Of a DNA stretch of 39,297 nucleotides, positions 1-39,297 are shown one piece after another. This DNA is from a virus. Numbering within the stretch: position 1 is the first letter of the stretch; each line of letters opens with the position of its first letter. The notes below the pieces were generated by a model. That model was not told the DNA's origin and did no database searches. It worked only from the letters and a program-made list of their open reading frames with translations. The stretch lies in the IMG/VR virus record IMGVR_UViG_3300003322_000702, positions 1 through 39,297 of that record; one strand, written 5' to 3'. Position numbers and translations under genes: made by a program.

Positions 1-1471
1 CTGCCTGGCTCGCAGCACCAGACCCGCCGCCAGTACCTGCTCCACCAGAAGCGGCACCAGCCGGATTACCCGTTGGCGCCGTCGCCGTCGCATTGCCGCT
101 GGCATTGCCAGTACCATTCCAACCGACTGCGCCACCGCCCGTAGCAGCAACGCAGCCGCCTTGCGTAACGCTGGCAATACCTGAATTGCCTCCCGCATAG
201 TTATAGTCGCCGCCGGTCGCAGTACCACCAACTGCGCCCGCCGCGCTGACCGCACCGGCAGCAGCTAACGTCGCACCAATCCCCCCGCTGCCGCCGCCAG
301 CGGTCATACTCACGTTCGGGCCTGTAATCGTCGACGTGCCGCCCGGATTGCCATTGACCTTGGAGTTGCTCGCAGAAGTGGAAACTTGAGCACCACCAGC
401 AGCAAGTGTCGCGGTGAACAAGTCGCCAGCGTTCACCCTGAGCGTCTTGATTGACAGGCCGCCTGCCGCACCACCTGACGCCACTGCCGACGAAACAGTG
501 TCGTTGGCACAAACTGCTACCGCGCCTGAACCATCAGCGCCCTTCAAAGTGATCCGAGCATATCCGTTGCCTGGCGCTGTCCATGTGCCCGATGCCGACA
601 AATAGGAAATGGTCCGAAACGGCCGATTAACCAGCACCGCCTGTCCGTTGGCCTTGGTATAGTCAATGACATTTGCGCCGGCAGCTTCCCCCCTGACGAC
701 CATGCGATCACCGGGGGCAGTGACGATGGGCAAACCACCAGGCAGAAGCAACGCTGCGCTGTGCGTCAACGTTAATACCGAGTCGAAAATCACCGTACGC
801 GCTGCTCCCACCGGGACGGTGATCGTATTAATTTGAGCGACGCCTGCGGTGATATGCAGGTAGTTCCCTGTCACCGACGTTAAGTCCAAAGGATCTACGG
901 CTGCGATGCTGGCGCCTTTCCATTCATTGAGAACTCCGCTCACACCTGGTGCACCGGCCAGGCTCACGGTCCACGATGCAACCGTTGGGTACACACCGGC
1001 AGTTGCGAGACCAATGTTGGTGACCGTCACGCCCAGCAGGCCGGTCCCGCTGTTATAGGACGTCACCGTACCTGCCATCCAGTTCGTTGGCGCCGCAGTG
1101 CTGGCGACCAGCATCTGCATGCCTGGCACGATGGACTTGCCCATCTGGATAACGAGGTTCTGTGCGCCCAACCCGACGGTGAGAAGCGTGCCAGATGTCG
1201 CGTTCGTTCCCGGTGCAGCCGCCGCAGTTGCAGCGCTTGCTGCGGCAGCCGTGGCCTGCGTTTGCGCAGCGGCTACCTGCGCCTGCGCCGCCGTGACCTG
1301 TCCTTGGGCTGCGACAACGCCGTTGGCGGTACTGGCCACGCTGGCATTGATCGCCACCATCGTGTCCGAGATCATCTGCAGTGCGTGAATGCGATAGCCA
1401 CCAGCGTTCATGTCGTTGGCCGTGGAGCCGTCGTCCGAATAAGCATTACCATTAACTACTACTTGGGTCAT
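1..1471 (-). CDS. Tail fibre / glycine-rich adhesin-like protein, 3' truncated by window
   Basis: Open from an ATG at 1471 to the window edge (490 codons) with no stop. The start overlaps the stop of the upstream tail gene in an ATGA. Residues about 45-75 are Ala/Gln-rich and probably coiled coil. The middle is beta-rich. From about residue 270 there is a motif of the type SGTWTAPGNGYARITLKGADG, followed by a long Gly/Ala/Thr/Ser-rich tract. This is the pattern of glycine-rich domains at the tips of phage fibres that bind host surface receptors. Its place after the tail-tip genes fits. No CGTTAAA motif occurs in it, unlike most other phage genes. Host-receptor binding is inferred; the true C-terminus and any chaperone lie outside. 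Confidence 0.75.
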   Translation of the reverse strand, partial: MTQVVVNGNAYSDDGSTANDMNAGGYRIHALQMISDTMVAINASVASTANGVVAAQGQVTAAQAQVAAAQTQATAAAASAATAAAAPGTNATSGTLLTVGLGAQNLVIQMGKSIVPGMQMLVASTAAPTNWMAGTVTSYNSGTGLLGVTVTNIGLATAGVYPTVASWTVSLAGAPGVSGVLNEWKGASIAAVDPLDLTSVTGNYLHITAGVAQINTITVPVGAARTVIFDSVLTLTHSAALLLPGGLPIVTAPGDRMVVRGEAAGANVIDYTKANGQAVLVNRPFRTISYLSASGTWTAPGNGYARITLKGADGSGAVAVCANDTVSSAVASGGAAGGLSIKTLRVNAGDLFTATLAAGGAQVSTSASNSKVNGNPGGTSTITGPNVSMTAGGGSGGIGATLAAAGAVSAAGAVGGTATGGDYNYAGGNSGIASVTQGGCVAATGGGAVGWNGTGNASGNATATAPTGNPAGAASGGAGTGGGSGAASQA

Positions 1472-2325
1472 AGCAATTCCTTAATTTCAAATGCCTGCTT
1501 ATTGATGTTGAAGTACGGATTCTCGATAGGGTTTAGCGTGCGCAGTCGCCCTAGGAATCGGCGCCGAAGCGCGTGCAAGGTGTCATTCGGATCGTGGATA
1601 TACAAAACCTCCTGATCGATGCCTGCGCGGCGCACCAGCTCAAAGGCTTGCTTCAAGGCCTCGTCTTGGCTCATCCAGTCGATAGAGAAATGAGCAACCC
1701 GGTACGGCGTGCGGCGGTCAAAATACTCGGCGCCACTGATGGCCTCGTCTGGTACCGTCTTGGTCTCCCAGTTGATCGAGTTCCCGTAGCTCATATTGTT
1801 GATGGGCTGCCACGCGGGACCAATGAACAGTCGACCAATTTGCACGTAGCCGGCCGCATTGTTCGTATCGTTAATCTCAAGGCGCCAATACTGCGCACGT
1901 ACGTTCGTCGGCAAGATATGCGTCACCGATGTCGTGTAGCCGGTGATCTCCTCCTGGTTGTACTTGCCATTCCAGAAGTTGTCGTCACCCCATTCCAGGT
2001 CATCATAGGAATAGACGGCTGGCCAGGCATCAATCCAACCGGAGTCGTAAAGTAGCGTTGCGAAGTTCGCGCTTGCGGCCGCAGTCCATCGATACTTCGC
2101 GTTCAGCGACAAATTATGATTAGTCAAATTCAGCACCCGCGTCTTCGGTGCGGAGCCGAGATTGATGTCTATCTTGGTGTTGGCCAGCGTTGCATCTACC
2201 GTCCGGGCGACTACGCCGAGCTGGCGCTGCTGCAGATTCGTTAAAGGCAAGGTCGGCACCCAGCCACCATTCGACAAGGTCGACGTATCGATACGGTTGG
2301 GGAAGCCCAACATCAGATTGGCCAT
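1468..2325 (-). CDS. Phage tail-tip structural protein
   Basis: A protein of 285 aa, one base after the preceding tail gene and overlapping the fibre gene by ATGA. It is rich in aromatic beta-strand segments (for example YRWTAAASANFATLLYDSGW and RAQYWRLEINDT), suggesting a jelly-roll or discoidin-like fold, and ends with an alpha-helical charged segment. No catalytic motif is visible. In B3-like phages two or three proteins of this size follow the tape measure and build the tail tip, so a structural role at the distal tail is inferred from position. I do not recognise a named domain with certainty. Confidence 0.7.
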   Translation of the reverse strand: MANLMLGFPNRIDTSTLSNGGWVPTLPLTNLQQRQLGVVARTVDATLANTKIDINLGSAPKTRVLNLTNHNLSLNAKYRWTAAASANFATLLYDSGWIDAWPAVYSYDDLEWGDDNFWNGKYNQEEITGYTTSVTHILPTNVRAQYWRLEINDTNNAAGYVQIGRLFIGPAWQPINNMSYGNSINWETKTVPDEAISGAEYFDRRTPYRVAHFSIDWMSQDEALKQAFELVRRAGIDQEVLYIHDPNDTLHALRRRFLGRLRTLNPIENPYFNINKQAFEIKELL

Positions 2326-2326
2326 A

Positions 2327-3862
2327 TCAGCCCCACAAGGTCAAGGTGGCGCCGTTACTGGCATAGTCGGTCGTGATGCCGAGGATGCGCAGTAAAGTAC
2401 CGTTGTTCATGCCGAAGCGATTCAACACCACGTTGACGACGGCGCCCAGATCGAGTGCGGCGATAGTCGACTGATCCAGTTTCACGTTCAGCGTGTAGGT
2501 GTTCCGTGGCACCTTGAAGATGTTGAGCAGCCTTGCGCATTCAGCCACAGCGTCCGCCTGGTGTACAAGTAGCGTGTCGCGGCTCATCACTGGGGACCAC
2601 AGGTATTTAACGGATACCGACTGGTCCTGTGCCAAGGTGCTTTGATTAGGCTGCCCAAGCACCACTTTGCGCGCGGCCGTCACCGATCCGGCCAGGCCGC
2701 TGGTTTGCACGGTGTAGTTCTTGGCGTAGGTTAGCGTGACGCGATAGGATGGAACGCCGTTGTTCGCATCGTTGCTGCGTACCCTGTCGATGTCCTTGAT
2801 ATTGGTGGCGTTGAACGTGGCGACTGGAACGCCGCTTGGCACATCCAAGCGCCCCATGCGCAGTATCCCTAACCGGTCGAAGCCGACATAGGCGCCCACG
2901 CTCAGCGTTACCGCATCCATCACGGTTAAACCTGTACTATCATCCTGCACCCATACGCCGCATTCAGCGCTGTTTAATGCATCGAGTGCAGCTACGTCGG
3001 CCGCCGAGATGTCAGCCGCAGTCAGGCCCATGTCGAGCGCGATCTGCTGTAGGATTTGCGCGCAAGTACGGTTGGCGACCGTTGCCCCTTGCGAGGCGTC
3101 GCATGTCACCTGACCGGCAGGGGCCGAGCCAAGCCGGAAATACCCGCCTGCAGGGTAGACACGATACTGTCCGGCCGTCGGCGCCGTCGCTTCGACATCG
3201 GCCAAAGTCGTGTAATCCGCGCCCCTGGTGAGGGCGACACCGGAGTCATAGACGTTGGAGACCGTCGCGATGGCACCATCGTGGACCTGATAGATCAGCA
3301 GGCTCGTATTGCACAGGACCGGCGCGATGTTCAGGGCAGTGCCATACAGGCGAGGGATGGCCGTGCCGGCGATATCGGCCGTACCATCCTTGCCGGCCGG
3401 TAGTACGTTCGTGCCACCGTACCGGTGCCGGCACAGTAGCATGTCGAGTTCCAACTGCCGGTCGCGCAGGATAATCGACAAGGTTTTGTAGGTTACCTCA
3501 GCCTGCTGCATCGTCAGGCGCTGGGCTACCGTGAAGGTGTTGTAAGGCTTGGTGGGATCACCGGCCAAGAGGCGCAGCTTGCGCTTGTCCAGGCTGTAGT
3601 TGAGCATGACGTCAAGCACGCCGTCGACGTTCTCCAGTTCACAAGTGCCATAGGCGACCTGCGACCGGCCTGCAGTCGTCGCATCCTGGTACATCATCCG
3701 GGCAAGATTGCCCGGCTGGGTCAGTCGTGGCATATAGGCCACCGACGATGGAGTATCGCCTGGTTGCGTTACATAATTCCCCGTCGAGAAATACATCGTT
3801 TTAACGGTTCCAGCCGCGTCGACCGCGCAGTCAACCTCCAACAAATAGATCATGCTACTCAT
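2327..3862 (-). CDS. Phage distal tail / baseplate-hub-like protein
   Basis: A protein of 511 aa whose ATG overlaps the tape-measure stop (ATGA at 3859-3862). The N-terminal 130 residues contain the pattern expected of siphovirus tail-hub proteins (YLLEVDCAVD, SVAYMPRLTQPGNL, CELENVDGVLDVML). The rest is beta-rich with an Ala-rich helical insert near residues 265-310. Position after the tape measure and before the fibre indicates a tail-tip hub or distal tail protein. Function is inferred from synteny; no enzymatic residues are obvious. Two CGTTAAA motifs lie inside (2606, 3800). Confidence 0.75.
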   Translation of the reverse strand: MSSMIYLLEVDCAVDAAGTVKTMYFSTGNYVTQPGDTPSSVAYMPRLTQPGNLARMMYQDATTAGRSQVAYGTCELENVDGVLDVMLNYSLDKRKLRLLAGDPTKPYNTFTVAQRLTMQQAEVTYKTLSIILRDRQLELDMLLCRHRYGGTNVLPAGKDGTADIAGTAIPRLYGTALNIAPVLCNTSLLIYQVHDGAIATVSNVYDSGVALTRGADYTTLADVEATAPTAGQYRVYPAGGYFRLGSAPAGQVTCDASQGATVANRTCAQILQQIALDMGLTAADISAADVAALDALNSAECGVWVQDDSTGLTVMDAVTLSVGAYVGFDRLGILRMGRLDVPSGVPVATFNATNIKDIDRVRSNDANNGVPSYRVTLTYAKNYTVQTSGLAGSVTAARKVVLGQPNQSTLAQDQSVSVKYLWSPVMSRDTLLVHQADAVAECARLLNIFKVPRNTYTLNVKLDQSTIAALDLGAVVNVVLNRFGMNNGTLLRILGITTDYASNGATLTLWG

Positions 3863-6800
3863 CGCGCCGACTCCAGTTTGGCCTTCTTGTTGATATCGTT
3901 AAGTGCATTCGACGATACGCCCAGCTTTTCCAGTACCGCCTGGTAGCCCGCAGAATGCAGGCGTACCAATGCACTCAGGTGTTCGTTCTGCTGCTTCAGC
4001 TCAGCGACCGCTTCGGCGTTACCTCCCTCGACTGGCGTCGACCTAGTGCTCGGTACCGGAGCGTTGAAATAGCGCCGCATCGCCGCCATCGCTGGTGCGT
4101 CGATCACCGCTTCGCCACGGTGCAGCTCCCCGATATAGCCGTCATACGGCACAGATTCCAGACCGGATGCGTGCGATCCGTTGACTGCTGCATTAGGTTT
4201 GTTGGCATACCACGCGTTGAAATAATTCAGGTCGACCTGGAATTCGCGCGCGGGGTCGATCACACCGGATGCCGTGTAGTCCTGCAGCGCCTTGAGCGCA
4301 CCAGCGAAGTTGGACGAGCCGGCAGCAGCGCCAGCACCGGCCGTACCAGCACCACCCGCTGCAGTTCCGACAGTAGTAGTACCCGGCATGGCTCTGGCGG
4401 CCGCCAGGTTCGCTATCGCCTGCTGGACCGACAGCACACTATTGTTGATCGTGTTCAGGCTCGACGCTTGAGCATTCAGGACCGCCAGTTGGGCCTGAGC
4501 CGCGCTGACCTGCTGCTTCGCCCAGTTCCCAACATTGGTCATATCCTTCTGGACCGCGTTAAAGTCTTTTGAATATGCCGCCGAGCTGGCGTTATATGCT
4601 TTCGACGCATCCAGGAATGCCGTTGCGTTGGCTTGCAACTGCCCCTGCGCGTTCTGGTCTCCATGTTGTGCGGCTGAGAGAGTCCGCTCATAAATTTCCT
4701 TGGACTGCTGATATTTGTCCAGCGGACTGAGCGGAGACTGCGCGCCCAGCGTCAACGAGTCCTTGAAGTTGGCTATCGAATTGATGAACGACTGTAGACT
4801 GCTGATGGTCCCGTTGATGGTACTGGTCTGGGCACTATAGGCGGCCGATAGGTCATTGGTGGCCTTCGTGACCGCTGCAGCCTTATCTTCGGCCGCGTAG
4901 ATCGCCTCTTGCGTTGCGAGCATATTCCCTGTCAGTGTTGCCAGGGTATCGGCACGTGTGGCCGCCGTATAGGCGGCAGTATCACCCTGCGCCTGCAGCA
5001 ATTGCAGATCGAGCGCATGTTGTTTCGCCTGGTCGCTTTGCACCTTCGCCAGCGCGGCACTCTGGTCCTGGGCGGCATAGATTGCTTCCTGGGTCGTCAG
5101 GAGATTGCCCGTCAGCTTGGCGAGCGTATCGGCGCGCGTCGCGGCCGTGTAGGATGCCGTGTCGCCCTGGGCCTGCATTAGCTGCAAATCGAGTGCGTGC
5201 TGCTGTGCCTGGTCAGCCTGGGCCTTTGCCAGCGCCGCAGACTGATCCTGGGCGGCATAGATCGCCTCTTGCGTTACCAGGAGGTCGCCGGTCAGCTTGG
5301 CCAGCGTGTCGGCTCGCGTGGCAGCGGTGTAGCCGGCCGTATCGCCCTTGGCCTGCATCAACTGCAGGTCAAGGGCGTGCTGCTGCGCCTGGGTGTCGGC
5401 AGCCGTTGCATGACTGTTCGATGTGACCGCCCCGGTCAATGCATTTGCATGATCGACCGCATCAGAGAATGCAGCCGACAAGGTCAGCAGTTTCCCCTGC
5501 AGCTTCTGCCCAGCTTCCGAATTGGTGTCGATAGAAGAGACGAGCGCACGGAAGCCGTCCTTCGTCGTTGGCATCGCGACATTGAGTGCCGCGAACTGCG
5601 CCGACAAGTCTTTCATCTCTGACGCCGACTGCTCCGCTGGCGTGAAATAGTTCTTGAAGTAGTCCGACAGCCCCTGGCTCAACTGAGATGTGCCACCAGC
5701 GCCCTGGATCATGCTTACACTCAGGTTTTGGCCGTTGAGCGCGGTATCGTTCATCGCTGTACGGATGGACAGCAAGCTCTGGTACAGCGACGCCAAGTCG
5801 CTAGTCGCACCATTGGCCGTTTGGATGATCTTTCCTACTCCGGTCAGCGCACCGTTGGCCGCGGTCTCGACCGCGTCGATGCTCTGGCGCACGATCTCGG
5901 TACCGACGTCGCCCTGCTTGTCCAGGATGGCGGTGTAGTTGATCGCCGTGATCCCGAAGCCCTGCAGTGCTACCTGAGCCTGCTCGATGCCGGTAGCGAC
6001 CCGCGCGACAGTCTGTGTGTAGCCTTCGCCAACCTGCTGGAAGGCAGTCAACTGTGGAAATACCGATTTTGATACCTTGTCCATCGAGGCCGAGATTACA
6101 GCGTTGATGGCATCGGTCAGCGCCGTCCCCGTTAAACCTTTCAAGCTGATCTTGGTGGTGTCAAGGACGAAGCTTGACACGGCATTGCCAACCTCAGTGG
6201 AACTCTTGCCCAGATCAGCGCCTGCCGCTTGTAACGTCGCCTGCAGCCCCTGGAAGATCAGGGCGAACTGCTGGTTGATGGCGTCGCCGGCCGAGGCGGT
6301 TTGCGTGGAATCGCTGGAGCTGTGCTTCAGCCCGAACCAGCTACTGGACTTGGTTTGAACGTTGGCATATTGGTTGATGCCCTGGCCCTGTTCGAGCTGA
6401 CCGATGCTGCCGCCAATCTGCAAGCCTGAGTCGGTCACGGACGATGACGAGCTACCCCACAGCTTTCCAACAACGCTGCCCAATGCACCGCCTAGTGCCA
6501 CGCCAAGTGGACCAAACGCAGCACCAAATACCTCGCTCAGCTTTATTGCGGTTGACTGCATCGGATGCGTCTTGGAGGTGTCGACGTTAAAGTTCGTGCC
6601 AGTCGTTATGCCCGACGCATTGCCAGCGACTATGTTCGCCACACCAGAAATCCCGGCCTCGATATTTTTTAACGACGACGCCATTTCCGACGTCAGCGGC
6701 AACATCGCGCTGGAGTTGCTGGCCAGTAGCTTCATACTGGCTGAGATCGAATCGCTTTGCTTCTTGGCGTCCCCTAGCACAGTCCCTGTGCCTTGAGATT

Positions 6801-9609
6801 TTTGCACTTGATCGGCCGAGTTGGGGTCGGGTTGACTGCCACCGCCGCCGGCGACGACAAAACCCAGCGCCGCTACCGCTGCCGCCATCGCGGCCATCCG
6901 CACCCAGGCGGTATACGGGTCACCCTGGCCTTGGGTGACGATAGCCACTGCGCCAGCCGACGCGCCCTTCGCCTGGTCGGTCGCAAGCTGCACGGCCGTT
7001 CCTGCCACGGTGGCAGCCGATTTCGTCGACTCGCCAGTAACATGCGCAGCAACCGTCGTTGCCGTGCTCCACAACTGCTTTGCTGTCGACTCGACCGTCA
7101 TAGCGATCTCTGCCAGGCGATAGACCTTCTGCACGTCCTGCAGCGCCTGGTATCCCTTCGATCCCTTGCTGAAGAATTGGGAGGCGGCGCCCGCAATGTC
7201 GGCGTACTGCTTCATCTGGGCCGCAGCCGAGTCCTGGCTTGCCTTGTCGCGCGCGGCCTGCATCTTGACTTCGTCCCCGTTGGCGGCGTCCAACTGGGCC
7301 TTTAGGCGGTTCTGGACATCGAACTGCGTTTTGCCGTAGTTGGCAAATGCCAGCGACATCTTGCCAATAGCCGTGCCGATATTGCCGAACGACGACGTCA
7401 GCTCAGTCTCCATGGTCTTCGCGGCTGTGATCGCGTCCTGGAACTGCTTGGTATCGATTTTCTTTTGCTCGACATCAGCGTCGAGGGAAGCGCCTTGCTG
7501 CTTCAGGTCGATGAGCGCCTTCTCCCTAGCGATCTTTTGATCGGTCACCGCCAGCAGCGCCGCATCGACGCTCAGTTGATTTTCGTCCAGCGTGCCGCCA
7601 GCGATCATGTCGCGCAGATACTGGGCATACCGCTCGTCCTCGGCCAGCCTTTCTTCGTTGATCTTCTTGGTGACCAGTTCTTTCTGCACGGCAGTCTGCC
7701 CGATCTCGGCATTGTGCAGTTTCTGCTTGGCGATTGCGGCGTCGAGTTGGCCAAGTTCGGTCGCACCGTTCTGGGCGATGGCTTTGGAGAGCGCGCCATA
7801 CAGCGCGTCCTGGTCGGCCAACCACTTGTTGATGCCGCCTTCTTCAATAGCCTGGGACTGTGCTTTCAACTGGGCCAGGCTGTCGCTGTGCGCCTGGCGC
7901 TCCAGGGCACTCAGGCCGCCGATCTGCAGGACTGCCTGCTCATAGCGCTGCTTTGATGCGTTGGAAGCCTGGGCATTCTCCGTCATCTCCCGGTCGAATT
8001 CCGTCTTGGTGATCTCACCGCGCTGATATTGCACACTGATGTCGTCGGCTAGCGACTTGAGCTTGATTTGACGCAGCGCGTCCTGATTCTTTAACGCAGC
8101 TACTTGTTGTGCCTGGACGGTTTGGTCAGCGTACTTGGCATCTGACGCTGCGACCAAGGCGTTGATCTCGTCTTCCGTCTCGACGATACCTTTGCCGCGA
8201 CGCTTGGCGTCGGCGTTAACCGCTTCAGCGTCGGCGCGAATTTTGGCCTCTGCGGCGGCGCGCAACTGCTCCCTGGTCATCAGGTTCTGTTTAATCTGGT
8301 CCAATTCCCGCTGCGCGGCAACGCCGCGTTGGGAGATCCGGTCATCCTCTTCCTTCTTGGCGGCGGCGAGTTCTTCGCGATTGGATTGTTCAATCAGGTC
8401 ATGGACTTTCTTGCGCTGGGCGGCGACGCGCGCCACCAAGTCCTCAGTCCGAGCCGCCATGCTGCCGTTCTGTTGGGATTCCTTCAGCTTGGTCTGCAGC
8501 TCGTTCAATTCCGCAATCGCCGATTTCACCTGGTCGCCGATGGTCGGCACGACCATGCGTTTAAAGGCCGCCGTGACGTCGTCGATAATCATCACCCAGC
8601 CGCGATAGCTGGCCGTTAAAATGTTGACCTTATCCTTATGGTCCGCCATGGCAGTATCCATCAGGTGCATGACTTCGATGACAGCCTGCTGGCTTTTACC
8701 TTCCTTCTCCAAGGTGGCGATGTGTTCATATTGGACCGCGTCCATGAAGTGGTATGACTGGTTTGCCCTATAGGCCCAGTCCGTCACGCCGTTGGTCATG
8801 CCAAGGAAATACTGCTGGACCTTCTCCGACGACTGACCCGTCAGCTCGCCGAATTCCAGGGCGGTATGGCCCACTGCTGCCAGTTCCCCACCTGTGAATC
8901 GTCCTGCGGCGGCCAGGCCGCCCAGCATGGTGGTGGCGGCGCCGACACCACCAGTCGCCGACGTCTGGATATCGTTCGCCATGGCGTTCATGCTGTCTCG
9001 GGTCAGGCCGGCCATGTTGCCGGTGACGTCCAACGACTTTTGCAGTTCGTCCTGCTGGTGTACCGCCTCGTATGCGGCAATGCCGAGACCTACCACGGCA
9101 ACGCCCACCGCCGTGATGGCGATACCCACCGGAGAAAACAAGGCCGGCAGCAGGCCGGTACGGTCGGCCAATACAGTCATGCTGCCAGCCAGCCGGTCGA
9201 TATTGCCGCTGGCGATCTCGCGGCCCAGCACCGCCAGCTCGCGCGTGGCGCCGGCGCTGGCCAAGCTGAATTTTGCGTGACTTGCCGAGGCCGCTTCGAT
9301 CTTTGCGATGAACTCGGCCGACACGTCGGACAGTCCCATCTCGGCCGCCTGAAGCTGCAGCAGTTGGACCTTCGTGAGACCGGCCTGTGCCGCCTGGTCA
9401 CGCAGGCTATCGAGAAAATGGAGCTGGCCGATGGTCAACTGGGCCGTGGAGTTGCCCAGGTTGGTGTGGGCGCTAGCCATCGACTGGCTGACAGTCTGGG
9501 TCTGTTCGCCCAGCCGAGTAGTAGAGTCGGTGACCTGGTCAATGTTGCCTGCGGCAGTTTGATTGCCTTCGACGTTGATCTTAATTCCGAGTTCTACCGT
9601 CTGTCCCAT
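3859..9609 (-). CDS. Tail tape measure protein
   Basis: At 1916 aa this is the longest gene in the window. Using the usual 0.15 nm per residue it predicts a tail of roughly 290 nm. Features along the protein are: N-terminal helical region; hydrophobic segment near residues 155-180 (LLPALFSPVGIAITAVGVAV); a long Lys/Glu/Gln-rich coiled-coil zone at about 360-720; Ala/Gly-rich hydrophobic stretches near 890-915 and 1020-1055; three tandem 60-residue repeats at 1409-1588; Ala/Gln-rich coil; and a C-terminal domain with GLESVPYDGYIGELHRGEAVI, a motif common at tape-measure C-termini. It follows the chaperone pair as in all long-tailed phages. Six CGTTAAA motifs are inside. Confidence 0.95.
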   Translation of the reverse strand: MGQTVELGIKINVEGNQTAAGNIDQVTDSTTRLGEQTQTVSQSMASAHTNLGNSTAQLTIGQLHFLDSLRDQAAQAGLTKVQLLQLQAAEMGLSDVSAEFIAKIEAASASHAKFSLASAGATRELAVLGREIASGNIDRLAGSMTVLADRTGLLPALFSPVGIAITAVGVAVVGLGIAAYEAVHQQDELQKSLDVTGNMAGLTRDSMNAMANDIQTSATGGVGAATTMLGGLAAAGRFTGGELAAVGHTALEFGELTGQSSEKVQQYFLGMTNGVTDWAYRANQSYHFMDAVQYEHIATLEKEGKSQQAVIEVMHLMDTAMADHKDKVNILTASYRGWVMIIDDVTAAFKRMVVPTIGDQVKSAIAELNELQTKLKESQQNGSMAARTEDLVARVAAQRKKVHDLIEQSNREELAAAKKEEDDRISQRGVAAQRELDQIKQNLMTREQLRAAAEAKIRADAEAVNADAKRRGKGIVETEDEINALVAASDAKYADQTVQAQQVAALKNQDALRQIKLKSLADDISVQYQRGEITKTEFDREMTENAQASNASKQRYEQAVLQIGGLSALERQAHSDSLAQLKAQSQAIEEGGINKWLADQDALYGALSKAIAQNGATELGQLDAAIAKQKLHNAEIGQTAVQKELVTKKINEERLAEDERYAQYLRDMIAGGTLDENQLSVDAALLAVTDQKIAREKALIDLKQQGASLDADVEQKKIDTKQFQDAITAAKTMETELTSSFGNIGTAIGKMSLAFANYGKTQFDVQNRLKAQLDAANGDEVKMQAARDKASQDSAAAQMKQYADIAGAASQFFSKGSKGYQALQDVQKVYRLAEIAMTVESTAKQLWSTATTVAAHVTGESTKSAATVAGTAVQLATDQAKGASAGAVAIVTQGQGDPYTAWVRMAAMAAAVAALGFVVAGGGGSQPDPNSADQVQKSQGTGTVLGDAKKQSDSISASMKLLASNSSAMLPLTSEMASSLKNIEAGISGVANIVAGNASGITTGTNFNVDTSKTHPMQSTAIKLSEVFGAAFGPLGVALGGALGSVVGKLWGSSSSSVTDSGLQIGGSIGQLEQGQGINQYANVQTKSSSWFGLKHSSSDSTQTASAGDAINQQFALIFQGLQATLQAAGADLGKSSTEVGNAVSSFVLDTTKISLKGLTGTALTDAINAVISASMDKVSKSVFPQLTAFQQVGEGYTQTVARVATGIEQAQVALQGFGITAINYTAILDKQGDVGTEIVRQSIDAVETAANGALTGVGKIIQTANGATSDLASLYQSLLSIRTAMNDTALNGQNLSVSMIQGAGGTSQLSQGLSDYFKNYFTPAEQSASEMKDLSAQFAALNVAMPTTKDGFRALVSSIDTNSEAGQKLQGKLLTLSAAFSDAVDHANALTGAVTSNSHATAADTQAQQHALDLQLMQAKGDTAGYTAATRADTLAKLTGDLLVTQEAIYAAQDQSAALAKAQADQAQQHALDLQLMQAQGDTASYTAATRADTLAKLTGNLLTTQEAIYAAQDQSAALAKVQSDQAKQHALDLQLLQAQGDTAAYTAATRADTLATLTGNMLATQEAIYAAEDKAAAVTKATNDLSAAYSAQTSTINGTISSLQSFINSIANFKDSLTLGAQSPLSPLDKYQQSKEIYERTLSAAQHGDQNAQGQLQANATAFLDASKAYNASSAAYSKDFNAVQKDMTNVGNWAKQQVSAAQAQLAVLNAQASSLNTINNSVLSVQQAIANLAAARAMPGTTTVGTAAGGAGTAGAGAAAGSSNFAGALKALQDYTASGVIDPAREFQVDLNYFNAWYANKPNAAVNGSHASGLESVPYDGYIGELHRGEAVIDAPAMAAMRRYFNAPVPSTRSTPVEGGNAEAVAELKQQNEHLSALVRLHSAGYQAVLEKLGVSSNALNDINKKAKLESAR
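4846..5385 (-). repeat. Three tandem 180-bp repeats in the tape measure gene
   Basis: Three in-frame units of exactly 60 codons (5206-5385, 5026-5205, 4846-5025) encode near-identical segments with the core HALDLQLMQAxGDTAxYTAA and EAIYAAQDQSAALAK. The third unit diverges most at its end. Unit number changes would alter tail length by about 9 nm each, following the tape-measure rule. Confidence 0.9.
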
Positions 9610-9617
9610 GTCCGTCC

Positions 9618-9953
9618 TTATTGCTGTTGCTTCATCCGATCAAGTTCTTCCTGGCGTTTGCGGAAGATGACTTCCAGGGCCGCCGATTCCATGATGCGAA
9701 TTTCGTTGTAGATGCGTGGCCACTTCTTGCGCGGGATGTCCGGGAACATCTTTTCGATCACCGGCAGCACCTCATATCGGAGGCCGACCCGCATGCCATC
9801 GGCATTCAGGTTCCACTGCGTTCCCATCGAGAAGAAGACCGCCACGGTGTGGCGGTTTTCCTTCCATATCTCGAACACCTCCGGTTCGTCTGCCTTCACC
9901 GGGATGTTGACGATCTCGTCGGCAATGCCGAGGACACGCATGTCCTCGGCCAC
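9618..9953 (-). CDS. DUF1799-like downstream tail chaperone domain (G/GT-type, reached by frameshift)
   Basis: An open frame beginning at a GTG (111 aa) whose content (SMGTQWNLNADGMRVGLRYEVLPVI, then IMESAALEVIFRKRQEELDRM) resembles the DUF1799 family found between tail chaperone and tape measure. It has no convincing ribosome-binding site of its own. The same frame is open upstream to the slippery heptamer at 10031-10037, adding a segment that reads LEAAAAWWAGGG, the kind of motif seen in translational fusions. I therefore infer that it is mainly made as the C-terminal half of a 250-residue -1 frameshift product starting at 10369. It would act with the upstream chaperone to load the tape measure. 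Confidence 0.8.
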   Translation of the reverse strand: MAEDMRVLGIADEIVNIPVKADEPEVFEIWKENRHTVAVFFSMGTQWNLNADGMRVGLRYEVLPVIEKMFPDIPRKKWPRIYNEIRIMESAALEVIFRKRQEELDRMKQQQ

Positions 9954-9996
9954 TTGTTCACTGACGTGGGCACCTCCGAAACGCTCGCTACTGCGA

Positions 9997-10037
9997 CCGC
10001 CGCCCGCCCACCAGGCGGCGGCAGCTTCTAGTTTTTT
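9997..10037 (-). promoter_or_regulatory. Programmed -1 ribosomal frameshift site (A AAA AAC plus stem)
   Basis: On the minus strand the last sense codons of the chaperone are GCA AAA AAC TAG, giving the canonical X XXY YYZ heptamer A AAA AAC at 10037-10031. Nine nucleotides downstream an 8-bp perfect GC stem can form (CCGCCGCC at 10021-10014 with GGCGGCGG at 10004-9997, 9-nt loop). The -1 frame continues without a stop into the DUF1799-like domain. Slippery site, spacing and stem are all directly visible; use in vivo is inferred from the conserved tail G/GT strategy. Confidence 0.82.
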
Positions 10038-10369
10038 GCCTTGGCGCCGCTGATGGAGTCGTAGTAGGCTTTAACGGTGGTTGGACGGACCGGGTGCAGG
10101 TCCATCAGCGCCGCTAGGTTCTGGTCGTTGAATTCCAGTGGCGTGCCACTTTCGTCCGCCACATCCTCCCAGCCGACCATGACTTTGGCGATCACTTCGC
10201 TGTCTTTAACGGTGCCGGCGGCGACGGCCGCCGACATCTCGTCCAGTTCGGACTGCGACAGGCGCTTGAAGATGGCGGTGAACACATTCGATACGGCACT
10301 GCCGTTATCACCTGGGAAGGTGACTTTGACTTTGCACTTGTAGGTCGGGGTGGCTGCGATTTTGAACAT
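10028..10369 (-). CDS. Phage tail assembly chaperone (G-type)
   Basis: A small acidic-helical protein of 113 aa directly after the tail tube. It begins with a beta segment (YKCKVKVTFPGDNGSAVSNVFTAIFKRL) and continues with helices (SQSELDEMSAAVAAG, FNDQNLAALMDLHPVRPTTVKAYYDSI), the usual pattern of tail assembly chaperones. It terminates at TAG 10030-10028 immediately after a slippery heptamer, so a fraction of ribosomes should yield the longer GT-type product. Role: chaperoning the tape measure during tail assembly in the cytoplasm. Two CGTTAAA motifs are inside (10070, 10205). Confidence 0.85.
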   Translation of the reverse strand: MFKIAATPTYKCKVKVTFPGDNGSAVSNVFTAIFKRLSQSELDEMSAAVAAGTVKDSEVIAKVMVGWEDVADESGTPLEFNDQNLAALMDLHPVRPTTVKAYYDSISGAKAKN

Positions 10370-10449
10370 ACTCGGTTCCTCTTATAAGTAGGGATGCTGT
10401 AAACGGGGTAACGGTGTTATTGCGCTCCGTGGTGCGGGAGCGGATAGGT

Positions 10450-11397
10450 TTAAGTAGTGCTGATCGCGATCTCGTCGTTGCCCGCGACAGGAACCGGCTG
10501 CAGCGTCAGCTTGTAGGCGACGAGTTCGTCGACCTTGTCGTAGCCGACATCGATGATCCGTGCCAGCATGTTCAAGCCAACCTTCTTGCCGGCCGCGCTG
10601 CCATGAGTGGTCGTTACGGGAACAACGGCCCCGGACTGGGCGATGTCAAAGGGGTTGAAGGTGGCCAGATCAGGAGCGAGCACAGTCAGCGAGGACGTCG
10701 GGGTGCGGTCAGTGATCGTGATTTCGCGTTGCGGGCCAGGCAGGTCCATGCGATTGACCTTGTTGCCAAAGCCCCAGTCCAGGGCGGAGAACGGCATCGC
10801 CACGCCGTTGACGGATGCCGCCAGGGTGTTGATGCTGTTGACGCCTTCTTCAATCGGCCAGCCGGTCCGGGTAACGGCCGACGGTGCCTGGACGGCAGGA
10901 GCCACATACAGGAAGTCGAAGGCGAACGACAGCATTGGGGTAGCCTTCGCCCCTATCTTGCCTTTGACTTCGCCACGACCACCGGTCAGGACGTGCAGCG
11001 TGCCGTCGATATTGACGTAGGCGGTAATGCTGCTGAAGCCCGAGCTAACCAGGTTGTAATTGACGGACGTGGCCGCAACGATCGTTTCGGCTGTACCACA
11101 TGCCTGGATCAGTGGACTCCACTTTGGTGACGTGCCCAGGGTGCCGGAGCCAGCCAGCGCAACGTCAAAGGTCAACTTCGCCCAGGACGAAACGATGATG
11201 TCGCCGCTGTTACCCAGATATGGCAGCTCGATGTTGCGGGCCACCTTGTCGTTGTCCATCGGCGTCAAGACCACGTTACGGGCTTCGATCCAGTTGGCGG
11301 CGCCGGTCGGCGTCGAATCGACACCGTAAGCGGCTTCCAACTTCACCAGGATGGCTTTATTTTTCAGGTGTCGCGGTGCCCCGATCAGGTTAGCCAT
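10450..11397 (-). CDS. Phage tail tube protein (major tail protein)
   Basis: A 315-aa beta-rich protein upstream of the chaperone pair. Its N-terminus (KNKAILVKLEAAYGVDSTPTGAANWIEARNVVLTP) is typical of tail tube proteins of B3-like transposable phages. The absence of a sheath gene beside it supports a non-contractile tail. No membrane segments or catalytic motifs. An 80-bp gap separates it from the chaperone; it overlaps the small gene upstream by a few codons. Confidence 0.85.
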   Translation of the reverse strand: MANLIGAPRHLKNKAILVKLEAAYGVDSTPTGAANWIEARNVVLTPMDNDKVARNIELPYLGNSGDIIVSSWAKLTFDVALAGSGTLGTSPKWSPLIQACGTAETIVAATSVNYNLVSSGFSSITAYVNIDGTLHVLTGGRGEVKGKIGAKATPMLSFAFDFLYVAPAVQAPSAVTRTGWPIEEGVNSINTLAASVNGVAMPFSALDWGFGNKVNRMDLPGPQREITITDRTPTSSLTVLAPDLATFNPFDIAQSGAVVPVTTTHGSAAGKKVGLNMLARIIDVGYDKVDELVAYKLTLQPVPVAGNDEIAISTT

Positions 11398-11620
11398 GCT
11401 TCTTCTCCTTCATAGGTTTATCGAACTGGCCAACCTGGCCAGCGGTGGGTTCATCCTGCGCAGCCTGCTCGGCCGGCTGCTTTACTTTTTCCAGCGGCTG
11501 TCCATCGACGCGGGTACGTACGCCAGTCACGGGATCTGCGACGTAGCTACCGCCGACGCCCCAATGCGGGCAGTTAGTAAAGCTCAGGGGAGTGCCGCCC
11601 CCGATGTTGTTGGTGCTCAT
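11390..11620 (-). CDS. Small conserved phage protein between tail terminator and tail tube
   Basis: A 76-aa hydrophilic protein whose ATG overlaps the preceding stop (ATGA at 11617-11620). It contains a short Gly/Pro/Asn-rich N-terminus and a Lys/Glu-rich tail. It occupies the position of Mu gp38-like or DUF2635-type small proteins. Function is unknown; translational coupling and synteny are the evidence that it is real. Confidence 0.65.
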   Translation of the reverse strand: MSTNNIGGGTPLSFTNCPHWGVGGSYVADPVTGVRTRVDGQPLEKVKQPAEQAAQDEPTAGQVGQFDKPMKEKKHG

Positions 11621-12039
11621 AAAACGCTCCTGTCATAAGTCGCCGTTAAATAAATGTCCTGCCACCACATGTGGCCGTCCTTGAAGGCCAGCAGCGCTCC
11701 ACGGCCGCGCTGCAGCGGGTCGAATTCGGGTGCAGGCTGCCAGCCAAGCAACGCGGCCTTGACCTGGGCACGCAGGACCTCCATGTCCTGGCCGGCGGCC
11801 ACGCCCTTGGTGTCACTGAGATTGCGCACGACCAGCACGACGCCTAAGGTCATGTTGACGCGCTGGATAACCTGGTCAGCCATGGCGCTCGGCAGCGGAT
11901 CGTCGCCCAGCGAGATCACGAAGGCAGCCGGCGTGGCCTTGGGATTGGCCTCGACTGCGTTTTGAAACTGGGCAGCGGCGCCGACCTGTTTTAACGCCGG
12001 AACGCTGGCCTTCAGGTAAGCGACCACGTCATCGATCAT
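11617..12039 (-). CDS. Gp37-like head-tail connection / tail terminator protein
   Basis: A 140-aa protein in the Mu gp37 (DUF1834-type) slot. It begins with a helix (MIDDVVAYLKASVPALKQVGAAAQF), then FVISLGDDPLPS, a strand region (TLGVVLVVRNL), and ends with WWQDIYLTATYDRSVL, the form usual for tail terminator/completion proteins that cap the tail tube. It overlaps the upstream gp36-like gene by ATGA. Two CGTTAAA motifs are inside. Confidence 0.8.
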   Translation of the reverse strand: MIDDVVAYLKASVPALKQVGAAAQFQNAVEANPKATPAAFVISLGDDPLPSAMADQVIQRVNMTLGVVLVVRNLSDTKGVAAGQDMEVLRAQVKAALLGWQPAPEFDPLQRGRGALLAFKDGHMWWQDIYLTATYDRSVL

Positions 12040-12434
12040 GGCCGTCCCATACGCTTAAAGACCGACGGCACCTGGGGCGCCATGACGACCATGGCAGGCG
12101 CAAACTGCGGCTCGGGCGCAGCCACTTGCAGCATGACCACGCCGGCCTGCACGTCTTTGAGCCAGCTAACCGCATCGGTGTAATCGTTGCGGGCGCGCTC
12201 CGTCACCGAATCGCCGAGCAGGTTGTAGCGGGCGATGGCGCAGGCAACCTGGGTCAGCTTAGCCGGCACCGGCACCAGGGGCAGCGTGTAGCCGCCGATC
12301 AGGTAGCCGTCGATCATGGCATCGGCATCAGCCAGGATGACGTCCAGGGCGCCAGGGTCCAGCGCGGATTCCCGTTGCGCGATCTCTTCGGTGCCGTATC
12401 GCTGTGCCATGTCTTCACGCAGTGCGTACGTCAT
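12036..12434 (-). CDS. Gp36-like (DUF1320) head-tail connector protein
   Basis: A 132-aa protein with the DUF1320 hallmark MTYALREDMAQRYGTEEIAQ followed by a helical block (ALDVILADADAMIDGYLIGGYTLPL, VACAIARYNLLGD). This family (Mu gp36) forms the head-completion/adaptor ring between portal and tail. ATG overlaps nothing upstream but lies 3 bp after the gp35-like stop; its own stop overlaps the next ATG. Confidence 0.9.
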   Translation of the reverse strand: MTYALREDMAQRYGTEEIAQRESALDPGALDVILADADAMIDGYLIGGYTLPLVPVPAKLTQVACAIARYNLLGDSVTERARNDYTDAVSWLKDVQAGVVMLQVAAPEPQFAPAMVVMAPQVPSVFKRMGRP

Positions 12435-12437
12435 GGC

Positions 12438-12872
12438 TTACTCTTCGTCCTGCGCATCGGCGCCACGCACCGGGGCGACGATCAGCCGTGCATCGTCGTG
12501 CAGGTGCTTGAGCTGCGTGTCGCTCAGCTCGTGCAGGGGCACTTGGATTGCGCTACGGCCCCAGACGCGCCCTGCGCGGCGATAACCATCGTGCGGGGCG
12601 GAGACGTTGATCGCGTGAATGCCGAGGATCGCGGCCATGGCGACTGGGCGCTGCTGGGCCTCGCCTTCGGTAACCGCGCCTGACGATTCCGACTTCATCA
12701 CGTGGTCACTCGCAGTCGGGGAGCCAACCGGATTCGAGGATGGCTCTTGGCCACCGATGTTTTCCGCGCCCTGGTTGCCGCCCTGGCTGATCGTATCCAC
12801 GGGCTTGCCTTGCGGTGCGGTACGCTGGTCGCCACCCGTACCGGCCGCGACCTTTTTGACGTTTTTTGCCAT
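12438..12872 (-). CDS. Gp35 / FluMu N-terminal-like phage protein
   Basis: A 144-aa protein starting at ATG 12872, chosen because AGGAG lies six bases upstream; a TTG two codons earlier overlaps that Shine-Dalgarno. The first 80 residues are Gly/Ser/Asn/Gln-rich and probably disordered. The C-terminal 60 carry the Mu gp35 pattern IHAINVSAPHDGYRRAGRVWGRSA...LSDTQLKHLHDDARLIV. The position between major capsid and gp36 is conserved in Mu-like phages. Function is unproven. Confidence 0.8.
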   Translation of the reverse strand: MAKNVKKVAAGTGGDQRTAPQGKPVDTISQGGNQGAENIGGQEPSSNPVGSPTASDHVMKSESSGAVTEGEAQQRPVAMAAILGIHAINVSAPHDGYRRAGRVWGRSAIQVPLHELSDTQLKHLHDDARLIVAPVRGADAQDEE

Positions 12873-12949
12873 GTTCAACTCCTGGGGCTATTTATATAGA
12901 GGTGGTCCACCCACCTGTGATGCGTGGACCACGTTGCTGGAATACCGAA

Positions 12950-14026
12950 TTACGGAGCAACCAGGGGAGCGGAGCCGTCCGAACCGAAGCACAACTGCCA
13001 GAAGCCGTAGCCGCCTGCAGCACGCGCTTCTGCGCCGAACTTGTATTCGCGGCGGTTGAAGACGCCGTCGGACTGCGGATCGGTCTGCTGGACGAAGACC
13101 GGCGCCTTGCGTTCCTGGTAGATGAACGGCTTGACCGGTTTCTTGGTATCGAGCAGATACCAGGCGGTCTTGGAAGTCAGGCGGGCGTCGACCACGACGG
13201 TGTATGCGTTCTTGTACGGATTCGGCTTGCCGTCTTCCAAGCGGTCGGTCGTCATCAGCGCATTGGCGGTCGTCTTCAGCGCTGGCGGGACCAGCAACGT
13301 GTCCGGAATGACACCCAGCGGACGGCCCTCGTCATCGGTGAACTGCATCATGGCAGTGTCGGCTTCGCCCAGGCTGGCATTGGCCGCGTTCAGGCTGGCC
13401 ACCGACAGTTGCGCGGTTCCTTTGTTGCTGACCGAGGCGATGGTACCGTCGGCCTGGCGCACCGGGTGGTCGGTATCGACGAAGTATTGCCCGTCATAGC
13501 ATGGGGTGCTCATGGCGCCGTTCACCACGCCGAAGATGATCTCGTCGGGCAGTTGCTTGGCCGACTCGCCCGCCATCTGCGCCTGAGGACCATAGATGCC
13601 CAGGTTGTCGTCTTCGATGTCGTTGCGGTCGACCGACACGGTAGCTTCAAAGTCCTGGTTGACGATCACATACTTGAACGCTTCCAGAGCTTTAACGGTC
13701 TTCTCGCCGATCCAGGCACGCATGCGCGGGAACTTGGAGAGCCATGCGTAGTCGTTCTGACCGCTCGTCGACGGCACCTTCATGGCGATCTTTTCCCAGT
13801 TCGACGGCGCCGCAGCGAAGGCGTTGTTGAACGTGGTCTTCAGACTGATGAACAGGTTGGTGATCGTTTCCTTGTTGATCAGCATGCCGACGGCTGGGAA
13901 CAACATGGTGGTGTCGGCGTGCGGCGGCTGCAGCGTGCCCAGGTGATGCGAGAACACGGCGACCAGGGCGAGCAGCACCAGGCCAACCACACCGATCAGA
14001 CTATGGGAAGTGAGTTTGCTTTTCAT
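12950..14026 (-). CDS. Major capsid protein, Mu gpT-like, with unusual hydrophobic N-terminal leader
   Basis: Residues 48-358 are a Mu gpT-like major capsid protein: MLINKETITNLFISLKTTFNNAF at its start, then WLSKFPRMRAWIGEKTVKAL, DIEDDNLGIYGPQAQMAGESA and a C-terminal KFGAEARAAGGYGFWQLCFG. The reading frame opens 47 codons earlier, at an ATG with an AAAGG Shine-Dalgarno nine bases upstream, and the extra residues contain an 18-residue hydrophobic segment (about 9-26). No Shine-Dalgarno precedes Met48. The leader may be cleaved or may be a local peculiarity. One CGTTAAA motif is inside (13691). Confidence 0.92.
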   Translation of the reverse strand: MKSKLTSHSLIGVVGLVLLALVAVFSHHLGTLQPPHADTTMLFPAVGMLINKETITNLFISLKTTFNNAFAAAPSNWEKIAMKVPSTSGQNDYAWLSKFPRMRAWIGEKTVKALEAFKYVIVNQDFEATVSVDRNDIEDDNLGIYGPQAQMAGESAKQLPDEIIFGVVNGAMSTPCYDGQYFVDTDHPVRQADGTIASVSNKGTAQLSVASLNAANASLGEADTAMMQFTDDEGRPLGVIPDTLLVPPALKTTANALMTTDRLEDGKPNPYKNAYTVVVDARLTSKTAWYLLDTKKPVKPFIYQERKAPVFVQQTDPQSDGVFNRREYKFGAEARAAGGYGFWQLCFGSDGSAPLVAP

Positions 14027-14071
14027 TTATGTATACCTTTAGTGTTGGTCAGACTGTTGGCGGGAATCCGA

Positions 14072-14473
14072 TTACTCGACCCAGACGCCGTCGGAGTCGA
14101 TGCCCATGACCTTGCCGGACGGCGAACGGGTATTGGCGCCGTTGGTCTTGGCGACGGTCTGGTCGTCGACGATGTAGCAGACCTTGCCCAGGCAGGACTG
14201 GTCGACTGGATCGGTAGCGCTATTTGCCCACTTGAACAGCTTTTCGCGGCGCACGACGATGGACTGCGCGCCGTCGGCGCCGCCCGTGTTGTCGATGAAC
14301 TGCTCGGCGCGGCCCAGGTACGTCAGGTTGACGCCGGGACCACCAGGTACAACGAAACCGGCCGCGTTGGCGGCGACCTGCGCACCGGAGTAGATTTTGA
14401 CGTTGGCTGCGACGGGCAAACCGAGAGTGCAGGTTTCCTTGTACGGAGTGTTGCGGTCTTTGGTGAGGGACAT
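14072..14473 (-). CDS. Capsid decoration / DUF2190-like protein
   Basis: A 133-aa beta-rich protein between protease/scaffold and major capsid, with GGAGG just upstream of its ATG. Segments such as AANVKIYSGAQVAANAAGFVVPG and KVMGIDSDGVWVE are typical of small head-stabilising proteins (DUF2190-like) in this position. Predicted to decorate or cement the mature capsid lattice. Family assignment is moderate. Confidence 0.7.
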   Translation of the reverse strand: MSLTKDRNTPYKETCTLGLPVAANVKIYSGAQVAANAAGFVVPGGPGVNLTYLGRAEQFIDNTGGADGAQSIVVRREKLFKWANSATDPVDQSCLGKVCYIVDDQTVAKTNGANTRSPSGKVMGIDSDGVWVE

Positions 14474-14507
14474 TCAGGCCTCCAGATGAGTACGGTGTTA
14501 AAAAACA

Positions 14508-15071
14508 TTACTGCTCGGACTTCAGCGTCGCGGCAAACTGTTCATGGGTGACGCCCAAGGCCGCGCACAGGGCGACCTGGTTCTCGGTCAGGCCCGCTGC
14601 GTTCGTCGTCTCGGCCGGCGGGTTGCCGTTGGTTTGCATGCCGTTCAGGGCGGCGATGGCCGGCGCCTGGTCGATGAATGCGGACAAGGCCGCCATGTCC
14701 TTGGCGCCCAGGGAGCGTGCCCAGGCTTCCTGCTGGGGCAGTAGCTTGCCGGCGCTCAGGGCATCCTTCACCAACTTGTCGATGCGGCCGGCGTTGGTCT
14801 CACTGGACAGACTGGCGAGTTGGGCCTGCACCGCCTGCATGGCGGCGATAGGGACATACTTGGTCGGGTCAGGTTCGGCCGAGGACAGGCTGACGATGCT
14901 GGTGCGCTGCGCTGCCAGGTAGCCTTTCAGGTCGAACGATGCCGCTGCCGCAGCGGTCGGGTCTTCTTTGATCATGCCGATCAGCTTCTGCAGCTCGGCC
15001 TTGACGTCGTCGGGGGTACTGGTCAGCGGCAGATTGAGCATCCAGCGCAGTTGTTCCAGCAATTCATCCAT
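14508..15071 (-). CDS. Nested scaffold protein Z (internal initiation within the protease gene)
   Basis: Inside the gpI-like gene an ATG at 15071-15069 (MDELLEQLRWMLNLPL) is preceded at six bases by a strong AGGAG, giving a 187-aa helical protein identical to the C-terminal half. Mu makes its scaffold Z by the same in-frame internal start in gene I. The visible ribosome-binding site is the evidence here; the assembly role as removable inner scaffold is by homology. Confidence 0.8.
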   Translation of the reverse strand: MDELLEQLRWMLNLPLTSTPDDVKAELQKLIGMIKEDPTAAAAASFDLKGYLAAQRTSIVSLSSAEPDPTKYVPIAAMQAVQAQLASLSSETNAGRIDKLVKDALSAGKLLPQQEAWARSLGAKDMAALSAFIDQAPAIAALNGMQTNGNPPAETTNAAGLTENQVALCAALGVTHEQFAATLKSEQ

Positions 15072-15632
15072 GGGGTTCTCCTGGGACAGTGGGGTTGGGT
15101 TGGGAAGAGAGAAATGCAGCGTGGCTGCGGACAGCAGCACTTCATCCATGCCATCGATGGCCGGATCGTTGGTGATAGCCGCCATATAAAGAGCGGTGAC
15201 GGCACCAGTTGTCTTGTCATAGCCGATGACCGGCGACGCGAACCTGTATTCGCTGGCCGCGATCATGGCCGAGGCGCGGTCGGTCCATTTGACATCGATG
15301 GCGAAGAGACCAACGCCATCGCGCCACTCCAACTTGGAGAACCAGCCGGCCGCCGGCGCTGGGTTGCCGGTCTTCTTCGCCAGCAGGGTCTGGTGCTCGT
15401 AGTCGATGACATATGGCGTCTCACGGGCGGCCGCCGCGTCGATCAACACCTGCGCCAGCGCAGCGTCAATGTTCCAGAACGGCACATCAGCGGGGCGGCC
15501 ATCGCGGGCGCAAAACTGACCAGCCGGCAGTAGCTGCAGCTCGTTGCCGGTGGACAGTGCGCTGGAACAGGCCGCTACCGCCAGCGCGCCTCCGGCTGCG
15601 TGAGTTGATTGGTGTGTGATTGACTTGGGCAT
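14508..15632 (-). CDS. Mu gpI-like prohead protease with scaffold domain
   Basis: A 374-aa protein matching Mu-like prophage I protein: ELQLLPAGQFCARDGRPADVPFWNID, PYVIDYEHQTLLAKKTG, AAGWFSKLEWRDGVGLFAIDVKW and EYRFASPVIGYDK in the N-terminal protease half. A helical scaffold region follows after residue 188. Processing of scaffold and capsid inside the prohead is the family role. It is the first gene after the late activator site at 15667-15689. An internal start (separate entry) would give the free scaffold. Confidence 0.92.
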   Translation of the reverse strand: MPKSITHQSTHAAGGALAVAACSSALSTGNELQLLPAGQFCARDGRPADVPFWNIDAALAQVLIDAAAARETPYVIDYEHQTLLAKKTGNPAPAAGWFSKLEWRDGVGLFAIDVKWTDRASAMIAASEYRFASPVIGYDKTTGAVTALYMAAITNDPAIDGMDEVLLSAATLHFSLPNPTPLSQENPMDELLEQLRWMLNLPLTSTPDDVKAELQKLIGMIKEDPTAAAAASFDLKGYLAAQRTSIVSLSSAEPDPTKYVPIAAMQAVQAQLASLSSETNAGRIDKLVKDALSAGKLLPQQEAWARSLGAKDMAALSAFIDQAPAIAALNGMQTNGNPPAETTNAAGLTENQVALCAALGVTHEQFAATLKSEQ

Positions 15633-15666
15633 GTCGCCATGGTGTCAGGGCGACCACACTGTAGAC

Positions 15667-15689
15667 AGACTGACTGATGTCAGCAGTGG
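15667..15689 (-). promoter_or_regulatory. Late promoter activator site (Mor/C-family dyad)
   Basis: The block reads, on plus, AGACTGACTGATGTCAG then CAGTGG and is repeated with one mismatch at 25715-25737. The core is an inverted repeat, CTGAC-4-GTCAG. A weak minus-strand -10 candidate TACAGT lies at 15663-15658. It sits only about 35 bp upstream of the protease start. Binding by the phage Mor-like activator is inferred from the identity of the two sites. Confidence 0.7.
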
Positions 15690-15909
15690 CTGTACAGAAG
15701 GGAAAGATGCTCGGGAAGGTAAAAGAGCGGCGCGAAAATCAAGCTTGCCCCCGCGATATTCGAAACAGATCGGAGCGTGATTGCCAAATTTGGCGTGTCA
15801 ATGACTTCGGCAGGCGTCGCACTAGTGCGCGTTACGATTTGCAGACAATTTAACGGGTGTTTAACGCTTGGTTTGGAGCGGGTGTGCGGAAAGCTTCAAG
15901 TTGGGATTC

Positions 15910-15928
15910 AAAAAGCCCGTAGCGGGCT
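15910..15928 (-). terminator. Rho-independent terminator of the cargo operon
   Basis: On the minus strand a perfect 6-bp GC-rich stem AGCCCG/CGGGCT with a 3-nt loop is followed immediately by five U residues, 40 bp after the stop of the second cargo gene. It would isolate the cargo pair from the late head operon. Confidence 0.85.
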
Positions 15929-15967
15929 GAAACGCAACATGGCTACCGCAGGCCCGCTGATCAGGAT

Positions 15968-16342
15968 TTAACCTCCGTTCGCTTGAGGCACAGAAGTATC
16001 CCAGTCGGACGCTTCCATCAGGACAGCGACGTTGGAGCCATCCCCCCATATCGGTGCGCTAAGGCCCCAATAGAAAAAGTGTGCAGTTGCTCCACTGGAT
16101 AATTTCTTTTGACTGCGCTTACCCGCCTTCGTATAAAGGACGACGAGTTCGCCCGCATTTATCTGCTGGTCGGCAAACCAGTACATAGATTGTTGTCGGC
16201 CAGAGGTGCCATTGGAATCGGGACTCTTGCGAGAGCAAAACAGCACATACTGTCCTACGTCAACATTAGTGGTCGCCTTGATTACAACTCGTTCCTTGTC
16301 CGCCACCCCAGCGTCGGGAAATGATCGAATCTTAAGCTTCAT
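15968..16342 (-). CDS. Cargo (moron) gene 2: small soluble beta-rich protein of unknown function
   Basis: A 124-aa protein starting at ATG 16342, which overlaps the stop of cargo gene 1 (ATGA). It begins MKLKIRSFPDAGVADKERVVIKA, has strand-rich segments (VGQYVLFCSRK, INAGELVVLYTKAG) and an aromatic motif HFFYWGLSAPIWGDGSNVAVLMEASDW. No signal peptide or membrane segment. The fold looks like a compact beta sandwich, possibly lamin-tail-like, but this is a guess. Codon and base use are more AT-rich than the surrounding head genes. Tight coupling to a two-TM protein suggests the two work together at the membrane, for example in superinfection exclusion or defence. Confidence 0.75.
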   Translation of the reverse strand: MKLKIRSFPDAGVADKERVVIKATTNVDVGQYVLFCSRKSPDSNGTSGRQQSMYWFADQQINAGELVVLYTKAGKRSQKKLSSGATAHFFYWGLSAPIWGDGSNVAVLMEASDWDTSVPQANGG

Positions 16343-16803
16343 TTCATTTTTACCTTCGCAACGATACCGATAATGACTATGACTATCCCGACTCCCAGAC
16401 AAAGATATCCAGTCGGCTTGTTGGGGTCCCATGCTGATGGTGTGTACCCTAAAATCAAGGCTCCCATGGTCATCATGGCACCATAAACGATATCGGCTGC
16501 GTCTGACGTCTTCAATTTTTCCTGAGTGATGCCCAGTTGAAGTTTGGTTTCATAGTACTTGTCACGATATGGGGTCAATTCGGACTTTTCCTCTTCGAGT
16601 TTGTCTAATTCACCCAAGAGCATTTTTTGAACGCCAGGCTGCGATAGGTCTTCTTGGCTAAGTTCTCGCTTTAGCATGGAATGCGTCTTGCGTGGTTTAT
16701 CGGTGTTCGATGCTACCGGCGTGGCCCCAACCTCGTCAGTTAGTGCATCATGCTCTATTTTTTCGTCTGCGTTTTGCACTTGACAGCAGTCCTTTGTAGG
16801 CAA
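16339..16803 (-). CDS. Cargo (moron) gene 1: coiled-coil protein with two C-terminal TM segments
   Basis: A 154-aa protein. Residues 1-45 are polar and probably disordered; 48-100 are Glu/Lys/Leu-rich and form a likely coiled coil (MLLGELDKLEEEKSELTPYRDKYYETK). Two hydrophobic segments follow at about 105-120 and 132-149, ending in a short basic tail. Predicted inner-membrane protein with a cytosolic coiled-coil sensor-like arm. It is preceded by a 150-bp AT-rich leader with its own promoter and is followed by an overlapping partner gene. It contains no CGTTAAA motif. I do not recognise a family; the layout resembles two-gene exclusion/defence modules carried by prophages. Confidence 0.75.
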   Translation of the reverse strand: MPTKDCCQVQNADEKIEHDALTDEVGATPVASNTDKPRKTHSMLKRELSQEDLSQPGVQKMLLGELDKLEEEKSELTPYRDKYYETKLQLGITQEKLKTSDAADIVYGAMMTMGALILGYTPSAWDPNKPTGYLCLGVGIVIVIIGIVAKVKMK

Positions 16804-16910
16804 TGGTTGTTAAATGTCCCGATCCAAGTTTCAAAAAGTCGAGCAACATGCGAAAGACTTGCCCGTATATCGTTCCAGTCGACCGCAGTCATCGTTGCCG
16901 GCAGCTAGTA

Positions 16911-16916
16911 ATTATA
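16911..16916 (-). promoter_or_regulatory. Promoter (-10) of the cargo operon
   Basis: A consensus TATAAT on the minus strand in an AT-rich island about 110 bp upstream of cargo gene 1. The -35 is weak; a TTGCCA at 16935-16930 is too close (13-bp spacer), so I mark only the -10. An own promoter plus own terminator is the definition of a moron. Confidence 0.6.
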
Positions 16917-16952
16917 AATCAACTACCTTTGGCAACAGGACTGCGCGGGTGG

Positions 16953-17480
16953 CTACAACAGATAGTGCCGAAGTGCATCTAGTATCCTAGCCTCCTCCAC
17001 AGCGTAAAGTGCGCCATCCGGCATGATCGGCAGGAACGGACGCGCAGGGATATCATTCCACAGGTTCGGGAACTGGGCCTTTGTGCCCCCAAACTGCTGC
17101 ATGGCGGCGTAGACCATGGTCGAGCCGACGAGGAGACTGTTCCCTCCGACTACTAACTTGCTAAATTGCTGTGCCAGGTCGCCACTCTCACCCTGCAGCG
17201 GACGCTTGTTGATGGCCAACCTTTGGCCTTTCGCAGTGATCCTGCCGGTCTTGTCGGAAAACCCGCCGCGCCGCCGGATGTAGTTGATGAGCGTTGCCTC
17301 AGAATTCGCGACCCATGTCTTGCCATCTGGACCAGTGGCCGAGGCGAAGCGCTGCTTGGTGCGCTCGATGATGTCATCGCCAATGGCAAGCAGGACCGGC
17401 GACAGGTCGTTCACCTTGTCTGCCGTTCGACTCAAGAGATACTTGACTGCCTGGCTGTCGATCTGGATGTAGCTAGCCAT
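16953..17480 (-). CDS. Phage virion morphogenesis protein, Mu gpG-like
   Basis: A 175-aa protein with family pattern LSPVLLAIGDDIIERTKQRFASATGPDGKTWVANSEAT, then GRITAKGQRLAINKRPLQ and MQQFGGTKAQFPNLWNDIPARPFLPI. This is the Mu gpG / virion morphogenesis family, needed for head-tail assembly. The start ATG at 17480 has AAGG nine bases upstream. It is separated from MuF by the structured 100-nt element at 17504-17603. Confidence 0.9.
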   Translation of the reverse strand: MASYIQIDSQAVKYLLSRTADKVNDLSPVLLAIGDDIIERTKQRFASATGPDGKTWVANSEATLINYIRRRGGFSDKTGRITAKGQRLAINKRPLQGESGDLAQQFSKLVVGGNSLLVGSTMVYAAMQQFGGTKAQFPNLWNDIPARPFLPIMPDGALYAVEEARILDALRHYLL

Positions 17481-17503
17481 GAATTTGCCTTATACTAGGT
17501 AAT

Positions 17504-17603
17504 ATGAACCGGTGAGCTGTGGAAATTCGGAGTCCACAGGCTTGGAAAACCGCCTAGAGCGGCCTGCATGGATGGAGGGACGTCCGGCCTCCCACCGGTT
17601 CAT
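17504..17603 (-). ncRNA. Candidate structured RNA element between MuF and gpG (cloverleaf-like)
   Basis: Read on the minus strand, a perfect 11-bp stem ATGAACCGGTG/CACCGGTTCAT (17603-17593 with 17514-17504) closes three local hairpins: GGAGG/CCTCC (17592-17574), CCGC/GCGG (17562-17550, followed by UUUU) and CTGTGGA/TCCACAG (17539-17517). Together they form a four-way junction like a cloverleaf, but with no CCA end or tRNA consensus. The MuF stop codon lies inside the 5' arm, and the gpG start follows 23 nt after the 3' arm. Stems are visible in the sequence; expression as RNA and function (coupling, processing, packaging signal) are not known. Confidence 0.6.
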
Positions 17604-18874
17604 TTCACCAGCTCGTAGATCCCGCCGATGATCCCTGCCTTGATCGCATCCCCCAGCACCTTGAAGGCCGACACCAGCATGTTGGTCTCCCCCTTGTTCC
17701 TCTTGAGCTTGTAGTCGAATTCGACGGCCAGCTTGGCCACGGCCGGGTCGGCGGACCCGCTTATATAGAGGAGCTTTCCGCTACCGGTGTCGTATAGCAC
17801 TTGGTCGGGGCTGGCCAGCAAGCTCGGTAGCTGCTCCCAATCAGCAACGTTTAACGCATCCCCGGCCGCCTGGTGGCGCGCGGCCTTCTTGCCTACGATC
17901 AGACCATCCTGGACCGCGATCTCGGCCGTGGCCGGCGAGATACCCTTGTTTGTGACCAACCAGTTCAGGATGTCTGAGTCGATGGCGCCGACGACCGCCA
18001 TACGCCCGCGCTTGACCGGATCGGCCAGCACGCCTTGCAGGAATGCCTGGTACATCGCATGCCGCTCGGCCCGAAGCGCTGGTTCTAACACCTGGTACAT
18101 CGCAGCACCGACTGGCGCGTCCAGATTGATCAGCTTGGCGTCGATAAGCGCCTGCAGCGGCTGGGCGGCATTTGCACCTGGTGCATAGTCAAAGCCCTTG
18201 TCGATGCCGACTGGCGCACCGGTCTTCGGATCGATGTCCTGCCAGCCGTCCGGCGGCGCGGCACGACCGGCTGCCTGGGCTTCGGCGTACTCATCCGCAT
18301 CGGCCGAGGTGACGCGGCAGTGGCACCCCCACCCATTTGGGCAGTAATGGGTTTGCCAGAACGGATGGTCATACCTGAGCACCAGGCCGTTCCATGCCAG
18401 GTGCAGCGGCCGTGGATGCATCACGCCGTCGGCGTGGACGTAGCGCCAGTATGGCCGGATCGACAACAGCGCCGGGTCCATAAGCTGCTGCCAGCGGCCC
18501 GCCGCATAGCTGGTGGACATATTGGTCTGGTAGATAACGCGCGTACGCCAGGCCTGGCCAGCGGCGCTGCCTTCGCCCGTCCAGCCGGTCCATCCGTGTT
18601 TGAGGACGATGGCGTTAAAGTCCTTGCGAAACTCCTGCAGGCCGGTGCCTTGCTCGATGGCCTTGGTGATCGCCTGGTGAAAGTCGTTGACCAGGTCGGC
18701 GTTGGCCGCACCGGCGACAATAAAGGCACGATCATGCGCCGCCTTCATGACGTCATCGTAGCGCTCGCTGGGCAGCGCCAGTTTGCGCCGGAAGAAATCC
18801 AACTGCTCGGCAAACGGATTCCCTAGGCGATTGCCGGCTGCGTCCTTACTTGGAAAGGTGACAGCGAACGACAT
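17600..18874 (-). CDS. Minor head protein MuF (Mu gpF-like) with C-terminal nuclease/toxin-like domain
   Basis: A 424-aa protein. The N-terminal two thirds are the MuF family: SYAAGRWQQLMDPALLSIRPYWRYVHADGVMHPRPLHLAWNG followed by HYCPNGWGCHCRVTSAD. This protein attaches near the portal and enters the head. Residues from about 290 on form an extra domain (WEQLPSLLASPDQVLYDTGSGKLLYIS, then AKLAVEFDYKLKRNKGETNMLVSAFKV) that resembles the BECR-type RNase/toxin domains known to be fused to MuF proteins. The start lies 1 bp after the portal stop. Toxin activity is inferred from family knowledge only. Confidence 0.88.
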   Translation of the reverse strand: MSFAVTFPSKDAAGNRLGNPFAEQLDFFRRKLALPSERYDDVMKAAHDRAFIVAGAANADLVNDFHQAITKAIEQGTGLQEFRKDFNAIVLKHGWTGWTGEGSAAGQAWRTRVIYQTNMSTSYAAGRWQQLMDPALLSIRPYWRYVHADGVMHPRPLHLAWNGLVLRYDHPFWQTHYCPNGWGCHCRVTSADADEYAEAQAAGRAAPPDGWQDIDPKTGAPVGIDKGFDYAPGANAAQPLQALIDAKLINLDAPVGAAMYQVLEPALRAERHAMYQAFLQGVLADPVKRGRMAVVGAIDSDILNWLVTNKGISPATAEIAVQDGLIVGKKAARHQAAGDALNVADWEQLPSLLASPDQVLYDTGSGKLLYISGSADPAVAKLAVEFDYKLKRNKGETNMLVSAFKVLGDAIKAGIIGGIYELVK

Positions 18875-18875
18875 C

Positions 18876-20459
18876 CTATTGGCCTTCCTGGACGTCGCTC
18901 AGTCCCTTCAGTTCAGCTAGGGCGAACGCCGCCGCCATGAGCTTGACCAAGGCATCCTGCGGCTGGCCACCAAATTGGGTGACCAGGTCTTTTTGCAGGG
19001 TCGTTAAATCAGTCGCATTGTCGACCAGTGATTTAACGCCATCGATCAGACCGGACCAGACCGGCGCAGCAGCGGTGGCAAGTTGGTCCACCACGTCAGC
19101 GGTCGGGTCGGCGGCGGCTGGGGTGCTGGCAAGCGCGGCAACGGAGAACAGGCCCGCTGCAGGGTTTCCGGCAGACGAGATCACCTGGGCTGCTTGTGGC
19201 GATGCAATTGTCAGTACCTTGTCGCCTTCCTGTGGCTTCGGGATGCGCAGCTTTTCCTGCGCCCAATCTAGGGGTACCTGGAAGCCTACCGCCACCAATT
19301 TTGGAAGCGCATCGGCATAGGCCGTCATATCCTCTGGCCGGCCGTCATCGATGACAAACCGCGGGCAGCGTGCCATCCCATCGACGCCACCACGGTTGAG
19401 GGAGAGTAGTGGATACACCAGGTCGCGGGTCAGCGTGGCGCCGAGCTGGCGCGCGTCGGAGACCATAATGTCGTGGCGGACCTCATTGTGGACCTTGCCC
19501 AGCGCAAGGCCACCGCTGCCACGGTTTCCATCGTCGGCCGTCAAGGTCTGACCAAGGATACCCTTTGACAGGGCTTTCTCGGCCCATTCGATCATGGCCA
19601 TGTGCGGCGTGGCGTTGCCGCTGCCGGTCACCTTCTGGATTTCCAGCGTCATCTCCGCTGGCATGATGGCGCGGGCATCATGGCCGAGGGCCGTCACAGC
19701 ACGCATCAGGCTGGCCTTCTCGTCCGCCGTCGCGCCGGCCATGTACTTGCCGACGATGATCGGTAGCCCGAACGTCTCCAGGAACTCGGCAAAGTCACCG
19801 GTTGCATAGGCTTTGTAGATGAACGGCCATACGAGCGTGCGGTATAGGCCCATGCGGCCTGTATAACCGGTTTTCGCCTTGCCATGGGTGTGCATGATCC
19901 AGCCGAACGGCAAGAGCGAAATGCCGTCGATGGAGGCATCGCGCAGTGTCAGCTCCGTCCGCGCCTGGTTGAGGCGGAACCATTCCTGGGGACGTGGATG
20001 GAAACCTGGCAGCCATTCGCCACCGTCCTGGCGCCACTCCAGCTCAATTGGGCTGAACCCGTGGCCCACGCCATCCATCATCGCCAGAAGGACGTCTTCT
20101 ATGGGATCAATGGCGTCCTGCAATACCTCGCGGACCCAATCCGCATTTTCCTTTTCAGCGGCGGTCGCATTGCGCGGCGGGACGATGTCCCAGGCCAGGC
20201 CGACGATGGCGTTTTTACGCTTGTCCATCTCCGCGCGCAAGTGGGCATCGCGTTCTTCCATGTCGGCAAACAGGCGATGCTGCTCCAGCAGGTCCCCCTG
20301 GTCGGCCTGCTGCAGCGTGCGCGCCAGGACGCCCGGTGTCAGGCCACTCAGCATGGGCGTTAAATATTGGTGCTGCAGCGTCATCACGCGTGCGGTCTGC
20401 GGCTCGTCGAGGACGACGCGGTCAATCGGCTGGCCGTGCTGGTCGAGAATTTTAGTCAA
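18876..20459 (-). CDS. Portal protein, DUF935 (Mu gp29-like)
   Basis: A 527-aa protein with typical DUF935 features: early MTKILDQHGQPI, the conserved LFADMEERDAHLRAEMDKRKNAIVGLAWDIVPP, DGVGHGFSPIELEW, and GKYMAGATADEKASLMRAVTALGHDARAIMP. It forms the dodecameric DNA entry channel. The start codon is TTG at 20459-20457, overlapping the terminase stop (TTGA) with AGGGG seven bases upstream; no ATG serves better. Three CGTTAAA motifs are inside, two of them 30 bp apart in opposite orientation (19002, 19032). Confidence 0.94.
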   Translation of the reverse strand: MTKILDQHGQPIDRVVLDEPQTARVMTLQHQYLTPMLSGLTPGVLARTLQQADQGDLLEQHRLFADMEERDAHLRAEMDKRKNAIVGLAWDIVPPRNATAAEKENADWVREVLQDAIDPIEDVLLAMMDGVGHGFSPIELEWRQDGGEWLPGFHPRPQEWFRLNQARTELTLRDASIDGISLLPFGWIMHTHGKAKTGYTGRMGLYRTLVWPFIYKAYATGDFAEFLETFGLPIIVGKYMAGATADEKASLMRAVTALGHDARAIMPAEMTLEIQKVTGSGNATPHMAMIEWAEKALSKGILGQTLTADDGNRGSGGLALGKVHNEVRHDIMVSDARQLGATLTRDLVYPLLSLNRGGVDGMARCPRFVIDDGRPEDMTAYADALPKLVAVGFQVPLDWAQEKLRIPKPQEGDKVLTIASPQAAQVISSAGNPAAGLFSVAALASTPAAADPTADVVDQLATAAAPVWSGLIDGVKSLVDNATDLTTLQKDLVTQFGGQPQDALVKLMAAAFALAELKGLSDVQEGQ

Positions 20460-22234
20460 AACATGCCCCTGGAATGCGATTGGAAATCGTCGCGGTCGGC
20501 GACAACGCCGGATTGGCCACGGCGGCCGATGCTCTTGAAGTCTTCATAGGTCAGGGCGCCACGGGTCATGGCGACATGCCAGAGCAGATGCAAAGCGGTG
20601 AGGCCGTCGTAGTGGTGGTTGCTCTGCGGTTCGGGCCAGGTGTCCAGCTCGGAAAGCAGTTGCGTCAGTTTTTCGTGCAGCAGGATGCTCGGCACCATGG
20701 GGTCGGTGACGTATGGCTCCAGCGAGTCGATACGGACTTCGGGGGCGACCGTGGCCGTGACCCCGATCAGCGGCAACGGCACCCCAGCACGCAGGCCGGC
20801 AGCGATGTACGTCTGGCGGGAATGCTCGTAGGCGTTGTTATTTTCAAAGGCGATGGCACGGCAGCGGAACTCGCGCTGCATGGCGACCAGGTCCGCCTCC
20901 AGCTTCGACGGCACGCGGCGCTTGATAACTGCCTCCATGACGTGCAAGCGCTTCGTGCGCGGGTCCAGGCCACCAACCACCAGTGCGGACGGGTCGGATT
21001 TCTCACCCTTGCCCATCGAAGGGTCGCAGGCGCCGAAGATGATCCAGTCGCGCATCGTCTGGACCCAGAACGTGATGTTTCCGAAAGTCTTGTCCTCATC
21101 CGTACGCGGGTCGCCCTGCATCTCAGTGTTAAATGCGAGCTTCGATACCGCGCGCTGGCGCATCAACCAGAACAGCGGGCGCACAGATGGCCAGGACACG
21201 ACCGCGCCGGCATCCATGGCCACCTTGTTCGCCAGGTAGAACTGGTACGACGGCAGCGCGGCCTGGTCGAGCACCTTGCCATGCAGCGCCGCTTCCTCAA
21301 CCTGGCTCTTGTCATCGTTGAGCATCATCTCCTGGCAGCGCGCCCACAGGTCCATGTCGTCGGGCAGCGTCACGATGGCGCGGAAGTGGTGGACGATGTG
21401 GCCGATGGTTTTCTTGGCGCGGCTGATCGGATCGTTTTTGTCCAGGATCGTGCCGACGCCGCAATATTTAACGGTGCCGTCCGGCGGACCGAGGTAGTCG
21501 ATGGCCTTGGTCAGCCAAGTCCAGCGATTGTCGCGCTCGGTCGGGCTTTTCGCCTCGGAGTCGGTGATCAGGTCGTCGCCCAGCAGGAGCTTGGGGCGGC
21601 TGGCGCCGTGGAACGTGCCCCGGATCGCCTGCTCGGCACCGAACGGCTCGACCTTCACGCCGGTCTTGGTGACGAACTCGCCGACCTTCCACATCGGACC
21701 TTTGCCGCATACCTCCGGGAAGTCCAGGGCGAGCGCCGCGTTCATGGTTAGCTCGGTCTTGCACACCTCGACGAGTTTGGTCGGTAGCCGTGTCTCGGCG
21801 CCGAGCAGGATGATGTAGTCGATGAATGGCGGCAATGGCCCCGTGGCGCCGATCTCTGCGCGCACTTCCGGGCGTTGATGCAGCCCCTGGACCGCGCACC
21901 AGACCGGCCCGATCTTGGTCAGCAGCGACGATTTCGCCTCGCCGCGCGGCGCGATCCACCATTCTTTAACGCCCCCCGGCATGCGCAGCAGTTGTGGGAA
22001 GCGAGTACAGAACTGCGTATGGAATAGCGACGGCTCACCCCGGATGTGGTGCGGGAAATAGGTGTAAGCGAAAAACTGGAAGTCGCCATCCAGTACGCGC
22101 TTGCGCCGAGCCTTGATGGCCTTTGGCGACGGGTCCAGTCCGACCTTGTGAGCATCGATATCCCGACGCAAAGAGCTGACCAGGTCGGTCAGCTCACTTT
22201 GGAATTCCTTTGTGGTCAGGTCGTCGTGCTTCAT
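20456..22234 (-). CDS. Terminase large subunit, Mu gp28-like
   Basis: A 592-aa protein. A Walker A-like motif APRGEAKSS is at residues 95-103 and an acidic Walker B-like LLLGDD at 216-221. An RNase H-type nuclease begins with FGACDPSMG (Asp404) and includes AFENNNAYEHSRQTYIA. It powers headful DNA packaging and cuts packaged phage DNA within flanking host DNA. ATG overlaps the small subunit stop (ATGA at 22231-22234). Confidence 0.95.
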   Translation of the reverse strand: MKHDDLTTKEFQSELTDLVSSLRRDIDAHKVGLDPSPKAIKARRKRVLDGDFQFFAYTYFPHHIRGEPSLFHTQFCTRFPQLLRMPGGVKEWWIAPRGEAKSSLLTKIGPVWCAVQGLHQRPEVRAEIGATGPLPPFIDYIILLGAETRLPTKLVEVCKTELTMNAALALDFPEVCGKGPMWKVGEFVTKTGVKVEPFGAEQAIRGTFHGASRPKLLLGDDLITDSEAKSPTERDNRWTWLTKAIDYLGPPDGTVKYCGVGTILDKNDPISRAKKTIGHIVHHFRAIVTLPDDMDLWARCQEMMLNDDKSQVEEAALHGKVLDQAALPSYQFYLANKVAMDAGAVVSWPSVRPLFWLMRQRAVSKLAFNTEMQGDPRTDEDKTFGNITFWVQTMRDWIIFGACDPSMGKGEKSDPSALVVGGLDPRTKRLHVMEAVIKRRVPSKLEADLVAMQREFRCRAIAFENNNAYEHSRQTYIAAGLRAGVPLPLIGVTATVAPEVRIDSLEPYVTDPMVPSILLHEKLTQLLSELDTWPEPQSNHHYDGLTALHLLWHVAMTRGALTYEDFKSIGRRGQSGVVADRDDFQSHSRGMF

Positions 22235-22740
22235 TTCGCGTTGGCCAGTAACTTCGGCAACACGTCACCGAAGGGTTCCAGGATCTCCACCAGGATGGAG
22301 CCGTGCTGCGGGTAGCGCTCCTGGACGAACTCGGCCAGGCCACGGATGACCGTCATGCCGATGGACAGGCTGTTGGCCTCGGGTAGGAATTTCTTCATGG
22401 CCGCCATGCTCTTGTGGATGTTATCCATCAGGCTGGACATCAGGTCGACGCGGGTGACGGCCGGCATGTTCTGGTCCGCCTTGATCAGCTCCAGAATGGC
22501 GTTAAACTGCACCAGCATTTCGGTCAGAATCTGGCGCGACAACTGTTCGACGTCACCGCCGGACAGCGTGGCGGCGCTGCGGACCTTGTCCCAGTCGTCA
22601 CCCTCGGCCAAGGCTTTGTCCTTCCAGCGCTTGGCGGTTGTATACGCAACGTTGGCCATGGTGGCGGCCTGCTCCAGCGAAAGCAGATCGAACACGTAGT
22701 GCTTGCGCACCAGGGCGCGTACGTCAGCACCTTTTGCCAT
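22231..22740 (-). CDS. Terminase small subunit, DUF1804 family
   Basis: A 169-aa protein starting at ATG 22740 (MAKGADVRALVRKHYVFDLLSLEQAATMANVAYTTAKRWKDKALAEGDDWDKV). The N-terminal HTH with FDLLSLEQAATMANVAYTTAKRWK is the DUF1804 signature associated with small terminases of transposable phages. The C-terminal half is helical and oligomerisation-prone. A Met nine codons upstream lies inside the preceding gene; the chosen start forms a TAATG overlap with that gene's stop and pairs with the ATGA to the large subunit. Confidence 0.88.
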   Translation of the reverse strand: MAKGADVRALVRKHYVFDLLSLEQAATMANVAYTTAKRWKDKALAEGDDWDKVRSAATLSGGDVEQLSRQILTEMLVQFNAILELIKADQNMPAVTRVDLMSSLMDNIHKSMAAMKKFLPEANSLSIGMTVIRGLAEFVQERYPQHGSILVEILEPFGDVLPKLLANAK

Positions 22741-23045
22741 TACAGTCCTACCTTCTGCTTCAGCCATTCGGCCGCCACCGCGATCAGCAGGCCAGAACCG
22801 GCGCCGGCCACGACGCCGGAACGCACGGCGTCCTTCTCCAGCGCGGCGATGCGCTTTTCATGCGCCTCCACTTTTTCCCCAATCGCTTTAGGGTTGGCGA
22901 CTTCCAGGTCGCGCAGTCGACGGTCGTGCTCATCGCGGAGCAGCGTGAGTTTGGCGTCCACGCTGGCCAGTCCCACAGACTGTGCATCAAGCTTTTCCTC
23001 CATGCGGCCGAGAATGCGCGCCAGATCGTTGTTACTGATTTCCAT
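22740..23045 (-). CDS. Small coiled-coil protein with C-terminal membrane segment
   Basis: A 101-aa protein. Residues 1-75 are heptad-like (MEEKLDAQSVGLASVDAKLTLLRDEHDRRLRDLE) and residues about 76-93 are hydrophobic (GVVAGAGSGLLIAVAAEWL), giving a tail-anchored topology. Mu-like phages carry DUF2730-type or XhlA-like proteins of this architecture between lysis and terminase genes. A lysis-accessory or holin-helper role is possible but not shown. Confidence 0.7.
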   Translation of the reverse strand: MEISNNDLARILGRMEEKLDAQSVGLASVDAKLTLLRDEHDRRLRDLEVANPKAIGEKVEAHEKRIAALEKDAVRSGVVAGAGSGLLIAVAAEWLKQKVGL

Positions 23046-23066
23046 GCAGTGATTCCTCTTCGATGT

Positions 23067-23315
23067 TTAACGCTTCATGAGCTTGTCGCGCAGTTCTGCG
23101 GCTTGCTCACATTTAATGCACCGGGTGCAAGCCGGCATCGCATCACGGCGATTCAACGGAATGCCGTCGCCACAATCGGCGCAGTCCCTGCGAAGGACAG
23201 CCGCGCCAGCCTGGCGGGCGCGCTTGCGTTCCTCCGCCTCGCGGCGCTGGCGCGCGATGTCCTGCTCGCGCACGAACTCTTCCGTTTTTGTTGCCTGGTC
23301 AAATATGTCGGTCAA
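23067..23315 (-). CDS. TraR/DksA-type zinc finger protein
   Basis: An 82-aa protein: helical N-terminus (TKTEEFVREQDIARQRREAEERKRAR) and a C4 zinc finger CADC-x17-CIKC with Cys45, Cys48, Cys66 and Cys69. TraR/DksA-like proteins bind the RNA polymerase secondary channel and retune promoters. I choose a TTG start at 23315 because it overlaps the lipase stop (TTGA) and has GAGGT upstream; no ATG exists in this region. Its stop codon is part of a CGTTAAA motif (23066-23072). Confidence 0.85.
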   Translation of the reverse strand: MTDIFDQATKTEEFVREQDIARQRREAEERKRARQAGAAVLRRDCADCGDGIPLNRRDAMPACTRCIKCEQAAELRDKLMKR

Positions 23316-23959
23316 GGGGTTACCTCGGAAGTGCGATTCTGAGGAGTGGGTACTGGCGCCATTGCCTTGATCCCAGCGATGACCTGGCTCATCAGGTGGT
23401 CCTGAATGTTGGGGACATCCAGGCTCGGCCTGCCGGCTTTGGTCAACGGGCCGGGATGCTGCCACTCGGCGATGCCCCAGATGCCTACCGGCAGCAGCGG
23501 CACCAGGTCATTTCCGTTGCGGTGCAGGTGCAGCGCAACACCTGCCCGCGCCAATATCGTGCCGATGACGGAGTCGATACTGACCTTGGGAGGCTCAAAT
23601 GCGTATACGGCACGCGGCGGCTTGCCGGCGACCGACAACAGCGCGGCATACAGCAGTGCCAGGGCGCCCCCCTCCGAGTGGCCATAGACGACGGCTGGTG
23701 CCGCAGTCTGGAGTGCCGGCCACAAGGACATCATCGCCTCCCAGAAACCACGATGCACGTTGCCCAGTTGGGGCGTCCTAACCCAGCGGACGTTAAAGTC
23801 GGCCATCCAGCACGCCAGGTCGTCGCTGCCAGGGAAGCCGATCACCTGACCGTCCTCGGTAGTCGAAACTATGGCGCGAGCGGCACTGTCCGGCGCGCCG
23901 TACGTCGGCTGGGTCGAGTAGGCTGCGTCGGCCAGCAGCGCGTAGGTCAGGACCTTCAT
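23312..23959 (-). CDS. Lipase-class-3-like alpha/beta hydrolase in the lysis cassette
   Basis: A 215-aa protein starting at ATG 23959, which overlaps the upstream stop (ATGA). It has the nucleophile elbow YGHSEGG (Ser95), an oxyanion-hole-type segment VIGFPGSDD, a candidate acid in HLHRNGNDLVPLLP (Asp151) and a candidate His188 in QDHLMSQ. This matches a small lipase-3/Mbeg1-like fold. No signal peptide is present, so it would act after holin release or inside the cell. Placed between holin/lipoprotein and terminase genes, it probably helps dissolve phospholipid membranes at lysis. That role is inferred. Confidence 0.85.
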   Translation of the reverse strand: MKVLTYALLADAAYSTQPTYGAPDSAARAIVSTTEDGQVIGFPGSDDLACWMADFNVRWVRTPQLGNVHRGFWEAMMSLWPALQTAAPAVVYGHSEGGALALLYAALLSVAGKPPRAVYAFEPPKVSIDSVIGTILARAGVALHLHRNGNDLVPLLPVGIWGIAEWQHPGPLTKAGRPSLDVPNIQDHLMSQVIAGIKAMAPVPTPQNRTSEVTP

Positions 23960-24519
23960 TTCGTCGGCGCCGTCGCTGCAGGGATGGACGCCGGAGCAGG
24001 CTGCTGCGCCGGCCCGCCGCTGACCACGTTGACGCCGGCATTGGGCGCTGGGCATGCTGCCATGGCGGCTGCCGGCGCGCTCGGGTTCCCGGTGTCATTG
24101 CGCTGAAGTGCGCCCAGGGGCAAGGTGCAGGCCGCGTCCGTCCATGCCTTGAAAGCGGCGTCGCTGGCTGCCTGGGCGTTCTTCCTGGCGCCAGCATAGT
24201 CGGCCTGCTGCGCCGACAACGCCGCGCTTGTGTAAGCGTTGATGGTGCCGCACCCGGACATGGCCAGGAGCGATGCGCCGGCTACCAGGAGTAGTATGCT
24301 GGGACGGGCAAAGCCAGCCTGCTTACCGCAAGGAGATTTGGCATCCCCGGCCGACGGCGCATTCGTGCGGTCGTTTAGGTGGTATGCACCGAGGCCGGCC
24401 AGGGCCAGCTTGATCGCGGTGATGATGTCGTCGGCTTGCTCGACCTTGAAGACGACCAGGCCCAGCCAGGTGGCAAACAACATGATGCCGATACCGAGTT
24501 TGATTTTGGTGGTGTTCAT
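23956..24519 (-). CDS. Holin-like membrane segment fused to a lipoprotein (possible outer spanin)
   Basis: A 187-aa protein. Residues 7-25 form a TM helix (IKLGIGIMLFATWLGLVVF) in a holin-like context with a second amphipathic helix (30-48). After a Cys/Gly-containing linker, residues 74-90 (ILLLVAGASLLAMSGC) look like a lipoprotein signal with Cys90 as the lipidation site. A helical periplasmic domain and a Pro/Ala-rich tail follow. In related phages these would be two genes; here the frame is continuous. A possible role is membrane disruption combined with outer-membrane attack. No ribosome-binding site for a separate second gene was found. Confidence 0.7.
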   Translation of the reverse strand: MNTTKIKLGIGIMLFATWLGLVVFKVEQADDIITAIKLALAGLGAYHLNDRTNAPSAGDAKSPCGKQAGFARPSILLLVAGASLLAMSGCGTINAYTSAALSAQQADYAGARKNAQAASDAAFKAWTDAACTLPLGALQRNDTGNPSAPAAAMAACPAPNAGVNVVSGGPAQQPAPASIPAATAPTK

Positions 24520-25145
24520 TGCGCTGCTTCCTCTACGTGATCGTCAACAAGGTTGGATGGAATGGGGGGTGATTCAGGAGCGGCATGGCGCGCCGCTAAT
24601 TCGTCAGGCGAAAACACGAAGCCATCGACAAACGGGAATGCCTGTAACAGGAAGATCGGGCCGGTAACGGTATGCACGCCGTGGTTCTTTTCACGGTGCA
24701 GGTGCTTGTGCAGGACCAGCATGGCCTGCACGCTGTCGACCAGCGTTTCAGGTTTCACGGGGTCGAACGCTTCGAAGTCGAAGCCACGCCACTTGAAGAA
24801 GTGGACGATCCAGTAGATCAGGAAGCCCTCGACTGGCGCCATCTCACCTGTCGGCTGCCAGGTGTAAGGATCGAGTACCGCCAGCTCTTTGACGGTGCCC
24901 AGAGCGATGCCTTTAACGATGTCCCAGCGCACGGCGTTCTGGAAAGCCCATTCAACGAAGGCGTGATGGTATTCAAGGTCATCCGCCTGGCCGGTAATGG
25001 CACAGCGCAGACCTGCCGCTTTGCCGGCGCGCTTGGTTTGGATGAAGGTTGGCGATTCGGAGCGGCCATCGTGACCGGGATAGTAAAAATCCTCGGTGAT
25101 GCTGCGGCGGTCCTCGTGCTCAATCAGCGCGTCAGCCATGGCCAC
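24516..25145 (-). CDS. HNH-like protein of unknown role in the lysis region
   Basis: A 209-aa protein. A CAITGQADDLEYHHAFVEWAF segment and, about 100 residues later, LVLHKHLHREKNHGVHTVTGPIFLLQAF resemble the two halves of an HNH (beta-beta-alpha-metal) nuclease with His/Cys ligands. Start ATG 25145 overlaps the endolysin gene by 14 bp; its stop overlaps the next ATG. No signal peptide or clear TM helix. HNH proteins near terminases often assist packaging, but this one is separated from the terminase by four genes. Family assignment is tentative. Confidence 0.6.
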   Translation of the reverse strand: MAMADALIEHEDRRSITEDFYYPGHDGRSESPTFIQTKRAGKAAGLRCAITGQADDLEYHHAFVEWAFQNAVRWDIVKGIALGTVKELAVLDPYTWQPTGEMAPVEGFLIYWIVHFFKWRGFDFEAFDPVKPETLVDSVQAMLVLHKHLHREKNHGVHTVTGPIFLLQAFPFVDGFVFSPDELAARHAAPESPPIPSNLVDDHVEEAAQ

Positions 25146-25605
25146 CTTCCTTGCTGTCGTACTGCGTTAAATTGTTGGAATGGATGACGGCCAGCAGCTT
25201 GTCGGCGTAGTTCGGGTCCGTGGCATAGTGGTCTGCTGCGACCATCCGCGCCCAGGCTTCGCCGCCAACCAGGTTATGGCAGTTATCGTACCGATGATTC
25301 TGGGCGAAGAATTTGGCGCGGTCGTCGATGCAAGCCTGCCAGTCCTGGTACATGCGCCAATTCGCCGGCTGCACCACGTCTTTGCCATCGAGATGCTCGG
25401 TACTGGCCATTTGATAGATCGGGCCATGCCAGGACGCATCGGCCTTGATGTTGAACAGGTTGTGCGCCATGATGGCAGTCTTGGACGTGCCCCAGGTGGA
25501 TTCAAGCGCGGCCTGCGCGATGGTGAAGCTGGCGGGAATGCCGGTGGACAGCATACAGACGCGCGCGGCCGGCGCGAGGGCGGCGATAAATTCGGCTTTG
25601 GTCAT
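25132..25605 (-). CDS. Endolysin, glucosaminidase/FlgJ-like muraminidase (GH73-type)
   Basis: A 157-aa protein. TIAQAALESTWGTSKTAIMAHNLFNIKADASW is the GH73/FlgJ signature with catalytic Glu35. It is followed by WRMYQDWQACIDDRAKFFAQNHRYD and ATDPNYADKLLAVI, as in peptidoglycan glucosaminidases. No signal peptide is evident, so it needs the holin. It is the first gene behind the middle promoter, as expected for a lysis cassette. Confidence 0.92.
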   Translation of the reverse strand: MTKAEFIAALAPAARVCMLSTGIPASFTIAQAALESTWGTSKTAIMAHNLFNIKADASWHGPIYQMASTEHLDGKDVVQPANWRMYQDWQACIDDRAKFFAQNHRYDNCHNLVGGEAWARMVAADHYATDPNYADKLLAVIHSNNLTQYDSKEGGHG

Positions 25606-25686
25606 GGCTTGCGCAGCCCTGCTTGCGTGGAAGCGGTCGGCCCGACTGGACGGGGATGGTATGAGAGCGGTATTTGCATACCGTCG

Positions 25687-25737
25687 AGATTACGGAGGAA
25701 GCTGGAGGGGAATAAGACTGACCGATGTCAGCAGTGG
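25687..25737 (-). promoter_or_regulatory. Middle promoter with Mor-type activator dyad
   Basis: The dyad CTGAC-CGAT-GTCAG (25718-25731) lies in a 23-bp block (25715-25737) shared with 15667-15689. A minus-strand -10 TAATCT is at 25692-25687, which places the dyad centre at about -44 from the inferred start, the same arrangement as Mor at Mu Pm. It lies 110 bp upstream of the endolysin and just after mor, so Mor would switch on lysis and packaging genes. Confidence 0.72.
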
Positions 25738-25750
25738 AGATAGAGGGAGG

Positions 25751-25779
25751 GAAAAGGCTTGCAGCGCCGGCAGCGCTGC
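25751..25779 (-). terminator. Probable early-operon terminator after mor
   Basis: A perfect 7-bp stem GCAGCGC/GCGCTGC with a 5-nt loop directly follows the mor stop on the minus strand. A TTTT run starts six bases after the stem. The U tract is displaced, so efficiency is uncertain. Confidence 0.5.
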
Positions 25780-25781
25780 GC

Positions 25782-26210
25782 CTAAATGAGGCTCATCTGG
25801 CGAGGGTCAACCGCTTTGATTTCACCGGTCGTTTTGAGAACCCGCCAGATGGTACGCTCGTGGATATGCGGTGTAAACATGCGCGTGATGCGCGCCACGC
25901 TGGCGCGCGCGGACAAACCCTCGCCGATGGTTAGCCGGTCGAACTCGGCGAGGATGGTCCGGTTGCGCAGGACGGTCAGCGCGCTCTTGCACAACGGGAC
26001 CGTGAATGGTGCGTTCCCGAAGAACGAGAGCAGCTTCTGCGCACCGTCGCGACCGATCAGTTCAGCCATGCGATCAAGGCTGTTGTCGCTGTTGTACAGG
26101 TTGATTGCGCGGCCACCGTACGCATCGACCAATCGCAGGGTCAGCGGCAGCCCGACCAGGGCCACCAGCTTTTGCGCTGTCATGGGGAGGCAAGACAGGT
26201 CAGTTTGCAT
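25782..26210 (-). CDS. mor: Mor-family transcription activator (middle/late gene regulator)
   Basis: A 142-aa protein starting at ATG 26210, two bases after the GemA stop. Mor/C features: an N-terminal dimerisation half with GLPLTLRLVDAYGGRAINLY and DRMAELIGRDGAQKLLSFFG, then a C-terminal HTH (LSARASVARITRMFTPHIHERTIWRVLKTT). It is the last early gene and lies beside the dyad it is expected to bind. Because the identical dyad recurs at the late promoter and no second Mor/C gene is visible, it may control both steps. Confidence 0.88.
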   Translation of the reverse strand: MQTDLSCLPMTAQKLVALVGLPLTLRLVDAYGGRAINLYNSDNSLDRMAELIGRDGAQKLLSFFGNAPFTVPLCKSALTVLRNRTILAEFDRLTIGEGLSARASVARITRMFTPHIHERTIWRVLKTTGEIKAVDPRQMSLI

Positions 26211-26212
26211 GA

Positions 26213-26644
26213 TCAGGCAATGTCCCGTCCGTGGCGCCGCGCATCGTACGTCAATGCGGCGATGATCTTTAACAGGTCGGACGGTTCGCACCAGTCGATA
26301 CGGTCGATACCGCATATACGCTTGGCCATGACATCTGCGTATCCCCAAGGGCGCTTTCCTTCGGCGAGTTGAGCTTCGATCTTCCTAATGTAGACCTGGC
26401 GGTCGGCTGCCACTGCCGGACGTGGCCTGCCGGCGCGCTTGGCGATGACCTTAAATCCCAGCTTCTTGAAATGGTCGATCAATGCCTTGCGGCCGGCGGC
26501 GTCCAGTTCGGCCGCGCTTGCCTTGCCCGTCACCTTAGCGACGATGCTGCGATACACGTCGTCCTCAAGCGCGAGGGCCTTCTTGGCGACGTGGATCATT
26601 GCCAGCTCGGTCTTACGAGCGGCTTCTAGGGTCAGTTTTTGCAT
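26213..26644 (-). CDS. gemA: GemA-like regulatory protein (Mu gp16 family)
   Basis: A 143-aa protein starting at ATG 26644 (MQKLTLEAARKTELAMIHVAKKALALEDDVYRSIVAKVTGKASAAELDAAGRKALIDHFKKLGF). The pattern IHVAKKAL..EDDVYRSIV..VTG.ASAAEL is characteristic of the GemA/gp16 family, and the C-terminal segment MAKRICGIDRIDWCEPSDLLKIIAAL is typical too. In Mu GemA modulates host gene expression. It directly precedes mor, as in other Mu-like phages. Confidence 0.9.
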   Translation of the reverse strand: MQKLTLEAARKTELAMIHVAKKALALEDDVYRSIVAKVTGKASAAELDAAGRKALIDHFKKLGFKVIAKRAGRPRPAVAADRQVYIRKIEAQLAEGKRPWGYADVMAKRICGIDRIDWCEPSDLLKIIAALTYDARRHGRDIA

Positions 26645-26883
26645 TTCTTTTGTCCTCGTCCGTTCGGGTAACGGCGCTCCATGTAGCAGGCCCGGCACGT
26701 GTTGTCGATGCCGTCGCCGTCCTTGTTGGCGAAGAAGAACTCTGTGTCGGCCGGCCAGTAGTCTTTGCAGCCGCTGCAGCGCTTGTACAGCTCGCCGTCC
26801 TGGTACTGGTACTTGCCGGTGACCAGGCCAGCCGCCATGTTCGCGGGCGATGGTGCAGCCGGCTTGTATTGAACAATGTTCAT
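26632..26883 (-). CDS. Small zinc-ribbon protein
   Basis: An 83-aa protein from ATG 26883 (an upstream in-frame Met lies inside the preceding gene). It has two CxxC knuckles (CSGC at 36-39, CRAC at 63-66) flanking YWPADTEFFFANKDGDGIDN, a zinc-ribbon pattern often seen in phage proteins of unknown function. It overlaps the GemA start by 13 bp and follows the DUF2786 gene by 10 bp. Confidence 0.75.
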   Translation of the reverse strand: MNIVQYKPAAPSPANMAAGLVTGKYQYQDGELYKRCSGCKDYWPADTEFFFANKDGDGIDNTCRACYMERRYPNGRGQKKCKN

Positions 26884-26893
26884 GGCCGTCCCG

Positions 26894-27592
26894 TTATACC
26901 AATAATCCGGCCACGCCCGGCTTGGTCGCGCCCACGCCTTGATGCAACTTGACCTGCTTACCTTCACGGTAGCCGACAAACTGGTGACCTTCACCGTCAC
27001 CACCGGTGGTGAGTTCGCGGGACCGCGACTTTAACGTTTCGGTTCCGCCACGCCGCTGTACATAGGCGTCGAGTGCCTTTGCGTGTTCCTCACCGGGTTC
27101 GGCGACGTCAACCAGGGAATACACAGCTCGGACCCAGCCCTCGCAGAACTTGTCCGCTGCCGCAGTCTTGTTCTTGCGATACCGCTTCAACGCGCCAGCC
27201 ATGTACGCTGTCCGGGCCTTGGCCAGCTTTGCACGCAATACCTCGAACGTGTAGCTCGCCACCTCCGGCCCTGGCGCAGCACCAACGAAAGCGTATCCGC
27301 CGACCAGCGCCGTGCGCGCCTGATTTACGCGTGGCGAGAAGATTGGCTCGCAAGCGAATGCCTGGCCAATAATCCACGCAAGCTGCGCCTCGTATGTCGG
27401 CGGCGACTTGCTGGCACCAGCTTTAGCCCATTCTTCGCCGAAGCCGGCAGCAACCAGTTCAGGGTGATCGATGCCGAACTGCTGCATCAGTTTCTGCGCC
27501 TGGCGCAACGCGGCGGCGGCTTCGTTCGGCTCGCTCGAATTGGCGAGCGCGAGGCACTTTCGAATTTTATTGATCGCGGTTTCTTTGTCCAT
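26894..27592 (-). CDS. DUF2786 family early phage protein
   Basis: A 232-aa protein. The start is taken at ATG 27592 because GAGGAA precedes it closely; an in-frame Met 11 codons upstream lacks a site. The N-terminus MDKETAINKIRKCLALANSSEPNEAAAALRQAQKLMQQFGID is the DUF2786 signature, and the Gly/Lys-rich C-terminus is probably flexible. The family is common in transposable phages and in plasmids; function is unknown. Confidence 0.85.
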   Translation of the reverse strand: MDKETAINKIRKCLALANSSEPNEAAAALRQAQKLMQQFGIDHPELVAAGFGEEWAKAGASKSPPTYEAQLAWIIGQAFACEPIFSPRVNQARTALVGGYAFVGAAPGPEVASYTFEVLRAKLAKARTAYMAGALKRYRKNKTAAADKFCEGWVRAVYSLVDVAEPGEEHAKALDAYVQRRGGTETLKSRSRELTTGGDGEGHQFVGYREGKQVKLHQGVGATKPGVAGLLV

Positions 27593-27675
27593 ATTCCTCC
27601 TTGGCTGCTCATCAGTACCAGGCAACCACGCCTGGCAGACCAGGCCGATAGCGGCCCGGTTTCGCTATAACTGCG

Positions 27676-27930
27676 TTACAGATCGTTGTCCGGTCGTTCC
27701 GCCGCTGACTTCAGTTGGTTTGCGGAGACGACTTCCATCTCGATCTGGGGGGCTGCGTCCTCGGTGTAGAACAGCTTTTTTGCACTGATGCTGAAGTTAC
27801 TGTTGCACTTCTTCGCATGCTGCATTAGGTCGACCAACGCCAGACCTTTGTTCAGCGGCAGTAGATATTCGTGATAATCGATGGTGACGACGCACATCTG
27901 CGCGGTCGATTTAGCGGGACGAGTAGCCAT
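27676..27930 (-). CDS. Small hypothetical early phage protein
   Basis: An 84-aa protein starting at ATG 27930, one base after the DUF3164 stop. It contains CVVTIDYHEYLLPLNKGLALVDLMQHAKKCNSNFSI, an alpha/beta pattern without catalytic motif. Translational closeness to DUF3164 and the lack of an alternative gene support it. Function unknown. Confidence 0.65.
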   Translation of the reverse strand: MATRPAKSTAQMCVVTIDYHEYLLPLNKGLALVDLMQHAKKCNSNFSISAKKLFYTEDAAPQIEMEVVSANQLKSAAERPDNDL

Positions 27931-27931
27931 C

Positions 27932-28549
27932 TCAGACCCCCGCCATGTCCAGGGTGATTGGACGGTACTTATCGGACTCGCCGATGCGCTCGTAGATGCG
28001 GACATAGCTCTTGCTGCCTGCGACCTGCAGAGCTTCACCGATAGCGGTCATGGCGCGCTGCCATTCGTCGTCCTGGATGGCCAGGCGCCGCAGGCCCAGG
28101 ACGCGGCCGGTGTTGATGTTGCCGGCCTTATCGACTTGGAAGGCGTCATTGATCAACACCTTGATCTCGGGTTGCGCACCTTCGCTCCAGCGCTGCAGGC
28201 AGGAATCGATCAGTGCCTTCGCCGCCTGCAAGCGCTCGTCGAACACCAGCGTTTCCTGGATGGCGCGGATGACCTTGTAGCGGCCGTCGAACGACACCAG
28301 GGTGACATTGCCCTTGTCGCCGCCGACCTTGACCTGATATTGCTCAACGCTCATCTGGACGAAGGCGGCGATGTCCTGGAAGAATCGCTGCTTCACTTCC
28401 GCGATCTTCGTGGCCAAAGCGGACGCTTCTGCAACGATCTCCTGCACCAGAGAGTCTCTGGCCAAGTCAATAGGCCGAATCATTGACAGCGGGACCAGGC
28501 GGCCTTGAGCGTCTTTTTTGTAGTCGTCGGTTTGGGTTGGGGTATTCAT
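27932..28549 (-). CDS. DUF3164 family early phage protein
   Basis: A 205-aa protein with clear DUF3164 pattern: DAQGRLVPLSMIRPIDLARDSLV, GDKGNVTLVSFDGRYKVIRAIQETLVFDERLQAAKALIDSCL, FQVDKAGNINTGRVLGLRRLAI and SKSYVRIYERIGESDKYRPI. GGAGA lies upstream of the ATG. Found in the early region of Mu-like phages (semi-essential early region); molecular function unknown. Confidence 0.9.
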   Translation of the reverse strand: MNTPTQTDDYKKDAQGRLVPLSMIRPIDLARDSLVQEIVAEASALATKIAEVKQRFFQDIAAFVQMSVEQYQVKVGGDKGNVTLVSFDGRYKVIRAIQETLVFDERLQAAKALIDSCLQRWSEGAQPEIKVLINDAFQVDKAGNINTGRVLGLRRLAIQDDEWQRAMTAIGEALQVAGSKSYVRIYERIGESDKYRPITLDMAGV

Positions 28550-28575
28550 GGTTCTCCTTTCGTTAAGTTGATGGT

Positions 28576-29403
28576 TCAGGCTGCTGGTTGAGTGGTGGCT
28601 TCGGCCAGCCAGGCGGCATACACGCTGGCCTGCTTGTAGTCGCCGGCGCCACCGTCTTCGGCGTCCAGCAGGTGCTTGATTGCGTTGCCCTTGAAGAACC
28701 CACGCAGTTCTTCCGGCGTCAGCTTGGCGCGGAGGATGTCCACCAATTCGATGCCACCGGACACGTGGTGAGGTTGGGTATGCACTAAATCGGACTCGAC
28801 TTTGGCCTCAGCGTTGCAGGCGTTGCAAAGGGATGGGAACTTCCGATCACATGCCGGATGGTGCTCGGGTTTGGTGGCCTCTGGAGCGGGCACCGAACGG
28901 TCAGGGATGCAGTAGACGTCGTCGATGCGGATTACCTTCCCGTTCTTGACATGTGGCCTGAGGTACTGCTCGATTGCGTATTTTCTGTCGAGGCCCATCA
29001 CCGTCATCAAGGTGGACCGATCCGTTGGACCGTGTTCCTTCAGGTGGGCGATGGCCTTCTCCGCCTTGCTGCGGGTGTCGGGTTCTGCCGGACTCGGGTT
29101 GCTTGCGAGTGACGCAGCCTCCGGAGCCGGCTTACGCTCGACCACGACTTCGATCTGCGGTTGCGAAGTGACGTTTGCGGGCGCTTCCCAGTCGATGGAT
29201 TTCCCCGGCACGCTGTACTTCTTCAGCGTTAATCCGTTCCCCCCTGGTGCCTCGGAAAATTCCAGTTGTTCTGCGCGCAGGGCCATCGTAATGATGTTCT
29301 CGATGATGTCCAGATCGATGTCGAGCAGGTCGCTGAGCTGCACAGCGCTCAGGCCAGGACGCTTCCTCAGCAGGTCGATGATCTTTTCCAAATATTTGTG
29401 CAT
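28576..29403 (-). CDS. Two winged-helix segments fused to a DUF3310 domain
   Basis: A 275-aa protein. Residues 1-65 (IIDLLRKRPGLSAVQLSDLLDIDLDIIENIITMAL) and 115-170 (AIAHLKEHGPTDRSTLMTVMGLDRKYAIEQYL) look like winged-helix DNA-binding domains. Residues about 185-275 contain a Cys/His cluster and then HHVSGGIELVDILRAKLTPEELRGFFKGNAIKHLLDA, the DUF3310 pattern of many phages. AAGGAAGG precedes the start. The combination suggests a DNA-binding regulator; DUF3310 itself has no firm biochemical role. Confidence 0.75.
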   Translation of the reverse strand: MHKYLEKIIDLLRKRPGLSAVQLSDLLDIDLDIIENIITMALRAEQLEFSEAPGGNGLTLKKYSVPGKSIDWEAPANVTSQPQIEVVVERKPAPEAASLASNPSPAEPDTRSKAEKAIAHLKEHGPTDRSTLMTVMGLDRKYAIEQYLRPHVKNGKVIRIDDVYCIPDRSVPAPEATKPEHHPACDRKFPSLCNACNAEAKVESDLVHTQPHHVSGGIELVDILRAKLTPEELRGFFKGNAIKHLLDAEDGGAGDYKQASVYAAWLAEATTQPAA

Positions 29404-29448
29404 TTGGTCCTTCCTTTCCTTTAAGTGATTGGTCGCTCAGTTCCTGCG

Positions 29449-29814
29449 CTATTCAGTGCGGGCGTGCGTTTTAAAGCTACCGGCGTCTGCCGGGGCCGGA
29501 CGGCGCCACTGGATCGAGCAGTCGTTGATGACTACGCTGCAGATACATTCGCCATTCGGTTGGCGGTTCGTGTTCAGGCCGTGAGCGGCCGTCACCAGAA
29601 ACCCTGCTGCAATTGGACGGACGACGATGGTTGGTCGCGGAGCATCTAAATTGATGGACAGCGGCGTTAGGTCGTGCTCGCGTAACCAGCGCACGGTGCT
29701 GTTTAACGTAGCCAGCGCCCGGATCAATTCCTCGGTCCATACCTTCGGCTTCGATGGCACCAGGAGTGAGCCTTCGACCTGGCGCAGACGTACCACGTTG
29801 ACCGACTTGTTCAT
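29449..29814 (-). CDS. Hypothetical early phage protein
   Basis: A 121-aa protein overlapping the upstream stop by ATGA (29811-29814). It contains VWTEELIRALATLNSTVRWLREHDLTPLSINLD and IVVRPIAAGFLVTAAHGL, an alpha-beta pattern, and ends polar. No known motif. It has a place in the transposable-phage early operon between the HTH/Cys protein and the DUF3310 fusion. One CGTTAAA motif inside (29702). Confidence 0.65.
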   Translation of the reverse strand: MNKSVNVVRLRQVEGSLLVPSKPKVWTEELIRALATLNSTVRWLREHDLTPLSINLDAPRPTIVVRPIAAGFLVTAAHGLNTNRQPNGECICSVVINDCSIQWRRPAPADAGSFKTHARTE

Positions 29815-30326
29815 TGCATGACCTCCACTTGTGGACCGCCGACTTCCGGCAGCGGCAAGGTGACCTTGTCGATGACACCGGCCTGCTGTACCGGCTCGCT
29901 GCGGTCCTGTGCTGCAGCTTTGATCGGCGCTAGCTTCGGCGGTGCCGCCTGCTTGACGCGCTTCTCACAACCCTGACATGCGCGCCAGTGCTGCATTTCG
30001 CGTGGAGCACTGGTCGGTGGGTTTTCCCGGTAGGCGTATTCACGGCACTGCAAGCCAGTGATGCGGTGCTCGCTGCCGTGGTACTCACTCAGGAACGGGC
30101 ATGCAACCAGGCCGATGGTGTTCATGACGCGCTCCTGGACCTTGGCAGTACTGGCTTTGCCGGTCGCGTACGGCGACGATGCGGTCATGTTCACGATGGC
30201 CGAAAGGCTCGACCGCGCGATGCCGACGCGGGCGGCGGTGGCGCTGATGCTGCCCGATGCCTGGATATCCGCGCGGAGTATCTGCATCCACTCTGGTTCG
30301 TCCTTAGCGGGCACCAACACACTCAT
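29811..30326 (-). CDS. Early DNA-binding protein with HTH and Cys cluster
   Basis: A 171-aa protein starting at ATG 30326 (MSVLVPAKDEPEWMQILRADIQASGSISATAARVGIARSSLSAIVNM), with the preceding gene's stop 22 bp downstream of this start. The N-terminal HTH (ISATAARVGIARSSLSAIVN) is clear. The middle has CPFLSEYHGSEHRITGLQCREYAYRENPP and then HWRACQGCEKR, a conserved Cys arrangement that may bind metal. The longer in-frame extension upstream is a shadow of the neighbouring gene. Probably a transcription regulator of the early operon. Confidence 0.8.
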   Translation of the reverse strand: MSVLVPAKDEPEWMQILRADIQASGSISATAARVGIARSSLSAIVNMTASSPYATGKASTAKVQERVMNTIGLVACPFLSEYHGSEHRITGLQCREYAYRENPPTSAPREMQHWRACQGCEKRVKQAAPPKLAPIKAAAQDRSEPVQQAGVIDKVTLPLPEVGGPQVEVMQ

Positions 30327-30957
30327 ACTTTTTCCCTTCGTTTTGATCGAATACGGCGTTAAATTGAGGTTGTAGCAGTGGCGACAGCGGGCCGGTGTCA
30401 CGCACCAAAAGGAACCGCTTTGCGCCATTGGAGGTCGGCGTGGTGGGCGCCTCGCGCCGCATTTCCGACAGATAGCCGGCGCGCGCAAGCATGCGCAGGT
30501 ACTTGTTGAGATTGTTCTGCGCTCGGTTGGCTTCCTTGTCGTCGCTGTCCGCATCCAGTAGAAGGCCAACCAGTTCCGGCGCGCTGGCCTTGCGACGGAT
30601 GCGCAGTAGGCGCCAGGCACGATCACGCAGACAGTCTGTTGGCGGCTTGCGCTTCCCGGTCGGGCCTTTAGGGCCACTAACCAGCTTCGTCCCTTGATCC
30701 AGGGCGGCCAGGCCGAGAGAGGTAAGGTGATAGCAGCCTGGTTTCACGCTGCTATCAGAGTACGTCTCGCGTTTAAGGTATCCGTGCTCTACCAGCTTTG
30801 AGCAAGCATCGGCGACCTGCCTGGGGGTCAAGTTGGTGTGCTTGACGATGGCGGTATGTTTAACGCAGCCCTTGGAGCACTTGAGAACCTTCACGGCGTC
30901 CATTACGGCCTGTTGCGTCCAGACTGTACGACCGGCGGCCTGAACTGCGGCGCTCAT
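30304..30957 (-). CDS. Winged-helix early regulatory protein
   Basis: A 217-aa protein starting at ATG 30957, which overlaps the MuB-type stop (ATGA). It contains KHTAIVKHTNLTPRQVADACSKLVEHGYLKRETY and a second similar region APELVGLLLDADSDDKEANRAQNNLNKYLRMLARAGYL, each a winged-helix-like unit. No enzymatic motif. Likely DNA-binding; target unknown. Two CGTTAAA motifs inside (30357 at its end, 30859). Confidence 0.75.
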   Translation of the reverse strand: MSAAVQAAGRTVWTQQAVMDAVKVLKCSKGCVKHTAIVKHTNLTPRQVADACSKLVEHGYLKRETYSDSSVKPGCYHLTSLGLAALDQGTKLVSGPKGPTGKRKPPTDCLRDRAWRLLRIRRKASAPELVGLLLDADSDDKEANRAQNNLNKYLRMLARAGYLSEMRREAPTTPTSNGAKRFLLVRDTGPLSPLLQPQFNAVFDQNEGKKYECVGAR

Positions 30958-31688
30958 CGTGCTGCTCCTGGGCGGGAGCGACGAGCCTGCCATTCGACGC
31001 AAAGTTCCTGGCCCTTGAAGGCTTCAAAGGTCGCGCGGTCCATGCCGTTCGTACGTGCCAGGCGCTCGATGGTGGCGATCCCGTTCATCACCAGCCTCAT
31101 CTTGCCCTCGGCCTGACGGCGCAGCTCACGCACCAGGTCGGCGTCAATCTCGATCTCGGACAACTGCTTGCACGCGAGTTGGACATCCTGCTCGGTCAGG
31201 GGCTGGAACTGGACCACCTGGCCGATCCGGCTGCTGATCTGCGGATAGCGGGCGATGCGCGACTCGATGGTTTCCATGCCGACCAGGACAACCAGCGTTT
31301 CGGTCAAATCGCTGATGTCGCGCACGCACTCTAGGATGCTGGCCGTCGATTTAACGGTGAATTCGGCCTCATCAATGATGATCGGCGTTTGGCGCGCACC
31401 GATGGCGCCGATAATGCGAGCCTGCATTTCGTGGTTGGTCGTGTTGGTCGGGATGCGCAGGGTTTCTGCCATCTCGACCAGCAAACCGCGCTTGGTCCAC
31501 GTCTCCTTGGCACGCAGGTAGACTGCATTGGTGTCAACTGCGAAGCGATCCACCGTTTCACTCTTACCCAGGCCCGCCGCGCCAGTCACCAGCATCATGG
31601 ATGCTTCACGTGCACCACGGGCGTCCATTGCTTTGACGGCCTGCAGGAAGCGCGCGTAATTGCTGTTCTGTACAAAGCCTTTTTTCAT
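30954..31688 (-). CDS. MuB-like AAA+ ATPase, transposition target selector
   Basis: A 244-aa AAA+ protein with Walker A GAAGLGKSE (36-44), Walker B IIIDEAEF (103-110) and sensor-like VLVGMETIESRIARYP. This is the TniB/MuB type. In Mu the ATPase coats target DNA, delivers it to the transpososome and gives target immunity. It follows the transposase by 60 bp. One CGTTAAA motif is inside (31350). It is one candidate for reading that dispersed motif, but nothing in the sequence proves this. Confidence 0.93.
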   Translation of the reverse strand: MKKGFVQNSNYARFLQAVKAMDARGAREASMMLVTGAAGLGKSETVDRFAVDTNAVYLRAKETWTKRGLLVEMAETLRIPTNTTNHEMQARIIGAIGARQTPIIIDEAEFTVKSTASILECVRDISDLTETLVVLVGMETIESRIARYPQISSRIGQVVQFQPLTEQDVQLACKQLSEIEIDADLVRELRRQAEGKMRLVMNGIATIERLARTNGMDRATFEAFKGQELCVEWQARRSRPGAAR

Positions 31689-31747
31689 CTATAATCCCTT
31701 TCAGTTGTTGACGTAATTGCCCTACCAGGCGATCCGACGTTGCCGCG

Positions 31748-33862
31748 TCAGATCGCCACCTTCAAACTCATTTCTTCCTGATCGTTCCAGCCCATTCCTA
31801 ACGCTTCGAAGCGTTCGTGGAGCGCGGCGTACATGTCGCTGGCGACAAACTGGTTCAGGAATTTGCGGTCGTTTTCCGTCCATTCGTCCTGGTTCTGCAT
31901 CAGCCATTCATAACGCTCGGATTCCAGGATGAAGATGCCTCGCGCGGCCGGTGCCGGAGCGGCTTGCTCCTGCGGGACTACCTCTACCAGGTCGTCGATG
32001 AGGACCAGCTCTGGCCGGCGAGACGGCAGGTCCACCAAATGCAACGTCGGGCTTTGCTGATCTTCTAGGGCGTAGGTGCCGGCGCGCTCCGCGCGGATTT
32101 CATCGACCTTGTTGAGCGCACGCTTTTCTCGGCCGGCCAAGCGCTGGTCGCGTGCCAGATCGACAAACGAAGGCGCCATGTAGTCGCGGACGTTGGCGTC
32201 CAGCTCCGCTGTACAGATCAGGCGGCCGTCCGATGAATAGACCCAGACCATGCGCGGGTCGTGCAAGTCATAGGCGATACGAAGCTTCTCGCCATGAAAC
32301 TCCTCCAGCGCCGCGTTAAAGTAGCGATTCGTGAACAGCTCAATCTCGCAGCGGCGCACGGTTCGGACGGTCTGCGGCCGGAACAGTGGGCGAGCATCTT
32401 CCTCGGTGATCAGTTCGGGGACGAAGCCGTTTTGCTCGGCCAGCGCCCAAACTTCATCCGGCGACATGTGGCGGCGCCGGCCGGTCTCAGGGTCGACCGT
32501 CTTGGGCAGGGAGCGGTGCGGCCGAGCGTTGTACTCCGCTGCCTTCTTGGCGCAGAACTCCAGGAACAGGTGCCATGGCATCAGCGGCGTCGAGGTCGCA
32601 TTGCCGGGCTTCGCGGTCAGCGCCTGGCGGGACATCTTGAACACCTGCTGGCGCGCCTGACGATCCATGTCGCGGCCAATGTAGCCATGCACTTCCTTGG
32701 CAGCGTCGACCCAGACGGTCTTGTGCAGGCGTTCAATGACGCCGCGCGCCTGGGAGTTGTATGGCAGGCTGTGAACCATTTCCGTGCCCAGGCGGGCCAG
32801 CAGGCCGGTAGCGGAGTCGTTCATCATCTGGTTGACGTAGCCAGAACCGTTATCCACGTAGAGAATCGCTGGGATGCCACCTGTTAAAGCCGAAACGCGG
32901 ATCGCATCCAGCACCGCCAGGGAGCTTTCTGCCAAGTCGACCGACCAGCCCACCAGGCGGCGGGTGGCGATGTCAACAACCGAAGTAATCTCCGGGCGGA
33001 ACGGGCGACCATGGAATGGATGCTGCACTTCGGCGTCGAAGCAGTGGCCGTCGGCGCTGTAGATGTCCGATGGCAGCAGCTTGTCGAAGGAGCGGCGGAT
33101 AAATTTCTTCATAGTTTTCAGTTCTCGGGAACCCATGCGGCCGTGCTGCAGCGCTACGGCGCCAACCTTGTCGAGGAAGCGGCGTACCTGGTGGATGCTG
33201 GGCAACTCGCCCACATAGGTGGCGGTGAACTGGCGGTAGGCGTGCTCGACCGTCGGCTTTTCTGGCCGCTGGTAGAAGGACATGAAGGCCTGCGCCCAGG
33301 CGGGCACGGACATGTCGGCACCACGCTTCTTCGGCACGAGGGTGCCCGCCTTGTTGTATGCGACAAAGCGCTCCAGGCTGCGCTCGGACGGCAGGCCGTC
33401 CGGGCTTTGGCGGCCACGCGCATCCCTGGCCAGCTTCAACATGGCGACCAGTTGCGGGCTGGCTTCACCTTGGCGGGCCAGCGCGAGCAGATGGCGCGCG
33501 GCCTTTCTGAACGGATAGCCGGTGCGCTCGACTACGGCGTTTAACGCTTCAAGGATGCCTTTGCGCGCGTCGCCCACGTGGGTTTGCATCTCAGTATGTG
33601 CTGCCGTTACTTGGGACTGAATAGCTGCGGGGGCCGCCGCAGGCACCGATGTGGCGACCAACCGGCTGGCTGCGTGGACACGGATCTGCGCCAAAACGCT
33701 CGCCGGCGGAGAATATTGGCGCCGTATTCCGCCATGCCCGTTTACTTCTTCGAAGCTCCACCCTGCGCGCCCGGCGAGCAGGATTACGCCTTTTTTTGTC
33801 GCCGGAAGGCCGGGCAAGGCCATTGCTGCTAATTCGCTGGCCGTGAAGTGCGACTTATTCAT
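31748..33862 (-). CDS. MuA-like DDE transposase
   Basis: A 704-aa protein. Residues 1-60 are a Mu-type HTH domain (FTASELAAMALPGLPATKKGVILLAGRAGW), paralogous to the repressor N-terminus. The RNase H-fold catalytic core carries Asp271 (YSADGH), Asp337 (YVDNGSG) and Glu377 (GVIERLHKT), almost the same positions as in Mu A up to the insertion before Glu. A beta-barrel-like region follows and a C-terminal helical region would contact the MuB-like ATPase. It cuts and joins the phage ends for integration and replicative transposition. ATG overlaps the preceding stop (ATGA). Confidence 0.96.
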   Translation of the reverse strand: MNKSHFTASELAAMALPGLPATKKGVILLAGRAGWSFEEVNGHGGIRRQYSPPASVLAQIRVHAASRLVATSVPAAAPAAIQSQVTAAHTEMQTHVGDARKGILEALNAVVERTGYPFRKAARHLLALARQGEASPQLVAMLKLARDARGRQSPDGLPSERSLERFVAYNKAGTLVPKKRGADMSVPAWAQAFMSFYQRPEKPTVEHAYRQFTATYVGELPSIHQVRRFLDKVGAVALQHGRMGSRELKTMKKFIRRSFDKLLPSDIYSADGHCFDAEVQHPFHGRPFRPEITSVVDIATRRLVGWSVDLAESSLAVLDAIRVSALTGGIPAILYVDNGSGYVNQMMNDSATGLLARLGTEMVHSLPYNSQARGVIERLHKTVWVDAAKEVHGYIGRDMDRQARQQVFKMSRQALTAKPGNATSTPLMPWHLFLEFCAKKAAEYNARPHRSLPKTVDPETGRRRHMSPDEVWALAEQNGFVPELITEEDARPLFRPQTVRTVRRCEIELFTNRYFNAALEEFHGEKLRIAYDLHDPRMVWVYSSDGRLICTAELDANVRDYMAPSFVDLARDQRLAGREKRALNKVDEIRAERAGTYALEDQQSPTLHLVDLPSRRPELVLIDDLVEVVPQEQAAPAPAARGIFILESERYEWLMQNQDEWTENDRKFLNQFVASDMYAALHERFEALGMGWNDQEEMSLKVAI

Positions 33863-34344
33863 GCGTCACTCCCGAAAAGGACGAGTTCCGGCTGCGACAC
33901 CTTTTGCACGTTGCTACGCTGGTAAGCCAATTGCGACAAGGTGTTTGTCAGGGCTGAAACAGTTTCGTCAACGCCTTCGCCTGTTTGGTAGAAGCGGGAA
34001 AGCAGCGTGATCGCTTCGGCACAGTTTCCTTGCACTTCCGCCAGATCAGCAACGTCAGCCTTTTTCCCGACTGGAATAGAAACAACGACTTTGTCGCCAT
34101 GCGCGAGGCACAGGTACTCGCTCATAAATGCACAGCCACAGAACGCTTCAAACTGGCGAATCCGGTTCGATGGCATCGACGTGTCCGACAGCCAGCGATA
34201 GAGCGTCTTTACTTCTACCCCCATGAGATCGCTCAGCACCTTTATCGGGCGACGGTGCGCAGCCGCGAATTCGACGCAAAGTTCCATTGCCTCGCTCAGG
34301 CTAGTGGCGTGAATTGATTTCCAGCGCCTTTTTCTCAATGACAT
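33859..34344 (-). CDS. Early HTH-containing phage protein
   Basis: A 161-aa protein; ATG 34344 is preferred over a GTG two codons upstream because GGAG stands nine bases before it. It contains RRPIKVLSDLMGVEVKTLYRWLSDTSMPSNRIRQFEAFCGCAFMSEYL, a Cro-like HTH, and a helical C-terminal half. The position between ner and the transposase suggests an early regulator. Molecular targets are unknown. Confidence 0.75.
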   Translation of the reverse strand: MSLRKRRWKSIHATSLSEAMELCVEFAAAHRRPIKVLSDLMGVEVKTLYRWLSDTSMPSNRIRQFEAFCGCAFMSEYLCLAHGDKVVVSIPVGKKADVADLAEVQGNCAEAITLLSRFYQTGEGVDETVSALTNTLSQLAYQRSNVQKVSQPELVLFGSDA

Positions 34345-34404
34345 ATTCACAACTCCGAGAAATATGAGAATGGTGTTAAATCCAATGAGGACCTAAGATT
34401 CGAT

Positions 34405-34728
34405 TCAAGCAGCGGTCTGCAACAGAGACTGCGAAGACTGGGAAGACTGGGAAATCTTCTGCGAGAGGGGCGTTAAAACTGGCGTAAAATTGCGTTTCGC
34501 GTAACGGAGCGGCCAGATCGTCTCCGGGGTGACACCGATAGCTGCCGCGATGATTCGTTCCGCCTTCGGGTACGGGCGTTCAAGGGCTGCTTTCAAAGTT
34601 CCTGCCGCCAGTCCGCTTTGCAAAGACAGGGCGCGCAGTGACCAGCCCTTCTTATGCAGCTCGGCAACGATATCCGCACGATGCTTGTCTTCGATAGCGG
34701 ATTTTTTTGGCTCGTTGGATGTATCCAT
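34405..34728 (-). CDS. ner: Ner-like DNA-binding regulator
   Basis: A 107-aa protein of the Ner/Nlp family: DIVAELHKKGWSLRALSLQSGLAAGTLKAALERPYPKAERIIAAAIGVTPETIWPLRY. In Mu, Ner represses the early and repressor promoters after lytic onset. It is the first early gene, about 25 bp downstream of the inferred start of the early transcript. AAGGAAAG precedes the ATG. A Ser/Gln-rich tail (SQKISQSSQSSQS) is unusual but probably harmless. Confidence 0.93.
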   Translation of the reverse strand: MDTSNEPKKSAIEDKHRADIVAELHKKGWSLRALSLQSGLAAGTLKAALERPYPKAERIIAAAIGVTPETIWPLRYAKRNFTPVLTPLSQKISQSSQSSQSLLQTAA

Positions 34729-34760
34729 GATCTTTCCTTGTTGGGTTAGCTCGTGAGCAC

Positions 34761-34810
34761 ATCATAAGCGTGAAGTACTGTGAAGTCAAGCTGTGTAGAT
34801 TGCTTCACAG
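34761..34810 (-). promoter_or_regulatory. Early promoter (Pe) with overlapping operator half-sites
   Basis: On the minus strand TTGACT (34789-34784) and TATGAT (34766-34761) are separated by 17 bp, close to the sigma70 ideal. GTGAAG half-sites occur at 34770 and 34780 (plus orientation). An imperfect palindrome CTGTG-x10-CACAG (34791-34810) borders the -35. Binding of repressor or Ner here would block RNA polymerase. Confidence 0.82.
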
Positions 34811-34865
34811 AGCGATTCCAGCGGAGTCGCGGTAAGTAATTGATTTAACTGATATTGATTCGCAT

Positions 34866-34910
34866 CTAGTGTGTAGGCATCTACACACTAGGTTTCTCTG
34901 GAGTGTGTAG
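34866..34910. promoter_or_regulatory. Operator: perfect 26-bp palindrome plus an extra half-site at the repressor start
   Basis: Arms CTAGTGTGTAG and CTACACACTAG (34866-34876 and 34881-34891) flank GCAT. A third copy of AGTGTGTAG at 34902-34910 overlaps the Shine-Dalgarno and GTG start of the repressor gene. This looks like a repressor operator with autoregulation. Related half-sites (CTGTGTAG, CTGTGAAG) extend into the early promoter. Confidence 0.75.
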
Positions 34911-35368
34911 TGACGAAAATGTACACAGCGGCTGAGATCGCAGAAATGGGCCTGCCTGGCTTGCCGGGCACAAAGAGGGCCATCCTAACCAGAGCGGAGA
35001 AGGAAGGATGGCCGTATGAGGTCAGATTGGGGCTAGGCGGTGAACGGAAGGTGTTCGTTGTCCCGTCCCGGTATCTGCCTGATGTCGAAGCAACTACCGA
35101 GGCCTCCCAAACGCCTGCGGAGCGCATGTTGGCGCCCAACAAGGGCGCTGTAGTCGGCGCAGTTGTCGCCGGCAGCGCACAAGGCGATATGGACCGCATT
35201 CAACTCGTTGTGCGCGCTGTCAGCGAGTGGGAAAGGGAGCGCGGGGTAAAAATCAGCGACGATAGGAGGCCCGCAGTGATCGCCGTCCTCTACGACTACG
35301 TCAAAAAGGCCGAGGAGTCAGGAGAAGCAGAACTCGGGATCGAACGCTTTTTGAAGGCGCTTGGATAG
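34910..35368 (+). CDS. Mu-type phage repressor (c-like)
   Basis: A 152-aa protein transcribed opposite to the early operon. Residues 4-55 (YTAAEIAEMGLPGLPGTKRAILTRAEKEGWPYEVRLGLGGERKVFVVPSRYLP) are a Mu-type HTH paralogous to the transposase N-terminus, as in Mu c and MuA. The remainder is a helical oligomerisation region. The GTG start at 34910 is chosen because GGAG lies seven bases upstream; an ATG three codons later is farther from it. It should hold the early promoter off and compete for transposase sites. Confidence 0.9.
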   Translation: MTKMYTAAEIAEMGLPGLPGTKRAILTRAEKEGWPYEVRLGLGGERKVFVVPSRYLPDVEATTEASQTPAERMLAPNKGAVVGAVVAGSAQGDMDRIQLVVRAVSEWERERGVKISDDRRPAVIAVLYDYVKKAEESGEAELGIERFLKALG

Positions 35369-35389
35369 AATTGGTGACTATTTATTGCA

Positions 35390-35442
35390 TTTCATAAATA
35401 TACAATAGTTTACTTTGTTCAATAACTATTGCATTTATGAAA
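35390..35442. repeat. AT-rich imperfect long hairpin downstream of the repressor
   Basis: TTTCATAAATATACAATAGTT (split here as TTTCATAAAT and CAATAGTT) pairs with AACTATTG and ATTTATGAAA at 35424-35442. This gives 18 paired bases with a 2-nt bulge and 13-nt loop. Very AT-rich in a GC-rich phage. It may terminate repressor transcription, be an operator for the following small frame, or bend DNA at the left end. Confidence 0.6.
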
Positions 35443-35784
35443 CACAAAGAACACACGGTAAGTATCATTAAAGCCATTCTCGATGCCGCAGTCATCGGCT
35501 CTCTGGACGCGCGTCGAGCGTGTTTCCAATGGCTGTCGGGGACACGAAATATCACACCAGCGAATGACGCTATTTTTAACGGTGGCGATGCACAACACCG
35601 CTCAAAGGCAAAACAAACCTGCGTCAAAAAGGTCGCGAAACCGATCAAAACGTTAGCGGTTTTTCGCAGTTTCTGCAAAAAGGTGGCGACGGGCAAAATC
35701 GGGACAACAGCCCGTCGTTACTGGGGTTTCTGGGATTTGGAACCTATCGGACCCGGCGTCAAAACAATCACTCCCCCACACTAG
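35437..35784 (+). CDS. Doubtful small ORF at the phage left end
   Basis: A 115-codon frame without a ribosome-binding site whose ATG lies in the arm of the AT-rich hairpin. It is Lys/Arg/Thr-rich (KKVAKPIKTLAVFRSFCKKVATG) because it reads through the phased terminal repeats. Its stop codon (TAG 35782-35784) lies just past the inferred phage end and would come from host DNA. It is most likely not a gene, but a short basic protein cannot be excluded. Confidence 0.25.
   Translation: MKHKEHTVSIIKAILDAAVIGSLDARRACFQWLSGTRNITPANDAIFNGGDAQHRSKAKQTCVKKVAKPIKTLAVFRSFCKKVATGKIGTTARRYWGFWDLEPIGPGVKTITPPH
35575..35780. other. Presumed left end with phased transposase-site-like repeats
   Basis: GGTGGCGA/GGTCGCGA occurs at about 35581, 35631 and 35682, spaced 50-51 bp (about five helical turns). 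GCGTCAAAA occurs at 35621 and 35756, the second 17 bp inside the inferred end. One CGTTAAA motif overlaps the first repeat. The terminal bases at 35779-35780 would be CA on plus (TG on minus), and CTAGC would be the 5-bp target copy. Supported by layout, not by a second end in view. Confidence 0.5.
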
Positions 35785-35841
35785 CGTTAGCAACTACGTC
35801 ATGTTAGCATTGTAAAATATATATTTCTTTACATAAATAAT

Positions 35842-37815
35842 ATGCCGTTCCGCAGACCCGTCTTGCTGGCTGCCGTGTTGTTCACGTTGGCCCATCCTGC
35901 ATCGTCCAGTGCCGCACTTACCATCGACGAGGTCACCAAGGAAGAGTGGATCGAGGTAAGCAGTACGAATTTTCGGGTGGTCACTGAGCAGCCGGAAAAG
36001 GTGGCCCGGCAAATGGTCATCGATCTCGAAAACCTGCGCTATATATCGAACCGTCTGCGCGGCGCGACATCATTGGACGGGCCGCCATTGACCATCGTGG
36101 CGGTGGGAAAGAACAGCGCCGAGGCGTTGCAGATACCCAAAGACTTCGAAGGCATCTTCCAGTTGTCGCGCAAGGGCTACGCGGCAATCGCCAAGGTGTC
36201 GGATGACTGGTGGCTGAGCCAGCGCATAGAAAATTCCCGTGACGTCTTCCTGCACGAATATCACCATTTTTTATTGGGGTACAGCCCGGAATCGACCGCC
36301 TATCCTCTCTGGTATAACGAAGGCATGTCGGAATACTGGTCGTCGATGCAGATCGAGGATGGCAAGGCATGGTTTGGCGACCATAGCCGTAATTTCGGGC
36401 GCGAGATGAACCTGACCGGCACGCACGGCAAGATCAACTTCGACACGCGTTCCCTGTTCAACCGCACAACTTTGAATCAGATCCTGTCTGATGCCGACAA
36501 GGCGGAAAATGCCCGCTTTTACAGCCGCGCACGTTTCGCCATCCATTATTTCAATTCCACGCCCGAGTTGCGTCAGCAATTGGCACGCTACCTGCGCCTG
36601 TACAATATGGGCTTGTCGCAGGACCAAGCCGTGCGTATCGCATTCAAGCAGTCTTATGATGAACTCGATGCGGGATTGCGCACCTACGTGGCGAAAAACA
36701 TGGTCAAGCGCGGCTTTGACATTGGGCCTGATGGCTTGAACCTGCCCCAGTTCGACGTGAAGGTTACCCGGCTCGACCGTGCGGCGGCGGTTGCCGTGCT
36801 CGTCGACGTTATGCCACGCTTCATCCCTCCGGACAGCCTGGTGATCAGGCAACTGCTCACGGTGAATTTTGCTGTCAACCTCAACGATCCGAACGCGCAT
36901 GCGCTCGACCTTGAGCTTGAGCTTGGACATGGGCGCACCACCGTGCGCGAGGCCGTAGAGAAAGTGGAGAAACTGGAAACCCGTTTCCCAAACAATCCAC
37001 GCCTGCTAGCGCTGCACGCCGACATCCTGGCGAACGTCGCCATCCAGTTCCACGCCTCCGGTAGCAAGGAATGGGGAGCAAGCGTGGAACAGGCGCGCGG
37101 GCTGTATCGCCGATCGATCGCAGCCAGCACGTTCAACCCCCGGGCCTTTTCCGGGCTCGGCGCCCTCTACGCCGCCGTACCGGAACTGAATCCGGTCGAC
37201 GAGGGCATTGCCGCCCTTGATACGGCGGTCATTTACGAGAGGCGGCCCCAATTGTTCCGCGCCCTTGCCGACCTTTATTTGCGCAAGAAGGACTTACACG
37301 CAGCACTCTCAAGCATGCGCAACGCCGTCGCATTCAATACCCAGGAACAGCGCCCGTTCGATGTCCTGCTGCTGGAAAACCTCGAACTGCTGATGGACCT
37401 GACACAAGCGATCCCAACCGCGAGCGGCCTGAGTTTCAAGAGCGGCGCGACCTACACCGGCCCGCTGCGCGATGGGAAGCCCGAAGGCAGCGGCACCTGG
37501 CTGCGTCTGGATGGCTCGTCCTATGAAGGAGAATTCAAGGACGGTTTGCCATCGGGGCACGGTATGCTGAAGAGCGAGCGCGGCGACCTCTATGACGGCG
37601 CCTTTGCGAACGGCTATGCGTACGGAAAAGGAACCATGACTTTTTCACGGGGCAAGATGAAGTCATACGACGGTGAAGTCGTCAACGCCACCCCGAACGG
37701 TGCGGGTGTGCTGACCACGCGTGATGGCCGCGTGGCGGCGACGTTCCGGAACGGCGTAGCGGTCAATGGTGGCAACTCGCCCCCGGCCCGGCCTGCCATC
37801 AGCCAGACGCCCTAG
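35842..37815 (+). CDS. Host secreted gluzincin-type metallopeptidase-like protein with TPR and MORN repeats
   Basis: A 657-aa host protein. Signal peptide at 1-25 (PVLLAAVLFTLAHPASSSA). Peptidase MA/DUF1570-like domain with HEYHH at 138-142 as zinc-binding HExxH and LWYNEGMSEYW with Glu160 as third ligand. TPR-like helices at about 390-520. MORN repeats at the C-terminus (TYTGPLRDGKPEGSGTW, YEGEFKDGLPSGHGML, YDGAFANGYAYGKGTM). Probably periplasmic. No Shine-Dalgarno precedes the ATG. The prophage ends 61 bp upstream, so its native promoter may have been displaced. Confidence 0.82.
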   Translation: MPFRRPVLLAAVLFTLAHPASSSAALTIDEVTKEEWIEVSSTNFRVVTEQPEKVARQMVIDLENLRYISNRLRGATSLDGPPLTIVAVGKNSAEALQIPKDFEGIFQLSRKGYAAIAKVSDDWWLSQRIENSRDVFLHEYHHFLLGYSPESTAYPLWYNEGMSEYWSSMQIEDGKAWFGDHSRNFGREMNLTGTHGKINFDTRSLFNRTTLNQILSDADKAENARFYSRARFAIHYFNSTPELRQQLARYLRLYNMGLSQDQAVRIAFKQSYDELDAGLRTYVAKNMVKRGFDIGPDGLNLPQFDVKVTRLDRAAAVAVLVDVMPRFIPPDSLVIRQLLTVNFAVNLNDPNAHALDLELELGHGRTTVREAVEKVEKLETRFPNNPRLLALHADILANVAIQFHASGSKEWGASVEQARGLYRRSIAASTFNPRAFSGLGALYAAVPELNPVDEGIAALDTAVIYERRPQLFRALADLYLRKKDLHAALSSMRNAVAFNTQEQRPFDVLLLENLELLMDLTQAIPTASGLSFKSGATYTGPLRDGKPEGSGTWLRLDGSSYEGEFKDGLPSGHGMLKSERGDLYDGAFANGYAYGKGTMTFSRGKMKSYDGEVVNATPNGAGVLTTRDGRVAATFRNGVAVNGGNSPPARPAISQTP

Positions 37816-38180
37816 CGGCCTCACCGGCCATCCGCGAAACGCGCTACCCCGCCAGGATCGCCGGCCGCCCTCCGGCCGCGCGTAACAGGCCCTTCCTTGT
37901 GTCCACCGCTGACACATCCACGGGAGGGACTACCCCAGTTTAGGGATTTCCCGATGGTTTTCTTTTTACGACCGGTCAAAAATGGTTTCGATCGTAAGTC
38001 CGTCGGTTAACTCAAACTCCTGACCATATCCCTGGCGGTAATCCGCTACTGCACGGGACAAGGCCGTGCAGCATGCCTTCATCAAAGGCGCGGTCAATCT
38101 GCGCGTCACCATCGCGGCCATCATCGCCATCGGGATCGATCGACATCACAAATTAAAAAAAATTCTTCAGGGGTGCACTC
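37816..38180. other. Host intergenic region (365 bp)
   Basis: No coding frame is supported. GC-rich partial inverted repeats after the peptidase stop lack a U tract. A perfect 8-bp hairpin CTGCACGG/CCGTGCAG with a 7-nt loop lies at 38049-38071. I see no convincing sigma-28 or sigma-70 promoter for the chemoreceptor, though it must lie here. Confidence 0.6.
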
Positions 38181-39297
38181 ATGAACATAGCGAATTTCAA
38201 AGTAGGAACACGGATGGGCGTAGGCTTCGCCTGCGTATTGACATTGTTGCTTTTCATTGCGCTACTCGGCACGTATGGCATGTCGAAAGTGCAGGGACGG
38301 CTTGAGGAAATCGCCTTTACCAACAATACGGAAGCCAATCTGGCGACCGAGATGTTCATTCAAGTCAATGACCAGGTGATCGTGTTGCGCAATCTGATCC
38401 TGCTCACCGAACAAGAACAAATGGCGCCGGAAATGGAGCGCCTGAAAAAAGACCAGGCGACCTACGACGCTGCAGAAGCGAAACTGGGCAAGATGTTTGC
38501 GGACTCGCCGACGACGCAGCCACAAGAACGCGCACTGTTCGCGAAGATCAAGCAACTGAAGGAAGCAGCCGCTCCTCTCATTGCCAAGGGGGCCGAACTG
38601 GGCCTGGCCAACAAAAACGAGGAAGCCACCCAGCTTCAGTTGTTTGACTTCCGGCCAACCCAACGCGAGTGGCAAAACACCCTGAGGGAACTGGTCGACT
38701 TGGAAAACAAGATGAATGACGACGCTGCTGCGGATGCCCAAAAAGCCTATGGCGAAGCACGCTTTATGGTGTTTGCGCTGAGCGCGCTAGCCCTGGGCCT
38801 GGGCGCCCTGATCGCATGGTTCATCGCGCGCGGCATCACCGGCCCCATCCAGCAGGCGCTGACCGTGGCCCAAACCGTGGCCGCCGGCGACCTCACCAGC
38901 CATATTGAGGTGAAGGGCAAGGACGAGACCAGCCAACTGCTGCAAGCCTTGAAGGACATGAACGACAGCCTGGTCCGCACAGTCAGCGATGTGCGCAGCG
39001 GCGCCGAGGCGGTCGCCACCGCATCCGGCCAGATCGCGTCGGGCGCCCAGGATTTGTCCTCGCGCACCGAGGAACAGGCAAGCTCGCTGGAGGAAACCGC
39101 GTCGTCGATGGAAGAGTTGACCGCCACCGTCCGGCAAAATGCCGACAACGCGCGCCAGGCCAGCGGCCTGGCGGCATCGGCCTCGGACGTCGCCCTCAAA
39201 GGCGGCAGCGTCGTCTCGGAAGTGGTCAGCACCATGAGCGCGATTAACGCGTCGTCGCGAAAAATCGTCGATATCATCGGCGTGATCGATGGCATCG
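38181..39297 (+). CDS. Methyl-accepting chemotaxis protein, 3' truncated by window
   Basis: 372 codons to the window edge. TM1 at about 12-33 (GVGFACVLTLLLFIALLGTYGM), four-helix-bundle periplasmic sensor (34-190), TM2 at about 194-213 (FMVFALSALALGLGALIAWFIA), HAMP (214-266, RGITGPIQQALTVAQTVAAGDL) and the start of the signalling domain with methylation-type helices (SSRTEEQASSLEETASSMEELTATVRQNADNA). Tar/Tsr-like architecture common in Burkholderiales. AGGGG precedes the ATG. Host gene unrelated to the prophage. Confidence 0.93.
   Translation, partial: MNIANFKVGTRMGVGFACVLTLLLFIALLGTYGMSKVQGRLEEIAFTNNTEANLATEMFIQVNDQVIVLRNLILLTEQEQMAPEMERLKKDQATYDAAEAKLGKMFADSPTTQPQERALFAKIKQLKEAAAPLIAKGAELGLANKNEEATQLQLFDFRPTQREWQNTLRELVDLENKMNDDAAADAQKAYGEARFMVFALSALALGLGALIAWFIARGITGPIQQALTVAQTVAAGDLTSHIEVKGKDETSQLLQALKDMNDSLVRTVSDVRSGAEAVATASGQIASGAQDLSSRTEEQASSLEETASSMEELTATVRQNADNARQASGLAASASDVALKGGSVVSEVVSTMSAINASSRKIVDIIGVIDGI

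Follow-up and report, generated by a model that had tools for sequence, protein, structure and literature searches.

A probable mobile moron cassette encoding a coiled-coil membrane protein and a predicted lamin tail domain protein in the gpG-protease I gap of a Mu-like phage

What do two small genes do that stand between the core head genes of a Mu-like phage? The phage is an IMG/VR virus record (IMGVR_UViG_3300003322_000702), identified as Mu-like by its set of head genes, and the window, meaning the whole stretch of DNA analysed, covers 39,297 nucleotides. The interval from the gpG-like virion morphogenesis gene (16953-17480, minus strand; PF05069, Phage_tail_S) to the protease I/scaffold gene (14508-15632, minus strand; PF10123, Mu-like_Pro) measures 1320 bp, lies on the minus strand throughout and contains two genes. 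Gene 1 (16339-16779, minus strand) opens with a GTG behind AAAGGA and encodes 146 aa; an alternative, longer form with a TTG start reaches 16803, but the GTG at 16779 is probably the true start since it has a good ribosome-binding site and since 146 aa fits the length of the homologues. Gene 2 (15968-16342, minus strand) encodes a single-domain protein of 124 aa, and its start lies within the stop of gene 1, so that the two co-oriented open reading frames overlap by 4 nt (ATGA). The GC content of the gap is 50%, compared to 62% in the flanks. An earlier note, made from the letters of the sequence only, had described an AT-richer two-gene unit inserted among core head genes, read it as a candidate for superinfection exclusion or anti-phage defence, and proposed a survey of the same gap in related prophages and structure prediction. 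Reading frames, overlap and composition bear out the unit, and Pfam matches on both sides of it (Phage_tail_S, Mu-like_Pro, Phage_Mu_F, Portal_Mu and gpT) confirm its neighbors as core head genes. A second low-GC stretch (51-53%) is found at 34001-36000, towards the right end of the window.

The survey of the gap covered 14 viral loci and 73 from genomes, each encoding a related gpG, together with JBD30 and a Klebsiella phage, and the upstream (gpG) and downstream (protease I) borders were located with profiles of the two genes. Both border genes were present on one stretch in 32 phages, the window included. The gap measured 89-255 bp in 14 of these, 364 bp in one and 703-2680 bp in 17; these sizes include distant relatives, the borders follow ORF starts and are possibly off by tens of bases, and individual gaps may be shorter or longer where protease I begins at a GTG or TTG. 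The mean GC deficit relative to the flanks was 11 points in filled gaps and 2 points in empty ones. The content was different in almost every relative: AcrF1-Aca1 in JBD30, BrnA/BrnT (L067), an HTH protein with an IrrE peptidase (L015, L081), a HEPN protein of 330 aa on the strand opposite the late genes (L004:6633-7625), a D12 methyltransferase (L018), DUF2971/PDC-S31 (L040), the PADLOC candidate PDC-S42 with a match of 9e-97 (L048:1482-2426), a DUF488 gene with a convergent PDC-M19B-like gene (L052:6628-7864), a PLD-domain protein with weak similarity to DrmC (L058), and a TPR-like protein (L002). The last of these phages is the closest relative of the window (71% gpG) and thus carries another gene in the gap, and L016 and L017 carry none. 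With 32 phages and cargo this variable, the survey clearly identifies the gap as a hotspot. The view that the pair belongs to the invariant, late-expressed core genes of the family, which the earlier note had set against its own proposal, does not agree with the changing content of the gap or with the recurrence of the pair in unrelated phages described below. Two observations concern the other cargo. The L052 genes match both parts (M19A and M19B) of a PADLOC candidate system, and similar-looking cargo proteins of 314-333 aa are encoded at L048:1482-2426 and L085:6616-7617, in Halomonas and Halothiobacillus loci.

In Pseudomonas Mu-like phages the region between gpG and the protease has been described as a low-GC region of plasticity (PMC4378225), and anti-CRISPR genes are found there as an independent module between protease/scaffold and gpG (PMC4704812). 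Since this slot is the one used by anti-CRISPR genes, the main rival to an exclusion function is an anti-defence cassette, in which one or both of the proteins would inhibit CRISPR-Cas or another defence system of the host. The pair occupies exactly the slot of the acr-aca1 operons of JBD30, DMS3 and similar phages, and like them it consists of small AT-rich genes that form a separate unit, possibly with its own control, at a phage hotspot and not in a bacterial defence island. However, neither an Acr nor an Aca is encoded: in place of them we find a membrane protein and a predicted lamin tail domain (LTD) protein. The pair lacks the HTH gene of Aca type (neither window protein gave an HTH match, and gene 2 is predicted to be nearly all-beta), a membrane protein with two transmembrane (TM) helices is unusual for an Acr, relatives carry a mixture of cargo at this site, toxin-antitoxin and defence candidates among it, and one copy of the pair adjoins a gene of RmrA type. 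We consider an anti-defence role unlikely, though it is the rival to be taken most seriously.

The empty sites of relatives indicate where the cassette entered. A doublet of the motif CGTTAAA, with copies 11 bp apart, is located at 15849-15866 (minus strand) between the cargo and the protease, and its spacing before protease I is kept in several relatives. Two phages with empty gaps (L017 and L023) retain the doublet 11 bp apart, a third (L016) has it as TTTAACG, and in these it lies about 100-150 bp before the protease. Set against these three empty sites, the insertion falls after the gpG stop and before the doublet; the gaps are too dissimilar in sequence to give base-exact borders. The doublet thus appears to mark the downstream limit of the insertion; as it lies beyond the terminator of the cargo, the cassette would occupy the space from gpG up to the probable regulatory stretch in front of the protease, leaving that stretch intact. 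This terminator, a feature already proposed in the earlier note, is an intrinsic-terminator-like stem-loop (AGCCCGCTACGGGCT followed by TTTTT; 15914-15928, minus strand) directly behind gene 2. The number of such matches in the region is not above chance, though this one is correctly placed. The evidence for a promoter of the pair's own is more divided. An exact TATAAT, the candidate -10 element, is present about 130 bp upstream of gene 1 (16911-16916, minus strand), but no consensus -35 is recognisable upstream of gene 1, and the two exact copies of TATAAT in the whole window are about the number given by chance. No full sigma-70 promoter was found either here or upstream of the pairs of relatives, where promoter scans gave no common consensus, and no inverted repeats that could serve as operators were seen within the cargo. 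The reported absence of CGTTAAA from the cargo holds, with no copy from 15867 to 17849, but it is a weak sign of autonomy because other 2-kb stretches of the phage lack the motif as well. In the whole window CGTTAAA occurs 37 times, on both strands and also inside genes, compared to 2.1 occurrences expected by shuffling; it is also frequent in L002, L016 and L017, but the examined 9 kb of JBD30 contain no copy. This pattern resembles that of a binding site spread over the genome and used by a phage protein.

To the databases the pair is anonymous. Neither protein matched Pfam, NCBIfam or PHROGs, or PADLOC-DB 2.0.0 at E <= 10, and single-sequence searches with either of them gave no match in phages, viral contigs or genomes. 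The family was entered through a weak tblastn match on a Hymenobacter plasmid (E 4e-4, 94% coverage) that carried the motif H.FYWG...W. A two-row profile from this match led to two phage contigs, and later profile rounds to four more contigs with gene 1 or gene 2 and to one bacterial contig. The window proteins are 30-44% identical to their homologues (E 1e-16 to 1e-35). Complete pairs are present in L093, L094, L101, L107 and L111, all five with gene 1 before gene 2 and a 4-nt overlap. L106 and L105 each hold one half of the pair at the end of a provirus, since these records end exactly between the two genes. The carriers differ in their core genes: L093 has a lambda-type portal and a GpA terminase, L094 an HK97-type capsid and a TMP_3 tape measure, and L101 and L105 another type of tape measure. 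As judged from their sequences they are unrelated phages. Outside the window the pair neighbors tape measure, terminase or RmrA genes and keeps to no single head position. In L093, L094 and L101/L105 it lies on the strand opposite to the late genes and hence outside their late transcript. The window pair shares its orientation with the late operon, so that late expression is possible there.

The family appears rare, with one hit, from a family-level sample around Psychrobacter, in about 1,900 bacterial genomes sampled by pattern-based scans that depend on conserved peptides; about 400 genomes each from the order of Herbaspirillum, its phylum, the class of Phenylobacterium and the class of Pseudomonas yielded no pair. 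The surroundings of several copies are of interest in their own right. In L107, a virus contig of 60.9 kb, the pair directly adjoins an RmrA-like (RosmerTA) HTH-IrrE gene with a match of 6e-66, preceded by an unrecognised ORF of 201 aa (L107:4006-5759). The bacterial-contig copy stands beside an LRAT-like ORF (L111:1241-1687; weak Pfam match) whose C-terminus includes a hydrophobic segment. Two copies of a stand-alone relative of gene 2 lie on a Hymenobacter plasmid (L091:5001-5378 and NZ_CP049908.1:4733-5041), and the copy that was examined has no gene 1 next to it.

Alignment of the homologues gave gene 2 a recognisable signature. The motif that had looked conserved from the single sequence, HFFYWG...W, is indeed the best-conserved part of the protein. 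Between L101 and L105, the single close pair available, dN was 0.022 and dS 0.465 (dN/dS about 0.05, one comparison over 118 codons). A dN this far below dS shows gene 2 to be a maintained protein under strong purifying selection in this comparison. A single-sequence AlphaFold model was poor (pLDDT 49.5) and was discarded. The model built with six homologous sequences was a confident beta sandwich (pLDDT 83.5, pTM 0.76). In Foldseek the top 13 rows for this model were all nuclear lamin tail domains, and in VIA the top 12 rows were all lamins (Z 7.0-10.4, 92-94 residues aligned, rmsd 2.5-3.0), the best of them reaching Z 10.4 over 94 residues compared to Z 5.0 for the next unrelated fold. Among viral models, no fold match had an E value under 0.001. 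When the PDB was searched by sequence, the proteins hit only chance-like entries such as complement C3 or photosystem II PsbZ, which were set aside. The YWG...W region is shared with a tblastn hit in Haloarcula (H62) that is a Pfam LTD, and hhalign aligned the gene 2 family profile with a haloarchaeal LTD protein at a probability of 92%, a weak profile match. The Pfam LTD model itself (PF00932) matched neither gene 2 nor its Hymenobacter relative at E <= 10, and for that reason we call the protein LTD-fold and not a member of PF00932. Gene 2 is thus predicted, from a model that rests on six homologues, to adopt the LTD fold, an Ig-like beta sandwich, outside the Pfam family. The PF00932 proteins, known from bacteria, archaea and eukaryotes, share this predicted fold, but gene 2 lies below the detection limit of the Pfam LTD model. 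It also stands alone, whereas the haloarchaeal LTD is a single domain within a larger protein, and by eye gene 2 shows no signal peptide. The statement that no known system is recognised therefore stands for the databases, with the qualification that gene 2 can now be placed by its predicted fold.

Ig-like folds are common among decoration proteins. Gene 2 might accordingly be a capsid decoration or head protein and gene 1 an assembly or lysis helper, both expressed late. The position within the head gene cluster and the shared orientation fit such a role, as does the accessory candidate decoration gene h located nearby in Mu-like relatives (PMC4378225). A structural role is nevertheless very improbable: the pair is absent from the close relatives L002, L016 and L017, it is turned against the late genes in the phages named above, it is found beside genes other than those of one head position, and the partner of gene 2 is a membrane protein with two TM helices.

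Gene 1 had been described as a coiled-coil protein with two TM helices, and homologues carry two hydrophobic helices at equivalent positions. The window protein has an acidic N-terminus, the conserved RREL..EL...G.QKMLLDELDRLE coiled coil, a two-TM hairpin and a basic C-terminus. Across the family the N-terminus is acidic and variable, followed by the conserved block RREL....EL...G.Q.MLLDE(I/L)(D/E)RLE and the coiled coil; the first TM helix bears a glycine-rich GS...G(F/Y)AP..W motif in most members, and after it come the second TM helix and a short basic tail. Weak Pfam matches of single gene 1 members (Crescentin rod, Cep57, resolvase) were judged to be coiled-coil noise. Positive charges are found on both the N-terminal and the C-terminal side of the hairpin and are nearly missing from the loop, and by the positive-inside rule this makes an N-in/C-in topology likely. 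A small membrane protein with a conserved glycine-rich hairpin, in a gene order and overlap that are invariant in every complete copy, could also belong to a toxin-antitoxin or addiction system. Gene 1 would then be a membrane-damaging toxin and gene 2 an LTD-fold antitoxin, stabilising the prophage with abortive infection as a by-product. BrnTA and HTH-IrrE pairs do occupy the same hotspot. Yet no toxin-antitoxin family matches the pair, gene 2 has no DNA-binding domain, the long conserved coiled coil of gene 1 exceeds the needs of a pore peptide, and the order of membrane protein before soluble partner is not diagnostic. We regard this explanation as rather unlikely.

Located between core genes, absent from relatives and deviating in composition, the pair very probably is a mobile two-gene moron cassette of several unrelated temperate phage types. 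The claim that it is autonomous cargo coupling a membrane protein with a soluble one is well supported by the variable content of the gap and by the recurrence of the pair in unrelated phages, mostly against the late genes. Accessory prophage genes between core genes that protect the lysogen are represented by the morons tab of Pseudomonas phage JBD26 and gp15 of HK97, but those are single genes with other mechanisms (virion assembly and superinfection exclusion, respectively). Closer in layout are RexA/RexB, gp44/gp43 of CarolAnn and gp30/gp31 of Sbash, prophage pairs of one membrane and one soluble protein. The CarolAnn and Sbash genes are two-gene exclusion systems with a RexAB-like division of labor between membrane and soluble partners, and the Sbash pair is expressed in the lysogen from its own promoter (PMC6426606). 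They differ from the window pair, whose membrane partner combines a coiled coil with two TM helices in place of four and whose soluble partner has a predicted LTD fold and is not a DUF4747 protein.

On the strength of the site, the neighbors, the mobile spread of the pair among phages, the orientation against late genes, the gene overlap and this RexAB- and CarolAnn/Sbash-like layout, we infer an exclusion or defence module, and put that function at slightly under an even chance. Taken as a whole, the best explanation is a moron cassette with an exclusion or defence mechanism at the inner membrane, a reading we hold at even confidence. The pair would be expressed in the lysogen from its own promoter. 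Gene 1 would form an N-in/C-in hairpin in the inner membrane, oligomerise through its cytoplasmic coiled coil and act as the effector, and the cytosolic LTD protein would bind that coiled coil as sensor or adaptor. Upon infection by a second phage the membrane complex would block DNA entry or open the membrane, and superinfection would fail. Labor would thus be divided as in lambda RexA/RexB or CarolAnn gp44/gp43, with unrelated proteins. The cassette could instead confer another lysogenic-conversion trait, such as envelope stress, membrane organisation or a receptor change, with no anti-phage role; a separate unit in prophages that encodes a coiled-coil membrane protein would suit this, and the LRAT-like ORF beside the bacterial-contig copy agrees with it. 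Against it, the site and the neighbors of the pair are rich in defence and anti-defence genes, and we find such a trait quite unlikely.

Returning to the exclusion module, a more specific version can be offered tentatively, as a less than likely possibility: a new, mobile two-protein immunity system in which the cytosolic LTD protein senses the phage and triggers its membrane-anchored coiled-coil partner, a split counterpart of the domain pair of lamin. The literature searched did not link LTD domains to defence against phages. The likeness of the coiled-coil/LTD pair to the domains of nuclear lamins may be convergence. Earlier authors have raised a possible prokaryotic origin of the lamin LTD and its fusion with a coiled-coil protein (PMC5630835). 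An operon in prokaryotes that brings together an LTD-fold protein and a membrane protein with a coiled coil is relevant to that idea, and does not prove descent.

What was an anonymous gap in a phage genome now stands for a defined gene family open to testing: a conserved operon, passed among unrelated phages, which in the window lies at a known anti-CRISPR site. The gpG-protease slot is a hotspot of defence and anti-defence genes well beyond Pseudomonas, and its cargo can aid in finding further systems. If the pair blocks phages, it would be a new exclusion system and would give the lamin tail fold a role in the conflict between phages.
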